DNA of 64,000 nt from Dissulfurirhabdus thermomarina (GTDB lineage: Bacteria > Desulfobacterota > Dissulfuribacteria > Dissulfuribacterales > Dissulfurirhabdaceae). Below are positions 1-64,000 of the stretch, one piece after another. Location of the stretch: positions 62,001 through 126,000 of the forward strand of contig NZ_JAATWC010000001.1 in assembly GCF_012979235.1 (NCBI RefSeq), written 5' to 3'. The notes under the pieces are model-generated. The model was not told where the DNA came from and made no database searches. It saw nothing but the letters and a program-made list of their open reading frames with translations. A program made the position numbers and the translations under genes. Positions within the stretch are counted from its first letter, which is position 1. Each line of letters opens with the position of its first letter.

Positions 1-2639
<2,639 letters not shown>

Positions 2640-2664
2640 GAAACGCAACACTCCGGCAAGCGCC

Positions 2665-3717
<1,053 letters not shown>

Positions 3718-3840
3718 GGCTGCCTCCTCCTGTCTGGCCGCGGCCCGGCCCGCCGGTGCCGCCCCTTGGACGTCTCTTCCAACTCTACTCGATTCACCCG
3801 AACTTCGGTACCCGGTCTGCCGCTTGCCGAAGAAGGCCCG

Positions 3841-3868
3841 ATCATTATATATGATGGAGAGATGTCGA
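3841..3868 (-). promoter_or_regulatory. Candidate recA promoter/operator element
   Basis: On the minus strand a perfect TATAAT lies at 3849-3844. It sits inside a 15-bp palindrome, ATCAT-TATAT-ATGAT (3841-3855), about 125 bp upstream of recA. A TCGACA hexamer at 3868-3863 is only 13 bp away, too close for a normal -35, so the -35 is unclear. The palindrome could be an SOS or other operator, but it does not match a LexA box I can name. Confidence 0.3.
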
Positions 3869-3920
3869 ACCGTCCCCCCGCCCCCATCACACCGCCTCCC
3901 CGCCGGGGCGCCACGACGCC

Positions 3921-4406
3921 GTGACCGGGCGCCGGCTCTTCACCCTCTTCTTCCTGGGGCTGGGGTTCTGGTGCCTCGCGGTGGGGGCCTCGAAGGCCCT
4001 GGAGGGGCTCGCCGCGCGCAGCTGGCCCACGGCGCCCGGCCGTGTGGTGATCTCGGAGCTCCGGCAACTGCCGACGCCGAAACGCCCCGGGGTCTCGCGG
4101 CTCTGCCTCCGGCTGGAATACTGGTACGAGGTGGGGGGAAAGGGCTACCGGGGCACCCGCTTGAACACGGGCTGGCCTTGTTTCGGCTCCAGGTCCTACC
4201 TCGAGCGGGCCCGACGGCGCCACCCTTCCGGCGCCCGGGTCCGGGTCCGCTACAACCCCGACGACCCGGCCCGCTCCCTCCTGGAGCCCGGGGTGGAGTG
4301 GTCGGCCCTCTTCCTGATGGGGGTGGGCCTGTGCCTCGTCTCGGCCAGCTGGCCCCTCTTCCGCCGCCGGGGCCGGGGCCGCCGGCTCACCGGCGCGACC
4401 ACTTGA
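3921..4406 (+). CDS. DUF3592-type two-helix membrane protein
   Basis: A 161-residue protein with a GTG start. A hydrophobic helix at about residues 5-26 and a second near 126-147 flank an extracytoplasmic beta-rich segment. That segment contains [15 protein letters not shown] and [19 protein letters not shown], the layout and YNPxxPxxS signature of DUF3592 proteins. No enzymatic role is known for the family. It is transcribed divergently from recA and converges on the PilZ gene, ending about 20 bp from it. Confidence 0.7.
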
Positions 4407-4722
4407 GGTCTTCCACCAGGCGCTTGATCTCCCGCTCCTCTGCGGGCCCGATGCCGAGGAATCGGATCCCCATCCGGTAGTGCAGGCCGTCCTGCACCAC
4501 CCACTGGATCTCGCCCTGGAGCTTCACCGGCGGCCTGAGGGGCAGGACGAGGGTGAGCCGGGTCCCCCGGGGGCAGCCTTCCAGGGCCTCGACCCCGGCC
4601 CCCGTGGAGCTGATGTCCCGGAGTTCTCCCGTGCAGAACCGGCGGCCGTCGGCGAAGCTGAGCTCCAACTGGACCTTCACCCGTTCCGCCCGGCGCTTGT
4701 CAAGGGACGGGGCTTCCGACAT
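4387..4722 (-). CDS. PilZ domain protein
   Basis: A 111-residue stand-alone PilZ domain, a cyclic di-GMP receptor family. The start MSEAPSLDKRR is chosen because GGGAGGTG lies just upstream; a longer in-frame reading extends into non-conserved sequence. The ligand motifs are visible: RRAERV (RxxxR) at the N-terminus and DISSTGAGVE (D/NxSxxG) in the barrel. It could link the diguanylate cyclase encoded at 20.5-21.6 kb to surface behaviour, but the partner is unknown. Its 3' end overlaps the convergent DUF3592 gene by about 20 bp. Confidence 0.85.
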   Translation of the reverse strand: MSEAPSLDKRRAERVKVQLELSFADGRRFCTGELRDISSTGAGVEALEGCPRGTRLTLVLPLRPPVKLQGEIQWVVQDGLHYRMGIRFLGIGPAEEREIKRLVEDLKWSRR

Positions 4723-4903
4723 GGGGCACCTCCCGGGTCCGGCCCGGCGGGGCCGGGGATTTCCCGGGAAAATATGCAAGTTGGAGGCCACATCCCATTT
4801 CCCCGGTCCCCCTCGACCCCGCCGCGGGATTTGCCCTGCCGGGCCCAAGACACTAGAATGGGCCAAATTCGCCCCCGGCCGGGGGAGCCGGCCACCACCA
4901 TCC

Positions 4904-6565
4904 ATGCGACAGCGAACCCTCCATGCCATCCAGTCCGCCCTCCGGGAGGGTGCCCGCCGGGGACTCTGGCCCGACGCGGACCCGCCGGGTCTCCAGGTCA
5001 CCCCGCCGCGGCACGAGGCCCACGGCGACTACGCCACCAACGCGGCCCTGGTGCTGGCCTCCGCCGCCCGGCGGCCGCCGCGGGAGATCGCCGCCGACCT
5101 GGCCCGCCTCCTGGGCGGCGTCTCCCTCTTCGAGAAGGTGGAAGTAGCCGGTCCCGGCTTCGTCAACCTCTTCATCGCACCCTCGGTCTGGCGGGAGAAC
5201 CTCCGGGAGATCTGCCGCGCCGGCGAGGCCTACGGCCGGACGGACGCAGGCGGCGGGCGGCGGGTCCAGGTGGAGTTCGTCAGCGCCAACCCCACGGGGC
5301 CCCTCCACGTGGGGCACGGCCGGGGGGCCGCCGTGGGCGACTCCCTGGCCCGGATCCTCGCCGCGGCGGGCTTCCGGGTGGAACGGGAGTACTACATCAA
5401 CGACGTCGGCAACCAGATGCGCACCCTGGGGGCCTCGGTCTACTACCGGTACCTCGAACTCCACGGCCGCCCGGTGGACTTCCCCGAGGACCACTACCGG
5501 GGCGACTACATCCGTGAGATCGCCCGGGAGATGGCCGATCGCGCGGGCGACCGCTACCTCGACACGCCCCTGGAGGCGTGCATCGACGACTTCACGGCCC
5601 TGGCGGTGGAGCGCATCTCCACCGGCATCCGGAAGGACCTCGAGGACTTCGGCGTCGCCTTCGAGAACTGGTTCAGCGAGCGGACGCTCCACGACTCCGG
5701 CCTGGTGACCGGCACCCTGGAACTCCTGGAGGAAAAGGGCCACGTGTACGAGCGGGACGGCGCCCTCTGGTTCCGGTCCTCCGCCTTCGGCGACGAAAAG
5801 GACCGGGTGGTCCGCCGCGCCAACGGCATCCTCACCTACTTCGCCGCCGACATCGCCTACCACAGGCACAAGCTGGAGCGGGGCTACGACCTCCTGGTGG
5901 ACATCTGGGGCGCCGACCACCACGGTTACGTCCCCCGGGTGAAGGCGGCGGTGGAGGCCCTCGGCCACCCCCCGGAGAAGGTCCAGGTCCTCCTGGTCCA
6001 GCTGGTGAACCTCCTGGAGGGCGGCCGGCCCAAGGCCATGTCCACCCGGGCCGGCGAGTTCGTGACCCTCCGCGAGGTCCTGGACGACGTGGGCCGCGAC
6101 GCCGCCCGCTTCATCTTCCTCACCCGGCGCTCGGACAGCCACCTGGACTTCGACCTGGAGCTGGCCCGAAGGCGCAACCAGGACAACCCCGTCTACTACG
6201 TCCAGTATGCCCACGCCCGCCTCTCGAGCGTCTTCCACAACGCCGGCGAACGGGGCATCCCGGTGCCCGGCCCGGACGAGGCGGACGTCCACCGGCTCAC
6301 CGCTCCGGAGGAGGCGGCGCTCCTCAAGCTCCTCGACGCCTTTCCCCGGGTGGTGGCCGACAGCGCCCTGGCCCTGGAACCCCACCGTGTTACGTACTAC
6401 CTTACGGACCTGGCCGGCGCCGTCCACAACTACTACGCCCGGCACCGGTTCCTCGACGACGACCCGGCGCTGGCCCGGGCCCGCCTCCTCCTGGCCCAGG
6501 CGCTGCGGCAGGTGCTGAAGAAGGGGCTCGAGCTCCTGGGGGTCACCGCCCCCGAAACGATGTAG
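4904..6565 (+). CDS. argS: Arginyl-tRNA synthetase
   Basis: Class I aminoacyl-tRNA synthetase attaching arginine to tRNA-Arg; 553 residues, normal size. The start MRQRTLHAIQSAL gives the usual N-terminal Add-1 domain (HGDYATNAAL motif near residue 42). The HIGH-type signature is SANPTGPLHVGHGRG near residue 125, and a KMSK-like loop KAMSTRAGEFVTL lies near 380. The DALR anticodon-binding domain ends the protein. The frame is open further upstream to 4553, but that part overlaps the PilZ gene antisense and is not conserved. A SPOR protein gene follows after 9 bp. Confidence 0.98.
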   Translation: MRQRTLHAIQSALREGARRGLWPDADPPGLQVTPPRHEAHGDYATNAALVLASAARRPPREIAADLARLLGGVSLFEKVEVAGPGFVNLFIAPSVWRENLREICRAGEAYGRTDAGGGRRVQVEFVSANPTGPLHVGHGRGAAVGDSLARILAAAGFRVEREYYINDVGNQMRTLGASVYYRYLELHGRPVDFPEDHYRGDYIREIAREMADRAGDRYLDTPLEACIDDFTALAVERISTGIRKDLEDFGVAFENWFSERTLHDSGLVTGTLELLEEKGHVYERDGALWFRSSAFGDEKDRVVRRANGILTYFAADIAYHRHKLERGYDLLVDIWGADHHGYVPRVKAAVEALGHPPEKVQVLLVQLVNLLEGGRPKAMSTRAGEFVTLREVLDDVGRDAARFIFLTRRSDSHLDFDLELARRRNQDNPVYYVQYAHARLSSVFHNAGERGIPVPGPDEADVHRLTAPEEAALLKLLDAFPRVVADSALALEPHRVTYYLTDLAGAVHNYYARHRFLDDDPALARARLLLAQALRQVLKKGLELLGVTAPETM

Positions 6566-6574
6566 GAGACCGCC

Positions 6575-7231
6575 ATGGCCAAGCGCGAAGGCAAGAAGTT
6601 CCACATCGAGACCGGCTGGTTCGGGCTCGTCACCCTCGGGGTGCTGGCCCTCTGCCTCCTGCTCTGGATGTTCATCCTCGGGCTCTACCTGGGCCAGAAG
6701 CTGGTGGGCCGGAGCCCCGCCGAGACCCTCCTGGCGCCCGCCGCCGGGGCCCCGGCGGCCCCCGGCCAGGAAGGCGCCGGCGCGGAGCCCGGCGCCGCCC
6801 CCGGATCAGAGCTTCCCGCCAACGCCACCCTCGAACCCGTCCCCCCCGCCCCGCCGCCCGCCGAAACCGCCGAACCCGTGCCACCGCCCGCTCCCCAGGC
6901 AGAGGCCCCCGGCCAGTGGCTGAACCCTCCGGAGGCTCCCGCCCCCGGAGAAACCACTGCCTCGGAGGGCGAGGCGCCGGCGCCCAAGACCTTCTTCACC
7001 GTCCAGATCGCCTCCTTCCCGGAAAAGGACCTGGCCGACAAAGAGGCCGCCCGGTGGCGCGAGAAGGGGTACCGCGTCCTGGTGCGGGAGGTCTTCCTCG
7101 GCCCGAAGAAGGGCACCTGGTACCGGGTCTACATGGGGCGCTTCCAGACCGTGGACGAGGCGAAGCGGTTCGCCGAGAAGCTCGCCAAGGAGAAGGGGCT
7201 CAAGTCCTACATCGTCCCCCTCCGGCAGTGA
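6575..7231 (+). CDS. SPOR domain membrane protein
   Basis: A 218-residue bitopic protein with one transmembrane helix at about residues 17-38. A long Ala/Pro/Glu-rich periplasmic linker (about 45-135) follows, then a C-terminal SPOR domain starting TFFTVQIASFPEKDLADKEA and ending LKSYIVPLRQ. SPOR domains bind denuded septal peptidoglycan, so a role in division or cell-wall remodelling is likely. It is tightly packed between argS (9 bp) and the acetyltransferase gene (4 bp), so probably co-transcribed. The exact partner is not predictable from sequence. Confidence 0.85.
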   Translation: MAKREGKKFHIETGWFGLVTLGVLALCLLLWMFILGLYLGQKLVGRSPAETLLAPAAGAPAAPGQEGAGAEPGAAPGSELPANATLEPVPPAPPPAETAEPVPPPAPQAEAPGQWLNPPEAPAPGETTASEGEAPAPKTFFTVQIASFPEKDLADKEAARWREKGYRVLVREVFLGPKKGTWYRVYMGRFQTVDEAKRFAEKLAKEKGLKSYIVPLRQ

Positions 7232-7235
7232 CCCC

Positions 7236-7688
7236 ATGATCCGAAAGGCCAAGATAGGCGACGTCCGGGCCATCCACGGGCTCCTTTCGGCCTTCGGAGA
7301 CCGCAACCTCCTGCTGCCGCGGTCGCTGAGCGAGCTCTATGACCACCTGCGGGACTTCACCGTCTACGAGGACGAGGCGGGGGCCGTCGGCGGAGTGGCG
7401 GCCCTCCACATCTGCTGGGAGGATCTCGCGGAGATCCGCTCCCTCGCCGTGCGGGAAGACCTCCAGCACCATGGGGTGGGGCGCCGCCTCGTGGAACACT
7501 GCCTCTCCGAGGCGGTGACCCTGGGGATCTACCGGGTCTTCACCCTGACCAACCGGCCTGAATTCTTTAAAAAGCTCGGCTTCGGCCCGGTGGACAAGGC
7601 CACCCTGCCCCACAAGGTCTGGGCCGACTGCGTCAAGTGCGCCCGGTTCCCGGACTGCGACGAAGTCGCCCTCCTCCTGGAACTCTGA
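7236..7688 (+). CDS. Short GNAT-type N-acetylglutamate synthase (ArgA-like)
   Basis: A 150-residue GNAT acetyltransferase, start MIRKAKIGDVRAIHGLL. The acetyl-CoA motif A is EIRSLAVREDLQHHGVGRRL (residues about 67-86), followed by RVFTLTNRPEFFKKLGF. This is the compact, kinase-less N-acetylglutamate synthase type seen in Deltaproteobacteria, and the C-terminal CVKCARFPDCDEVALLLEL is typical of it. It would make N-acetylglutamate for arginine synthesis. argJ lies 2.6 kb downstream beyond secA, which supports the assignment; a generic GNAT role is the alternative. Confidence 0.75.
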   Translation: MIRKAKIGDVRAIHGLLSAFGDRNLLLPRSLSELYDHLRDFTVYEDEAGAVGGVAALHICWEDLAEIRSLAVREDLQHHGVGRRLVEHCLSEAVTLGIYRVFTLTNRPEFFKKLGFGPVDKATLPHKVWADCVKCARFPDCDEVALLLEL

Positions 7689-7709
7689 GCCGGCGCCGAC
7701 AAGCGAGAC

Positions 7710-10247
<2,538 letters not shown>

Positions 10248-10250
10248 GCC

Positions 10251-11447
10251 GTGCGCGTTCCAGGCTTCCGCGCCGCCGCCGCCGCCGCCGGGATCAAGAC
10301 CCCCGGCCGCCTGGACCTGGGCCTCGTCGTGGCCGACCGCCCGGCCGTGGCCGCCGGCGTCTTCACCCGCAACCGGGTCAAGGCCGCGCCCGTGCTCCTG
10401 GACACGGCCCGCCTCCAGGCCCGCGCCGAGGCCCGGGCCATCCTGGTCAACAGCGGCAACGCCAACGCCTGCACCGGCCCGGGGGGCCTGGCGGACGCCG
10501 AGGAGTCCTGCCGCCTCGTGGCGGCGGCCACCGGCGTCCCCGCCGATGAGGTCCTCGTGGCCTCCACCGGGGTCATCGGGTGGCCCCTCCCCATGGACCG
10601 CATCCGGCAGGCCATCCCCGAGCTCGCCCGCGGGCTCTCCGAGGACGGCCTCGAGGCCGTCAGCCGCGCCATCCTCACCACCGACACCGCGGCGAAGACC
10701 GCCGCCCGGGCCCTGTCCCTCGGGGGCCGGGACGTCACCGTGGCGGGCATGGCCAAGGGAGCCGGCATGATCGGCCCCGACCTGGGGCCCCCCCATGCCA
10801 CCATGCTGGCCTTCCTCTTCACCGACGCCCCGGTGGAGGCCCCCTGGTGGCAGGCGGTGCTCGCCGCCGCCGCCGGGACCACCTTCAACCGGATCCTGGT
10901 GGACGGCGACACCAGCACCAACGACACGGTGCTGGCCCTGGCGAGCGGCGCGGCCGGGGGCCCGCCCATCGGGCCGGGCCGGCCGGGGGCCGCGGAGCTC
11001 GAGGCCGCCGTGACAGGGGTCTGCGCGGAACTCGCCCGCCGCATCTGCCTGGACGGGGAGGGGGCCACCAAGCTGGTCCGGGTGGCGGTGACCGGCGCGC
11101 CGGACGACGCGGCGGCGGAGCGGATCGCCCGCGTGGTGGCGGCCTCGCCCCTGGTGAAGACCGCCTGCTTCGGCGAGGACCCCAACTGGGGCCGGGTGGC
11201 GGCCGCGGCCGGCCGGGCCGGGGTCCCCTTCGACCCCGGCGACCTGGCCATCGGGATCGGCGGGGTCGAGGTGGTGGCCGGCGGCCGGCCGACGGGGCTC
11301 GAGGCGGAGGAACGGGCCCGCGCCGCCATGCGCGGACGGGAGTTCGCCGTGGAGCTCCGGGTCGGAACCGGCCCCGGGCGGGCCGAGATCCTCACCACGG
11401 ACCTCTCCGTGGACTACGTCCGCATCAACGCGGACTACCGGAGCTGA
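10251..11447 (+). CDS. argJ: Glutamate N-acetyltransferase / amino-acid acetyltransferase ArgJ
   Basis: Transfers the acetyl group from N-acetylornithine to glutamate, recycling acetyl in arginine biosynthesis; some members also use acetyl-CoA. The 398-residue precursor has a GTG start (MRVPGFRAAAAAAGIKTP). The autocleavage site is the Thr of GPPHATMLAFLFTDA near residue 185, which splits it into alpha and beta chains. FNRILVDGDTSTNDT and the C-terminal SVDYVRINADYRS are ArgJ hallmarks. It lies 3 bp after secA. The ArgA-like gene upstream would prime the cycle. Confidence 0.97.
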   Translation: MRVPGFRAAAAAAGIKTPGRLDLGLVVADRPAVAAGVFTRNRVKAAPVLLDTARLQARAEARAILVNSGNANACTGPGGLADAEESCRLVAAATGVPADEVLVASTGVIGWPLPMDRIRQAIPELARGLSEDGLEAVSRAILTTDTAAKTAARALSLGGRDVTVAGMAKGAGMIGPDLGPPHATMLAFLFTDAPVEAPWWQAVLAAAAGTTFNRILVDGDTSTNDTVLALASGAAGGPPIGPGRPGAAELEAAVTGVCAELARRICLDGEGATKLVRVAVTGAPDDAAAERIARVVAASPLVKTACFGEDPNWGRVAAAAGRAGVPFDPGDLAIGIGGVEVVAGGRPTGLEAEERARAAMRGREFAVELRVGTGPGRAEILTTDLSVDYVRINADYRS

Positions 11448-11469
11448 CGGACCCCGTCCCCGGGCCGGG

Positions 11470-12438
11470 CTATCCCAGGACCTTGTCCCGGTAACGGGCC
11501 AGGATCCCGTCCACCACGATCTTCCCCGAGTTGAAGGCCCCCATGATGGAGCCCTTCTCCAGCATCAGGTCGCCGGCAAGGAAGAGGCCGGGGATGTTGG
11601 TCTCGCCGGCCTCGTCCACCTTGGGCCGCCGCCCGTCGAAGGCCACGCCGATCCCCTCGAGGAAGGCCTGGGGCGTGGAGCCCCCGAGGCAGTAGAAGAC
11701 GCGGTCGTAGGTCTCGTCGCTCCCGTCGTCGAAGTGGACCTTGACCCGGTCGCCGTCGGCGGAAAGGCCCTGGATGTTGGAGGGCATCTTCAAGGAGACC
11801 TTCCCGGTGCAGGCGCACTCGTCCAGGTTGCAGGCGTTGGTCTCGTTGAGGCGGAAGAACTTCTCCCGCCGGTAGGAGAGGGTCACGTCGTTGGTGCCGC
11901 AGAGGAAGCAGGCCGTCTCGGCGGCGGTGTCCCCGCCTCCCACCACCAGGATCTTCTCCCCCTCGGGCGGCGCCTTGGGCATGGAGAAGTGGACCCGGTC
12001 CTTCACCTCCTTGGGGATGGGGTAGCCGGGCTTCACCGGCTTCCCGAAGATCCCGATGGCCACCACCACCACCGGCGCCTCGACCTCGAGCCCGCCTCCG
12101 GTCACCACGCGGAAGCCGCCGGGGCCCGGGACGACCTTCTGCACCTCGTTCCAGTAGCGGATGTCGAGGCCGTATTCCTCGATCACCCGGTCCATCCGCG
12201 CGAGAAACTCCTCCCGGGTCTCGGTGTCGAAGGAGAGGCGGCCGATGGGCTCCACCTTCACCTTCCGGTAGACCGGGTCCACGCGTTTTCCCTCGTGGAA
12301 GAGGTTGACCACCGTGTCGCAGTCCTCGCCCTTCTTCTCCAGCACCACCACGGGGGCGACGCCCGCCACCTTGGCCTCCACGGCCACCGCGATGCCGGCG
12401 GGCCCGGCGCCCACCACCGCTATCTTCGCCTTTTCCAT
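11470..12438 (-). CDS. FAD/NAD(P)-dependent oxidoreductase, YpdA/thioredoxin-reductase-like
   Basis: A 322-residue flavoprotein. The FAD Rossmann motif GAGPAG lies near residue 10, the NAD(P) motif VVGGGDTAAETACFLCG near 170, and the second FAD motif IPGLFLAGDL near 280. It lacks the redox CxxC of classical thioredoxin reductase between the domains. Instead there is a Cys cluster NACNLDECACTG near 205, just after the NAD(P) motif. The overall layout resembles YpdA-type NAD(P)-binding oxidoreductases. The physiological partner is unknown. It converges on argJ, leaving only 22 bp. Confidence 0.75.
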   Translation of the reverse strand: MEKAKIAVVGAGPAGIAVAVEAKVAGVAPVVVLEKKGEDCDTVVNLFHEGKRVDPVYRKVKVEPIGRLSFDTETREEFLARMDRVIEEYGLDIRYWNEVQKVVPGPGGFRVVTGGGLEVEAPVVVVAIGIFGKPVKPGYPIPKEVKDRVHFSMPKAPPEGEKILVVGGGDTAAETACFLCGTNDVTLSYRREKFFRLNETNACNLDECACTGKVSLKMPSNIQGLSADGDRVKVHFDDGSDETYDRVFYCLGGSTPQAFLEGIGVAFDGRRPKVDEAGETNIPGLFLAGDLMLEKGSIMGAFNSGKIVVDGILARYRDKVLG

Positions 12439-12594
12439 CTCGACTCGCCTCCTCCCGGGGCCGCCCCCGCCGCTTTGCGCGCCGCGGCAAAGCCGCGTAA
12501 ATTGTGCCGGGCGGCCCGGTCACGATTTTTTGGAACCGGCTGACTACATAACAAGAGAAGGCCCGGGGCTTCAACCCCGGCCGGGAGCCTGCCG

Positions 12595-12789
12595 ATGAGC
12601 GACACCGCCCCAAAGGGCTTTTGCCAGAAGGACAACCGGGAGGTCCCGCTGGACGAGGGCTGCCGGCACCCCAAGGACTACTGCCAGTACCGGCAGGCCT
12701 GCATCGTCCACTTCCACGAGCGCGAGCGCGCCCGGGAGCGGGAGGACCACGGGGCGACGGACCGGGAGGCACGGTGCGGATCCTCCTGA
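12595..12789 (+). CDS. Small Cys-rich conserved protein
   Basis: A 64-residue protein with CQKDNREVPLDEGCRHP followed by DYCQYRQACIVHFHERERA. Four conserved-looking Cys and a charged C-terminus suggest a metal-binding or redox mini-protein. Similar short proteins occur in Deltaproteobacteria, but I know no function. It starts 157 bp upstream of its neighbour on the minus strand and its last codons overlap the surE start by 16 bp, which suggests translational coupling. Confidence 0.7.
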   Translation: MSDTAPKGFCQKDNREVPLDEGCRHPKDYCQYRQACIVHFHERERAREREDHGATDREARCGSS

Positions 12790-13532
12790 CCAACGACGAC
12801 GGCATCCACGCCCTGGGCCTCTGCGCCCTCTACGAGGCCCTCCGCGAGGAACACGAGGTCCACGTGGTGGCGCCCGAGGCCGAGCGCAGCGCCGTGGGCC
12901 ACGCCATCACCCTGGCCGACCCCCTCCGCGCCCGCCCCATCAAGCGCAACGGCCGTCCCTTCGGCTGGGCCGTGAGCGGCACCCCCGCCGACTGCGTCAA
13001 GCTCGCAGTCCACGAGCTGCTCCCCGGCCCCCCGGACCTGGTCCTCTCGGGCATCAACCTCGGCGCCAACGTCGGCATCAACGTCCTCTACTCCGGGACG
13101 GTCTCGGCGGCCACCGAGGCCGCCATCCTGGGCCTTCGGGCCGCGGCCTTCTCCCTCGACACCTACCAGGACCCCGATTTCTGCTTCGCCGCCCGCTTCG
13201 CCGCGGACCTCGTCCACTGGATCACCGTCCTCCCCGGCCCCGGGGCCTTCGCCCTCAACGTGAACATCCCGGCCCTCCCCCCGAACCGGATCCGCGGCCT
13301 CCGGCTGACCCGCCAGGGGACCGCCCGGTTCGTCGAACGCTTCGACCGGCGCACCGACCCCAGGGGGAACGTCTACTACTGGCAGGCGGGGGAGACCCTG
13401 GCGGAGACCGAGCCGGAAGACGTGGACAGCCGGGCGCTCCGGGACGGCTATATCTCCATCACGCCCCTCCAGTTCGAACTCACCCACCACGCATTTCTCT
13501 CGATGATGCAAATTCCGGATTACACCTGGTGA
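12774..13532 (+). CDS. surE: 5'/3'-nucleotidase SurE
   Basis: Divalent-metal nucleoside monophosphate phosphatase of stress survival. The 252-residue product starts with GTG at VRILLTNDDGIHALGL; the NDDG loop carries the metal-binding Asp pair. SGTPADCVKLA and LVLSGINLGANVGINVLYSGTVSAA (read in part) complete the active site. A longer in-frame start would run back into the Cys-rich gene and add non-family sequence. A long AT-rich gap follows. Confidence 0.96.
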   Translation: MRILLTNDDGIHALGLCALYEALREEHEVHVVAPEAERSAVGHAITLADPLRARPIKRNGRPFGWAVSGTPADCVKLAVHELLPGPPDLVLSGINLGANVGINVLYSGTVSAATEAAILGLRAAAFSLDTYQDPDFCFAARFAADLVHWITVLPGPGAFALNVNIPALPPNRIRGLRLTRQGTARFVERFDRRTDPRGNVYYWQAGETLAETEPEDVDSRALRDGYISITPLQFELTHHAFLSMMQIPDYTW

Positions 13533-13629
13533 AAGCCGTTACCCACCCGTAGACAAAAACTTTCCAGCAGATTCCCTCGTTGTCATTCTGCGTTCATTTC
13601 CGTCTCCACAAGTTTTTTCAATTGAACGG

Positions 13630-13659
13630 TTGACAAGAACCCCGTTATATTGCTAACAA
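13630..13659 (+). promoter_or_regulatory. Candidate sigma-70 promoter
   Basis: A perfect -35 TTGACA at 13630-13635 is followed after 18 bp by TAACAA (13654-13659). The latter is preceded by TGC, giving an extended -10. The 10-bp palindrome TTCAATTGAA ends 3 bp before the -35, a good place for an operator. It would give a leader of about 275 nt in front of the HTH/AT-hook gene. Confidence 0.4.
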
Positions 13660-13834
13660 TTACTTGTAAATTCGTGCAAAGCGTCCGAAAAGGAACAACG
13701 AGCCGCAAACGCAACCACGCTTGGAGCGGAAGTCCGTCCAATCGGGGCATCTCGCCACGGAATCGCAACGGGGTGCAGCGCCGTCAATGATGTGGCCTCG
13801 CAAGTAAAAGTCCAGGGGATCGGTCGGGCAAAGA

Positions 13835-13868
13835 GCACCGAAGCAAGCCACAGTCGGTGCATTATTTT
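13835..13868 (+). terminator. Hairpin plus U-rich tract inside the leader (attenuator or sRNA end)
   Basis: GCACCGA (13835-13841) pairs perfectly with TCGGTGC (13854-13860) across a 12-nt loop, and ATTATTTT follows at once. The form is that of a weak intrinsic terminator. It lies 75 bp before the start codon of the HTH/AT-hook gene, so it could attenuate that gene or end a short RNA started near 13665. Confidence 0.35.
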
Positions 13869-13942
13869 GCGACGCCGCACGGGGGGCTCGCAGCCGAAGA
13901 CGCACCAACTTAAATTCAAATGACACGAAAGGAGACCATTAC

Positions 13943-14242
13943 ATGAATGCACGCAAGAGAAGCCGTCCCTACACCCTCGAAGACGTCAACTACGTCTACG
14001 ACAACTACGCCAACATGACCGCCGGCGAGATCGCCGAGCAGCTCGGCATCAGCAAGTTCCAGGTCGCCAAGATCGTCAGCGAGCTCCGCAAGAAGGGCGT
14101 CGACCTCCCCGAGAAGACCGTGCGCCGGCAGAACCCCATCGAGGCCTTCCTGAAGCAGCGCGGGATCGAGCCGAAGGCCCGGAAGAAGGCCCCCGCAAAG
14201 GCCGCCGGCCGCCGCGGGCGTCCCCGAAAGAAGTCTTCTTAG
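13943..14242 (+). CDS. Small HTH protein with C-terminal AT-hook
   Basis: A 99-residue basic protein. Residues about 27-51 form a clear helix-turn-helix, TAGEIAEQLGISKFQVAKIV. The tail is Lys/Ala/Pro-rich and ends in an AT-hook, AGRRGRPRKKSS. The N-terminus RKRSRPYTLEDVNYVYDNY is also conserved-looking. This mix suggests a nucleoid-associated or global DNA-binding protein that prefers AT-rich DNA. A strong GAAAGGAGACC site precedes the ATG and a strong terminator follows, so it is a one-gene unit, probably well expressed. The AT-rich leader may be its own target. Confidence 0.8.
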   Translation: MNARKRSRPYTLEDVNYVYDNYANMTAGEIAEQLGISKFQVAKIVSELRKKGVDLPEKTVRRQNPIEAFLKQRGIEPKARKKAPAKAAGRRGRPRKKSS

Positions 14243-14258
14243 CCGGCCCCGCCGGCAG

Positions 14259-14297
14259 CCCGCCCGGGCCCGGCCGAGCGGCCGGGGCGGGTCTTTT
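14259..14297 (+). terminator. Rho-independent terminator
   Basis: CCCGCCC (14259-14265) pairs with GGGCGGG (14285-14291). An inner CGGCC/GGCCG pair closes on a GAGC loop and TCTTTT follows. It ends the HTH/AT-hook gene 17 bp after its stop codon. Confidence 0.8.
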
Positions 14298-14401
14298 CCG
14301 GGCGGCCGCCTGTTGATGGGCGGCCGTCGCCGTGTTAGTGTGGCGGCGCGGGGCGGCAGCCGCGCCGCCCACCAGGTCCCCGGCCGGAAGGGTCCCGTCC
14401 C

Positions 14402-15825
14402 ATGGAATTCGAAGCCGTCATCGGTCTTGAGGTCCACGCCCAGCTCAAGACCCGCAGCAAGATCTTCTGCGCCTGCCCCACCACCTTCGGCGCCCCCCCG
14501 AACACCCACACCTGCCCGGTGTGCCTCGGCATGCCGGGGGTGCTGCCCGTCCTGAACCGCGAGGTGGTCACCTACGCCATGAAGATGGCGCTGGCCACCA
14601 ACTGCCGGATCCGCCCGGTGAACCGCTTCGCGCGCAAGCACTACTTCTACCCGGATCTCCCCAAGGGCTACCAGATCTCCCAGTACGAGGCACCGCTGGC
14701 GGAAGGCGGCTGGATCGAGGTCCGGGCCGGCGACGAGACGCGCCGCATCGGGATCACCCGCATCCACATGGAGGAAGACGCGGGCAAGCTCGTCCACGAC
14801 CCCTCCCGGCCCGTGAGCTACGTGGATCTCAACCGCACCGGGGTCCCCCTCATCGAGATCGTGAGCGAGCCCGACATCCGCACCCCCGAGGAGGCGGGCG
14901 CCTACTTGAAGCGCCTCCGCGAGCTGGTCCGCTACCTCGAGATCTGCGACGGGAACATGGAAGAGGGCAGCTTCCGCTGCGACGCCAACATCTCGCTGCG
15001 GCCCGCCGGCCGCGACGCCTTCGGCGTCAAGACCGAGCTCAAGAACATGAACTCCTTCCGCCACGTCCAGCGGGCGCTGGAGTATGAGATCCGCCGCCAG
15101 ACCGCCATCCTCCTCGACGGCGGCGAGATCGTCCAGGAGACCCGCCTCTGGGACGAGGCCCGGGGGGTGACCGTCTCCATGCGCGGCAAGGAGGAGGCCC
15201 ACGACTACCGCTACTTCCCCGACCCGGATCTCGTGCCCGTGGAGATCCCCCCCGGCTGGGTGGAGAAGGTCCGCCGGGAGCTGCCGGAACTACCGGAGGA
15301 AAAGCGCCGCCGATTCGAGGCCCAGTACGGGCTGCCCGCCTACGACGCCGACGTCCTCACCGCCTCGCGGGAGACGGCCGACTACTACGAGGCCTGCGTG
15401 GCCCTCTTCCCCGAGCCCAAGACCGTGAGCAACTGGATCATGGTGGAGCTCCTCCGGCTCCTTAAGCAGGACGAGCGGGAGATCGCGGACTCTCCCGTGA
15501 CCCCGGGCCACCTGGCCGAGCTCCTCTCCCTGGTCAAGGACGGGACCATCAGCGGCAAGATGGCCAAGGCCGTCCTGGAAGAGGCCTACACCACGGGGAA
15601 GACGCCGGCGGCCATCGTGGAGGCGAAGGGCCTCGCCCAGGTGAGCGACGAAGACACCCTCCGGGCGGTCATCGAGGACGTCATCGCCCGCCACCCCGAC
15701 GAGGTCGCCAAATACCGCGCGGGCAAGACCAAGGTCATGGGTTTCCTCGTGGGCCAGGTCATGCGGGCCACCAAGGGGCAGGCCAACCCGAAGAAGGTCA
15801 ACCAGCTCCTGGCCGACGCCCTGAA

Positions 15826-15829
<4 letters not shown>
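14402..15829 (+). CDS. gatB: Asp-tRNA(Asn)/Glu-tRNA(Gln) amidotransferase subunit B
   Basis: The tRNA-binding, kinase subunit of GatCAB, which converts Glu-tRNA(Gln) and/or Asp-tRNA(Asn) to the amidated form. The 475-residue product starts [20 protein letters not shown]. It shows the zinc-site [19 protein letters not shown], the [14 protein letters not shown] and [14 protein letters not shown] core motifs, and a C-terminal YqeY-like tail domain ending VNQLLADAL. gatA and gatC are not in this window. Its stop overlaps the mtnA start (ATGA). Confidence 0.98.
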
Positions 15830-16949
<1,120 letters not shown>

Positions 16950-16953
<4 letters not shown>

Positions 16954-17960
16954 GGCTGCTTCCCTTCGGCGGCTCCCGGCTCGGCCTCGACCCCGGCGCC
17001 TCCACGGTCCGGGTCTTCCTGGATGGCCACGGACCGGTCCTCGAGGAGCCGGCGGTCATCGCCCGGCGCCTGGGCGGGGCCGTCGTGGCCGCCGGCGCCG
17101 AGGCGGCCCGCTACCTCGGCCGGACCCCGGACGGCCTCGAGGCCGTCCATCCCCTGGAGGCCGGCCTCATGGCCGACTACGAGGCCGCCCGGGCCCTCTT
17201 CCGGGAGCTGTTCCGGCGGGCGGCCGCCGGCCCGGGCCTCCACCGTCCCCGGGTCGCGGTCTGCACGCCCCCCGGCGCCACCCCGGTGGAATGCCGGGCC
17301 CTCGGGGAGACCCTCCAAGAGGCCGGCGCCCGGCGGGTCCGCTTCCTGCCGGGGCTCCTCGCCGCCGCCGTGGGCGCGGGCTTCTCCCTGGAGTCGGGCC
17401 GCCCCCGCCTCCTCTTGGACCTCGGCTACGGCGCCAGCCGGGCCGCGGTGGTGGAAGGCCCCGGCATCCGCACGGTGGAATCCGCCCCCGGGGGCCGCGA
17501 GATGGACCTCGCCCTGGGCCGGTGGATCCTCGAGGCCCACGGCCTTCGCGTCGGGCCCGCCTCCCTCGAGCACGCCAAGCGCCGCCTGGGCACCGCCCGC
17601 CCCCCCGGCGGGGCGGAGCCCCGGGCGGACGTGGCCGGCAGCCGCCCGGGAGGCTTCCCCACCACGGTGACGCTTTCCGGGGCGGACGTCCGGGCCTGCC
17701 TCGCCCCCCTCCTCGCCCGGGTGGCCGAGGCGGTCACGGCCGCCGCGGCCGCGCTGGAGCCCGGACCCCGGGCGGTGGCCGGGGCCGCGGGCCTCACCCT
17801 GGTGGGGGAGGGGGCACGGCTGCCGGGGCTGTGCGACTACCTGCGGGAGGCCACGGGCTTCCTCGCCGAGGTGGCGGACGAGCCGGAACGCGCCGCGGCC
17901 CGCGGGGCGGCGGAGGCCCTGCGCCAGCGACGGCTCCGGCCCCTCCTCCGGAAGGCCTGA
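16950..17960 (+). CDS. Divergent MreB-like actin-fold protein
   Basis: A 336-residue actin/Hsp70-fold protein that follows the MreB plan. It has [16 protein letters not shown] (phosphate 1), [27 protein letters not shown], and [18 protein letters not shown] with [21 protein letters not shown]. The second phosphate loop, DIGGGT in true MreB, reads DLGYGAS, and the adenosine motif reads [11 protein letters not shown]. Nucleotide handling is therefore probably altered. No mreC/mreD is adjacent; it is coupled to mtnA (ATGA) and followed 36 bp later by suhB. I infer an MreB paralogue rather than the housekeeping MreB. Confidence 0.75.
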
Positions 17961-17996
17961 GGCCCGCGGGGTGCCGGCCGGCTGGAGACAACGCCC

Positions 17997-18803
17997 ATGA
18001 CACCGGAACTCGACACCATCCTCGACGCCGCCAGGGAGGCGGCCCGCCGGGCCGGCCGCCTCCTCATGGAGTACTACGGCCGCCCTCTGGAGGTCCGCCA
18101 CAAGGGGACCATCGATCTCGTGACCGAGGCGGACCTGGCCAGCGAGCGGGTCCTCCTCGCCGACCTCCGCGAGCGTTTCCCCGGGCACGGGATCCTCTCG
18201 GAGGAGGACGCCGGGGCCGCCGGGGCCCCGCCCGAGGGCCCCACCTGGATCGTGGACCCCCTGGACGGCACCACCAACTTCGCCCACGGCTACCCCTGGT
18301 TCGCCGTCTCAGTGGCCTTCATGGACGGGGGCAGGGTCCAGGCCGGCGCGGTCTACCACCCCGTCCTCGACGAGTGCCTCTGGGCCGGCCGGGGCCGGGG
18401 GGCCTGGCTGAACGACGCGCCCGTCCGGGTCTCCGCCGCCGCGGACCTCGGCGAGGCGCTGCTCGCCACGGGCTTCCCCTACGACGTCCAGGAACGCCCG
18501 GCGCCCGTGCTGGAGGCCCTCGGGGCCGTCCTGGTCCGGGCCCAGGGGATCCGCCGCGCCGGCTCCGCCGCCCTGGACCTCGCCGGCGTGGCCTGCGGCC
18601 GGCTGGACGGTTTCTGGGAGATCAAGCTCAAGCCGTGGGACACCGCCGCCGGCGCCCTCCTCGTGGAAGAGGCGGGGGGACGGGTCTCCACCTTCGACGG
18701 GGGGCCGTGGTCGCCCTTCACCCCGGAGATCGCGGCGAGCAACGGCCGCCTCCACGGGGCGATGCTCGACCTCCTCGGGCCCTTCGCCGGGAGGACGCGG
18801 TGA
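17997..18803 (+). CDS. suhB: Inositol monophosphatase family protein
   Basis: Mg-dependent sugar-phosphate phosphatase (inositol-1-phosphatase/SuhB family), 268 residues. Metal-site motifs are clear: EADLASERVL, GILSEED near residue 67, the WIVDPLDGTTNFAHGYPWF signature near 84-102, and the C-terminal LKPWDTAAGALLVEEAGG. A CTGGAGA site precedes the ATG. The stop overlaps the GTG of the Nudix gene, so the two are coupled. Substrate is not predictable; an rRNA-processing role as in E. coli SuhB is possible. Confidence 0.93.
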   Translation: MTPELDTILDAAREAARRAGRLLMEYYGRPLEVRHKGTIDLVTEADLASERVLLADLRERFPGHGILSEEDAGAAGAPPEGPTWIVDPLDGTTNFAHGYPWFAVSVAFMDGGRVQAGAVYHPVLDECLWAGRGRGAWLNDAPVRVSAAADLGEALLATGFPYDVQERPAPVLEALGAVLVRAQGIRRAGSAALDLAGVACGRLDGFWEIKLKPWDTAAGALLVEEAGGRVSTFDGGPWSPFTPEIAASNGRLHGAMLDLLGPFAGRTR

Positions 18804-19288
18804 GCGGCGCCCGGCGGGTCCGCTGCCCGCGGTGCGGGGCCACGGTGGAGGTCTTCCGCAACCCCGCGCCCACCGTGGACGTGATCATCGAGGTGGAGGG
18901 GGGGATCGTCTTCGTGGAGCGGGCCAACCCGCCCCTGGGCTGGGCCCTGCCCGGCGGGTTCGTGGACGTGGGCGAGACCCTCGAAGCGGCGGCGATCCGG
19001 GAGGCCCGGGAAGAGACCGGCCTCGAGGTCCGGCTCCGGTACCTGCTCGGCACCTACTCCCGGCCCGACCGGGACCCGCGCCGGCACACCGTGAGCACCG
19101 TCTTCGTGGCCGGCGCGGCGGGCGCTCCCCGGGGCGGCGACGACGCCCGGCGGGCCGTGGCCGCGCCCGCCGACCGGCCGCCCGGCCCCCTGTGCTTCGA
19201 CCACGCCCGCATCGTGGCCGACTACCTCCGCGTCCGCCGCCTGGGGCTCGCGGCCTGCCTCGAGCAGCGCGGCCTCGACCCGCCCTGA
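18800..19288 (+). CDS. Nudix hydrolase
   Basis: A 162-residue Nudix protein with a GTG start overlapping the suhB stop. A short N-terminal CPRCGATV half zinc-knuckle precedes the Nudix fold. The Nudix box reads GGFVDVGETLEAAAIREARE followed by ETGLEV (GX5EX7REUXEEXGU). The family cleaves nucleoside diphosphates linked to a moiety X, for example ADP-ribose; substrate unknown here. It is the last gene of the gatB-to-nudix run; the decayed region starts right after it. Confidence 0.9.
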   Translation: MSGARRVRCPRCGATVEVFRNPAPTVDVIIEVEGGIVFVERANPPLGWALPGGFVDVGETLEAAAIREAREETGLEVRLRYLLGTYSRPDRDPRRHTVSTVFVAGAAGAPRGGDDARRAVAAPADRPPGPLCFDHARIVADYLRVRRLGLAACLEQRGLDPP

Positions 19289-19339
19289 ACGCCAAGCCCG
19301 GCCGTCGCAGCCGCGCTCCGCGGGAGGCGGCGGCGCGGG

Positions 19340-19421
19340 TCCCTCCCGTTCATCGCGGCGGCCGTCGCGCCGTGCACTCGGCGACTCGGGCCGCCCACCG
19401 ACCGCTCGGGGGTCCCTTGGC
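19340..19421 (-). repeat. Decayed copy of the dispersed MITE-like repeat
   Basis: The segment TCGCGCCGTGCACTCGGCGA (about 19364-19383) matches the corresponding part of the copy at 25390-25544, which reads TCGCGCCGTGCATTCGGCGA. Flanking positions keep the same spacing to GGGCC and TTCATCG-type blocks. The ends are no longer recognisable. Orientation is the same as in the copies at 25.4 and 37.4 kb. Confidence 0.4.
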
Positions 19422-19434
19422 GGCCCCTCTTCTT

Positions 19435-19593
19435 TCAGCTCCCTAACGACGCCAGCACGCCGATGAATTCTCTCGGCTCGAAGACAGGCAGCTTGGACCT
19501 CTTGAAATCCGTGGCGTTCCTCGTGACTATGTATCGTGCGCCGGCATGCACAGCGGCCGCGTGTGTCCACGAACCTGTACCGTGAATACAGGC
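19435..19593 (-). pseudogene. C-terminal remnant of a PIN-domain (VapC-type) toxin
   Basis: The minus strand encodes about 52 codons ending in TGA. They include AAAVHAGARYIVTRNATDF and then PVFEPREFIGVLASLGS. This is the classic last third of PIN-domain ribonucleases, where the Asp of TRNxxDF belongs to the acidic active site. The N-terminal two thirds, with the first catalytic Asp, is missing and a stop precedes it in frame. No antitoxin gene is visible. It is a dead toxin fragment. Confidence 0.75.
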
Positions 19594-19651
19594 CCGGGCT
19601 CCCACCTCTTCGGGGAATCATGTGTTCTCTCAATAAGGTCGGCCAAGTGTT

Positions 19652-19891
19652 CCCCACATAAATCCCCTCCACGCCGTCCACGGTCTTGTAGATCACCCCG
19701 GCCTTGAAGTGGCACAGGTACCAAAAGACCGGGTACCCCAGGATCACGTCCCAGGTGGGGATCAGGAGAAACACCGCGATGGCGATCCGCTTCTTCTTGA
19801 GACTACCGGTGCTCTTGTACACCTGCCTGACGACAAACCGGGCAAAAAATATATAGGCGGCAAATGCTGCCAACAGCATTATGGAAATCAT
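19652..19891 (-). pseudogene. 5' part of a small membrane protein gene, probably truncated
   Basis: From ATG at 19891, behind a good GGGGAGGTGAG site, the frame encodes MISIMLLAAFAAYIFFARF, a basic stretch STGSLKKKRIAI, and then VFLLIPTWDVILGYPVFWYL, CHFKAGVIYKTVDGVEGIYVG. It looks like the start of a two-helix membrane protein family found on accessory DNA. After about residue 80 the resemblance stops. The frame stays open only by chance, through the PIN remnant and antisense to suhB/nudix. The end given is where I lose homology, not a stop codon. An intact but unfamiliar longer form is possible. Confidence 0.5.
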
Positions 19892-20100
19892 CGGCTCTCA
19901 CCTCCCCAGCACATATCCGCTACCCGGCCAAAACTCATGGATCCACCTCCATCCCCTCCCGGGCGGGCCCGGGGGATCAAGCGACACGACAGCAATGGTC
20001 AAACCGGAAACGCTTTCCACCCACCTCCACGGAAAGGGTGAAATCACCCATGCCGCCGGGCGCCCGGGGCGTCAAGATTCGCTCAGGCCGCCGGCACTGC

Positions 20101-20231
20101 ATGGATGGCCAAGCGGGAATCGCCGAGGACAAGGCGCGACCATCGCGAGGAACGAGGCGTACTTGGGCTACGCCGCAGTGACGATGCGATGGGAAGCACC
20201 GCCGTAATTGGCGATTCCCGCGACGCCATCA
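20101..20231 (+). repeat. Dispersed MITE-like repeat, copy A
   Basis: About 131 bp: GGATGGCCAAGCGGGAATCG, then GACAAGGCGCGACCATCGCG, a central GGCGTA-N7-TACGCC palindrome, GTGACGATGCGATGGGAAGC, and the terminal CGCGACGCCATCA. It is about 90% identical to the reverse complement of the start of the copy at 37429-37624. The left end is indistinct. It lies 60 bp past the end of the minus-strand gene ending at 20290. Confidence 0.85.
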
Positions 20232-20289
20232 AATAAAGCAGGCCCTGCCCGAGTACCGTGGTGAAGCGGGGGGGCGGGCCCGGGGGCCC

Positions 20290-20496
20290 TCAGGCCTTCA
20301 CGAACCAGGGAAGGGCCGCCAGGACGGCCCCCGCCAGGAGCAGCAGGCCCTCGTTGGAGATGAAATAAGGGATCACGGGAAGGGCGATCCCGACGAGGAG
20401 GGGCACCACGGCCTTCTGCTTCTTTCCGTAGACAAAGAAGCCCAGGCCGACGACCCCGAAGAGCATCCCCCAGAAGATGACGGCCGTGTCCGCCAT
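20290..20496 (-). CDS. Small conserved membrane protein
   Basis: A 68-residue protein starting MADTAVIFWGMLFGVVGLGF. It has helices at about residues 5-22, 28-44 and 50-66, joined by a KKQK loop. This short protein type is widespread and sometimes labelled an amino-acid-transport-like protein, with no proven function. It starts 11 bp after the diguanylate cyclase stop codon, so it is probably the last gene of that transcript. Confidence 0.75.
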   Translation of the reverse strand: MADTAVIFWGMLFGVVGLGFFVYGKKQKAVVPLLVGIALPVIPYFISNEGLLLLAGAVLAALPWFVKA

Positions 20497-20507
20497 GCCC
20501 CGGCGCC

Positions 20508-21584
20508 CTACTTGGGCCCCGGGGCCCCGGGCGGGGGCGGATCCCGCCGGGGCGAACCGGCCGCGGCCGCCGCGTTCGCGTCCACCACGACCCGGTCGCC
20601 CCCGGCGTGCTTGGCCGCGTACATGGCCTCGTCGGCGCACCGGACCAGCCGCCGAAGCCGCTCCCGGACGTCCTGTTCCCCGTTCTCCTGGAGCCGGGCG
20701 ACCCCGATGCTGAGGGTGGTGGGCGCGAGGCCCTCCTCCAGGTAGGTGCGGCGGATGCGCTCGGCGATCTGGGCGGCCTGCTCCAGGCTGGCCTGGGGGA
20801 CGATCACGGCGAACTCGTCGCCACCGTAGCGGAAGGCGTTGTCCACGTGCCGCCGGGTGGACTGCTCCAGGACCCGGGCGAGGCGACGGAGGACCTCGTC
20901 GCCCGCCTGGTGGCCGAGCCGGTCGTTGTAATCCTTGAACCGGTCCACGTCCACCATGAGGAGGTAGAGGGGGTAGGACTGGCGGATGGCCCGCTGGGCC
21001 TCCTCCTCCAGCCGGGTCTCGAAGTGCCGGCGGTTGTAGAGGTCCGTGAGGGCGTCGTGGATGGACAGGCGCCGGAGCTGGGCCCGGAGGTTGCGCTCCC
21101 GGATGATGCGGTCGAGCTTGGCCTCGAGCTCGTCCAGGTTGAAGGGCTTGTTGATGAAGTCGCTGGCGCCGGCGCGGATGACGTCGGTGTAGCGAAAGTC
21201 GCGCCCGTAGCCCGTCATGACGATGATGTCGGTGTCGTCCCCCCGGGCGCGGACCTCGCGGATGAGCTCCATCCCGTCCATCCGGGGCATGACGAGGTCG
21301 GTCACGATGATGGTGGCGGGGGCCTCCTCGTGGCGTTCCAGGGCCTCCCGCCCGTCGGCGGCGGTGGCGTGGCTGTAGCCCAGCCCGGAGAGGAACTCGC
21401 CCAGGAGGCGGACGATGGTGACGTCGTCGTCCACCACCAGGATGTGCTGGGGCTCGAGGAAGGGGACCTCCAGGTCTCCGGCCCAGGGGGCCTTCGTCTT
21501 TTCGGGTTCGCGGTTCACGCGGTCCTCGGCCGGGCTCGGGGTCACGCCTCGTCCCTTACCATGGGTTCGGCACACGGCCGGCAC
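20508..21584 (-). CDS. Response regulator with GGDEF diguanylate cyclase domain
   Basis: A cyclic di-GMP synthase controlled by a receiver domain. Receiver: HILVVDDDVTIVRLL with the phospho-acceptor Asp in IIVTDLVMPRMDG and the Lys in NKPFN. A short coiled linker leads to the GGDEF domain, with signature YGGDEF. An inhibitory I-site RHVD lies exactly five residues upstream, so product inhibition is expected. The C-terminal tail is Ala/Pro-rich. GTG at 21584 gives 358 residues; a second GTG at 21545 gives 345 and is equally plausible. It follows a CheY-like gene by 25 bp. Confidence 0.95.
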   Translation of the reverse strand: MPAVCRTHGKGRGVTPSPAEDRVNREPEKTKAPWAGDLEVPFLEPQHILVVDDDVTIVRLLGEFLSGLGYSHATAADGREALERHEEAPATIIVTDLVMPRMDGMELIREVRARGDDTDIIVMTGYGRDFRYTDVIRAGASDFINKPFNLDELEAKLDRIIRERNLRAQLRRLSIHDALTDLYNRRHFETRLEEEAQRAIRQSYPLYLLMVDVDRFKDYNDRLGHQAGDEVLRRLARVLEQSTRRHVDNAFRYGGDEFAVIVPQASLEQAAQIAERIRRTYLEEGLAPTTLSIGVARLQENGEQDVRERLRRLVRCADEAMYAAKHAGGDRVVVDANAAAAAGSPRRDPPPPGAPGPK

Positions 21585-21609
21585 AAATTGAAGACACCGG
21601 AACCGCCGG

Positions 21610-21972
21610 TCACTTGGCCAGGTGCCGGCGGATGGACGCCTTGAGCTCGTCGAGGTTGAAGGACTTCACGATGTAGTCGTCCGAGGCCCAGGAGGCCAGG
21701 TCCTGCTTGTACTCCGGGTAGGCGGAGCTCAGGATCACCGGGACGTCGGGCTTCTTCTCCTTCATCTGGCGCAGGACCTCGATCCCGTCCATCCCGGGCA
21801 TGTTGATGTCGAGGACCACGAGGTCGGGATGCTCGGCGTCGAAGACCTCCAGCGCCTCTTCCCCGCTCATGGCGGTGGAGACCTCGTATCCCTCTTCCTC
21901 CAGTTCCTCCCGGTAGAGGAGATGGATGCTCTCCTCGTCGTCTACCACCAGGATGCGCTTCTTTCCGCTCAT
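21610..21972 (-). CDS. Single-domain response regulator (CheY-like)
   Basis: A 120-residue stand-alone receiver domain, start MSGKKRILVVDDEESIHLLY. The phospho-acceptor Asp is in LVVLDINMPGMDG near residue 54, the Thr/Ser position is the Ser of ILSSAYP, and the conserved Lys is in IVKSFNLDELKASI. There is no output domain. Together with the downstream receiver-GGDEF gene it looks like a phosphorelay pair; the cognate kinase is not in this cluster. Confidence 0.93.
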   Translation of the reverse strand: MSGKKRILVVDDEESIHLLYREELEEEGYEVSTAMSGEEALEVFDAEHPDLVVLDINMPGMDGIEVLRQMKEKKPDVPVILSSAYPEYKQDLASWASDDYIVKSFNLDELKASIRRHLAK

Positions 21973-22029
21973 GAAACCCCCCGTTCCGTCCTAGGGATGC
22001 CGGCCGCCCCGGCGGGACGGCCGGCGCCG

Positions 22030-23031
22030 TCAATCGATCTCCATCTCGCGCAGGTACCGCGCCGCCTCCTCCGGCGGCGTGGGGTTGATGTAGAAGCCCG
22101 TCCCCCACTCGAACCCCGCGATCATGGTAAGCTTGGGCACAATCTCGATGTGCCAGTGATAGTGCTCCATGGGCGGGGTGCGAAGGGGCGCGGTGTGCAG
22201 CATGTAGTTGTACGGGACCCTGGGGAGGGCCCGGTCGAGCCGGCGCATGGTCTCGAGGAAGACCCCGGTGAGCGCCTGGAAGCCCGGCTCGTCCAGGGAC
22301 GGGAACGAGGAGGCGTGCCGCTTGGGCAGCACCCAGGTCTCGAAGGGCGCCAGCGGCGCGTAGGGACAGATGGCGATGAAGCCCTCGTTCTCGCACACCA
22401 CCCGGACGTTCTGCGAGCGCTCCTGCCGGATGATGTCGCAGTAGACGCAGCGTTCCTTGTAGTCGTAGTACTTGCGCGTCCCGTTGATCTCCTCCTGCAT
22501 CCGGTGGGGAACCACGGGGAGCGCGATGAGTTGCGAGTGGGAGTGTTCCAGCGAGGCCCCGGCCGCCCGGCCGAAGTTCTTGAAGACCATGATGTAGCGG
22601 AAACGCTGGTCCCGCTCGAGGTCCACCATGCGGTCGCGGTAGGCATGGAAGATCTGGACCACGTGGTCGTGGGGCATACCGGCCAGGGTCTGGTCGTGGT
22701 CCGGGGTCTCCACGATCACCTCGTGGGCCCCGATCCCGTTCATCTTGTCGTAGATGCCCTCGCCCTGCTTGTCGAGGTCCCCCTCGATCACCAGGGCGGG
22801 GAACTTGTTGGGGACCACCCGCACCGTCCACCCCGGGGTGTTGGGGACCCGGCCCGGGGGGCCGTAGGCCAGGACCTCGGGCGGGGTGGTGTTCTCGTTT
22901 CCCTGGCAGAGCGGGCAGAAGCCGCCCACGCGGCGCTCGGGCTGGATGACGAAGTCGGAGGGCCGCTTCCCCCGTTCCTTGGCGATGATGACCCATCGGC
23001 CGATGATGGGGTCCCTACGGAATTCTGGCAT
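22030..23031 (-). CDS. galT: Galactose-1-phosphate uridylyltransferase
   Basis: HIT-superfamily nucleotidyltransferase that exchanges UMP between UDP-glucose and galactose-1-phosphate; some relatives act on ADP/UDP-glucose in glycogen metabolism. The start MPEFRRDPIIGRWVIIAKER (333 residues) follows an AAAGGAA site. A 17-residue longer start lacks support. Zinc ligands CPLC and CVYC are present, and the active-site motif is LEHSHSQLIALP with the nucleophilic His. The GH57 gene just upstream suggests alpha-glucan turnover rather than the Leloir pathway; galK and galE are absent here. Confidence 0.93.
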   Translation of the reverse strand: MPEFRRDPIIGRWVIIAKERGKRPSDFVIQPERRVGGFCPLCQGNENTTPPEVLAYGPPGRVPNTPGWTVRVVPNKFPALVIEGDLDKQGEGIYDKMNGIGAHEVIVETPDHDQTLAGMPHDHVVQIFHAYRDRMVDLERDQRFRYIMVFKNFGRAAGASLEHSHSQLIALPVVPHRMQEEINGTRKYYDYKERCVYCDIIRQERSQNVRVVCENEGFIAICPYAPLAPFETWVLPKRHASSFPSLDEPGFQALTGVFLETMRRLDRALPRVPYNYMLHTAPLRTPPMEHYHWHIEIVPKLTMIAGFEWGTGFYINPTPPEEAARYLREMEID

Positions 23032-23130
23032 GCCGGCGGTTCCTTTCCGGGCCTTGCGCGGCGGGAGGCGGTCGACCCCCACCTTTCATATACTACCCTA
23101 AGCCGGTTCCGGGCCGAAGGTCAAACCCGG

Positions 23131-23160
23131 AAGAGACCGGCCGGGGGGCGGGGCGGCCGG
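23131..23160 (-). terminator. Candidate terminator after the GH57 gene
   Basis: On the minus strand, four bases after the GH57 stop, CCGGCCG pairs with CGGCCGG across a C/G-rich loop and TCTCTT follows. The U-tract is short, so strength is uncertain. It would separate the GH57 gene from galT, or reduce read-through. Confidence 0.45.
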
Positions 23161-23163
23161 ATC

Positions 23164-25326
23164 TCAGACCAGCCAGATCCGCCGCTCGAAGTCTTCGTCG
23201 GGGACGGTGACCACCAGGGGGCCCTCTCGGGGCCACCGGTCCAGGACCAGGCCGTCCCGGAGGAGGTCGACCCGGAAGGAGAGGCGCTCGTTCTTGGCCG
23301 CGCCCAGGAGGGCGAAGGGCAGGGCGACCTCGACGATCTCCCCCACGGCCCAGCGGATGCCCGCCACCGAGAGATCCACCCCGGCGTCGTCCAGCCGGGC
23401 CTCAGCACTCCAGCCTCCTTCCGGACCCGGCCGGATGTGGAGCGCCGCCTCGGCCTCCCCCCGCCAGGAGAGCCGAAGGGAGAGGCCGGGCTCCCAGTCG
23501 CGGAAGTCCGTGTCGGTGGGATCCAGCCGCACGTAGAAGCGCTCGAGGTCGAAACCGTAGAGGATCCGGCGGACCGGGGCCTCGCCCCGGTGCATGGCCC
23601 CCCCGAGGTCGCCCAGGGCCAGGGAGCCCGCCCCCTTCCACTCCCAGTAGTGGGTCCGCCGGCCATCCACCACCGGGTGGAGGAAGCCCTTGGGCTCCTC
23701 GGCGGGGAGGACCGGCCGGGGCCGCCGGACCGGCACCTGGACGGCGGCGGGGACGGGCCGGCCGATCCGCCGGAAGACCTCCTGGAGGTAGTGGCGGAAG
23801 AGCCGGTCGAACTCGTAGGCGTAGTCCGTCACGAACTGGTCCCCGAACCACCAGAACCAGTCGCTTCCCTCCGCCGCGAGCACCGCCTCCAGGGCCGCCT
23901 CCCGGTCCGCCTCGCCCACCTCCCCGGCGGCCAGCGCCCGGTCCAAGGCCGCCCGGGTCTCCGACAGGAGGCTCCAGGCCCGGTTCTCCTCCTCACCCCC
24001 GATCCAGATCCCGAAATCGCTGTTGATCCACGAGCCGGAATAGAGGTGGGCGATGGACCGCTCCGGGGGGTGGGCCTCCAGGTAGCCGCCCACGGTCACG
24101 GGGACGAGGTCCGGGTCGGCCTCGAGGGCGCGGTAGAGGCCCGAGAGGAAGGCTTCCCCCCCGTCGGGGTAGTATTCCCAGGGGTTCTCCCCGTCGAGGA
24201 TCACCGCCACCAGGGGCGGTTCGTCCATCTCGCGGCACCGCTCCCGGATCTCTCGGAGGCGCCCGGTGAAGTCGGCCACGGCCACCGCCGGGTCCGTCTT
24301 CTGGTAGACGAACCCGATGGCGTCGGAGAGCTCGTGGTGCCGGAAGACCATGTCCACCGAGGCCCCCTCCCATTCCGCCCGGTAGGGCCGGAAGAGGTCC
24401 AGCGGGCCGGCCCCGTCGCCGAGGGACCGAAACAGGATGCCCTCGTCGCTGGCGGCCCACCCGAAGCCCGCCTCCTGGACCAGGGGGATGATCTCCGGGG
24501 AGACGGCCCCCTCGGAGGGCCAGAGTCCCCGGGGCGGGGCCCCGAAGCACTCCTCGAAGCACCGCCGCGCCCGGACGAGCTGTTCCAGGGCGTCTTCCGG
24601 ATGTTGGAACCGGCGGGGAAGGGCGATCTCCGGCCTCGGGCGGCGCCCCGTGTCCGTGTCCACCAAGAGCGGCAGGATCGGGTGGAAGAAGGGGCTGGTG
24701 GACAGCTCCACCCGGCCCTCCTCCTGGAGGGCGCGGTAGGCCGGGATGAGGCCCGCCAGGGTCTCGAGGTGGAGGTCGAGCAGGGCCGCTTTCTCCTCCT
24801 CGGTGAAGAGGCGGCCCTTGGCGAGCAGCTCCTGGACCAGCGGGGCCTTTCGGCCGGCGAACCCAACCCACGCCAGGTTGAACCAGACCTGGAGGTCCCG
24901 CAGATCCTGGGCGGAGAAGGCGGCGACCACATCGTCCGCCCGGGCCGGATCGAATTCCCGGCCCCGCCGCTCGAGCAACTCCCGGTAGCGGGGATAGGGA
25001 TCCACCATGGTGGGCCAGTGGCAGCTGAAGAAGTGGGCCAGGACGAAGGCCCGTTCCGCCGGCCGGAGGTCCTCGGCCGGACGCCGGCTGACCTCCAGGA
25101 AGTCGTCGCTGATCCCCCGGCCGTAGGCCTCGATCTGGCGGAGGAGGGAGGGAACGAGGTTGAAGGTGACCGGCACCCCGGCGGCCGCGGCGGCGGCCGC
25201 CATGTCGGCGTAGGCCTTGACCCCGTGGAGCCGGACCCACGGCATGACCAGGCGCCCCGCCGCCGGGTCCAGGTACCGGGGCTGGTGCATGTGCCAGAGA
25301 AAGGCGACATGCAGGGGGTGGGACAT
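23164..25326 (-). CDS. Glycoside hydrolase family 57 protein
   Basis: A 720-residue GH57 alpha-glucan hydrolase/transferase. Start MSHPLHVAFLWHMHQPRYL is behind an AAGGAG site. Conserved region 1 (HMHQPRY) is at the N-terminus. GLWPSEGAVSPEIIPLVQEA near residue 265 carries the catalytic Glu. HHELSDAIGF and VILDGENPWEYYPDGG follow. The C-terminal 200 residues form a beta-rich domain, as in bacterial amylopullulanase-like GH57. There is no signal peptide, so it acts in the cytoplasm, probably on glycogen-type glucans. It is followed by galT. Confidence 0.93.
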   Translation of the reverse strand: MSHPLHVAFLWHMHQPRYLDPAAGRLVMPWVRLHGVKAYADMAAAAAAAGVPVTFNLVPSLLRQIEAYGRGISDDFLEVSRRPAEDLRPAERAFVLAHFFSCHWPTMVDPYPRYRELLERRGREFDPARADDVVAAFSAQDLRDLQVWFNLAWVGFAGRKAPLVQELLAKGRLFTEEEKAALLDLHLETLAGLIPAYRALQEEGRVELSTSPFFHPILPLLVDTDTGRRPRPEIALPRRFQHPEDALEQLVRARRCFEECFGAPPRGLWPSEGAVSPEIIPLVQEAGFGWAASDEGILFRSLGDGAGPLDLFRPYRAEWEGASVDMVFRHHELSDAIGFVYQKTDPAVAVADFTGRLREIRERCREMDEPPLVAVILDGENPWEYYPDGGEAFLSGLYRALEADPDLVPVTVGGYLEAHPPERSIAHLYSGSWINSDFGIWIGGEEENRAWSLLSETRAALDRALAAGEVGEADREAALEAVLAAEGSDWFWWFGDQFVTDYAYEFDRLFRHYLQEVFRRIGRPVPAAVQVPVRRPRPVLPAEEPKGFLHPVVDGRRTHYWEWKGAGSLALGDLGGAMHRGEAPVRRILYGFDLERFYVRLDPTDTDFRDWEPGLSLRLSWRGEAEAALHIRPGPEGGWSAEARLDDAGVDLSVAGIRWAVGEIVEVALPFALLGAAKNERLSFRVDLLRDGLVLDRWPREGPLVVTVPDEDFERRIWLV

Positions 25327-25380
25327 GGGACGGCGCTCCTTCCGCCGGGGGACGTGGCGCCGACCGGCCCCGGGGCCGGT

Positions 25381-25553
25381 CATGTCACTGACGGCGTTGC
25401 AATAAAGTCGCGGGCTGCTTCGGTGCTTCGGATGCCCTCGTCATTGCGGCGTACTTAAAGTACGCCTCATTCCTCGACATCCTCGCGCCGTGCATTCGGC
25501 GATCTTTGCTGGGCCATCACTCAGAGGCCTTTTTACGACGCCATCATGTCACT
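25381..25553 (-). repeat. Dispersed MITE-like repeat, copy B, with flanking direct repeats
   Basis: The element (about 25390-25544) has inverted ends, TGACGGCGTTGCAA on the left and, read inward from the right, TGATGGCGTCGTAA. Its centre is a perfect 19-bp palindrome GGCGTACTTAAAGTACGCC (25448-25466). The 9-mer CATGTCACT occurs at 25381-25389 and again at 25545-25553, as expected of a target-site duplication. It fills the gap between the GH57 start and the dksA stop, so it may act as a terminator for dksA. Confidence 0.8.
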
Positions 25554-25560
25554 TTCGGGA

Positions 25561-25923
25561 TCAAAGGCCCTTGGCCTTCTCTTCCTGCTCCTGCTTGGAC
25601 TTGCACTCGATGCAGAGGGTGGTGACGGGCCGGGCCTCGAGCCGCTTGAAGCCGATCTCTTCCTCGCACTCCTCGCAGATCCCGTAGGTCCCGTCTTCGA
25701 TCCGTTCCAGGGCCTTCTGGATCTTGCGGATGAGCTTCCGCTCCCTGTCGCGGATCCGCAGCTCGAAGTTCCGGTCGGACTCCACGGTGGCCCGGTCGGT
25801 GGGATCCGGGAACCGGTCGTCCTGATCGGTCATCTCCTCGAGGGTCTTGTCCGCCTCCCCCAGGAGCTCCGCGAGCTTCTCCTCCAGCAACCGGCGGAAG
25901 TACTCCAACTGCTCCCTTTCCAT
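25561..25923 (-). CDS. dksA: RNA polymerase-binding transcription factor DksA
   Basis: Binds the RNA polymerase secondary channel and works with ppGpp in the stringent response. The 120-residue product has the coiled coil (about residues 5-75), the tip Asp pair near TDQDDRFPDP, and a four-Cys zinc finger ICEECEEEIG plus LCIECKSKQE. A strong AGGAGGATAACG site precedes the ATG. It is the last gene of the rpoZ-dnaJ-moaC-dksA run, 39 bp after moaC. It sits just in front of repeat copy B. Confidence 0.95.
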   Translation of the reverse strand: MEREQLEYFRRLLEEKLAELLGEADKTLEEMTDQDDRFPDPTDRATVESDRNFELRIRDRERKLIRKIQKALERIEDGTYGICEECEEEIGFKRLEARPVTTLCIECKSKQEQEEKAKGL

Positions 25924-25962
25924 GTGCGTTATCCTCCTAGTGGCCCCCGCGGGGCGCCCTCC

Positions 25963-26436
25963 TCACCGCTCCCAGTCGCCGCTCTTGCCGCCGGACTTCC
26001 GGACCAGGTGGACCGTCTCGATGGTCATGCCCTTGTCCACGGACTTGCACATGTCGTAGATGGCGAGGGCGGCCACGGACACCGCCGTGAGGGCCTCCAT
26101 CTCGACCCCGGTGGCGGCCCGGGTCCGCACCCGCGCCTCCACCTCCACGGCGTGCTCTCCGGCCAGGGCCTCGAAGTGGACCTCCACCGCCTCCACGGGC
26201 AGGGGGTGGCAGAGGGGGATGAGCTGGTCCACCCGCTTGGCGGCCATGATGCCCGCCACCCGCGCCACGGCCAGGACGTCTCCCTTGGGGATCTCGCCCC
26301 GCACCAAGAGCTCGAAGGCCCGCTCCCCGAGCCGGACCCGCCCCCGGGCCACGGCCTCGCGCACCGTGGCGGGCTTGCCCGAGACGTCCACCATCCGGGC
26401 CTGGCCCTGGGCGTCGATGTGGGTGAACGCGGTCAT
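25963..26436 (-). CDS. moaC: Cyclic pyranopterin monophosphate synthase
   Basis: Second step of molybdopterin cofactor synthesis. The 157-residue product shows the MoaC motifs MVDVSGKPATVREAVARG, AGIMAAKRVDQLIPLCHPLP and ATGVEMEALTAVSVAALAIY, with catalytic Lys in DMCKSVDKGM. Residue VRKSGGKSGDW closes the active site. It is placed between dnaJ (6 bp) and dksA. No other moa genes are in the window. Confidence 0.97.
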   Translation of the reverse strand: MTAFTHIDAQGQARMVDVSGKPATVREAVARGRVRLGERAFELLVRGEIPKGDVLAVARVAGIMAAKRVDQLIPLCHPLPVEAVEVHFEALAGEHAVEVEARVRTRAATGVEMEALTAVSVAALAIYDMCKSVDKGMTIETVHLVRKSGGKSGDWER

Positions 26437-26442
26437 GATCCC

Positions 26443-27552
26443 CTACCGCCCGCTCCCCGCGTGGAAGATCTTGCGGAAGAAGCCGCCCTCGTCCTTCTCC
26501 TTCTCGATCCGATCGAACTCCTCCAGGAGCTCCCGCTGGCGGTCGGTGAGCCGGGTGGGGGTCACCACCGTCACCTCCACCACCTGGTCCCCGGTGCCGA
26601 ACCCCCTGAGGTCGGGGGCCCCGAGGCCCTTGAGCCGGAAGACGTCGCCGGTCTGGGTCCCGGCCGGGATGGAGAGGGCCTCCGTCCCGTCCAGGGTCGG
26701 GACCTCCAGGTCGGCCCCGAGGGCGGCCTGGACCACGGAGACCGGCAGCCGGCAGAAGACGTCCCGCCCCCGCCGCTCGAAGATGTCGTGGGGCTTCACG
26801 TGGATGACGATGTAGAGGTCGCCCGGCGGCCCCCCGCGAAGCCCGCCCTCGCCCTCGCCCCGGAGGCGGAGCCGGGAGCCGGTGTCCACGCCGGCCGGGA
26901 TCCGGACGGCCACCTTCCGGCGCCGGGTCACCCGGCCCTCGCCGCGGCAGGTGCGGCACGGGTCGAGAACCGCGAACCCCCGCCCCTGGCACCCCGGGCA
27001 TGTGGAGGCCACCCGGAAGAAGCCCTCGGTCCGGACCACCTGGCCCCGGCCGCCGCAGAGGCGGCAGACGGACTTCCGGCTCTCCGCGCCCATCCCGGTG
27101 CCGTTACAGTCCGGGCACGTCTCGCGCCGGGAGAGGGAGACCTCGGTCTCGGCCCCCCGGACCGCGTCGCGGAAGGAGACCTGGAGGTCGTAGCGGAGGT
27201 CGGCGCCCGGCTCGGGACCCGTCCCCGCCCGGCCGCCCGGGCGGTGGGAGAAGCCGAAGAAGTCCTCGAAGATCTCGCTGAAGGCGCTGAAGATGTCGTC
27301 GTAGCCGCCGAAGCCATGGAAGCCGGTGCCGGCCACCCCCTCGTGGCCGTGGAGGTCGTAGGCCCGGCGCTTGTCCGGATCGCGGAGCACCTCGTAGGCC
27401 TCCGCCGCCTCCTTGAACCGCTCCTCGGCCTCCTTGTCGCCGGGGTTCCGGTCGGGATGGTACTTGAGCGCCAGGGCCCGGTAGGCCTTCTTGATCTCCT
27501 CGGCGGAGGCCGTCCGGGCGACGCCGAGTATCTCGTAGTAGTCGCGCTTCAT
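26443..27552 (-). CDS. dnaJ: Type I DnaJ (Hsp40) co-chaperone
   Basis: Stimulates DnaK ATPase and delivers substrates. The 369-residue product has the J domain with [19 protein letters not shown], a G/F-rich stretch with alternating Phe ([20 protein letters not shown]), and four CxxCxGxG zinc repeats ([32 protein letters not shown]). A C-terminal substrate domain completes the protein. dnaK and grpE are not here. It follows rpoZ by 7 bp. Confidence 0.96.
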
Positions 27553-27559
27553 GGCCGGC

Positions 27560-27880
27560 TCAGGCCGGGGTTCCCTCCGGCGCCGTCCCGGCGGCGGCCG
27601 GGGCCTCGGGCGCGGCCTCGCCCTCGGGCAGCTCCACGGGGGCCTCCAGGGTCTTGATGGCCTGGCGCTCCTCGGCCTCCCGGGCCAGCTCGTCGAGGTT
27701 GTCGAAGCGGACCTTGCCGGCGGCGATCTCCCGGAGGGCCACCACGATCTCCTTGTTCTTGCATCGGACCAGGGGCTCGGCCCCCTTGCGCAACTGCTTC
27801 ACCCTCTCGATGGCCAGGTGCACCAGCTCGAAACGGTTGGAGACGTGCCTCAGGCAATCCTCGACGGTGACTCGTGCCAT
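27560..27880 (-). CDS. rpoZ: RNA polymerase omega subunit
   Basis: Assembly subunit of RNA polymerase that binds the beta' C-terminus. The start [20 protein letters not shown] follows GGAGGGAAAA. The core ends with [15 protein letters not shown] near residue 58. A Glu/Ala/Pro-rich tail of about 45 residues extends the 106-residue chain beyond the usual size. It heads the operon with dnaJ, moaC and dksA, a mix of transcription and proteostasis functions. Confidence 0.93.
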
Positions 27881-28195
27881 TTTTCCCTCCAGTGGCGGGT
27901 CTGGTCCCGGGCCGTTGTTTCTTATCGGCCCGGCGGGCCGAAAGGCTGATTTCCGGTGGCGGTGGACCCGGCCCCGTCCGGTGCCTCCGGCCAGAACTCC
28001 CGAAAGGAGCAATTATAACCTTGGAAGGCCGGAAAGCAATCCCCGGCGGCCAGCCCGGTGGCGGACCGGGCGCTTTCTTGCTAAAGAAGTAAGGTCCTTG
28101 GCGAGGCCTTTCAACCAGGACGAGGCCTCTTCGCGGTCGGCGCATCTTTAAAACCGACGCCATCCCGGGCCGGGCAGGGAGACGGAGAGAAAGCT
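27881..28195. other. Divergent intergenic region rpoZ / comM
   Basis: About 315 bp with no gene that I can support. It contains the rpoZ-side promoter candidate near 28012-28039. The comM-side third holds an imperfect TTCTT-GCTA-AAGAA inverted repeat and a GGAGAGAAAGCT ribosome binding site. The GC-rich middle could form hairpins, but I recognise no riboswitch. Confidence 0.5.
28012..28039 (-). promoter_or_regulatory. Candidate sigma-70 promoter of rpoZ-dnaJ-moaC-dksA
   Basis: On the minus strand TTGCTT (28039-28034) is followed after 16 bp by a perfect TATAAT (28017-28012). Transcription would begin near 28005, giving a leader of about 125 nt before rpoZ. Confidence 0.5.
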
Positions 28196-29731
28196 ATGCT
28201 GGCCATCGCACGAAGCGGGGTGGCCCTGGGGGTGGAGGCCTTCCCCGTGGCCGTGGAGACCGACGTGGCCCAGGGCCTTCCCGCCTTCACGGTGGTAGGG
28301 TTGGCCGAGGGGGCGGTCCGGGAGAGCCGGGAGCGGGTGAAGTCCGCCATCAAGAACTGCGGCTACCCCTTCCCCACCCGGAAGATCACGGTGAACCTGG
28401 CCCCGGCGGATCTCAAGAAGGACGCCGCGGGCCTGGATCTTCCCATGGCCGCGGCGGTCCTGGCCGCCGGGGGCGTCGTCCCGCCCGAGGCCCTGGACCG
28501 CTACTGCCTGGTGGGGGAGCTGTCCCTCGACGGATCGGTGAAACCCGCCCGGGGCGTCCTTCCCCTGGCCATGGCGGCCCGCAAGTGGCAGGTGGACGGC
28601 CTGGTGGTGCCGGCGCCCAACGCCCGGGAGGGGGCCGTGGTGGGCGAGGTCCCCATCTTCCCGGTGGAGCATCTCTCCCAGGTGGTGGACTTCCTCCGGG
28701 GCGCCGCGGCCATCGCGCCGGTCCAGGTGGACCCGGCCACCTTGTTCTCCGACGACGGCCGGGAGGACTGCGACTTCCAGGACGTGGTGGGGCAGGAGCA
28801 CGCCAAGCGCGCCATCGAGGTGGCCGCTGCCGGCGGTCACAACATCCTCATGGTGGGCCCGCCGGGCTCCGGAAAGACCATGCTGGCCCGGCGGCTTCCC
28901 ACCATCCTGCCGCCGCTGGCCTTCACCGAGGCCCTGGAGACCACCTCGGTCTACAGCGTGGCCGGCCTCTTGGACCCCCACCAGGCCCTCGTCACGCGCC
29001 GCCCCTTCCGCGCCCCGCACCACACCATCTCCGACGCCGGCCTCATCGGGGGCGGCACCCACCCCCGCCCCGGCGAGGTGAGCCTGGCCCACAACGGGGT
29101 CCTCTTCCTGGACGAGCTGCCCGAGTTCCGGAAGAACGCCCTGGAATCCCTCCGCCAGCCCCTGGAAGACGGCTTCGTCACCATCTCCCGGGTCTCCCAG
29201 ACCCTCACCTTCCCCGCCCGGGTGACTCTGGTCTGCTCCCAGAACCCCTGCCCCTGCGGCTACTACGGCGACCCGCAGCGGCCCTGCACCTGCCACCCCC
29301 GGGAGGTCCACCGCTACCGGCGCCGCATCTCCGGGCCCCTCCTCGACCGGATCGACATCCAGATCGAGGTCCCGGCGGTCCCCTACCGCGACCTGGCCCG
29401 GTCACGCCGCGGGGAACCCTCCGCCGAGATCCGGCGGCGGGTCCTGGCCGCCCGGGAACGCCAGCACCGGCGTTTCGCCGGCCTCCCCCTCCACTGCAAC
29501 GCCCAGATGGGGGCCCGGGAGGTCCGCCGCTTCTGCCGCCTCGAGACCGAGGCCCTCTCCTTCCTGGAAGAGGCGAGCCGCCGGCTCCACCTGAGCGCCC
29601 GGGCCTTCCACCGGATCCAGAAGATCGCCCGGACCATCGCCGACCTCGAGGCCGCCCCGGACATCCGCCTGCCCCACGTGGCCGAGGCCGTCCAGTACCG
29701 GAGCCTCGACCGGGGGGACGGCGCCGCCTGA
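28196..29731 (+). CDS. comM: ComM/YifB-family AAA+ ATPase (Mg-chelatase-like)
   Basis: Hexameric helicase-like ATPase that promotes branch migration during natural transformation in Gammaproteobacteria. The 511-residue product has an N-terminal Lon-protease-like fold (VVGLAEGAVRESRERVKSAI), Walker A VGPPGSGKTML near residue 225, Walker B GVLFLDELPEF near 305, and a zinc-like Cys segment NPCPCGYYGDPQRPCTCHP. The Mg-chelatase C-terminal lid closes it. No competence genes flank it. The next gene begins 2 bp after its stop. Confidence 0.94.
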   Translation: MLAIARSGVALGVEAFPVAVETDVAQGLPAFTVVGLAEGAVRESRERVKSAIKNCGYPFPTRKITVNLAPADLKKDAAGLDLPMAAAVLAAGGVVPPEALDRYCLVGELSLDGSVKPARGVLPLAMAARKWQVDGLVVPAPNAREGAVVGEVPIFPVEHLSQVVDFLRGAAAIAPVQVDPATLFSDDGREDCDFQDVVGQEHAKRAIEVAAAGGHNILMVGPPGSGKTMLARRLPTILPPLAFTEALETTSVYSVAGLLDPHQALVTRRPFRAPHHTISDAGLIGGGTHPRPGEVSLAHNGVLFLDELPEFRKNALESLRQPLEDGFVTISRVSQTLTFPARVTLVCSQNPCPCGYYGDPQRPCTCHPREVHRYRRRISGPLLDRIDIQIEVPAVPYRDLARSRRGEPSAEIRRRVLAARERQHRRFAGLPLHCNAQMGAREVRRFCRLETEALSFLEEASRRLHLSARAFHRIQKIARTIADLEAAPDIRLPHVAEAVQYRSLDRGDGAA

Positions 29732-29733
29732 AC

Positions 29734-30465
29734 ATGGCCCCCGGGCCCGAACTGATCCTCGTGGGCACCGTCCACCTCGACCCCCGGGGCCCCGAGGCCC
29801 TGGAGGCCCTCCTCCTCCGCCTCCCGGCCCGGGTCTTCACCGTGGAGATCAGCGCCTTCTCCGTACGGTACCGGGAGGCCGTGGAACGCGCCTGGTCCCG
29901 GCGCCTGGCCGGTTCCCTGGCCGCCCTCCCGCCGGCCGCCCGCGGCCACGCCGGCATCCGCCTCGTCCGGCGCCAGATCCGGATGCCCTTCGAGTGGGAG
30001 GTGACTCGCCGGGTCGCCCGCCGGCTCGGCCGTCCCTGTATCCCGGTGGATTCCGGCGCCCTCTCCCGGCGAGAGCTCCCCCGCTGGGAGGCGGAGCTCC
30101 TTTCGCCCGAGAACCTCGCCGCCCTGGTGACGGGGCCCGACTACGACCTGGAGGCCCGGATCGGCTCTCACTACCGGGAGGCCCTCCGGACCCTCGAGGG
30201 CGGGGAGCCCCCGGACCCCGCGGGGGCCTCCGGCGGCGACCCGGTCACGGGCTTCTCCGGCTGGGCCGAGCGGGAGCGGCGGGTGGCCCGGCGGATCCGC
30301 CGGATCCTCGCCCGGTGCGGCCCCCTGGTCCACGTGGGTGGGTGGGAACACCTCCGCACCGGGGCCCCGTGGCCCACCCTGGCACGCCTCCTCGCCGATC
30401 TCCGCCCCCGGCGGATCCTCCTCCGGGACCCGGCCGCCCCGAGGGAGCTCCCGCCGCCCGTTTGA
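29734..30465 (+). CDS. Unrecognised protein with TraB/PrgY-like N-terminus
   Basis: A 243-residue Arg-rich protein beginning MAPGPELILVGTVHLDPRG. The opening beta strand, GTVH motif, and later ARVFTVEISAFSVRYRE resemble the start of TraB/PrgY-type proteins (GTxH followed by VxVEL). The rest shows no motif I can name, and there is no membrane segment. It begins 2 bp after comM and lies 74 bp before serS. The TraB resemblance is weak; treat as conserved hypothetical. Confidence 0.6.
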   Translation: MAPGPELILVGTVHLDPRGPEALEALLLRLPARVFTVEISAFSVRYREAVERAWSRRLAGSLAALPPAARGHAGIRLVRRQIRMPFEWEVTRRVARRLGRPCIPVDSGALSRRELPRWEAELLSPENLAALVTGPDYDLEARIGSHYREALRTLEGGEPPDPAGASGGDPVTGFSGWAERERRVARRIRRILARCGPLVHVGGWEHLRTGAPWPTLARLLADLRPRRILLRDPAAPRELPPPV

Positions 30466-30491
30466 TTTCCCCCCTCGCCGCTGGTATATGA

Positions 30492-32451
<1,960 letters not shown>

Positions 32452-32455
<4 letters not shown>

Positions 32456-33597
32456 GGTTCCTCCTCCAGCCGGTGCACCAGGTTCCGGAGCCGGAAACCG
32501 GCGGGAACCGGCTCGGCCGCCACCGCCTTCCCTTGGACGAACACCTTGTGGGAATCTCCCATGCCCTGCGGGAGAAGGAGCATCTTGACGGCCGCGGCCT
32601 GGGGGGAGAAGGGCGGGGGCGGCCCGCCATCGAGGTCCCGAAGGGCCGCCTCCACGTCCAGGGAGGCCAGGAAGGACCACTGGGGGGCATAGCCCAGGGG
32701 CTGGAGGCCGAATCGGCGGCCCCACCGGGCCAGGTCCGTGAAGTTCACGTGGGCGGTGATGTCCCGCGTCCCCGGGTCCTGGAGGACGTCCGCGAAGGCC
32801 CTGTGGCCGCCGTAGGCGAGGAGCGTCCCCCCGGACCGGGCGGGGTGGAGGTACTCCCGCCGGGTGAAACCGTAGTCCACGGTCAGGACGAAGCCCCGGT
32901 CCAGGCCCCCCGCCGCCTCCCGGAGCCAGCGGCGGGCCTCCAGGTTGATCTCCGTCCGGTAGCCCGGCGGAAGGTCCGCCGGGAGGGCCGCCACCTCGGC
33001 CGCCAGTTCCGGGGACGACGGGGGCCCGGTGACCTCCCGGAAGGCCCCGCCCTCCCAGTCCACGTAGACCTCCCGGAACCCGTCCGCCTCCCGGACCACG
33101 AGGTGGACGGGAAAGGCGTCCAGGAGCTCGTTGGTCAGCACGCACCCGGGCGCCGGGGAAAGCTCGGCGGCGGCGCCCACCCAGCGCACCCGGTCCCCGT
33201 ACCGCTCAAGGCGCTCCGCCTGGAGCGCCTTGAGGTGTTCGAAGGGCTCCACGACGACGTACGTCACCCCGTCGAGGGCCGCCTTCCGCTCCAGGTAGCC
33301 CAGGATGTCCGCCGCGAGGTAGCCGGCGCCGGCCCCCTGCTCCACGACCCGGAAGGGCCCGCCGCCGAGGCGGGACCGGAAGTCCAGGAGCTGGCGGGCG
33401 CACAGGGCGCCGAAGAGCGGGTGGACGTGGGGGCTCGTGACGAAGTCCCCGGCCCGGCCCACCCGGAAACCCCGGGCATAGTAGCCCCCTTCCGGGTGGT
33501 AGAGCGCCGCCTCCATGAAATCCCGGAAGGAAACGGGCCCTTCGCGCCGGATCCTGTCCGATAAGATTTTGGTTAGATTTCTGGTAGATAATGTCAT
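32452..33597 (-). CDS. MidA/NDUFAF7-family SAM-dependent methyltransferase
   Basis: Family known for methylating an Arg of a respiratory complex I subunit in mitochondria; bacterial targets are less clear. The 381-residue form starts MTLSTRNLTKILSDRI. Family motifs are SFRDFMEAALYHPEGGYYA, the SAM loop EQGAGAGYLAADIL, VLTNELLDAFPVH and TVDYGFTRREY. A start at 33651 would add 18 residues. It couples to the HAD gene by 4-bp overlap and is divergent from dnaN. Confidence 0.88.
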
Positions 33598-33651
33598 CTT
33601 GTGGTATGGTCTTCCGAAACGATTCCGGGCCGGTTCCAGACCCCTGTTCAT

Positions 33652-33844
33652 AACATGTGAATGGATCCGTGGACATCTCCTTCACAAACTGCGCCCCGCC
33701 GGGCCCCCTGGAAAACGGCCCTTTTCGACAACAGGTTCTCCAGGTTTGAATTTTAACAATAACAACTACTTATTGTGTTTATCAAGTATTTGAACAGGCC
33801 TTCTTATCCTTTCTGGTTATAAATAGATATCAGGAGAATAAGAA
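33652..33844. other. AT-rich gap upstream of dnaN
   Basis: About 190 bp, the second strongly AT-rich patch in the window, with runs such as TTTGAATTTTAACAATAAC. It has TTATCCTTT and CCATTCACA, each only a partial match to the DnaA box TTATNCACA. GGTTATAAATAG lies close to dnaN, and AGGAGA is the ribosome binding site. A promoter for dnaN must be here. An origin of replication is possible but not shown by the sequence. Confidence 0.45.
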
Positions 33845-37428
<3,584 letters not shown>

Positions 37429-37624
37429 TGATGGCGTCGCGGGAATCGCCAATCACAGCGGTGCTTCCCATCGCATCGTCACTGCGGCGTATCCGGAGTA
37501 CGCCTCGTTCCCCGCGATGGTCGCGCCTTGTCCTTGGTGATTCCCGCTGATCCATCATCAGCGTCGCGCATCGGAGACCTTTGCCGGGCCATCCACCCGG
37601 AGGACTTTTTTTGCGAGGCCGTCA
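37429..37624 (-). repeat. Dispersed MITE-like repeat, copy C
   Basis: A 196-bp element, the longest copy. The left end reads TGATGGCGTCGCGGGAATCG and the right end, read inward, TGACGGCCTCGCAAAAAAAG, so the ends are imperfect inverted repeats. Internally it contains GGCGTA-N7-TACGCC and the reverse complement of GACAAGGCGCGACCATCGCG. It fills the whole gap from the gyrB stop to one base before the DUF6485 start codon, so that gene's ribosome binding site (GCGAGG) lies inside the repeat. Confidence 0.85.
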
Positions 37625-37625
37625 C

Positions 37626-37829
37626 ATGGAATGCCAGAAGGAGAAGAACCGCCAGCGCTGTCCCTGCACCTACGAGCCCTGTCCCCGGAAGGGGATCTGC
37701 TGCGAGTGCCTGCGCTACCACTTGAAGATGCGCCAACTGCCCGGTTGCTGCTTCCACGAGGCGGGGGAGCGGACCTACGACCGGAGCTTCGAGCACTTCG
37801 CCCGGCTGGTCCAGGCCGGGGAGGTCTAG
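37626..37829 (+). CDS. DUF6485-type small Cys-rich protein
   Basis: A 67-residue protein, start MECQKEKNRQRCPCTYEPCP followed by RKGICCECLRYHLKMRQLPG, with eight or more Cys and C-terminal ERTYDRSFEHFARL. This matches the DUF6485 pattern (CxCTYxPCxRKGxCCxCL), a probable metal-binding mini-protein of anaerobes. Function unknown. A longer in-frame start at 37581 would read through repeat sequence and is rejected. Confidence 0.8.
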   Translation: MECQKEKNRQRCPCTYEPCPRKGICCECLRYHLKMRQLPGCCFHEAGERTYDRSFEHFARLVQAGEV

Positions 37830-37847
37830 GCGGCGGGCTCGGCGGGG

Positions 37848-39203
37848 CTAATCCCCGTCTTCGGTCGTGCCGGAGACGATCTCTCCCACCAGGTCATAGG
37901 TGTGGGCCCCGGTGATCTTCACCGGGACCAGGCCGCCCGCCTCGGCCCGGCCGGCCGTGATGTAGACCACCCCGTCCACGTCGGGCGCCTGGTACCGGGT
38001 GCGGCCCTCGAGGAGGAGATCCGTCTCCCGGCTCACCCCTTCCACCAGGACCTCTTCCACCCGGCCCACCCGGCGGCGGTTGCGCTCCGCGGCGATCCCC
38101 GCCTGGAGGGACATGACCCGGTCCAGCCGCCGGGCCGCCACATCCCGGGCCACCTTGCCGCCCAGGGCGCCCGACGGCGCCCCCTCCTCGTCGGAGTAGG
38201 CGAAGGCCCCGAGGTGATCGAAACGCCACCGCTCCACGAACTCGAGGAGCGCCTCGAAGTCGTCCTCCCCTTCCCCCGGGAAGCCCACCATGACGGTGGT
38301 CCGGAGGGCCGCCTCCGGGAGGTGCTCCCGGATCCGGCCGAGGAGGGCGTCAAGGTCCCGTCGCCGGTAGCGGCGGCCCATCCGGGCGAGGATCCGGTCG
38401 CTGGCGTGCTGGACCGGGACGTCGAGGTAGGGGCAGATGCGCGGGTTATCCGCAATAATCTTCAATAAATTCGAGTTGATACCGTTAGGGTGAAGGTAGA
38501 GGAGACGGATCCAGGCGATCCCCGTCTCGGCCAGGAGGCGGCGGAGGAGAGCGGCGAGGTCCGATCCGCCGTCGCGGTAGGCGGTGAGGTCCTGGGCCAC
38601 CAAGGTCAATTCCTTGACACCCCTTTCCTCGAGGTCCCGGGCCTCCGCCACGAGGTCGGGAAGGGGGACGGGCCGCAGGGGGCCCCGGATCCGGGGGATG
38701 AGGCAATAGGTGCACCGGTTGTCGCACCCCTCGGCCACCCGGAGCCAGGCCCGCCAGGGGGGCGTGGTGAGGAACCGGGGGGCGGAGAGCGGAAGGCGGC
38801 CCGCCGGGGCCAGGTCCAGGAGGGGTCCCTCCCCGGCGGCCAGGCGCCGGACCAGGCCGGGGAGACCCGCCGGCCCCTCGGTGCCGAGGAAGGCGTCCAC
38901 CTCGGGCAGCTCCCGGAGGAGGGCCTCCCCGTAGCGCTGGACCAGGCAGCCCATGACCACGAGCCGCTGGCCCGGGCGCTTCATCTCGGCGGTCTCCAGG
39001 ACGGCCTCGATGGATTCCGAGACCGCCCGCTCGATGAAGGCGCAGGTGTTGACCACGAGGAGATCGGCGGTCTCCGGGCGGTCGGTGAGGTCGAAGCCCC
39101 CCTCCCGTTCTATGGCCCCGAGGGCCACCTCGGTGTCCACCTGGTTCTTCGCGCAGCCCAGGCTGACCACGTACAGTCTGGGCCGGGCCTTGGCTGGGTT
39201 CAT
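37848..39203 (-). CDS. rimO: Ribosomal protein S12 methylthiotransferase RimO
   Basis: Radical SAM enzyme adding a methylthio group to an Asp of ribosomal protein S12. The 451-residue product starts MNPAKARPRLYVVSLGCAKN. The N-terminal cluster Cys are in SLGCAKN, VNTCAFIE and MGCLVQRY. The radical SAM cluster is EGCDNRCTYCLIPRIRG near residue 150. A C-terminal TRAM domain completes it. An in-frame ATG at 39251 would add 16 residues encoded by repeat copy D, so 39203 is preferred. Confidence 0.96.
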   Translation of the reverse strand: MNPAKARPRLYVVSLGCAKNQVDTEVALGAIEREGGFDLTDRPETADLLVVNTCAFIERAVSESIEAVLETAEMKRPGQRLVVMGCLVQRYGEALLRELPEVDAFLGTEGPAGLPGLVRRLAAGEGPLLDLAPAGRLPLSAPRFLTTPPWRAWLRVAEGCDNRCTYCLIPRIRGPLRPVPLPDLVAEARDLEERGVKELTLVAQDLTAYRDGGSDLAALLRRLLAETGIAWIRLLYLHPNGINSNLLKIIADNPRICPYLDVPVQHASDRILARMGRRYRRRDLDALLGRIREHLPEAALRTTVMVGFPGEGEDDFEALLEFVERWRFDHLGAFAYSDEEGAPSGALGGKVARDVAARRLDRVMSLQAGIAAERNRRRVGRVEEVLVEGVSRETDLLLEGRTRYQAPDVDGVVYITAGRAEAGGLVPVKITGAHTYDLVGEIVSGTTEDGD

Positions 39204-39208
39204 GAATG

Positions 39209-39350
39209 TGGCCTCGTAAGTGGATGGCTCAGCGGGAATCGCCAAGGACAAGGCGCGACCGTCGCGGGGAACGAGGCGTCGCCGGGGACCGCGGGGAGCC
39301 CCGAGGGGCTTGAAGCACCACCGTCATCGGCGATTGTCGCGACGCCACCA
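39209..39350 (+). repeat. Dispersed MITE-like repeat, copy D
   Basis: About 142 bp: TGGCCTCGTAAGTGGATGGC, AGCGGGAATCGCCAAGGACA, AGGCGCGACCGTCGCGGGGA, and terminal TCGGCGATTGTCGCGACGCC. The central palindrome has drifted to a GGGGAGCCCCGAGGGGCT-like segment. Orientation matches copy A. It occupies the gap between the rimO start and the panD stop. Confidence 0.8.
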
Positions 39351-39359
39351 TGGAGGGGA

Positions 39360-39737
39360 TCAGGCGGACCAGGGGTCCACCTTGCGGCGGGCGACCCGGT
39401 TGTGTTCGTCCACCCACACGAGGATGCTTTGGCCCGACGGGATCTCCTCGGGGGCGTAGAGGCCGTAGGAGGCGATGATGACGAGGTCCCCCGGGCTGCC
39501 CTTCCGGGCCGCGGCCCCGTTGAGGCAGACCGTCCCGGAACCGGGGCGGTCCCCCTTGATGACGTAGGTCTCGAAGCGTTCCCCGGTGGAGATGTTGTAG
39601 ACCCGGACCTGCTCGTAGGGGAGGAGGCCGGCCGCCTCCATGAGGTCCGGGTCCAGGGAAAGGCTTCCCTCGTAGTCCAGCCGGGCCTCGGTCACCCGGG
39701 CCCGGTGGATCTTGGAATTCAGCATGGTGCGCAGCAT
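39360..39737 (-). CDS. panD: Aspartate 1-decarboxylase precursor
   Basis: Makes beta-alanine for pantothenate; a pyruvoyl enzyme that cleaves itself. The 125-residue proenzyme starts MLRTMLNSKIHRARVTEARL. The self-cleavage site is Gly24-Ser25 in DYEGSLSLD. GERFETYVIKGDRPGSGTVC and NGAAARKGSPGDLVII form the active site. panC lies 102 bp upstream on the same strand, with an AT-rich spacer containing a TATAAT on the minus strand. Confidence 0.97.
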   Translation of the reverse strand: MLRTMLNSKIHRARVTEARLDYEGSLSLDPDLMEAAGLLPYEQVRVYNISTGERFETYVIKGDRPGSGTVCLNGAAARKGSPGDLVIIASYGLYAPEEIPSGQSILVWVDEHNRVARRKVDPWSA

Positions 39738-39839
39738 GGGTTCGGTTCCTCGAACCGGGGGCGGCCGCCCGGCACGCAGTGACGTGGCGGGGGGCGCGCG
39801 CCGGTTCGTTTGGAATTTTTTATAAATTATAACCCGGCG

Positions 39840-40712
39840 CTAGTCCGCCCGCATCGGCCCGGTCGGGCAGGGTTCCAGGATCGTGTTGTCGATGAGCCGG
39901 GTCTTGCCCACCCAGACCGCCAGCGCCAGCAGGGTGGGGCCGGCCAGCCGCTTCACCGGCCGGAGGGTCTCCGGGTCCCCGACGAAGACGTAGTCGATGC
40001 GGGTGCCGGGGGCGGAGCGGATGTGGGCCGCCACGGCGGCCTCGATCCGTCCCGCCTCCCGCTCTCCCTCCCGCACCAGGCGGGCGGCCAGTTCCAAAGA
40101 CGAGAAGAGGGAGAGGGCCGAACGGCGCTCTTCCGGCGAGAGGTAGGTGTTCCGGGAGCTCATGGCCAGCCCGTCGGGTTCCCGCACCACGGGGTGGGCG
40201 AGGATCTCCACCGGGAGGTCGAGGTCCGCCGCCATCCGGCGCACCACCTGGAGCTGCTGGAAGTCCTTGGCGCCGAAGACCGCCACGTCCGGGCGGACGA
40301 TGTTGAAGAGCTTGGCCACCACGGTGCAGACCCCGCGGAAGTGCCCGGGCCTGGAGGCCCCGCACAGGCCCGCGGCGAGATCCGTCACCTCCACCCAGGT
40401 CTGGTACCCGGCCGGGTACATCTCCTCGGCCGGGGGGGCGAAGAGGCAGTCCACGCCCCGGGCCTCCGCCAGGGCGGCGTCCCGCTCGAGGTCCCGCGGG
40501 TAGCGGGCGAGGTCCTCCGACGGACCGAACTGGGCCGGGTTCACGAAGAGGCTCACCACCACCCGGTCGGCCGCCTTCCGGGCCATGTCCATGAGGGAGA
40601 GGTGCCCCTCGTGGAAGTAGCCCATGGTGGGGACGAGGGCGATGCGGCGGCCCTCGGCCCGCCAGCGGTCGGCGGCCCGGCGCATGGACGACTTTTCCGT
40701 GAGGATGTCCAC
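39840..40712 (-). CDS. panC: Pantothenate synthetase
   Basis: Joins pantoate and beta-alanine using ATP. The 290-residue product has a GTG start behind GGGGAGG (MDILTEKSSMRRAADRW). Core motifs are VPTMGYFHEGHLSLMDMA (HIGH-like), VVSLFVNPAQFGPSEDL, FGAKDFQQLQVVRRM and a KMSKS-like REPDGLAMSSRNTYLSPEER. Together with panD it supplies pantothenate. It is divergent from the pilus operon, 250 bp away. Confidence 0.97.
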   Translation of the reverse strand: MDILTEKSSMRRAADRWRAEGRRIALVPTMGYFHEGHLSLMDMARKAADRVVVSLFVNPAQFGPSEDLARYPRDLERDAALAEARGVDCLFAPPAEEMYPAGYQTWVEVTDLAAGLCGASRPGHFRGVCTVVAKLFNIVRPDVAVFGAKDFQQLQVVRRMAADLDLPVEILAHPVVREPDGLAMSSRNTYLSPEERRSALSLFSSLELAARLVREGEREAGRIEAAVAAHIRSAPGTRIDYVFVGDPETLRPVKRLAGPTLLALAVWVGKTRLIDNTILEPCPTGPMRAD

Positions 40713-40837
40713 CTCGGCCTCCCCGGCGCCGGTTCCTGGTTTCCTTCTGGCCCCCGGGAGGGGGCCCGGACCGGTGCCGGTCGATTTATACCTCGTCCCG
40801 GCCCCGGCTGCACCCCGTCCCGCCTCTGCCGGCGGGT

Positions 40838-40853
40838 TGGCGGGGTTTTTGCT
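40838..40853 (+). promoter_or_regulatory. Sigma-54 type -24/-12 promoter of the pilus operon
   Basis: TGGCGG (40838-40843) and TTGCT (40849-40853) match the consensus TGGCAC-N5-TTGCW, with GG and GC exactly 12 bp apart. Transcription would start near 40864, 100 bp before the pilus ATPase gene. A PilR/NtrC-type activator is encoded at the right end of the window. The same bases form part of a CCCGCC/GGCGGG hairpin followed by T5, so a terminator-like reading is the alternative. Confidence 0.5.
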
Positions 40854-40962
40854 ATCGAAACAAGGGCATCGTGCCGATAAGCCGGAGAGCGAAGGACGGC
40901 CTTCGGGGGGCGGGGCGGTGCGCCCGGCGTTCCGGTCCTGGGCCGGCGGGACGGTTCACGAC

Positions 40963-42609
40963 ATGGCAGAGCAACGACCCCCCATAGGGAAACTCCTCAA
41001 GGACCACGGGCTCGTCTCCGAGGAACAGATCCAGTACGCCCTCCAGGAACAGCGGGCCACCGGGGAACGGCTCGGGGAGTGCCTCATGCGGCTCGGCCTC
41101 GTCACCGACGCCGAGGTGGCCCGGGCCCTGGCCCAGCAGAGCGGGCATCCCTTCGTAGACCTGCGGACCTTCCTCCCCCGCGCGGAGAACCTCGAGCGCC
41201 TTCCGGCCCAGGTCGCCCGGGACCAGAAGATCCTCCCCCTCTACAACGAAGAAGGAAGGCTCCACGTGGCCGTGGCCGACCCCTACGACCCGCGTCCCCG
41301 GGACGTGGTCTTCCGGCTCACGGGGGGCTTCCCCGAGATCCACGTCGGTGCGGAAGGGGAACTCGGCAAGGTCATCGAGCGGTTCTACTACCTCCTCGAG
41401 CACCCGCTGGACGAGCAGATCGAGGAGATGGCGGAGCGGCTTCGCCGTGACCCCGCCGGGGACCTGGACGTGGGCCGGATGGTGGACATGCTGCTCGCCG
41501 CCGCCATCAGCCAGCGGGCCACCGACGTCCACGTGAGCCCCAGCGACCGCACCGTCCGAGTGATGTTCCGGGTGGACGGTGTCACGGGCCCGGCCTACAT
41601 CTTCCCCATAGGCCTCCACAACCGGCTGGTCACCAACATCAAGGTCCGGTCGGGGATGGACATCTCCGAGCAGCGAAAACCCCAGGACGGGCGGATGTCC
41701 TTCGAATTTCTGGGAGACGCCTTCGACATCCGCGTCTCCACCGTGCGGTCCCAGTTCGGGGAGAACCTGGTGCTCCGGCTCCTGCCCGCCCGCGGCGGGA
41801 CCTTCCTCGGTATCGCCGATCTCGGGTTCGAGCCCGAGGAGCTGGCCAAGGCCCGGGAGCTCTTCGGCCTCCCCTACGGCATGGTGTTGGTCACCGGCCC
41901 CACCGGGAGCGGCAAGACCACCACCCTCTACGCCGGGCTGCGCGGGATGGACGCCATCAGCAAGAACATCCTCACCGTGGAGGACCCCATCGAGTACGAG
42001 TTCCTCCTGATCCACCAGACCCAGGTGAACGAGCGGGCGGGCTACACCTTCGCCTCCGCCATCCGGACCTTCCTCCGCCAGGACCCGGACGTGATCCTCG
42101 TGGGGGAGATCCGGGACGAGGAGACGGCGGTGCTCGCCACCCGGGCGGCGCTCACCGGGCACCTGGTGCTCTCCACCCTCCACACCAACAACGCCCTGGG
42201 CGCCGTGGCCCGGCTCCGAGACCTCGGGATCTCGCCCTATCTCCTCTCCACCTCCCTGGCCGGGATCCTGGCCCAGCGGCTGGTGCGCCGGCTCTGCTAC
42301 CGGTGCAAGGAGCGGTACCAGCCCGACAAGCACGTGCTGCGGCGCTACGGACTCCCGGAGGACGGGGAATACTACAAGGGGAAGGGCTGTGAATTCTGCC
42401 GCGGCACCGGGTACCTCGGCCGGATCGCCGTGGTGGAGATCCTCTCCATGAGCCGGGAGCTCCTTCGGCTCATCGCGGAGGAGGCCCCCATGGGGGCCAT
42501 CGAAGACCAGGCCCGGGCCGAGGGGTTCCGGGATCTCGTCGAGATCGGGAAGAAGAAGGTGCTGGCCGGGGAGACCAGCCTCGACGAGATGCAGCGGGTG
42601 CTCGGCTGA
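40963..42609 (+). CDS. MshE/GspE-type secretion ATPase
   Basis: Hexameric ATPase powering pilus or pseudopilus assembly; 548 residues. The N-terminus has two MshEN-like repeats, IGKLLKDHGLVSEEQIQYAL and RLGECLMRLGLVTDAEVARA, of the type that binds cyclic di-GMP in MshE. Walker A is VTGPTGSGKTTTLYA and Walker B is DPDVILVGEIRDEETA. The zinc motif is CYRCKERYQ with CEFCRGTGYLGR. The ATG at 40963 is chosen because upstream frame has no family sequence. First gene of a ten-gene operon. Confidence 0.93.
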   Translation: MAEQRPPIGKLLKDHGLVSEEQIQYALQEQRATGERLGECLMRLGLVTDAEVARALAQQSGHPFVDLRTFLPRAENLERLPAQVARDQKILPLYNEEGRLHVAVADPYDPRPRDVVFRLTGGFPEIHVGAEGELGKVIERFYYLLEHPLDEQIEEMAERLRRDPAGDLDVGRMVDMLLAAAISQRATDVHVSPSDRTVRVMFRVDGVTGPAYIFPIGLHNRLVTNIKVRSGMDISEQRKPQDGRMSFEFLGDAFDIRVSTVRSQFGENLVLRLLPARGGTFLGIADLGFEPEELAKARELFGLPYGMVLVTGPTGSGKTTTLYAGLRGMDAISKNILTVEDPIEYEFLLIHQTQVNERAGYTFASAIRTFLRQDPDVILVGEIRDEETAVLATRAALTGHLVLSTLHTNNALGAVARLRDLGISPYLLSTSLAGILAQRLVRRLCYRCKERYQPDKHVLRRYGLPEDGEYYKGKGCEFCRGTGYLGRIAVVEILSMSRELLRLIAEEAPMGAIEDQARAEGFRDLVEIGKKKVLAGETSLDEMQRVLG

Positions 42610-43811
42610 TGGCGACCTTTTCCTACGAGGCCCTGGACCGCGACGGGAACCGGCTCCGCGAGAGCGGGGACTTCGCCTCCCCGGCGGAGCTCTTCGTCAC
42701 CCTCCGGCAGCGGGGGCTGAGCCTCCTCCGCTACCGGCGGCGCCTCTTCCCGGGTCTCTCCTTGGAGCGGGGGCGCGTGCGCCGGCTCGTCCTCGCCGAG
42801 TTCTTCCGGAACCTGGCCCTGCTCCTCCGGGGCGGAGTCCCCCTCATGCAGGCCCTCGAGGACCTGGAGGCCAGCCCCGGCGACAAGGCGCTCAAGCGGA
42901 TCCTCACCCGAGTGGTGGCCGACGTCCGAAACGGCCGGATGTTCTCCGAGGCCCTCCGCGCCCACAGGGGGATCTTTCCCCGGATCGTCCTCGCCCTGGT
43001 CGCCATCGGCGAAGAGACCGGGAGCCTCGACCGGACCCTGGACGACGCGGGGCGCCACATCGAGCGGGTCCACGAGATCATCACCAGCACCAAGCGGGCC
43101 CTCATGTACCCCACCTTCGTGGTGGTCCTCATGCTGGTCGCCTTCTCGGTCTGGATCTTCTACGTGTTGCCCAAGATGTTGGACCTCTTCCAGGGACTGG
43201 GGCTCAAGGAGCTGCCCGCGGCCACGGTGTTCCTCATCGCCACCGTGGACGTCTGCCAGCGGTGGTGGCCGGTGGTGCCGATCTTCATCGCCTTGTTCGC
43301 GGCCCTCCGCCTGGCCGCCAGGGCGCACCCGGACCTCAAGTTCTACTGGGACGCCGCCGCCGCCCGGACCCCGGTCTTCGGGCGCATCGTCAAGGCCTCA
43401 GCCCTGGCCTTCTTCTTCGAGTATCTGTCGCTGCTCGCCTCGGCGGGCATCGACATCCTCAAGAGCCTCGATCTCATGGAGGATTCGGTGGGACACGAGG
43501 AACTCCGGCGCGGCATCCGGCGGGTCCGCGAGGACGTGATGGCCGGCTTCGGGCTCACCGAGGCCTTCGGCCGGGTGACCTTCTTCGATCCCTTCGTGCT
43601 CCGGATGGTGGGCGTCGGCGAGCAGACGGGGAACCTCCCCGAGCAGTTCCTGATCCTCGCCCGGCGGTACATGGACGAGGTGGACAAGCTCGTGGACACC
43701 CTTTCCCGCACCCTCGAGCCCATCCTCATCGTCTTTGCAGGGATCATCTTCCTGCTGGTGGCCCTGGGCCTCATCGGGCCCATCTACCAGATGGTGGGGC
43801 AGATCAAATGA
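42609..43811 (+). CDS. MshG/GspF-type inner-membrane platform protein
   Basis: Inner-membrane platform on which the ATPase acts. The 400-residue protein has two T2SSF domains, the first around GGVPLMQALEDLEASPGDKA and the second around SAGIDILKSLDLMEDSVGHE. Three membrane helices lie at about residues 175-195, 215-240 and 370-395. Family motif AIGEETGSLDRTLDD and VGEQTGNLPEQ repeats are clear. It overlaps the ATPase gene by one base and the next gene by four. Confidence 0.93.
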   Translation: MATFSYEALDRDGNRLRESGDFASPAELFVTLRQRGLSLLRYRRRLFPGLSLERGRVRRLVLAEFFRNLALLLRGGVPLMQALEDLEASPGDKALKRILTRVVADVRNGRMFSEALRAHRGIFPRIVLALVAIGEETGSLDRTLDDAGRHIERVHEIITSTKRALMYPTFVVVLMLVAFSVWIFYVLPKMLDLFQGLGLKELPAATVFLIATVDVCQRWWPVVPIFIALFAALRLAARAHPDLKFYWDAAAARTPVFGRIVKASALAFFFEYLSLLASAGIDILKSLDLMEDSVGHEELRRGIRRVREDVMAGFGLTEAFGRVTFFDPFVLRMVGVGEQTGNLPEQFLILARRYMDEVDKLVDTLSRTLEPILIVFAGIIFLLVALGLIGPIYQMVGQIK

Positions 43812-45031
43812 ACGGATTCGGCGACTACATCCAGTATTTCGGCCTCCGGGAGGCGCCCTTCCGCCTCTCCCCCGACCCGGAATTCTTCTTCCCGGCCCGG
43901 CCCCACGTGGCGGCCAAGGAGGTGCTCAAGTACGGGATCGGGCGCGGGGAGGGGTTCCTGGTGCTCATCGGGACCGCCGGGACCGGAAAGACCCTGCTCC
44001 TTCGGATGCTGCTCCAGGAACTCGATCCCAAGAAACAGCCCGCCGTCCTGCTCTCACCGGCGGTGGGCCCGGAGGGGCTCCTCCATCTCCTCCTGGAAGA
44101 GCTCGACGCGGACGATCCCGGGGTGCAGGACCGAGGCATCCTGCTCAAGCGCTTCCAGGACGCGATGCTCGACCTCGCCGAGCAGGGGCGGGAGCTCCTC
44201 GTCGTGGTGGACGAGGCCCAGAATGTTCCACGTGAAACACTGGAGCAGCTCCGGCTCCTGTCGAACCTCGAGACCCGCCGTGAAAAGCTTCTCCAGATCG
44301 TCCTGGTGGGCCAGCCGGAGCTGGAAGATGTGCTGGCGGACCCGGCCCTGGGACAGCTGACCCAGCGCGTGGCCGTCAAGGAGGTGCTGCGGCCGCTCAG
44401 CCGGGAAGAGACGGCGGAGTACGTGGCCTTCCGCCTGGCCAAGGCGGGCCGCGGCGACATGCGCCTGGACCGGCGGACCCTGGACCGGGTCTACGAGCGG
44501 ACGAAGGGGATCCCGAGGCTCGTCAACCGCCTCATGGACCGGGCCCTCCTCATGGCCTGCGCGGCCGGGAAGGGGCGGGTGGGGACCCGGGAGGTCCAGG
44601 AGTCGGGCGAGACGGTCCCCATGCCGGCGGGTGTGGTGGCCGAGGCGTCCCGGTGGCGCCGGGCGGCGGCCCTTGCCGTGCTTTCGATGACGCTCCTGGC
44701 CGGCGGCTTCGTGGCGGGGCGGATGCTCCAGGCCGACACCGGGGAACAGGCGGCCCGGCCCGCCGTCGCCCGGGAGGCCAAGGCGCCCGGGGGCGACGTG
44801 CTCCGCGTGGTGGCGCACCGCGCCTACGTGCGAAGCGGGCCGGGGAAGGCCTTCGACCCGGTGGCCCTGGCGGCAGCCGGACAGGTCCTCCGGGCAGAGG
44901 GGCGCCAGGCGGACTGGTGGCGGGTGGCCGTCCATGGCTCGGACGGTGCCGAGATCCCCGGTTGGATCCACGACAGCGTCGTTTCGGCGCGGGAGGATGC
45001 GGGCAGTGGCGCGAAGAAGATGGATCGTTGA
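43808..45031 (+). CDS. MshM/GspA (ExeA)-type AAA ATPase with C-terminal SH3b domain
   Basis: A 407-residue protein. The N-terminus YFGLREAPFRLSPDPEFFFP is the ExeA/MshM signature. Walker A is LIGTAGTGKTLLLRML, Walker B is LLVVVDEAQN, and a winged tail domain ends near 260. A transmembrane helix lies at about 283-305. The periplasmic part is an SH3b-like domain (LRVVAHRAYVRSGPGKAFDP ... WWRVAV ... PGWIHDSVV). Such proteins help the secretin pass peptidoglycan. A perfect parS site is embedded in the codons for NVPRET next to Walker B. Confidence 0.9.
   Translation: MNGFGDYIQYFGLREAPFRLSPDPEFFFPARPHVAAKEVLKYGIGRGEGFLVLIGTAGTGKTLLLRMLLQELDPKKQPAVLLSPAVGPEGLLHLLLEELDADDPGVQDRGILLKRFQDAMLDLAEQGRELLVVVDEAQNVPRETLEQLRLLSNLETRREKLLQIVLVGQPELEDVLADPALGQLTQRVAVKEVLRPLSREETAEYVAFRLAKAGRGDMRLDRRTLDRVYERTKGIPRLVNRLMDRALLMACAAGKGRVGTREVQESGETVPMPAGVVAEASRWRRAAALAVLSMTLLAGGFVAGRMLQADTGEQAARPAVAREAKAPGGDVLRVVAHRAYVRSGPGKAFDPVALAAAGQVLRAEGRQADWWRVAVHGSDGAEIPGWIHDSVVSAREDAGSGAKKMDR
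44224..44239 (+). other. parS centromere site (ParB-binding)
   Basis: TGTTCCACGTGAAACA is a perfect match to the bacterial parS consensus TGTTNCACGTGAAACA and equal to the site first found in B. subtilis spo0J. It lies in frame inside the pilus AAA-ATPase gene, where most relatives read DEAQNLS rather than DEAQNVP. It is about 10.4 kb from dnaN. I see no other copy in the window. Confidence 0.9.
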
Positions 45032-46400
45032 ACCGGCGGGCGCGGGGCGCTGGCGCCGGACCTGGATGGCGGGCGGGCGGCGGCCGGTCTTCGGCCTCCC
45101 GGAGGAGGTGGGCGCCGCGGACCTCGCGGCCCGGGGCGCCGACGTGTTCGTGGCCGGATTCCAGAAGGCCGCCGTCACCCGGGGCCAGTTTCCGGCGGCC
45201 GGGAGGGGGATCCTGGCCCTGCACGTGGACGAGCGGGTGCGGCAGGCCGGGTACTTCGGGCCCGAGGAGCCCCTCCTCCACCGCTGGAAGGTCTTGGGGC
45301 GGCGGGGCCCCCAGCTCGTCCTCTCGGTCCTTTCGTGCTCGGAGGCGGAGCTGCATCGGATCTGGGACGAGTTCCCCGAAGGGGCCGCGGAGGGGATCCG
45401 CCGCCAGGTCCCGGCGGTGGCCGCCGTGGCGGCGCTCGCCGGCCGGCTCATCCGGGAGCCCGTCCTGGTGGCGGATTTCGGGGCGTCCCATCTCACCCTG
45501 GTGGCCGCCGAGGGCGGCATCCCCGCCTACGCCCAGGTGGTGCCCTACAGCGAGCCGCAGCGGCCGGAACCCGAGGCGGTCGCGCCCGCCGTTGCCTTCG
45601 CCGTGCAGGCCGTGCAGCGGCAGACCGGCCTCCGGGTGGCGGGGGTCCTGCCGGTGGGCCCCCTCCGGGGGGCCTGCCCGCCCCGGCCGGCGCCCGGGGT
45701 GGAGATTGTCGAGCCCGACTGGGCCGCCGTTGTGGGGCCGGCCGCGGCGGCCGCCGCCCCGGAGGCGCCGGCCCTCTACGGCGCCCCCTTCGTGGACCCG
45801 GCCCTGGACCTCCTGCCCGCGGCCCGGCGTTGGGCCAGGGCCTGGCTGGACGCCCTCCCGCCCCTGGCCGCGGGTCTCGGCGCCGGCGCGCTGGCCCTCG
45901 CCGTGGCAGCCGCGGTCCTCTTCGTCCAGGCCCGGCACCTCGAGGACGTCTACATGGCGCGGTACCGGCAGCTCCAGCAGGAGCGCCGGGCCTTCGAGGC
46001 CGGGCTCCCGGCCCCGGACCGAAAGGCAGACCTGGAACGCCTCTTGGCCATCCGGGCCAGGAAGGCCGGGGAACCGGACCTCGACCAGGTCCTCGTCCGG
46101 CTGGCCGAGGCGGTCCCGAATGGGGTCAAGGTGGTGCGGCTCCAGGTCCGGCGGGAAGGGGCGGGCTCGGGACGCGCGGCCCCGGAGGTGAAGGACCCGG
46201 CCCGCCTCCTCGACCGGCCCCTGATCCTGGAGGCCGAGATGGTCACCCAAGGGGGGTTCTCCACGGTCGGGGCCCGGTTCGACCGGTTGGAGCGCGGCCT
46301 CGATCCGGCCTTCGATTTGAAGAAAATCGGCTGGATGTACGATGAAGAGAGTGCGGAGGGATATCTCTCCTGCCGTTTGATCCCCAGGAGGGCGCACTAG
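45006..46400 (+). CDS. MshI/GspL-like assembly protein (PilM-PilN-type)
   Basis: About 464 residues from GTG at 45006, spaced 9 nt from GGGAGG; ATG at 44997 is also possible. The first 290 residues form an actin-like ATPase-type fold: beta strands with LVADFGASHLTLVAAEGG and a late ALYGAPFVDPALDLLP. A transmembrane helix (about 310-330) is followed by a coiled coil (YRQLQQERRAFEAGL) and a periplasmic PilN-like domain with IRARKAGEPDLDQVLVRLAE. It would connect the ATPase ring to the periplasmic alignment complex. It overlaps the previous gene by 26 bp. Confidence 0.8.
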   Translation: MARRRWIVEPAGAGRWRRTWMAGGRRPVFGLPEEVGAADLAARGADVFVAGFQKAAVTRGQFPAAGRGILALHVDERVRQAGYFGPEEPLLHRWKVLGRRGPQLVLSVLSCSEAELHRIWDEFPEGAAEGIRRQVPAVAAVAALAGRLIREPVLVADFGASHLTLVAAEGGIPAYAQVVPYSEPQRPEPEAVAPAVAFAVQAVQRQTGLRVAGVLPVGPLRGACPPRPAPGVEIVEPDWAAVVGPAAAAAAPEAPALYGAPFVDPALDLLPAARRWARAWLDALPPLAAGLGAGALALAVAAAVLFVQARHLEDVYMARYRQLQQERRAFEAGLPAPDRKADLERLLAIRARKAGEPDLDQVLVRLAEAVPNGVKVVRLQVRREGAGSGRAAPEVKDPARLLDRPLILEAEMVTQGGFSTVGARFDRLERGLDPAFDLKKIGWMYDEESAEGYLSCRLIPRRAH

Positions 46401-46403
46401 GAC

Positions 46404-46847
46404 GTGACACGGCTCCCGGCGATACCCACCCTCCGGTGGACGGCCGCCGTCGTGGCGGCGGTGGTCTTTTCCGCGGCCCTGGCCGGCTTCCTTCGGGCCC
46501 GCCACATGCGCGCCGAGGCCCGGCGGGCGCTGGCACGGCTCGACGCGGCGGCCGTCCGGCTCGACGCCAACCGCCGGGCGCTTTCGGCCTACAAGGTCCT
46601 GGACGGGGCCCTCCTCCCGTGCCGCGGTCGGCCCAACGTGCGCACGTGGCAGCGGGTGGAGGCCGAGTGGCGCGACCTCTCCTTTCCGGAGCTCGTCCGC
46701 CGCCTGGCCGCCCAGTGCACCTCGGGGCGGATCTTCGTGCCGGAGCGCCTCTCCGTGGACCGGATCTCCGGGAAGGGCCCGGCGGGCGTCTATCTCTCCA
46801 TCAAGCTGAGGGGGTACTACCTGTGGCCGTGTCCACCGAGGAGTTGA
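46404..46847 (+). CDS. MshJ/PilO-like assembly protein
   Basis: A 147-residue bitopic protein with a GTG start. A membrane helix lies at about residues 12-30, then a short coiled coil (EARRALARLDAAAVRLDANR) and a periplasmic domain ending YLSIKLRGYYLWP. Size, topology and place between the MshI-like and PilP-like genes fit the PilO/MshJ/GspM role; sequence alone is weak. Its end overlaps the next gene by about 25 bp. Confidence 0.65.
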   Translation: MTRLPAIPTLRWTAAVVAAVVFSAALAGFLRARHMRAEARRALARLDAAAVRLDANRRALSAYKVLDGALLPCRGRPNVRTWQRVEAEWRDLSFPELVRRLAAQCTSGRIFVPERLSVDRISGKGPAGVYLSIKLRGYYLWPCPPRS

Positions 46848-47299
46848 GGCAGTGGGGCCGTCTTGCGGCACCGGCCTGGGTCCTGGCTCTTGGGGTGGCC
46901 CTGGCGTGGGCCCTCGGCCCCGGGGGCGGACCGCGCCTGCCCGAGGCCAGGGTGGCCGCCTGGGCCCTGGAAAACGCCCCCGAGGGGCCGCCCGCGGCGG
47001 TGTGCGGGCGGCCGGGGCCGCCGGCCCGGCTTCCGGCCGACCCCTTCCTCCGGCCCGACCGTGCGCCGGCGGGCGGGACGCCGCCCCTCCTCCAGGAACT
47101 CTCCCTGGACCTGGTGGTGGCCTGCGGGCGCAAGACCTTCTGCAAGGTGAACGGGGCCACGCTGGCACCCGGAGACCGGGCGGGCCGGTTCCGGGTGCTG
47201 GACATCACGCGGACGGGGGTGTGGTTCGAGGTGCCGGGCCAGGGACGGGTTTTTCTCCGTCCCGGCGAGACCCGGACCCTCCCGGTGGGAGCGCCATGA
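46823..47299 (+). CDS. PilP/MshK-like assembly protein
   Basis: A 158-residue protein, GTG start at 46823 behind GAGGGGG (GTG at 46829 is an alternative). One membrane helix (about residues 14-32) precedes a Pro-rich linker. The end is a small beta domain, CKVNGATLAPGDRAGRFRVL and GVWFEVPGQGRVFLRPGETR, of the GspC/PilP homology-region type that docks on the secretin. Two Cys in VACGRKTFCKV may form a disulfide. It overlaps the secretin gene by 4 bp. Confidence 0.7.
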   Translation: MAVSTEELRQWGRLAAPAWVLALGVALAWALGPGGGPRLPEARVAAWALENAPEGPPAAVCGRPGPPARLPADPFLRPDRAPAGGTPPLLQELSLDLVVACGRKTFCKVNGATLAPGDRAGRFRVLDITRTGVWFEVPGQGRVFLRPGETRTLPVGAP

Positions 47300-48843
47300 A
47301 ACGAGAGACGGCGAAGAGACGAGGCGGGCGTGCCGCCGGTGCGGCACTCCTCGGATTCCTGCTGCTGGCCGGGTGCGCCGGTCGGCCGGCGCCACCTCCG
47401 CCCCAGGCCCCGCCCACGGCGGCCGCCGCGGAACGGCCGGCCGACCCGGCCTCCCCGCGGCGCCGGCCGGCCCCCCCGAAACCGAGGTTCAAGCGCCTGT
47501 CGCCCCTCGACACCCAGCGCGTCACCCTCAACTTCGTGGGGGAGGGCGGGGGCGCCATCCTCCTCGCCCTGGCCAAGGCGGCGGGGCTGAACCTGGTGCT
47601 GGACCCGGCCTTCGCGGCGAGCCCGGAGGCGGCGCGGCGGTTGACGGCCCAGTACCACGAGTGGCCGATCCGGGAGGTGCTCGAGTCTGTATGCACGGCC
47701 CTGGACGTGGGCTGGCGACTCGACGGGGGGACGGTCTACATCTCGCCCCTGGTGGAGCGGCTCATCCCCCTGGACTTTTTGGGCACGGTCCAGAGCTCGC
47801 GCTTCAGCGTGGGGGGCGACGTGCTAGGCGGCAATACCGCCGGGGGCGGGACGGACACCGACGTCCTCACCCCGCTCACCGGGAGCTTCGAGCTCACGGG
47901 CCAGAACTCCGCCGAGGTGACCGACATCTACAAGGGGATCGAGGCGGCCTTGAAGGACCGGCTCGGCGACGAGGGATCCTACGTCCTGAACCGGCAGACC
48001 GGCACCCTGATGGTCCGGGGCCGCCCTTCCACGGTCCGCTCCATCGAGGCCTACGTCTCCGCCCTCCGGGAGCGGTACCAGCGCCAGGTCCTCATCCAGG
48101 CGAAGATCCTCGAGATCGAGCTCGACCACCAACACGAACTGGGCATCGACTGGGGCCAGCTCACGGCCACCCTCAGCAAGGCGGCGCTCAAGGCCGGCGG
48201 GGCCGTCCTGGACGTGGCCACCACGCCCACGGATGAATCCGTCCTCTACAACCTCACCCTCTCCCAGGACTACTACAATGTGAGCACCGTGCTCCGGGCC
48301 ATGGAGGACTACGGCCGGATCCGCACCCTCTCCAACCCGCGCCTCAAGGTCACCAACGGCCAGTCCGCGGTGATCAGCGTGGGCCAGTCCGTGGCCTACT
48401 TGAAAAGCCTCGAGACGGGCACCACCACCACCTCGGGCGGGTCGAGCACCATCGCTCCAACGGCGGAGATCGGCTCCATCTTCGACGGGGTGCTCCTCGG
48501 CGTGACCCCCATCATCGAGGACGACGGGCGGGTCAGCCTCCACCTCGTCCCCATCAAGAGCGACCTCGTCTCCCTGGACGAGCGGGAGTTCGCCGGCGGG
48601 ACCCGATACACCTTCCCCCGGGTGAACCTCCGGGAGGCCTCCACCGTGGTGCGGGCGGCCTCCGGCGACATCGTCATCATCGGGGGGCTCATCCAGGAGC
48701 GGACGGACAAGGAGATGTCGGGTCTCCCGGTCCTGGACCGGCTCCCCCTGGTCGGGCGCGTCTTCCGGTACCAGCGGCGGGTCCTCCGGCGGGTGGAGAT
48801 GGTGATCCTCCTCGATGTGACGGTGCTGGACAAGGCGGGATGA
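47296..48843 (+). CDS. MshL/PilQ-family outer-membrane secretin (lipoprotein)
   Basis: Forms the outer-membrane channel. The 515-residue precursor has a lipoprotein signal, LLGFLLLAGCAG, then a Pro-rich stretch. An STN-like domain follows (VTLNFVGEGGGAILLALAKA, WPIREVLESVCTALDVGWRL) and an N1 domain around SVLNRQ-type sequence near 230. The secretin core is LIQAKILEIELDHQHELGID, RIRTLSNPRLKVTNGQSAVI, LLGVTPIIEDDGRVSLHLVP and VIIGGLIQERTDKEMSGLPV. The internal Gly/Thr-rich loop (VGGDVLGGNTAGGGTDTD) is typical of MshL. Confidence 0.92.
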   Translation: MKRETAKRRGGRAAGAALLGFLLLAGCAGRPAPPPPQAPPTAAAAERPADPASPRRRPAPPKPRFKRLSPLDTQRVTLNFVGEGGGAILLALAKAAGLNLVLDPAFAASPEAARRLTAQYHEWPIREVLESVCTALDVGWRLDGGTVYISPLVERLIPLDFLGTVQSSRFSVGGDVLGGNTAGGGTDTDVLTPLTGSFELTGQNSAEVTDIYKGIEAALKDRLGDEGSYVLNRQTGTLMVRGRPSTVRSIEAYVSALRERYQRQVLIQAKILEIELDHQHELGIDWGQLTATLSKAALKAGGAVLDVATTPTDESVLYNLTLSQDYYNVSTVLRAMEDYGRIRTLSNPRLKVTNGQSAVISVGQSVAYLKSLETGTTTTSGGSSTIAPTAEIGSIFDGVLLGVTPIIEDDGRVSLHLVPIKSDLVSLDEREFAGGTRYTFPRVNLREASTVVRAASGDIVIIGGLIQERTDKEMSGLPVLDRLPLVGRVFRYQRRVLRRVEMVILLDVTVLDKAG

Positions 48844-49619
48844 GCAAGCTCTTCGAGGCCCTGGAGAAGGTGGAGCGGCAGCGGGAGGCCGGCGGCGGCC
48901 CGGCCGTGCCGGTGCCGATCGGCCCCGCGGCCCCGGAGGGCGGCCCGTCCCGGCGCCGGCCCTGGCTCCGGGCGGCGGTGCTCGGCGGCCTCGTGCTGGC
49001 GGCGGCGGGGTTGACCGCTGCGGCGGCCGTCCTGTGGTGGCACCCCGTGGTCCCGGGGGCGGCGCCGGAAAGGGCGCGGCCGGCCCGTCCCGCGGCCCCG
49101 CCCCCCGTGACGGCCGCGAATCCCGCGGCCCCGCTCCCCGGGTCGGCGGCCGGCCCGTCCCGCGGGGGCGAAGAGGCGACCCCGGCCCCGCCCGGGACGC
49201 CGGCGGTCTCCTCGAAAGGGACGCCGCCGCCGCTTCCGGCAGCGACGGCCCTTCCGAGCCCGTATGCCGGCCCCGCCGCCGCACCGGAACCGGCCGGGGG
49301 GGCGGCGCGCCAGGCGTCCGAACCGGCCGTCCCGGCCGATCCCGGTGCCTGGACCCGAAAGGCCCTGCTCCAGCAGGCGGAGGAGTACCGGCTGGCGGGC
49401 CGGCTCCGGGACGCGGCCCGCCTCTACCGGGCCTACCTGGCGGAACGCCCGGACCCGGCGGTGGCGAACAACCTGGCCGGGGTCCTCATCCTCCTGGGGC
49501 GCCCGGGGGCGGCGGCGCGGGTGATCCGGCGGGCCCAGGAACTGGCGCCGAACGACCCGGACCTCCGCTACAACCTCCGGGTGGCCGAGGGCCTGGCGGG
49601 CCGGCGGGGGGCGAGGTGA
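48840..49619 (+). CDS. MshN-like TPR protein
   Basis: A 259-residue protein starting MSKLFEALEKVERQREAG. A membrane helix lies at about residues 45-67 and a long Ala/Pro-rich linker at 70-165. The C-terminus has tetratricopeptide repeats (QAEEYRLAGRLRDAARLYRA, AVANNLAGVLILLGRPGAAA, APNDPDLRYNLRVAEGLAGR). Position after the secretin gene fits MshN. It overlaps both neighbours by 4 bp or fewer. Confidence 0.75.
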   Translation: MSKLFEALEKVERQREAGGGPAVPVPIGPAAPEGGPSRRRPWLRAAVLGGLVLAAAGLTAAAAVLWWHPVVPGAAPERARPARPAAPPPVTAANPAAPLPGSAAGPSRGGEEATPAPPGTPAVSSKGTPPPLPAATALPSPYAGPAAAPEPAGGAARQASEPAVPADPGAWTRKALLQQAEEYRLAGRLRDAARLYRAYLAERPDPAVANNLAGVLILLGRPGAAARVIRRAQELAPNDPDLRYNLRVAEGLAGRRGAR

Positions 49620-50110
49620 GGGGCGGGGCGGGCTTCAGCGCCGTGGAACTCGCGGTGGCCCTCGTCATCATCGGGGCCATCATGGGGATCGCCATCTCGG
49701 CCTGGAGCGTCTTCCGGGTCTCGCGCCAGTATGCGGCCACCCGGAACCGGCTCGTGGCGGCCAAGAACTGCCTCGAGGTCTACGCGAGCCACAGCCGGAA
49801 GGTGCCGCCGGCGAGCTACTTCGACGCCCGGTGCCGCGCCCCGGACGCCTGGGGCCACGACCTGGTCTACGAGGTGACGGCCGCCATGGAGGGGCTCCGG
49901 GTGGACTGCAGTGCCCCCAACCTCGCCGGGCGGGTGCTCCGGCTGGACGACGGCGACCACAACGCAACCCTCCTGGTGGCGGCGAGCTACGGGGCCAACG
50001 GGGTCCGGGACTACACGGCCAACGCCACCACCGTGAACTTCAGGGGGACGGACGACCTCCCCGCCTACGTGACGATCCATGAGATCTACCAGATCTGCTG
50101 CGGCTACTAG
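49616..50110 (+). CDS. Type IV prepilin-like protein 1
   Basis: A 164-residue protein with GTG start. The class III signal is very short, VRGGAG, with cleavage before FSAVELAVALVIIGAIMGIA; Glu is at +5. The body has four Cys, two of them near the C-terminus in YQICCGY. It may be a major or minor pilin. Coupled to the TPR gene (GTGA) and overlapping the next prepilin gene by about 30 bp. No prepilin peptidase is in the window. Confidence 0.85.
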   Translation: MRGGAGFSAVELAVALVIIGAIMGIAISAWSVFRVSRQYAATRNRLVAAKNCLEVYASHSRKVPPASYFDARCRAPDAWGHDLVYEVTAAMEGLRVDCSAPNLAGRVLRLDDGDHNATLLVAASYGANGVRDYTANATTVNFRGTDDLPAYVTIHEIYQICCGY

Positions 50111-50999
50111 GACGGACGGATTCACCCTGGTGGAACTGGCCATCGTGCTGGTGGTGCTGGGGCTCCTCATCGGGACCCTGGGCCCCATGCTCATGAGCCT
50201 CGTCAAGCGCGACAAGCTGGCCGAGGGCCGGCGCACGGTCCGGGCGGCCTTGGAGGAGACCGTGGGCTACGCCATGGTCAACGGCGCCCCCCCGGCCTCC
50301 AACGCCACCTGGCACGCGGCCGTCGGCCACACCCGGGATCCCTGGCAGGAGTCCCTCTACTACTACCCGGCGACCCAGTACCTCGACAGCGGCGGCGCCC
50401 CCACATCGAACCCCTGTAACGCCACGGCCACGGACCTGAACGTGACCTTCTGCGCCGACGCGGCCTGCGCCGGCGGCGTCACCAAGGCCAACGTGGCCTT
50501 CGTGGTGGGAAGCAAGGGGGAGAACCTGAACCAGCAGTCCGCCAACGCCAGCGGGGTGGTGAAGATCTACGACTACGGGGTCCAGGTGGACGACTACGCC
50601 GGGGGTTCCGACCCCAACGACCCCAACGCCCACTACGACGACATCGTGGAATACACCCAGCTCTACGGCCTGGTCAGCCGGATCTGCGCCTCCGGGAACG
50701 CCACGGGGAGCGGAAACGGGACCGGGCCGCCCACCGGCTGCAGCGGGAGCTATACCTTCCAGATACGCGCCCAGGGCAAGGACAAGTCGTACGACGTGAA
50801 CGGGGGGGGCTGCACCAACGTTCCGAAGAACACCTCCACCGCCCAGATCCCCATCGGGGACGCGGACGTCTTGACCGTCTACGACAAGAAGAACTGCGGC
50901 GGAGCGATCCACGCCCAGGGGACGCCGGTGTCCCTCGACACGGACGGCGACTGTAACGCCTACGTGAACTGCACCGGCGGCTCCTGTTCCTCGAGCTAG
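50079..50999 (+). CDS. Type IV prepilin-like protein 2 (large)
   Basis: A 306-residue protein, signal MRSTRSAAATRTDG, cleaved before FTLVELAIVLVVLGLLIGTL. The mature part is much longer than a normal pilin. It is rich in Asn, Gly, Ser, Tyr and Cys (about ten Cys, for example CNATATDLNVTFCADAACAG), like secreted, disulfide-linked minor pilins or tip adhesins. It is the last gene of the operon and its stop codon overlaps the convergent ThiC-family gene. Confidence 0.85.
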   Translation: MRSTRSAAATRTDGFTLVELAIVLVVLGLLIGTLGPMLMSLVKRDKLAEGRRTVRAALEETVGYAMVNGAPPASNATWHAAVGHTRDPWQESLYYYPATQYLDSGGAPTSNPCNATATDLNVTFCADAACAGGVTKANVAFVVGSKGENLNQQSANASGVVKIYDYGVQVDDYAGGSDPNDPNAHYDDIVEYTQLYGLVSRICASGNATGSGNGTGPPTGCSGSYTFQIRAQGKDKSYDVNGGGCTNVPKNTSTAQIPIGDADVLTVYDKKNCGGAIHAQGTPVSLDTDGDCNAYVNCTGGSCSSS

Positions 51000-52333
51000 T
51001 CCGTGCCGACCCCCGCCGGGGCGGTGTTCCGCTTCTCCCCCTTGAGGTGGCGGTTGAGGGTGGTCTCGGCGTTCTTGAGGGCGCAGAGTTCCCCGCACAT
51101 GGAGCAACCCTTCCCGGAGACGGACTTCCTGGACTCCAGGATCCGGCGGGCGTCTTCGGGGAAGAGGAGGTTCCGGAACTGGTCCCCCCACCGGAAGTCC
51201 CGCCGGTCCTTGCTGAGCTGCATGTCGGCCCGGTCGGCCCGGCCGCGGAGCTTCACCACGTCGCCGATGTGGGCCGCCAGCCGCGCCGTCTTCACCCCCA
51301 CCGCCACGTCCGCCTCGTCCGGGAGCGCCAGGTGCTCCGCCGGGGTGATGTAGCAGATGAGGTCCGCCCCGTGCATGGAGGACTGGGCCGCGCCCACGGC
51401 GGCGGTCACGTGGTCCCAGCCGGCCCCCACGTCGGTGGGCAGCGGCCCCAGCATGTAGTAGGGTGCCTCGCTGGACATCTTCTTCTGGAGGAGGATGTTG
51501 GCCTCGATCTCGTCCAGGGGGACGTGGCCCGGGCCCTCCACCATGGCCTGGCAGCCGCGTTCCCGGGCCCGCTCGGCCAGCTCGCAGTTCAGGATGAGTT
51601 CCGCCATCTGGGCCCGGTCCAGGGAGTCGTGGATGGCGCCGGCCCGGATGCCGTTTCCGAGGCTCAGGATGGTGTCGGTCTTCTTGAGGATGTCGCAGAC
51701 CCAGTCGAACTGCTCATAAAGTGGGTTTTCTTTGTTGTTTTTTAGCATCCACTGGATCATGAGCGTCCCCCCCTTGGAGCAGAGGCCCCCGTAGCGGTAG
51801 CCCTGGCGCTCGAGGCGCTCGATGGTGAAGCGGTTGATCCCGCAGTGGATGGCCATGAAGGCGATGCCGTCCTCGCACTGGCGCTCGATGAGGTCGAAGA
51901 GGGCCTCGGGGTCCATGCGGGAGGGGTCCCGGTGGCGCTGGATGGCCTCGCAGAAGGCCTGGTAGAGGGGGACGTTGCCCACCGGGAGCGAGACCTCCCG
52001 GAGGACGGTCCGGCGGATGAGGTCGAGGTCGCCCGCGGCGGAGAGCTCCATGAGGGTGTCGGCGCCGGCCTCCTCGGCGACGCGGGCCTTTCGGCGCTCG
52101 TGTTCCAGGTCGCAGATGTCGCTGGAGGTCCCGATGGAGGCGTTCACCTTGGTGCGAAGGCCCTTTCCGATCCCCACGATCCGCCGGTCGTTGAAGCGGC
52201 CGCGGCCGATGACGATCTGGCCCGCCGCCACGCGGTCTCGAACGAGCTCGGGCGAAAGCCCCTCCTCCTCCGCCACGTGGGCCATCTCGGGGGTCACGAC
52301 GCCGGCCTGGGCCTGCATGAGCTGGGTCTTCAT
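50996..52333 (-). CDS. ThiC-family radical SAM enzyme (possible BzaF, 5-hydroxybenzimidazole synthase)
   Basis: A 445-residue ThiC-fold enzyme starting MKTQLMQAQAGVVTPEMAHV. It converts aminoimidazole ribotide either to the thiamine pyrimidine (ThiC) or to 5-hydroxybenzimidazole, the vitamin B12 lower ligand (BzaF). Compared with its neighbour it lacks the VIPxNxxH motif, reading VIGRGRFNDRRIVGIGKGL. It has KVNASIGTSSDI and LMELSAAGDLD where ThiC has NANIGTS and VMDLSTGG. The C-terminal cluster motif is CSMCGELC. The divergence favours a BzaF-like role, but no cobalamin genes or riboswitch are adjacent. GAAGGAGAAG precedes the start. Confidence 0.7.
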   Translation of the reverse strand: MKTQLMQAQAGVVTPEMAHVAEEEGLSPELVRDRVAAGQIVIGRGRFNDRRIVGIGKGLRTKVNASIGTSSDICDLEHERRKARVAEEAGADTLMELSAAGDLDLIRRTVLREVSLPVGNVPLYQAFCEAIQRHRDPSRMDPEALFDLIERQCEDGIAFMAIHCGINRFTIERLERQGYRYGGLCSKGGTLMIQWMLKNNKENPLYEQFDWVCDILKKTDTILSLGNGIRAGAIHDSLDRAQMAELILNCELAERARERGCQAMVEGPGHVPLDEIEANILLQKKMSSEAPYYMLGPLPTDVGAGWDHVTAAVGAAQSSMHGADLICYITPAEHLALPDEADVAVGVKTARLAAHIGDVVKLRGRADRADMQLSKDRRDFRWGDQFRNLLFPEDARRILESRKSVSGKGCSMCGELCALKNAETTLNRHLKGEKRNTAPAGVGTD

Positions 52334-52526
52334 CTTCTCCTTCTCCTCCTTCCTGTGGATCCGTGGGCGTTCGGGAACGGGCCGGCAGATGGCCCGGTCT
52401 CGAACGCCCCGAAGGGCGGCGGCGCGGCCGGGCCCCGTTCTCCGCCTCGGCCCCGGGTTGAAACCCCAATAGTTACACCGGAGGCCCAGCCTTGAAAAGG
52501 CCGGACCCCGCCAGTAAAGTGCGCCC
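52334..52526. other. Divergent regulatory gap between the two ThiC-family genes
   Basis: About 190 bp. I looked for a TPP riboswitch (CUGAGA and the ACCUGA block) and for a B12 box on both strands and found neither. It contains a GGGTTGAAACCC inverted repeat (52456-52467) and a hairpin-forming CGGGCCGGCAGATGGCCCGG-like segment (about 52377-52396) on the minus-gene side. Confidence 0.4.
52492..52520 (+). promoter_or_regulatory. Candidate sigma-70 promoter of thiC-thiDN-fumarase
   Basis: TTGAAA (52492-52497), a 17-bp spacer and TAAAGT (52515-52520) make a fair promoter. The predicted start falls at about 52527, the A of the thiC ATG. There is no ribosome binding site in front of that ATG, so the mRNA may be leaderless. 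Confidence 0.4.
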
Positions 52527-53852
52527 ATGGAGCAGGACGGCGACAAGACGATCCTCGAGACGGCCCGGGACGGCGGGGTGTCGGACCCGGTGCGGCGCGC
52601 CGCCGAGGCGGAGGGCGTCTCCGCCGAGGCCCTTTCCGAGGCGGTGGGGGCCGGGCAGGCGGTGATCCCCCACAACCGCCACGTCCGCCTCGAGCGGCCC
52701 ATGGCCGTGGGCCGCGGCCTTTCCACCAAGGTCAACGCCAACATCGGGACCTCCAAGGACCACCCGGAGCCGGAGCCGGAGCTCGAAAAGCTCCGGGTCG
52801 CCCTCGATGCCGGGGCCCACGCGGTGATGGATCTCTCCACCGGCGGTCCCATCCGAGAGATCCGCCGGGCCATCCGCGAGGCATGCCCGGTGCCGCTCGG
52901 GACGGTGCCCGTCTACCAGGCCGCGGTGGAGACCGTGGAGCAGCGCGGCCGCTCCATCTGCGAGATGGACGTGGACGACCTCTTCCGGGTCATCGAGGAG
53001 CAGGCCCAGGAGGGGGTGGACTTCATGACGGTGCACGCCGGGCTCACCCTGGAGGGCATCGAGCGCCTGGCCCGGAAGGAGCGCCTCATGGGCGTGGTGA
53101 GCCGGGGCGGCTCCCTGGTCATGGAGTGGATGATGTACAACCGGCGGGAGAACCCCCTCTACGAGCGCTTCGACGACCTCCTCGCCATCGCCCGGGAGCA
53201 CGAAGTGACCCTGAGCCTCGGCGACGGCCTCCGGCCGGGCTGCCTCCACGATGCCACCGACGGGGCCCAGGTCCACGAGCTCATCATCCTGGGAGAGCTC
53301 ACCCTCCGGGCCTGGGAGGCGGGGGTCCAGGTCATGATCGAGGGCCCGGGCCACATGCCCATGGACCAGATCGCGGCCAACATGCTCCTCGAAAAGCGCC
53401 TGTGCCACGGGGCGCCCTTCTACGTGCTGGGGCCCCTGGTGACGGACATCGCTCCCGGCTACGACCACATCACCAGCGCCATCGGTGGGGCCATCGCCGC
53501 CGCCGCCGGGGCCGACTTCCTCTGTTACGTGACACCCGCCGAGCACCTCAAGCTCCCCTCCCTCGAGGACGTCAAGGAAGGGGTCATCGCCGCCCGCATC
53601 GCCGCCCACGCGGCCGACATCGCCAAGGGGGTCCCCGGCGCCCTCGACCAGGACCGGCGCATGGCCGAGGCCCGCCACCGGCTGGACTGGCAGACCCAGA
53701 TCGATCTTTCGCTCGATCCGGAGAAGGCCCGGCTCTACCGGGACGAGGGCGGCGCCTACCACGGGCCCACCTGCACCATGTGCGGCGACTACTGCGCCAT
53801 CAAGACCTACAAGCGGGCCATGCGCCTCAAGGCGGGCTCCGGCGGGGCGTGA
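52527..53852 (+). CDS. thiC: Phosphomethylpyrimidine synthase ThiC
   Basis: Radical SAM enzyme rearranging aminoimidazole ribotide to the thiamine pyrimidine HMP-P. The 441-residue product carries the ThiC motifs QAVIPHNRHVRLERPMAVGR, STKVNANIGTSKDHPEPE, AVMDLSTGG, LGTVPVYQA, MIEGPGHMPMDQIAANM and FLCYVTPAEHLKLP. The C-terminal cluster ligands are CTMCGDYC. It is coupled to thiDN by GTGA overlap, which confirms a thiamine role. The paralogue on the other strand is clearly more divergent. Confidence 0.93.
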   Translation: MEQDGDKTILETARDGGVSDPVRRAAEAEGVSAEALSEAVGAGQAVIPHNRHVRLERPMAVGRGLSTKVNANIGTSKDHPEPEPELEKLRVALDAGAHAVMDLSTGGPIREIRRAIREACPVPLGTVPVYQAAVETVEQRGRSICEMDVDDLFRVIEEQAQEGVDFMTVHAGLTLEGIERLARKERLMGVVSRGGSLVMEWMMYNRRENPLYERFDDLLAIAREHEVTLSLGDGLRPGCLHDATDGAQVHELIILGELTLRAWEAGVQVMIEGPGHMPMDQIAANMLLEKRLCHGAPFYVLGPLVTDIAPGYDHITSAIGGAIAAAAGADFLCYVTPAEHLKLPSLEDVKEGVIAARIAAHAADIAKGVPGALDQDRRMAEARHRLDWQTQIDLSLDPEKARLYRDEGGAYHGPTCTMCGDYCAIKTYKRAMRLKAGSGGA

Positions 53853-55213
53853 TCCCGGTCCTCACCATCGCCGGCTCCGACCCGGGCGGGGGGGCCGGCC
53901 TCCAGCAGGATCTCAAGGTCTTCACCGCCCTCGGGGCCTACGGGGCCGCCGCCCCGGCCGCGCTGACCGCCCAGGACACCCGGGGCGTGGCGGCGGTGGC
54001 GCCGGTGCCGGCGGATTTCGTCCGCCGGCAGGTGGAACTGGTGCTGGCGGACATCGCCCCCGCCGCGGTGAAGACCGGGATGCTGGGGACGGCGGAAGTG
54101 GTGGCGGCGGTGGCCGGGGCCCTGGCCGGGCGGCCGCCGGCGGCCCTGGTGGTGGACCCGGTCCTGGCCTCCTCCGGCGGGGTGCCGCTGCTCGCCGATG
54201 ATGCCGTGGCGGTGCTCCGGGAACGGCTCTGCCCCCTGGCCACCGTGGTGACCCCGAACCTCCCGGAGGCCGAGGTCCTGCTCGGCCGGTCCATCCCGGA
54301 CGCCCGGGCCATGGAGGCGGCGGCCGCCGCCCTCCGTTCCGCCCTGGGGTGCCGGGCGGTGCTCCTCAAGGGCGGGCACCTCGACGACCCGGCCGGGGCC
54401 GTGGACGCCTGGGCCGACGCGGAGGGCACAGAGCTCCTCCGCGGGCGGCGGATCGAGACCCCCCACACCCACGGGACGGGCTGTACCCTCTCGGCGGCGC
54501 TCGCCGTCTTCCTGGCCCGGGGCCTGGCGCCCCGGGAGGCCGCCCGGCGGGCCAAGGCCTTCCTCGAGCGGAGCCTGGAGCAGGCCGTGCCCGTGGGGCG
54601 TGGCCGCGGCCCGGCCAATCCCGTCGGGGTCCTCGAGGCGGAGCTCTCCCGCTACCCGGTGCTCCAGGCCCTCGAGGCCGCCTGGCGGCGGCTGGCCGCG
54701 GCCCCTTCCCGGGTGCTGGTCCCCGAGGTCCAGATCAACCTGGGCTATGCCCTCCCCGGCGCCCGGTCCGTGGCGGACGTGGCGGCCTTTCCGGGCAGGA
54801 TCGTGGGCCTCGGGGACGGGGTCGCCCGGGTGGCGGCGCCGGCCTTCGGGGCCTCGAGCCACGTGGCCCGGATCGTCCTCACCGCCATGCGGCACGACCC
54901 CGAATGCCGGGCCGCCATGAACATCCGGCACGACGAGGCCTTCCTCCACCGGGCGCGGGACCTGGGGTGGCGGGTGGCGGGCTTCTCCCGCCGGGACGAG
55001 CCGGAGGAGAGCCGCCGCCGGGAGGGCTCCACCCTGGCCTGGGGCGTGGATCGGGCCATCCGCCAGGCGGGGGCCGTCCCGGACCTCGTCCACGACCCGG
55101 GCGACGTGGGCAAGGAACCCATCATCCGGATCCTCGGGCCGGACCCGGAGTCGGTGGTGGCCAAGGCCCTCCGGGTGGCCGGGCTGGAGTGCGGGGGGGA
55201 GGGGACGGCGTGA
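53849..55213 (+). CDS. ThiD-ThiN fusion: HMP(-P) kinase and thiamine-phosphate synthase
   Basis: A 454-residue two-domain enzyme with GTG start. Residues 1-265 are ThiD: LTIAGSDPGGGAGLQQDLKV, VVDPVLASSGGVPLL, LKGGHL and THGTGCTLSAALAVFLARG. The rest is ThiN-like: VPEVQINLGYALPGARSVAD, MNIRHDEAFLHRARDLG, and DLVHDPGDVGKEPIIRILG. ThiN can replace ThiE in joining HMP-PP and thiazole phosphate. So two late steps of thiamine synthesis sit in one chain directly after thiC. It overlaps the fumarase gene by 4 bp. Confidence 0.9.
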   Translation: MIPVLTIAGSDPGGGAGLQQDLKVFTALGAYGAAAPAALTAQDTRGVAAVAPVPADFVRRQVELVLADIAPAAVKTGMLGTAEVVAAVAGALAGRPPAALVVDPVLASSGGVPLLADDAVAVLRERLCPLATVVTPNLPEAEVLLGRSIPDARAMEAAAAALRSALGCRAVLLKGGHLDDPAGAVDAWADAEGTELLRGRRIETPHTHGTGCTLSAALAVFLARGLAPREAARRAKAFLERSLEQAVPVGRGRGPANPVGVLEAELSRYPVLQALEAAWRRLAAAPSRVLVPEVQINLGYALPGARSVADVAAFPGRIVGLGDGVARVAAPAFGASSHVARIVLTAMRHDPECRAAMNIRHDEAFLHRARDLGWRVAGFSRRDEPEESRRREGSTLAWGVDRAIRQAGAVPDLVHDPGDVGKEPIIRILGPDPESVVAKALRVAGLECGGEGTA

Positions 55214-56661
55214 GGGGCCCCACCGGGGAGGAGACGGCGGCGGTGGTGGCCCGGCTGGTCCGGGCGGCCAACGTGGACCTGCCGGCGGACGTGGAACGGG
55301 CGCTCGCGGCGGCGCGCGCCCGGGAGACCGACGAGACCGGGCGCTTCGTGCTGGACGTCCTGCTCCGGAACGCCGCCCTCGCCCGCGAGACCGGCCTCCC
55401 CCTCTGCCAGGACACCGGGATCGACGTGGTCTTCCTCCGGGTGGGGACGGACCTCGCCCCGGGGTGGGATCCCCGGGCGGTGGTGGACGAGGGGGTCCGG
55501 CGGGCGACGCGGGAGGGGCACCTCCGGGCCTCGGTGTGCGATCCCCTCACCCGGGCCAACACCGGCGACAACACCCCCGCGGTGGTCCACGTGGAGGCGG
55601 TGGCCGGGGCGCGGCTCGAGGTCGCCGTCCTGCCCAAGGGGTGCGGCAGCGAGAACATGAGCGCCCTCTTCATGCTGCCGCCCTCGGCCGGGGTGGAGGG
55701 GGTGGTGGCGGCGGCGGTGCGCCGGGTGGTGGAGGCGGGGCCCAACCCCTGCCCGCCCGGGGTGATCGGCGTGGGGATCGGGGGCACCATGGAACGGGCG
55801 GCCTTCCTCGCCAAGAAGGCGCTCTTGCGGCCCCTCGGCGCGGCGCACCCCCGGGCCGACGTGGCGGCCCTCGAGGCGGCGATCCTCGAGGGGGTGAACG
55901 CCGCGGGGGCCGGCCCCCTGGGGCTGGGCGGGGCGGTGAGCGCCCTCGGGGTGGCGGCGGAGGTCTTTCCCTGTCACATCGCCAGCCTCCCCGTGGCGGT
56001 GAACGTCCAGTGCCACGCGGCGCGGCGGCGGAGCGCGTCGTGGGAGGCGGGGCGGTGGACCCTGTCGGAGGCGCCCGCGCCCTCCGCCGGGGCCCCAGCG
56101 CCGGTCTTTTCGGGGGCGAAGCGGGTCCGGCTGCCCCTGGATGCCGGGACGGCCCGGGGGCTCCGGGCCGGGGACCGGCTCCTCCTCACCGGACCGCTCT
56201 ACACCGGCCGGGACCAGACCCACCGCCGCCTCGTGGAGCTCCTGGACCGGGGCGAGCCGCTGCCAGTGGACCTCCGCGGCCAGCTCCTCTACTACGTGGG
56301 CCCCTCACCGGCCCCGCCGGGGGCGGTGGTGGGCTCGGCCGGGCCCACCACGAGCTACCGGATGGACGCCTACACGCCGCGGCTCCTGGAGGCGGCCGGC
56401 ATCCGCGCCACCATGGGGAAAGGGCGCCGGTCCCCGGAGGTCCGCGAGGCCCACCGGCGCCACGGGGCGGTCTATCTCGCCACCCTGGGGGGGGCGGGGG
56501 CCGAGCTGGCGCGGCGGATCCGGGCCTGCGAGGTGGCCGCCTTCCCGGAGCTCGGGCCGGAGGCCCTCTTCCGCATGGAGGTGGAGGACTTCCCCGCCGT
56601 GGTCATCGACGACACGGCGGGGGGCGACTACTACGACGCGGTGGCGGGGCGGCCGCGCTAG
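55210..56661 (+). CDS. Class I fumarate hydratase, alpha and beta parts in one chain
   Basis: Oxygen-sensitive [4Fe-4S] fumarase, 483 residues, GTG start. The alpha part carries the cluster Cys in GLPLCQDTGIDV, LPKGCGSENMS and NPCPPGVIGVGIGG. After a linker near residue 290, the beta part has LLLTGPLYTGRDQTHRRLVE, YVGPSPAPPG and AGPTTSYRMDAYTPRLLE. Many relatives keep two separate subunits. Why it is coupled to thiamine genes is unclear. Related tartrate dehydratases share the fold, but context and motifs favour fumarase. Confidence 0.9.
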   Translation: MRGPTGEETAAVVARLVRAANVDLPADVERALAAARARETDETGRFVLDVLLRNAALARETGLPLCQDTGIDVVFLRVGTDLAPGWDPRAVVDEGVRRATREGHLRASVCDPLTRANTGDNTPAVVHVEAVAGARLEVAVLPKGCGSENMSALFMLPPSAGVEGVVAAAVRRVVEAGPNPCPPGVIGVGIGGTMERAAFLAKKALLRPLGAAHPRADVAALEAAILEGVNAAGAGPLGLGGAVSALGVAAEVFPCHIASLPVAVNVQCHAARRRSASWEAGRWTLSEAPAPSAGAPAPVFSGAKRVRLPLDAGTARGLRAGDRLLLTGPLYTGRDQTHRRLVELLDRGEPLPVDLRGQLLYYVGPSPAPPGAVVGSAGPTTSYRMDAYTPRLLEAAGIRATMGKGRRSPEVREAHRRHGAVYLATLGGAGAELARRIRACEVAAFPELGPEALFRMEVEDFPAVVIDDTAGGDYYDAVAGRPR

Positions 56662-57095
56662 GCCGCGGGGAAGCGGAGCTTGGCCGATTCCTTGCCGTCT
56701 TTCCGCTTCACCTTCAGGGAGAGGTCGAGGCTCCCGCTGCGGAGCCCGAGGGAGAGGGGGGATTCCCCCCGGTCCTCGCGGATGTCCGTCACGGCGCGCA
56801 GGATGCGGATGGCCTCGGCGGCCACCGCGGCCGGAGGCGCGGGGAGCACGGTCTTGCCGGCCTCGTCCTTCATCTCCACCGTGACGAGTCCGCCGTCGTT
56901 CTTGATGGAGAGTTTCCGGGCCCGCTCCGTCACGGCGGCCAGGATCGCCAGGGCCAGGTACTTCAGGGCCGCCTCCGTGAGGTCCCCGGGCTCGGCGCCG
57001 GCCATGGCGCGCATCTGGCCGACGTAGTCGGTGTCCATGTAACAGTCGCACATCTCCTGGAGCTTGAGGTGGAGGTTGGGGGTCGGGATCTCCAT
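56658..57095 (-). CDS. Conserved hypothetical protein
   Basis: A 145-residue protein of unknown function starting MEIPTPNLHLKLQEMCDCYM behind AGGAGG. The N-terminus has CDCYMDTDYVGQMR, followed by helices with LKYLALAILAAVTERARKLS and a beta-rich C-terminus containing LDLSLKVKRKDGKESAKLRF. I recognise no catalytic motif. Its stop overlaps the fumarase stop on the other strand. Confidence 0.7.
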   Translation of the reverse strand: MEIPTPNLHLKLQEMCDCYMDTDYVGQMRAMAGAEPGDLTEAALKYLALAILAAVTERARKLSIKNDGGLVTVEMKDEAGKTVLPAPPAAVAAEAIRILRAVTDIREDRGESPLSLGLRSGSLDLSLKVKRKDGKESAKLRFPAA

Positions 57096-57277
57096 GCCGC
57101 CTCCTGAGGACGCTGTGGGTGTTCCGGCCCGGTGGACCGGGGGTTCGGTTTCGGCCGCGCCGCCCGGCGGCATCAGCCGGGCGGCCTTCCGTCCCGTTCC
57201 GGCGGCCGCCCGCGGGCGGCACCGGAGTTGGATTCATTATAAGGGGCGGAGCGGGGGAGGGGAAGCACCGGCCGGTT

Positions 57278-58642
57278 TCAGCCGGCGGAGCCCGGGCCCC
57301 CGGCCGCCTCCCGTTCCCCCGGGGCGCCGGAGACCCATTCCGGGGCCGGTGCCCCGGGATGCTCGCGCCACCGCGCCGGGAACCGGAGGATGACCCTGGT
57401 GCCCGTTCCGGGGGCGCTCTCGATGGCGATCTCCCCCTGGTGCTCCATCATGATCTGGCGCACCATGGGCAGGCCGAGGCCGGTCCCGCCCGGCTTGGTG
57501 GTGAAGGCCACGTCGAAGATGCGGGCCCGGTCTTCCTCCGGGATGCCCGGGCCCTCGTCGGCGATCTCCACCAGGGGGCGGCCCCGGTCGCGATGCACGC
57601 GGACGCGGATCACCTTGCCGGGGGGGGAGGCTTCCAGGGCGTTGCGCAGCAGGTGGAGGACGGCCACCATGAGCACCTTCCGGTTGGCCCGCACCGGGAG
57701 GGGCCGGTCGGGGAGGTCCGCCTCGACCCGGACCCCCTTTCGTTCCAGAGCGGGCCGGAGGGCCTCCATGGCGGCCGCCACCACATCCTGGAGGGGCAGG
57801 CGCCGGTAGTAGAGGGCCCGGCGCCTGCCCAGGGCCTCGAACTCCCGGACCACCTCTTCGAGGCGGCGGGCCTCCCTGAGGATGGCCTTCAGCTTCTCCC
57901 CCGCCGGTCCGGCCATCTCCCCGGAGCGGGCCAGGGCCTCGGCCAGGCCGCCGATGGCCACGGCCGGGTTCCGGATGCGGTCGGCGATCTCGAGCAGCAC
58001 CTCGGCCAGGCTCCGCTCGTGGGCGAGGGCCTCGAGGTCCCGGGCGAGCTGCATGAGTTCCGTGTTCACCCGGTCCAGTTCCCGGTTCTGCAGGGTCTTC
58101 TCCCGGAGGAGCCGCAGGACCTCCTCGTGCTTGGCCCGGAGGTTCTCCACGTACGATTCCCGGGTGTCGGCGAAGAGGTGGCGGCGGATGTCGGGCTCCG
58201 CGGCCTCGATGTCGGCCCAGGCCCTTTCCGGCGACCATTTCCGGCAGCGGACCAGGAAGGGCCGCCCGTGGTAGCCGCCCTTGATGGCGACCTCGTCGAG
58301 GACGCGCTTGAGGCCGGGGAAGGGCGGGTACTTGAGGAGTTCGTCGAAGTCGGCCGGGCAGGCGCCCTCCAGGGCCGGGCAGGTCCGCCGCCCCAGGGCG
58401 GTGAACTCGAGCCCGGCCCCCCGGCCGCCGGGCCCCTCCACGAAGGCCAGGGTGAAGGTGCCGCCGTCGACGTGCCGGAAGAGGAAGCGTGCCAGCTCCG
58501 AGGCGGCGGCCGCGGCCTGGACCGCGAAGCGGCGGCCGAAGCCGGCGGCCGCGGCGATCCACTTGGCCCGGCCGCGAATGGCCGGGATGTCGGTTTCCTG
58601 GCCGACCACCAGGGTGAGGAGGTGGAGCCGGTTGTCCTTCAT
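57278..58642 (-). CDS. Degenerate sensor histidine kinase with RsbT-like N-terminus
   Basis: A 454-residue soluble protein, start MKDNRLHLLTLVVGQETDIP coupled by ATGA overlap to the RsbT-like gene. Residues 1-85 follow the RsbT plan (DIPAIRGRAKWIAAAAGFGR, then ASELARFLF), but the N-box Asn is lost. A coiled coil spans about 165-215. The kinase core has an H-box reading ADRIRNPAVAIGG: the phospho-acceptor His of HEIRNP is Asp (residue 221). The ATP-binding boxes are intact: LHLLRNALEA, DEGPGIPEED, GGTGLGLPMV. It may bind ATP without autophosphorylating. Confidence 0.85.
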   Translation of the reverse strand: MKDNRLHLLTLVVGQETDIPAIRGRAKWIAAAAGFGRRFAVQAAAAASELARFLFRHVDGGTFTLAFVEGPGGRGAGLEFTALGRRTCPALEGACPADFDELLKYPPFPGLKRVLDEVAIKGGYHGRPFLVRCRKWSPERAWADIEAAEPDIRRHLFADTRESYVENLRAKHEEVLRLLREKTLQNRELDRVNTELMQLARDLEALAHERSLAEVLLEIADRIRNPAVAIGGLAEALARSGEMAGPAGEKLKAILREARRLEEVVREFEALGRRRALYYRRLPLQDVVAAAMEALRPALERKGVRVEADLPDRPLPVRANRKVLMVAVLHLLRNALEASPPGKVIRVRVHRDRGRPLVEIADEGPGIPEEDRARIFDVAFTTKPGGTGLGLPMVRQIMMEHQGEIAIESAPGTGTRVILRFPARWREHPGAPAPEWVSGAPGEREAAGGPGSAG

Positions 58643-59601
58643 GTCTCCCACCGGACCACCAGGAGCCCCGATGGATGGAGGGGCGGGGCCTCGGCCCTGG
58701 GGAAGAAGGCCTGGGCGACGATCAGGGGCGGGGCGGCCCGGGCCGCGGGGACGATGTCCGAAGGCTCCAGGGGCAGGCCGGTGACGGCCAGGGCCGTTCC
58801 GGCCCCGGGGGCCGGGGCCACGGGGCCCCGCCCCGGGGGTACCCGGCGGCAGCCGGCGCCATCGACAACGAAGAGCCGGCCCTCCGGGGGCATCCGGAGC
58901 CGGAAGGCGACGCCGCCGAGTTCCAAGATCCAGCCGGGCGGGGGCGCGGTGGAGGCCCGTTCCGGCCGGAGCCCGACCTGGACGGTCACCGAGCCCGGGC
59001 GGACCTCCTCGGCATAGAAGAGCGCTCCCCCGCGGGCCGGGCCTGGGCGCAGGAGGACGGCGGTCTCGATGCCGGCCCCGGAGGCCGCATCCCGGGGGCG
59101 GGCCGGGGCCGCCGAAAGTTCCGCCGCCACCAGGGTCCCGGAGAAGGGCCGGCCGCCGGGGCAGGGACAGGGAGCGGGCCCCGTGCTCCCGGAGCAGAGG
59201 GCGGCCCGGTCGGCCAGGCGGAAGACCGTGCCCAGCCCGGCGCCGAGGCCCTGGTCCGAGGATGTGCCGTCCCGGAGCACGGCGGCGAGGTCCGGGATGC
59301 CCGGGCCCCGGTCCAGGGCGGCCACGGTGATGAGCGGGGGCCCCGGGCCGCCCAGCCCGAAGACCCGGACCAGGCCGTCCTCGGCGTGGTGGACGACGAG
59401 GTTGGTGGCCAGCTCGCTGGCCACCAGCACCGCCTCGGCGCGGCGCCTTTCCGGAAAGCCCAGGCGTGCCGCCATCTCGTCGGTCACCCGGCGGGCCACC
59501 GCCACGTCGGCCTCCCGCCGGACGGGGACCTCCTCGAGGACGGGCCGGTTCGGGGCCGGGGACAGGCCCAAGGGGTCGAGGCGCCGCCGGGTCACGGGCA
59601 C
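58639..59601 (-). CDS. rsbT: RsbT-type serine kinase with C-terminal extension
   Basis: GHKL switch kinase of a stressosome, 320 residues, GTG start (59601; GTG at 59595 also possible). The first 140 residues are RsbT-like: AVLVASELATNLVVHHAEDG (N-box), LDRGPGIPDLAAVL (G1) and GLGAGLGTVFRLADRAALC (G2). The remaining 180 residues are not recognised. They contain RLFVVDGAG and could be a decayed RsbX/SpoIIE-type phosphatase, which often follows RsbT. It lies 4 bp after the RsbS-like gene. Confidence 0.8.
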   Translation of the reverse strand: MPVTRRRLDPLGLSPAPNRPVLEEVPVRREADVAVARRVTDEMAARLGFPERRRAEAVLVASELATNLVVHHAEDGLVRVFGLGGPGPPLITVAALDRGPGIPDLAAVLRDGTSSDQGLGAGLGTVFRLADRAALCSGSTGPAPCPCPGGRPFSGTLVAAELSAAPARPRDAASGAGIETAVLLRPGPARGGALFYAEEVRPGSVTVQVGLRPERASTAPPPGWILELGGVAFRLRMPPEGRLFVVDGAGCRRVPPGRGPVAPAPGAGTALAVTGLPLEPSDIVPAARAAPPLIVAQAFFPRAEAPPLHPSGLLVVRWET

Positions 59602-59605
59602 CGCC

Positions 59606-59986
59606 TCAGGCCGTCACCCGGACGCCGAACCGCGCCACGGCGTCCTGGACGTCCAGGGCGAACTCGAGCCCGGTCATCCGGATCCCGAAGTCCAGGACCG
59701 TGAGCACGGTGGGGACGCCGAGCCCGGCCACCACGGCCCGGGCGTCCAGGTTGCGGGCGAGGGCCGCCAGGGACTCGAGGTGGCCGGCCAGGTAGGAATC
59801 CACCACCTCCACCTGGTGGAGGTCGAAGACCACGCCCCGCGCCCCGGTCCGGCGGACCTCGTTCGCCAAGAGCTCCATGAGCCGGGCCACGCTGGCATCA
59901 TCGATGTCCTCGTCCAGGGTGACGAGGAGCACCGCGCCGAGGGAGATCACGGAATAGGGCTCCGGCGGGGCCGGGAAGGCGGTCAT
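59606..59986 (-). CDS. rsbS: RsbS-type STAS domain protein
   Basis: Core scaffold STAS protein of a stressosome, 126 residues, start MTAFPAPPEPYSVISLGAVL. The STAS fold is complete: LLVTLDEDIDDASVARLMEL, GVVFDLHQVEVVDSYLAGHL and AVVAGLGVPTVLTVLDFG. Ser in VDSYLA aligns with the Ser phosphorylated by RsbT in Bacillus RsbS. It overlaps the RsbR gene by 4 bp and precedes rsbT by 4 bp. Confidence 0.85.
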   Translation of the reverse strand: MTAFPAPPEPYSVISLGAVLLVTLDEDIDDASVARLMELLANEVRRTGARGVVFDLHQVEVVDSYLAGHLESLAALARNLDARAVVAGLGVPTVLTVLDFGIRMTGLEFALDVQDAVARFGVRVTA

Positions 59987-60867
59987 GGCTCGGGTGCAGG
60001 CGGTGCGCCCGGCCCCGGGGGCGCCTCCTCCCCGGCCTGGCGCCGCAGGCGGCGGATGGCCATGTGCAGGGCGTCGGCCATGCGCCCGCGCACCGTGATG
60101 TTGGCCATGTCGACCCCCAGGCGGGCCATGGTCCGGGCGATGTGGGGCGAGACCCCCGTGAGCACGGCCCGGCTCCCCATGAGGCGGGCGGCGTCCACGG
60201 TCTGGAGGAGGTGGTTGGCCACCTCCGCGTCCACGGCGGGCACCCCCGTGATGTCGAGGATGACGAAGGGCGCCCGGGTCCGCTCGATGCCCTCGAGGAG
60301 TCGCTCCATGGCGATCTTGGCCCGGCGGCTGTCGAGGGTCCCCACCAGGGGGAGGGCCAGGACCCCGTCCCAGACCTCGAGGACCGGGGTGGAGAGCTCG
60401 AGGATCTCGTCCTGGAGGTGGCGGATGTCCGCTTCCTGTTTCCGGAGGAGTTCCTCCTGCTGCTCGAGGAGGGACCGCTCCTGTTCGAGCCGGTCGGAGA
60501 TGTCGATGTAGTGCTCGACGCAGCCGACGACCTTTCCCTCGAAGTTCCGGAGCGGCCGGCTGGCGTATTCGATGGGGACCTCGCGGCCGTCGGGCAGGTG
60601 GAGGGTGGTCTGGCCCTGGTTCACGGCCTGGGTCTCCACCGCCACGCGGCAAGTGCAGTTCTCGGTCTGGCACATGGGGGTGTTGAAGATGTCGTAGCAC
60701 TTGCGGTCGAAGCAGTCCCCGGGCGAGCGGCCGACGAGCTCGGCGCCGGCCTTGTTGATCATCACGATGTTGTGCTCGAGGTCGGTGACGAAGATCCCGG
60801 AGGGGACGGCGTTGAGGATCTCGGAGAGGAAGCCCTCGTCGATGGGGAGGTCTTCGAGGCTCTTCAT
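59983..60867 (-). CDS. rsbR: RsbR-type PAS-STAS stressosome sensor
   Basis: A 294-residue stressosome sensor, start MKSLEDLPIDEGFLSEILNA behind GGAGG. Residues about 15-130 form a PAS domain (SGIFVTDLEHNIVMINKAGA) with a Cys cluster CYDIFNTPMCQTENCTC, typical of PAS domains of anaerobes. A coiled linker (LEQERSLLEQQEELLRKQEA) leads to the STAS domain (PFVILDITGVPAVDAEVANH, RAVLTGVSPHIARTMARLGV). The first phospho-Thr of Bacillus RsbR (VDT) reads Ala here (VDA), while the second, in LTG, is kept. Heads the operon RsbR-RsbS-RsbT-kinase. Confidence 0.87.
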   Translation of the reverse strand: MKSLEDLPIDEGFLSEILNAVPSGIFVTDLEHNIVMINKAGAELVGRSPGDCFDRKCYDIFNTPMCQTENCTCRVAVETQAVNQGQTTLHLPDGREVPIEYASRPLRNFEGKVVGCVEHYIDISDRLEQERSLLEQQEELLRKQEADIRHLQDEILELSTPVLEVWDGVLALPLVGTLDSRRAKIAMERLLEGIERTRAPFVILDITGVPAVDAEVANHLLQTVDAARLMGSRAVLTGVSPHIARTMARLGVDMANITVRGRMADALHMAIRRLRRQAGEEAPPGPGAPPAPEP

Positions 60868-60985
60868 GGGGGCGGCCTCCGGCGTCCAGGGAAAGGGCCC
60901 GGGGGCCGGGGACGTGCCGGTCCCCGCTTCGATGGCGCCACGGCCATCCTGGACCCGCCGCGCGGGTCCACCTGGTTCTTGTCTA

Positions 60986-62620
60986 TCACCCGGCGGGGGC
61001 GGCGTCAATCGGGCCGGGGGCGCCTGGCCCCTTGGGCGGGCAGGGGCGCGCGGGCATCCGGACCACGAAGGTGGTGCCCCGGCCGGGCTCGGACCGCGCC
61101 TCTACCTCGCCGCCGGCGTCGAGGACGAGGCGCTGGACCACGGAGAGACCGAGTCCGCTCCGCTCGGGGACGGTGGTGAAGAAGGGGTCGAAGATGTGGG
61201 GGAGGTCCTCCCGGCGGATCCCGGCGCCGTTGTCCGAGACGGTGAGGACGTGGCGGTCCGCTTCGTGCGCCACGGAGATGGAGATCCGGCCCCCCTCGGG
61301 GGGCAGCGCCTGGTAGGCGTTCAGGATGACGTTGAAGAGGATCTGGCGCAGTTCCCCCGGGTCCATGTGGAGGCAGGAGCCGTCCGGCACCGAGACGGTG
61401 AGCTCGGCCCGGGGCAGTTCCGGGCGGCGGGCCAGGAGTGCCAGGGTCCGTTCCACCTCTTCCCGGAGGGAGACCGGCTGCCCTTCCTTCCGTTCCGGCC
61501 TCGCGAAGAGGAGGAAGCTCTCCACCAGGCGGTCGAGGCGCTCGCACTCGCGGCCGACGATGTCGAGGAGGCGCCGGGCCTCGTCCGGGATGCCGCCCGA
61601 CTCGGACAGGAACTGGACCGAGCCCGACAGGGAGGCCAGGGGGTTTCGGATCTCGTGGGCCAGCCCCGCGGCCATCTCGCCCAGGGCGGCGAGGCGGTTC
61701 ATGTACTCGAGGTGTCGCTGGCGGTTCTTGAGCTCGGTGATGTCTTGGAAGATGAGCCCGTGGCCGAGGGGGCGGTCGGCCTCGTCGGAGAGGGGAAAGG
61801 CGGCCACCCCGAGGCAACGCTCGCCGGCGGGGGTGGCCTGTCGGATCTCGTACCGGTGCTGCCCCCCGGCGGCGACCTCGGGCGCGACCTCGGCGAGGAG
61901 GCGCGCCCCCTCGGGCCAGGCGGTCTCCAGCGGGTGCCCGTAGGCCTCGTAGAGCCCCGGCCCCAGGATGTCCACGGCGGCCTGGTTGAAGGAGGTCAGC
62001 CGCCCTGCGTCGTCCACCGTGACCACGCCGGAACGGAGGTTACGGGCCAGGTGCCGCTGGATCTGTTCCATGCGGCGCAGGTCCACCCTCGCCTCGGACA
62101 GCTCCTGCTGGGCGGAGCGCAGCCGCTGGGCGAGGGCGATCCCCAGGGCGGCGGTGAGGTTGAAGGCCGCCATGTTGAGAAAGAAGGTGAAGGCCCGCTC
62201 CGGGAGCCCGGGGCCGGGCCGGGGGGGCCAGTAGAGGAGGGCGAAGGTGATCGTCGAGAGCACCGCCGACGTGGTGCCCCCGGCCCGGCCGCCCAGGAGG
62301 CAGGCGGTGATGATGGCCACCGGGTAGAGGAAGGTGAGAGGGCTTTCCGCCCGCCCCGTCCAGAGGACCAGGAGGGTGACGAGGACCACGTCGGAGACCA
62401 CCTGGGTCCAGACCAGGGCCCGGATGTACCGGCGCCAGGCGGCCCAGGCGAAGAAGAGGGCGGAGGCCGCCAGGGCCGCGACCCCGAGCCCGTAGAGCCC
62501 GGCGACGAAGGTGCCGGTCCCGGGGGCCGCCGAGGGCCAGGAGAGGACGAAGGCGGCCAGGAGCCCCAGGAGGGCGAGGCGGCCGGCGGTGATCCAGGGC
62601 AAGAGGCGCGGGTCGGGCAT
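60986..62620 (-). CDS. pilS: PilS-type membrane sensor histidine kinase
   Basis: A 544-residue kinase, start MPDPRLLPWITAGRLALLGL. The N-terminal third holds six or so membrane helices (to about residue 165). A PAS domain follows (RSGVVTVDDAGRLTSFNQAA). The kinase core has an intact H-box AGLAHEIRNPLASLSGS, N-box LFNVILNAYQALP, G1 VSDNGAGIRREDL and G2 GLGLSVVQRLV. It lies 3 bp after the PilR-type regulator, so the two form a pair. The pilus operon with a sigma-54 promoter at 40.8 kb is a likely target. Confidence 0.9.
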   Translation of the reverse strand: MPDPRLLPWITAGRLALLGLLAAFVLSWPSAAPGTGTFVAGLYGLGVAALAASALFFAWAAWRRYIRALVWTQVVSDVVLVTLLVLWTGRAESPLTFLYPVAIITACLLGGRAGGTTSAVLSTITFALLYWPPRPGPGLPERAFTFFLNMAAFNLTAALGIALAQRLRSAQQELSEARVDLRRMEQIQRHLARNLRSGVVTVDDAGRLTSFNQAAVDILGPGLYEAYGHPLETAWPEGARLLAEVAPEVAAGGQHRYEIRQATPAGERCLGVAAFPLSDEADRPLGHGLIFQDITELKNRQRHLEYMNRLAALGEMAAGLAHEIRNPLASLSGSVQFLSESGGIPDEARRLLDIVGRECERLDRLVESFLLFARPERKEGQPVSLREEVERTLALLARRPELPRAELTVSVPDGSCLHMDPGELRQILFNVILNAYQALPPEGGRISISVAHEADRHVLTVSDNGAGIRREDLPHIFDPFFTTVPERSGLGLSVVQRLVLDAGGEVEARSEPGRGTTFVVRMPARPCPPKGPGAPGPIDAAPAG

Positions 62621-62623
62621 CGT

Positions 62624-64000
<1,377 letters not shown>

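Follow-up and report, generated by a model that had tools for sequence, protein, structure and literature searches.

A MITE-like element between dksA and a GH57-family gene of Dissulfurirhabdus thermomarina, with related hairpin elements across Desulfobacterota

Dispersed intergenic hairpins, like the ones reported here, are known from REP/RAYT systems. As described in the accessible part of PMC10969869, bacterial MITEs such as the Correia element of Neisseria and QMITE2 of Coxiella are short, have inverted ends and occur in many intergenic copies, and the present element is likewise. The likeness extends to flanking direct repeats that are kept in the younger copies, a stable hairpin and a relative AT richness (PMC10969869, in the part available). 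The Chunjie MITE of Geobacter uraniireducens is likewise a MITE found in an operon, with most of its copies being intergenic, and has a length of 178–235 bp versus 156 bp here, both being compared by description only (same part of PMC10969869). Geobacter metallireducens carries a 24-copy family of a ‘short RNA element’ with the centre GRCGTAGCGCTGCTACGCC, according to the accessible part of PMC2700814. A description of the present family was not found in the open-licence literature searched (main texts, without supplements), and the terms ‘transpos’ and ‘insertion sequence’ are absent from the available parts of the D. thermomarina paper PMC7463578 and of PMC7478628.

The window, i.e. the whole stretch of 64,000 nucleotides that was analysed, lies in contig 1 of the D. 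thermomarina SH388T genome (2,461,349 bases in 34 contigs). Copy B of the family is complete, with 156 bp on the + strand (25390–25545). It covers model positions 1–156 with 125.5 bits and an E-value of 4.4e-38 in the window, a score to be read knowing that copy B is itself among the 25 copies behind the sequence model. Based on the direct repeat at its borders, the duplications across the family and the element-free loci of relatives, copy B is very probably a MITE-type transposon, non-coding and non-autonomous, that was inserted between dksA and a GH57-family gene. The MITE features found are a short length without a transposase gene, common terminal inverted repeats (TIRs), target duplications and a high dispersed copy number. 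The coding capacity of the 156 bp is at most 52 codons, and the G+C content of the element is 58%, compared to 71% for the window.

The left TIR, GACGGCGTTGCAATAAAG, is located at 25390–25407 (+ strand) as read from the sequence, with GATGGCGTCGCAAAAAG as its consensus. The right (outer) TIR, supported by the sequence and the copy alignment, lies on the − strand at 25529–25545 and reads CTTTTTACGACGCCATC on the + strand. The ends of copy B are thus inverted, as had been noted before, though imperfectly (GACGGCGTTGC... / ...ACGACGCCATC). An inner TIR-like motif, CTTTGCTGGGCCATC (25504–25518, − strand), was recognised by eye about 27 bp inward of the right end; in many copies of other organisms, again judged by eye, this position holds a sequence that closely matches the left end in inverted orientation. 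The conserved hairpin core TCGTCATTGCGGCGTAC...GTACGCCTCATTCCTCG spans 25438–25476 (+ strand), as delimited by cross-genome core searches and a structure alignment, and a perfect central 19-bp palindrome, GGCGTACTTAAAGTACGCC, is found at 25448–25466. Another perfect palindrome of 20 bp, GACCGGCCCCGGGGCCGGTC, at 25362–25381 of the window, abuts the left target duplication, and the element may have been inserted beside a hairpin that was already there.

The initial annotation described 9-bp direct repeats flanking copy B. These are exact at both places: CATGTCACT occurs at 25381–25389 and 25545–25553, its only two exact matches on both strands of the 64 kb, with an expected count of 0.06 and two occurrences in 0 of 100 shuffles. 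The full direct repeat measures 10 bp (TCATGTCACT, 25380–25389 and 25544–25553), but the duplication proper is 8 bp. As identity among the aligned copies starts at GA(T/C)GG and ends at CC(A/G)TC, the element is delimited to 25390–25545 and the target-site duplication to ATGTCACT, on the left at 25382–25389 and on the right at 25546–25553, in agreement with both the sequence and the boundary-repeat test described below. Judged from the sequence, the extra C of the 9-bp repeat and the TC of the 10-bp repeat are the final letters of the element, to which the left flank happens to be identical.

For the boundary test, the end of the left flank was compared to the start of the right flank in 65 copies, with flanks paired across different copies as the control. 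The set consists of 25 of 30 fetched copies and 40 copies picked from 139 model hits (near-full length or two neighbouring halves). Five copies in which an end was absent or displaced (L011, L015, L020, L027 and L028) were left out of both this test and alignment A1, and the ends of L135–L137, L139 and L140 were extrapolated, so duplications in these copies can be masked. An exact boundary repeat of at least 6 bp was observed in 16 of the 65 copies, compared to 0.39 expected. The repeats differ from site to site, e.g. AAGACG (L005), AATCTT (L007), AAAGAT (L009), AACCCAT (L016) and AACCTGT (L023). Mean flank identity is highest at the 6-bp register, with 45.4% versus 28.5% for mismatched pairs. 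As points against transposition, 49 of the 65 have no exact boundary repeat of at least 6 bp, and the duplication length varies from 6 to 8 bp.

The copies measure 140–165 bp in 52 cases, the remaining 13 ranging from 132 to 231 bp. Among these 52 (the 13 of other lengths being omitted from the divergence test), flank likeness climbs with identity to the consensus (Spearman 0.47, p = 0.0004). A likeness of 83% or more between the two flanks, taken over 6–8 letters, is present in 15 of the 35 copies with a consensus identity of at least 80% versus 2 of the 17 others, with a null of 1.2%. The footprint of transposition proposed in the initial annotation is therefore supported, both by the number of boundary repeats and by their better preservation in less diverged copies. 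Alternatively, a dispersed repeat could have been spread by recombination or segment duplication, CATGTCACT standing on both sides of copy B by luck. The 49 copies without a repeat would fit this explanation, as with over 100 copies a single long match might be a coincidence. However, the excess of boundary repeats (also 31 of 86 versus 0.8 expected for copies elsewhere), duplications that decay with divergence and differ per site, and an identity between copies that ends at GATGG and CCATC make such a coincidence extremely unlikely.

Copy B had also been suggested as possibly the youngest or most active copy, with its central palindrome being perfect only there. It is indeed the sole carrier of a perfect 8-bp repeat among the 52 copies, but ranks third of the 52 by consensus identity (0.904). 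On its sequence, copy B fits as one among the younger insertions, not thereby the youngest, and no sign of its being active was seen. Similarly, the 19-bp palindrome is perfect in copy B but not only there: among the 65 copies, palindromes of 19 bp in L117, 18 bp in L022 and 29 bp in L120 (a diverged subfamily) were found, so it is no mark of copy B alone.

When the region was first used as a query against the D. thermomarina genome, 105 candidates were obtained, 40 of them as scored matches. The 25-copy sequence model, for which 150 of 1957 first-look candidates were scored, gave at least 139 hits. When neighbouring hits on the same strand are merged, the 139 model hits correspond to 121–123 places in the 2.46-Mb genome. 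TIR-like sites with at most 3 mismatches number 244 in the genome, compared to 21 for the reversed pattern used as a control, and the consensus inverted ends common to the copies are GATGGCGTCGCAAAAAG and CTTTTTACGAGGCCATC. The window itself holds three more related copies: two partial ones on the − strand at 20095–20230 (model 1–137) and 39210–39348 (model 2–140), and one in two segments on the + strand at 37430–37622 (model 1–130 and 95–155).

Composite copies of about 226–253 bp also occur, made of the element's left half fused to a second subfamily (GATGGCGTCGCGAGAATC...). Since a similar join is found at three places, L131 (G000:C1:304492-304717), L132 (G000:C9:81488-81718) and L100 (G000:C1:679000-679252), it appears that the chimera spread as such. 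Long G+C-rich flanks accompany another dispersed repeat, GGCGTTACTTTTCTTTGCGTGCCCAAAGAAAAGTAACCAAAAGAAAGGGC, which is located between element copies at L092 (G000:C2:144450-145300) and L099 (G000:C1:378300-379400). At L091 (G000:C5:74200-75100), two copies about 300 bp apart flank a short gene region.

Both neighbours of copy B, named as in the initial annotation, are encoded on the − strand: dksA (25561–25923) is the transcriptionally upstream neighbour and the GH57-family gene (23164–25326) the downstream one. The gap between them is 234 bp in the window. From the sequence, the GH57 gene likely starts at 25326, with CTCCTT (AAGGAG) at 25336–25341. Long open frames on the + strand, antisense to the genes, end within the element (21622–25458) or start in the right duplication (25546–27657); these are probably a mere product of the high G+C content.

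The locus was compared to 40 relatives from other families of the same order, in 38 of which a dksA match was found and for which 29 loci were examined. The order dnaJ-moaC-dksA-GH57 recurs in many relatives. In 17 of the 29 loci, the GH57 start falls within −14 to +33 bp of the last base of the dksA stop codon, leaving no room for the element, while the other 12 have no GH57 match beside dksA and are hence uninformative on the element. As the element is missing between the same genes in these 17 loci, the insertion of copy B is lineage-specific. A site without the element in relatives had been predicted, and in a coarse form, i.e. at the level of gene order, this prediction holds for the 17 of 29 loci that are of the informative type.

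Since a transposase gene would not fit within the element, it must have been moved in trans, and its ends together with the duplication indicate an enzyme making a staggered cut. A putative transposase would recognise the inverted ends GATGGCGTCGCAAAAAG and CTTTTTACGAGGCCATC and move the element, which would be inserted by a staggered cut into the dksA-GH57 spacer. Repair of the stagger would then give rise to the 8-bp duplication ATGTCACT. By a simple scan, neither a promoter-like nor a terminator-like site was found on the strand of the element that is transcribed with dksA and GH57, and the opposite strand has two terminator-like sites compared to 0.3 expected. As transcribed, the element strand folds into a single long hairpin (−67.3 kcal/mol, z −5.2). 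With no terminator-like site on the transcribed strand, transcription is expected to read through, and the element would be present as an RNA hairpin in the transcript. The effect on the neighbouring genes is probably small. Taken singly, copy B is an ordinary MITE insertion.

The transposase search in the D. thermomarina genome covered three families (DDE_Tnp_1, Y1_Tnp and rve). No DDE_Tnp_1 match was found in this genome and no Y1_Tnp (PF01797) match at E 0.001, while 5 of 14 control genomes matched the latter. One rve gene is present, whose inverted repeats are unrelated to the element ends; we take this gene to be IS30-like. An autonomous partner with matching ends was not found among these three families in the own genome nor among the restricted number of long TIR pairs considered in other genomes, the pairs being matched by eye among the matches listed (own genome; G034).

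Several of these pairs were rejected as a partner. The 1.05-kb TIR pair of genome G004 (L151, in G004:C1:1297652-1298703) is a copy of the family that contains a degraded transposase remnant, presumably IS481-like from its protein sequence. This insert is bordered by TAGCCAT on both sides, and we read it as having been inserted into the element rather than being the source of the element. Five further stretches with the G004 TIRs gave no similar pair. The 1.47-kb pair of G034 (L285) encloses a host gene, which we assume to be rpsB, and the genes enclosed by the pairs L187, L243, L267 and L275 were taken for host genes as well. In 114 of 120 loci, 17 lone TIRs were found, and a nearby longest ORF could be assigned to 16 of these. 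Of the 16 ORFs, 10 were scanned with Pfam: eight are host enzymes, one is a Y1_Tnp (L248) and the last had no match. One representative copy (L204) had no match in the plasmid and phage collections.

A REP-like hairpin that is moved in single-stranded form by a Y1 (RAYT-type) transposase would fit the Y1_Tnp gene of L248, which in one other genome is separated from a lone end by 1.6 kb, as well as the strong hairpin on both strands (z −5.2 and −4.2) and the covarying core pairs. However, the 6–8 bp duplications at the ends argue against such a mechanism, since single-strand Y1 transposition, to our knowledge, makes no target duplications. Together with the Y1_Tnp result for the own genome, this renders the single-strand mechanism very unlikely, leaving a MITE moved in trans as the preferred explanation.

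Outside D. thermomarina, the core is found with other arms. It occurs in 13 of 41 genomes of the order, including that of D. thermomarina, at E 0.001. In one genus of the order, the ends are TGATTCCGCTGAAAAT and duplications ATTAAT (L065), ACGTAT (L090) and ATTTGAT (L082) were recognised by eye. In a phylum-wide sample, the core is present in 107 of 395 genomes and 68 of 246 genera at E 1e-6, with an identity of mostly about 76–97% among the matches listed. A pattern scan of named genomes yielded at least 120 stretches with the core. Of the 80 that were listed, 10 come from three assemblies with the label Nitrospirae, and the remaining 70 are named after Desulfobacterota groups, ‘Deltaproteobacteria’ or Proteobacteria/Pseudomonadota. 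Nearly all genomes in the pattern scan are metagenome assemblies, so misbinning can explain some of these labels.

In eight aligned groups, the usual plan, by eye, is GA(C/T)GGCTTCGTAAAAAG, arm, core, arm and CTTTTTACGAAGCCGTC. Many copies add a tail of about 30 bp with a second end-like motif, and the duplication then lies outside the outer motif (also by eye). In copies elsewhere, an exact 6-bp repeat directly after a TC of the right region was found in 31 of 86 cases, compared to 0.8 expected. These 86 remain from 123 core matches after 37 were dropped that were too near a contig end or in which no left end could be recognised. The 31 repeats start with A in 28 cases and end with T in all 31 (A....T). 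As a one-base shift was permitted in this test, the duplication length is 6 to 7 bp.

Ends of the GATGGCTTCGTAAAAAG type followed by a quite different interior were seen at L198, L199, L213, L251, L252 and L261, and other short elements thus seem to share the same type of ends. In one Desulfobacterales MAG, L170, L199 and L221 carry an identical extra insert of about 50 bp beside the core, CCCGGTTGAATGCCGC...GGATTCAACCGG, which is itself an inverted repeat.

The structure of the core was analysed with alignment A2, for which 44 loci were chosen by hand and 35 counted. L070 (pattern mismatch) and eight odd-armed loci (L172, L175, L186, L202, L208, L212, L226 and L239) were left out, and this hand selection favours the structure. 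In the hairpin as specified by the analyst, 86% of the cells in the 35 sequences are paired. Two-sided changes are observed in 10 of the 21 pairs, compared to a mean of 5.2 in shuffled and at most 7 in slid versions, and in 46 cells, compared to 11.1 shuffled and at most 15 slid. Two of the 21 specified pairs are unpaired in 30 and 31 of the 35 sequences. The innermost stem GGCGTAC/GTACGCC is almost unvarying, and the adjoining internal loop (TCATTGC/TCATTCC) is nearly invariant. The shuffles retain the relatedness of the sequences and a paired renewal of inverted ends mimics covariation, so these counts do not prove an RNA. Within the own genome, RNAalifold on 25 copies predicted 25 pairs, none of them with a two-sided change; the structure argument therefore depends on the cross-species set. 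Rfam 15 gave 0 matches in the window, and the six matches around the element up to E 10 are all far under the gathering scores.

Conservation of this kind could also be explained by a resident functional unit, such as a small RNA or an RNA processing site, that is kept by selection and for which mobility would be ancient and secondary. The presence of the core in 107 of the 395 phylum genomes at the identities given above, as well as the 10 of 21 hairpin pairs changed on both sides in the 35 chosen sequences, are in line with this explanation. As the copies are found at many places, the insertion of copy B is lineage-specific and the 25 pairs predicted within the genome show no two-sided change, we consider such a unit unlikely and retain the MITE insertion as the explanation of copy B.

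A broader proposal, which we put forward tentatively and with less than even confidence, is that the MITE superfamily of copy B spans the phylum and reaches Nitrospirota, with outer arms that vary between lineages and a kept hairpin core of 39 bp. This core might be the signal for recognition or strand processing in an undescribed transposition system (right end of two tandem ends, 6-bp A....T target). Alternatively, it might be a structured RNA, carried by the element to the borders of genes. If true, the nearly invariant internal loop of the core would have been preserved while compensatory changes arose around it. As a family, these elements look like a large group of mobile hairpins found throughout Desulfobacterota, with a defined 6-bp A....T duplication. 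Conserved core and duplication together offer a handle on the responsible transposase and on the effects of hairpins on transcripts like that of dksA-GH57.

Compared to REP/RAYT systems, the element differs by its target duplications and by a genome in which Y1_Tnp gave no match. The G. metallireducens short RNA element, as far as the accessible part of PMC2700814 describes it, is likewise intergenic and multicopy, is present in several related genomes and has the palindrome GRCGTA...TACGCC. In eight phylum loci with this palindrome (at most 1 mismatch), which are candidate members of that family, the arms differ by eye from those of the element. On this evidence, the G. metallireducens element has the same design but appears to be a different family. 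Finally, the bacterial MITE examples in the available part of PMC10969869 are described within one species or genus, whereas the core reported here is phylum-wide. With this phylum-wide core and its missing partner, the family deserves a look.

Follow-up and report, generated by a model that had tools for sequence, protein, structure and literature searches.

The 16-mer at 44224–44239 of the window, that is, the whole 64,000-nucleotide stretch of DNA analyzed here, is very probably a functional chromosomal parS located within an origin-proximal ATPase gene, and it is the sole recognizable site of this kind in the genome. The evidence comes from the sequence of the site, its position, the codons in which it is written, and the relatives that carry parS in the same or in another gene.

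Results and discussion

A single exact parS in the genome

The 16-mer matches the parS consensus TGTTNCACGTGAAACA exactly (Table 1). A search with TGTTNCACGTGNAACA gives this position as the one exact match in the window and no match in 100 shuffles, and at up to one mismatch it is the only match in the whole genome (2,461,349 bases, 99.13% complete, 34 contigs). At two mismatches, three matches are found genome-wide; they do not cluster, and the backward-read control gives a similar level. Moreover, with a third-order Markov model built on contig C1, only 0.0015 parS matches are expected by chance in the genome. The preliminary description of this DNA had proposed a perfect site, very unlikely by chance, and had suggested a genome-wide search of the motif; both counts bear it out. 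Promoter-like and terminator-like elements were looked for near the site, and none were found.

Table 1. Coordinates of the features in the window
Feature	Position	Strand	Remark
HAD-hydrolase gene	31781..32455	-	parS carrier in 16 relatives, not here
CGTTCCACGTGGGCCG	31869..31884	-	Where relatives have the HAD-gene parS; four mismatches to parS
AT-rich intergenic stretch, predicted oriC region	33652..33844	.	GC-skew minimum at 32–34 kb and AT content; upstream of dnaN
dnaN	33845..35017	+	
gyrB	35014..37428	+	Approximate start
PilB/GspE-family ATPase gene	40624..42609	+	
PilC/GspF-family inner-membrane protein gene	42609..43811	+	
MshM/GspA-like AAA ATPase gene (host gene)	43808..45031	+	407 aa; AAA_22, C-terminal SH3_3; MSHA-type pilus operon; from domains and operon context
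parS site TGTTCCACGTGAAACA	44224..44239	+	Codons 139–144 (NVPRET) of the ATPase gene
MshL-type secretin gene	46852..48843	+	TIGR02519, 255.7 bits (cut-off 250.2)

Position with respect to the predicted origin and the segregation genes

Along contig C1 (713 kb), cumulative GC skew is lowest at 94–96 kb, corresponding to 32–34 kb of the window. Of the 100 kb scanned for AT content, the 200 bases richest in A and T are found beside this minimum, just upstream of dnaN. Together, the skew minimum and the AT-rich stretch place parS ~10 kb from the predicted origin; since no consensus DnaA boxes were found near dnaN, the oriC placement is a prediction. The site lies 10.4 kb from the start of dnaN and 6.8 kb from the end of gyrB; the preliminary description had given 10.4 kb from dnaN-gyrB in proposing an origin-proximal parS to be checked with a GC-skew plot. 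Regarding other features of the contig, dnaA is located at C1:550136-551428, whereas the predicted origin, at dnaN-gyrB, is ~450 kb away from it, and the 10-kb bin C1:310001-320000 reads 36% GC only due to N bases (5,000 N in the contig).

The presence of parB, another check named at the outset, was confirmed: a chromosomal ParB gene (191 bits) is found 4.3 kb ahead of the window, at C1:57200-57697. It is ~38 kb from the predicted origin, farther away than parS. In an alignment to Caulobacter ParB, this protein carries the equivalents of R173 and G201, the parS-type specificity residues, which are reported to be invariant among ParB orthologues but to differ in Noc (PMC7383237). A Noc-binding site (NBS) was therefore discarded as an identity for the 16-mer, Noc having Q173, K179, K184, and R201 where the ParB encoded here has R, S, R, and G. 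SMC is also encoded in the genome.

These data bear on the possibility that the 16-mer is a secondary or relic parS, to which ParB binds while the main centromere is found at another place, either hidden in an assembly gap or made up of diverged sites. The 34 contigs do leave gaps, and several near-consensus sites are present in some relatives (e.g., G030 and G010). However, the genome is 99% complete and offers no other site at up to one mismatch, the neighborhood of parAB holds none at up to three mismatches, and a run of six rare codons such as the one described below would not persist in an unselected relic, so that we consider this alternative unlikely.

The host gene and the motif after Walker B

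Because AAA_22 and SH3_3 domains are combined with PilB/GspE- and PilC/GspF-family genes directly upstream and an MshL-type secretin gene downstream, the description that fits the host gene best is that of an MshM/GspA-like ATPase within an MSHA-type pilus operon, a name that draws on domains and gene context. Dedicated MshM models gave no match to the ATPase at cut-off. The XrtA/PEP-CTERM-associated ATPase (TIGR03015) was considered for this gene and rejected, its score of 239.9 bits being below the curated cut-off of 324.5.

The frame of the ATPase is open along its entire length and includes the site, in agreement with the proposal that a parS has been accommodated inside the gene. The six codons (AAT GTT CCA CGT GAA ACA) follow directly after Walker B with DEAQ. 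It had also been proposed that the site converts a usual DEAQNLS into DEAQNVP, and this stands only in part. Val in place of Leu is indeed unusual, but Pro is normal, because DEAQ[N/D]LPx[E/D]T is what most orthologues have at this position, in ordinary codons; Arg, on the other hand, is unusual as well. These two residues are the only ones that depart from the orthologues, and both recur in G010 and G030.

Codon choice at the site

All six codons of the site end in A or T in a region of 72% GC, whereas such codons amount to ~6% in the predicted genes of C1. Among the 175,764 six-codon windows of the 512 predicted C1 genes, only two are fully A/T-ending and only 10 are equally rare in codon choice; the codons flanking 139–144 are ordinary. 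The best reading of this codon usage is that parS in the ATPase gene would be kept by selection at the DNA level.

Runs of rare codons can slow translation, and selection for slower synthesis or for folding of the ATPase, and not for ParB, could account for the run, its location directly after Walker B being compatible with such a role. Nonetheless, most orthologues use different codons there, and the rare codons fall exactly on the parS consensus, with ordinary codons around them, which makes this explanation extremely improbable.

Relatives carrying the site in the ATPase gene

At the equivalents of codons 139–144, G030 has AAT GTT CCA CGT GAA ACT and G010 has AAT GTT CCC CGT GAA ACA, each being one mismatch from parS, in G010 within the CACGTG core. 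Both genomes belong to families other than that of the source genome, and their copies match a "Thermodesulfobacteriaceae bacterium" MAG and a MAG labeled Desulfobulbus propionicus. A DNA-pattern scan of the genome collection, from which records very near the source genome were possibly excluded, found ATPase copies only in the records of these two genomes, and a scan of the genome contigs with the ATPase protein confirmed no relatives. Conservation of the ATPase parS throughout the order was ruled out, as most orthologues are without the site.

A comparison of pilB, pilC, the ATPase gene, and gyrB in the three carriers (source genome, G010, and G030) reveals that, of 1,481 six-codon windows, the parS codons together with their one-codon-shifted neighbor are the most conserved, although, where residues are shared, these genomes use the same codon at a fraction of only 0.19–0.35.

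These copies bear on chance as an explanation, that is, a 16-mer produced by the peptide NVPRET with no parS role. The LPxET motif of the family predisposes to such an outcome, and one orthologue lacking the site differs from it by no more than three mismatches. Against this, beyond the very low number of matches expected genome-wide, the product of codon frequencies for NVPRET in the parS spelling is ~3e-10, and in-register copies with the same origin linkage are found in two other families; chance is thus highly unlikely.

The origin linkage of the carriers is as follows. In all three, the pilB-pilC-ATPase block lies 3–8 kb after gyrB. In G003, G005, G007, G013, G025, G033, and G035, where the ATPase site is absent, no gyrB is found within 11–16 kb upstream of pilB, and in the closed genome G004, also without the site, the pilus operon and gyrB are ~0.58 Mb apart. 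Linkage to gyrB is therefore observed in 3/3 carriers vs 0/8 non-carriers with enough flanking sequence (Fisher p = 0.006), a value that is indicative because the genomes are few and related. The presence of the ATPase site in three apparently non-sister lineages may be ancestral, or the site may have moved with the operon or arisen more than once.

A coding-sequence parS of relatives across the predicted origin

An exact parS at the 3' end of a HAD-hydrolase gene, always in the same register, is shared by 16 genomes from five families (L190-L195, L197-L199, L201-L203, L206, L217, L218, and L013). This site lies near dnaN, across the predicted origin from the ATPase, and encodes the peptide [M/L]FHV[E/K]HF; it represents a coding-sequence parS of long standing in the order. 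At the same register, one mismatch to parS is found in G009, four in the source genome, and seven in G010. The sequence of the source genome, CGTTCCACGTGGGCCG, may be a decayed parS or merely the protein motif written in GC-rich codons. We do not take it for an unambiguous fossil, because residues resembling FHV are also present at this place in parS-less relatives and the GC-rich codons TTC CAC GTG resemble half of a parS. In a gyrB tree the source genome groups (86/96) with lineages that include the HAD-site carriers G003 and G009, so loss of the HAD site in its own lineage would be the simpler history.

Two further arrangements were observed. Several members of family f9 (L177, L178, G008, and G023) have near-consensus parS sites, for example GGTTCCACGTGCAACA, ~0.5 kb from parB, this parB-adjacent site being a third kind of parS location in the same order. 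In L173 (G009:C109), a HAD-gene parS-like site is followed by dnaN and gyrB; another parS-like site (TGTTTCACGTGAAATA) comes next, and the genes downstream come after it with no pilus operon, which implies that the operon was inserted or lost at that place in different lineages.

Proposed explanation

In the explanation that we favor, a functional parS in the ATPase gene, the chromosomal ParB would load at the 16-mer and nucleate the partition complex, which in turn would recruit SMC near the origin. Selection on the DNA would hold six codons that are otherwise disfavored, and the ATPase would tolerate V-P-R-E-T after Walker B because the LPxET already present in the family is close to it. From the sequences compared, we infer ParB binding, the segregation function, and a relocation from the HAD-hydrolase to the ATPase gene in the lineage of the source genome.

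Within the order, parS would often remain in the dnaN-gyrB neighborhood while its host gene varies: commonly it would be the HAD-hydrolase gene, to one side of the origin, and in genomes with the pilus operon past gyrB, to the opposite side, the ATPase gene. The host gene would then be incidental, and the origin-side position would be what is kept. The broader proposal, in which the centromere of the order is commonly intragenic and has shifted between the HAD hydrolase and the pilus ATPase as operons moved, with selection preserving its position at the origin and not its host gene, has in our judgment an even chance of being right. If the 16-mer works as proposed, nature provides here an example of a bacterium whose only recognizable centromere lies within a coding sequence, and the comparative series suggests that parS follows the origin neighborhood and not the gene. 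Both centromere turnover and the cost of overlap between a centromere and a protein motif become directly testable.

Comparison with known systems

That parS sites can lie within genes is well established. The sole intragenic site and the natural difference in host gene between lineages are new, no description of either having been found in the literature searched. In Pseudomonas aeruginosa PAO1, 9 out of 10 parS are predicted within coding sequences, and the sites cluster near oriC (PMC4368675). The consensus is the same, and intragenic sites are found in both cases; however, PAO1 has ten sites including an intergenic one, whereas a single intragenic site is found here. In Corynebacterium glutamicum, parS1 is located in trpCF, and one site alone gives wild-type-like growth (PMC7083940). 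Here too parS is inside a coding sequence, and in that bacterium one site is sufficient, although its nine further natural sites are intergenic and the single-site state was engineered.

A further comparison is the HAD-gene parS of the same order, likewise an exact parS in a coding sequence and beside dnaN, but in another gene, across the predicted origin, and with a different peptide from NVPRET. Finally, extra parS clusters in Caulobacter are tolerated best near the native site (PMC5815017). Such a permissive zone fits a turnover confined to the origin neighborhood, with the difference that those clusters were experimental insertions, whereas here the host genes differ naturally between lineages.

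Follow-up and report, generated by a model that had tools for sequence, protein, structure and literature searches.

How does a protein pass on a signal when it has the ATP-binding boxes of a histidine kinase and lacks the phosphoacceptor His? The question is raised by PHK (pseudo-histidine kinase), a 454-aa protein encoded at 57278..58642 on the minus strand of the window, by which we mean the whole 64,000-nucleotide stretch of Dissulfurirhabdus thermomarina DNA analyzed here. PHK consists of an RsbT-like head, a coiled linker, a HisKA-like DHp in which Asp takes the place of the His, and a HATPase_c domain. HisKA proteins read xAHExRNP at the H-box. In PHK, the corresponding DNA (ATC GCC GAC CGC ATC CGG AAC CCG) encodes IADRIRNP, with codon 221 (57980..57982, minus strand) reading GAC, just as the original prediction had it (DRIRNP, Asp at residue 221). 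Residue 222 is Arg instead of Glu, while N225 (+4) and P226 are retained. Pfam matches HATPase_c with an E value of 2.4e-25 and HisKA only weakly (23 bits against a cutoff of 26.9). The ATP-binding boxes, which had been described as intact, are all present (N334, D362-x-G364-x-G366, F376, G388, and G390). The replacement of the H-box His by Asp is thus confirmed.

Relatives of PHK were gathered from genome contigs and whole genomes of the same order. The residue at the His site is Asp in 29 of 30 aligned transmitters and, once L110 is added, in 30 of the 31 relatives read; the carriers are all 27 sequences of the RsbT-headed clade in the large alignment, two PAS-headed proteins, and L110 from genome G335, which belongs to a different family of the phylum and has the same IADRIRNP H-box. 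The 29 Asp-bearing aligned transmitters also have K, R, Q, or L in place of the acid at H+1, and Asn(+4) and Pro(+5) are fixed in all 30. The sole exception to the Asp is L013, from a Desulfobulbaceae metagenome-assembled genome, which combines HEIRNP with a degenerate RsbT-like head; no stressosome genes were found beside this gene (L013 5983-7254). In the transmitter tree, the 30 Asp members form one clade with support of 97/96, which amounts to one change, and both L013 and H-bearing membrane kinases fall outside it. The simplest reading of this topology is a single loss of the His, with the Asp retained ever after. Within the clade, residues 219-233 are the best-conserved stretch measured (mean majority fraction, 0.89), followed by the whole DHp alpha1 helix and the linker; the CA domain, alpha2, and the head are less conserved than this core, the head and CA being the more variable regions. 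A lone mutation or a read error, which had been named as an objection to the original prediction, is ruled out by the alignment of homologs, as 30 sequences, spread over many genera and families, share the same Asp.

The head (residues 1-140; 58223..58642, minus strand) has no family match in Pfam, and its sequence has no credible match among solved structures. Comparison with RsbT of related operons by hhalign, on the other hand, gave 95.9% probability and an E value of 5e-9 over 124 columns (residues 11-136). An AlphaFold model of the head (pLDDT, 89; pTM, 0.83), searched against the PDB with Foldseek, returned the anti-sigma switch kinases SpoIIAB, UsfX, and RsbW, or complexes of them, at ranks 1 to 18. 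The RsbT likeness had been placed in the first 85 residues; the likeness holds, and the length does not, because the C-terminal part ("DEVAIKG...RCRKW") also aligns with RsbT and extends the domain to about 140 residues. The head shares with RsbT, SpoIIAB, and RsbW its predicted fold, the N-box Glu, the docking Arg, and a place in an rsbRS operon. It differs from them in being fused to a transmitter and in having lost the G1 and G2 nucleotide boxes and the N-box Asn, whose position is F53 (TTC), in agreement with the loss noted earlier. The picture of two GHKL units, one without nucleotide boxes and one on a transmitter incapable of conventional autophosphorylation, stands, with the Asp kept by the homologs. 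R23 and E49 are invariant across the clade. By way of RsbT, R23 aligns with R20 of SpoIIAB, which we take to be a docking contact for SpoIIAA. E49 sits, by alignment, at the position of Glu45 of Listeria RsbT, the potential catalytic base of that kinase (PMC9237128). The head may thus be an RsbT that is unable to bind nucleotide and may still dock on a STAS protein; we consider such docking rather probable.

The linker (residues 155-214; 58001..58180, minus strand) is a long helix containing the motif ENLRAKHEEV, of which N167, L168, K171, H172, and E174 are invariant in every RsbT-headed member. It leads into the DHp (residues 215-276, core 219-233; 57815..58000) and the CA/HATPase_c domain (residues 280-425; 57368..57805), both on the minus strand. 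In CrdS, the substitutions H371A and E372A abolished kinase activity and left phosphatase activity in place, and N375A did the reverse. The same division was seen across CrdS and three further HisKA kinases: kinase activity, but not phosphatase activity, depended on the acid at +1, and phosphatase activity, but not kinase activity, on the Asn/Thr at +4 (PMC3510030). Loss of the H and E with R, N, and P fixed is the signature that a kinase-negative, phosphatase-competent DHp would leave, although it falls short of proof. A retained Asn does not by itself establish phosphatase function: of the His-less kinases, DivL has been studied best and is neither a kinase nor a phosphatase (PMC4211667), and phosphatase activity is lost in PleC H610A (as cited in PMC3510030). 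Nor can an ATP-dependent phosphatase apply to all members, because L015 and L110, which form one sublineage, have lost the N, G1, and G2 boxes of the CA domain and kept the Asp box; loss of the N, G1, F, and G2 boxes as a set is confined to these two. Members of that branch may be able to do without ATP.

The genes around PHK place it in a stressosome operon. The order on the minus strand is lepA, lepB, pyrB, pyrC (names that we take from our own reading of the sequences), an NtrC/PilR-type regulator, a PilS-type kinase, rsbR, rsbS, an RsbT/RsbX-like gene, and PHK. The regulator (REC, sigma-54 activator, and Fis HTH domains; 62627..64000, minus strand) runs past the window, and the PilS/AtoS-like sensor kinase (60986..62620, minus strand) has a normal H-box, LAHEIRNP. 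RsbR (59983..60867, minus strand) joins a Cys-rich PAS to a STAS domain and has Ala at the equivalent of the first phosphosite (VPAVDAEVA), and the STAS protein RsbS (59606..59986, minus strand) has VDSYLA as its phosphosite-equivalent motif. Next comes Tx (58639..59601, minus strand), a 320-aa RsbT-like and RsbX-like fusion whose stop overlaps the start of PHK (ATGA). In this species, the RsbT part of Tx has intact ATP boxes, and the RsbX/SpoIIE part is without the GD, DxxGHG, and SDG motifs. No separate RsbT was found in this species' genome, whereas many relatives have a separate rsbT gene and the RsbX motifs. Of the rsbRSTX module, the window species therefore has the RsbR and RsbS STAS proteins, with one fused RsbT-like domain in place of a separate RsbT kinase and RsbX phosphatase.

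The gene order rsbR-rsbS-(rsbT)-rsbTX-PHK is conserved across the order, with PHK last. PHK is present in 25 of 46 genomes and orthologous rsbR in 23 of these 25; in the two PHK genomes without an rsbR match, the contigs end inside the operon. None of the 21 genomes lacking PHK has rsbR (Fisher P = 7e-11 for co-occurrence, a value that ignores the kinship of the genomes). The PilS-type kinase adjoins rsbR in seven genomes (G000, G004, G006, G007, G010, G016, and G031) from six families of the order.

The phosphosites of the STAS proteins showed a pattern of their own. At the first RsbR phosphosite (T171 equivalent, VDT), each of the 15 loci that have a separate rsbT carries Thr, and the loci read without rsbT always have Ala, Ser, or Glu (Ala here; Glu in G006/L119). 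The RsbS phosphosite is Thr with rsbT, except in L071, and Ser without it. The kinase gene and its target residues thus seem to co-vary. The RsbR PAS carries the Cys-rich motif CFDRKCYDIFNTPMCQTENCTC, for which redox or metal sensing is possible; similar motifs occur in the PAS fusions described below. Other genes at the operon borders vary. Directly downstream of PHK, the window encodes a 171-aa protein (56658-57173, minus strand) that matches nothing in Pfam, NCBIfam, or the loci of relatives. The corresponding position in L007 (7281-10354), L004, L005, L008, L011, L012, L014, L071, and L085 is taken by a large protein and a DUF1318 protein, a pair that recurs in those genomes and is absent from the window; the large protein, checked in L007, has no Pfam match. 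In G005, the region upstream of rsbR (L069 10323-11657) encodes a receiver protein and a small HisKA-like protein with the motif HNLNGP, which are a possible partner pair.

A natural experiment in two genomes bears on which way PHK faces. G012 and G014 have no full RsbR and no RsbR STAS, their sole match to RsbR being its PAS domain. This PAS (42-55% identity to the RsbR PAS) is fused directly, via a coil, to an Asp-box transmitter (L065 5060-6259 and L066 2310-3491) that sits within the Asp clade, and neither protein has kept the RsbT head or the linker motif ENLRAKHEEV. Wiring of the sensor of RsbR straight to the transmitter is an argument for placing PHK downstream of RsbR as its output, with the head and linker facing the stressosome.

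Taken together, we regard the family, its wiring to the stressosome, and its loss of classical kinase activity as jointly very well founded. What PHK does is harder to say. With the essential His changed to Asp and a worn RsbT-like head in a stressosome operon, the signal is probably passed by binding or dephosphorylating a regulator rather than by phosphorylating one. Tentatively, we favor a stressosome-docked pseudo-histidine kinase with a response-regulator phosphatase or phospho-binding output; that the output is a true phosphatase is possible, although we would not go so far as to call it likely. PHK would be the output component of a Gram-negative stressosome. Its head, having lost nucleotide binding and kept a STAS-docking surface, would anchor the protein on the RsbR/RsbS core, whose state would be relayed by the coiled linker to a transmitter locked in a kinase-dead form (His to Asp; Glu to Lys, Arg, or Gln). 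The transmitter would retain the response-regulator-binding surface and the Asn used for dephosphorylation, and PHK would then dephosphorylate a regulator charged by another kinase, or bind it in its phosphorylated form, under the control of the stressosome. The family, its conservation and single origin, the operon, the co-occurrence, the predicted head fold, and the PAS-head swap can be read from sequence; from these we infer STAS docking, phosphatase activity, the direction of control, and which regulator is served.

DivL and RocA are precedents for a different mode of action, in which PHK would have no activity of its own, dock on a normal sensor kinase, and shift its kinase/phosphatase balance. 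DivL (4q20) is also among the top structural matches, and the loss of ATP boxes in L015/L110 would suit such a role. Candidate partners are the PilS-type neighbor found beside rsbR in the seven genomes listed above and the H-bearing paralogs, which are about 35% identical over DHp-CA and occur in many of the genomes. We nevertheless judge this mode unlikely, as most f9 genomes have no PilS neighbor, the best-conserved part of PHK is the Asn/Pro dephosphorylation core, and no single kinase co-varying with PHK was seen in what was searched. Of the H-bearing kinases inspected in this genome, the nearest is a PAS-GAF kinase of the ordinary kind. Synteny did not point clearly to PilRS as the regulator pair of PHK: PilS itself is nearly universal in the genomes, its adjacency to rsbR is limited to six families, and its residues at H+8, H+12, and H+15 differ from those of PHK. 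The H-bearing paralogs share V/I, G, and mostly L at H+8, H+11, and H+12, and a reading of the gene lists showed no receiver gene beside them.

Alternatively, released RsbT or RsbTX could bind the linker or head of PHK and be captured there or switch the shape of the transmitter, much as RsbT activates RsbU by ordering the coiled linker of RsbU (PMC12143880). The ENLRAKHEEV motif would fit this, as it is unchanged in every stressosome-linked member, whereas the PAS-headed members, which have no stressosome, have lost it. The head, however, is homologous to RsbT and not to RsbU_N, and a pure decoy would have no need of a conserved DHp core or a CA domain. The suggestion in the original prediction of a decoy that captures RsbT finds no support in that form: as an RsbT homolog that retains the STAS-docking Arg and the Glu base, the head has its natural partner in RsbS/RsbR, the binding site of RsbT, more than in RsbT itself. 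The ATP gating proposed with it is a conjecture, and the L015/L110 sublineage has the Asp box without the ATP boxes. Overall, a decoy or adaptor of this kind seems still less likely than an allosteric partner of a sensor kinase, and the earlier interpretation as a whole is partly supported; it did not mention the retained Asn(+4), the loss of the acid at +1, or the surrounding stressosome genes.

An unusual kinase, one that places phosphate on the Asp, on another of its residues (e.g., H172), or in trans on a partner kinase, we consider highly improbable, even though nearly all members have intact ATP boxes. Neither residue of the HisKA kinase pair has been kept, and the ATP boxes are missing from L015/L110. 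As for a nearby substitute His, H208 is not conserved, and H172, the one additional His that is conserved along the long helix of PHK, is invariant in RsbT-headed members and still a poor candidate: it lies 49 residues up the coil, L013 has it on top of an H-box His, and the Asp-bearing PAS-headed members do not have it. Finally, a decaying relic or sequence error, which the decayed RsbX half of the neighboring gene and the missing rsbT of this species might bring to mind, has next to no probability given the shared Asp already described, the open frames, and the strongly conserved core.

PHK shares features with several known systems. DivL of Caulobacter, rank 7 in the PDB fold search, likewise has a HisKA/HATPase transmitter without the phosphoacceptor, its His being replaced throughout the family as in PHK. 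DivL differs in having Tyr rather than Asp, multi-PAS sensors, a polar location, and weak ATP binding, and it works in the CckA/CtrA pathway without a stressosome link; PHK, with its Asp and RsbT-like head, is not a DivL ortholog. RocA, the pseudokinase of CovS in group A Streptococcus, is also sensor-kinase-like and works without autophosphorylation, but it is a membrane protein with a degenerate CA domain and no RsbT head. Closer in architecture are histidine kinases of other families of the phylum (L112 6556-8166, L114 183-2303, and L116 2446-4791), which follow rsbT-rsbTX in the same operon position and have an N-terminal RsbT-like domain and a coil. Unlike PHK, these have normal H-boxes (LSHEFRTP, MSHELRTP, and AHDFNN), and L112 has active-looking head ATP boxes and a DHp-CA that is not close to that of PHK. 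PHK, doubly dead, is thus a variant of a broader theme, the RsbT-headed kinase. Four-gene stressosomes that have been surveyed come with varied downstream modules, among them some HisKA kinases and RsbU_N heads, according to passages in PMC9237108 and PMC12143880. The passages of Heinz et al. (2022; PMC9237108) on other Proteobacteria treat a HisKA/HATPase protein as the presumed output of a four-gene stressosome, as here, with RsbU_N or other heads, and mention no His loss; they also state that no contact between RsbT and the output could be shown in Vibrio vulnificus. We found no description of a His-to-Asp version in the open-access papers searched.

Gram-negative stressosomes are without a SigB cascade, and how their signal reaches two-component systems is a standing question. 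In PHK, a stressosome output has been kept with its kinase reaction abolished and its dephosphorylation residue fixed, and two genomes have swapped the stressosome for a sensor fused straight to a PHK-type output. It is conceivable, if by no means assured, that PHK represents a stressosome output of a new class, an adaptor dead in both of its catalytic units, whose pseudo-switch-kinase head sits on the STAS core and whose His-to-Asp transmitter is a dedicated response-regulator phosphatase. If this is true, Ser/Thr partner switching would directly set the phosphorylation of a two-component regulator, and PHK offers a compact, testable case of a pseudo-histidine kinase bridging stressosome and two-component signaling.
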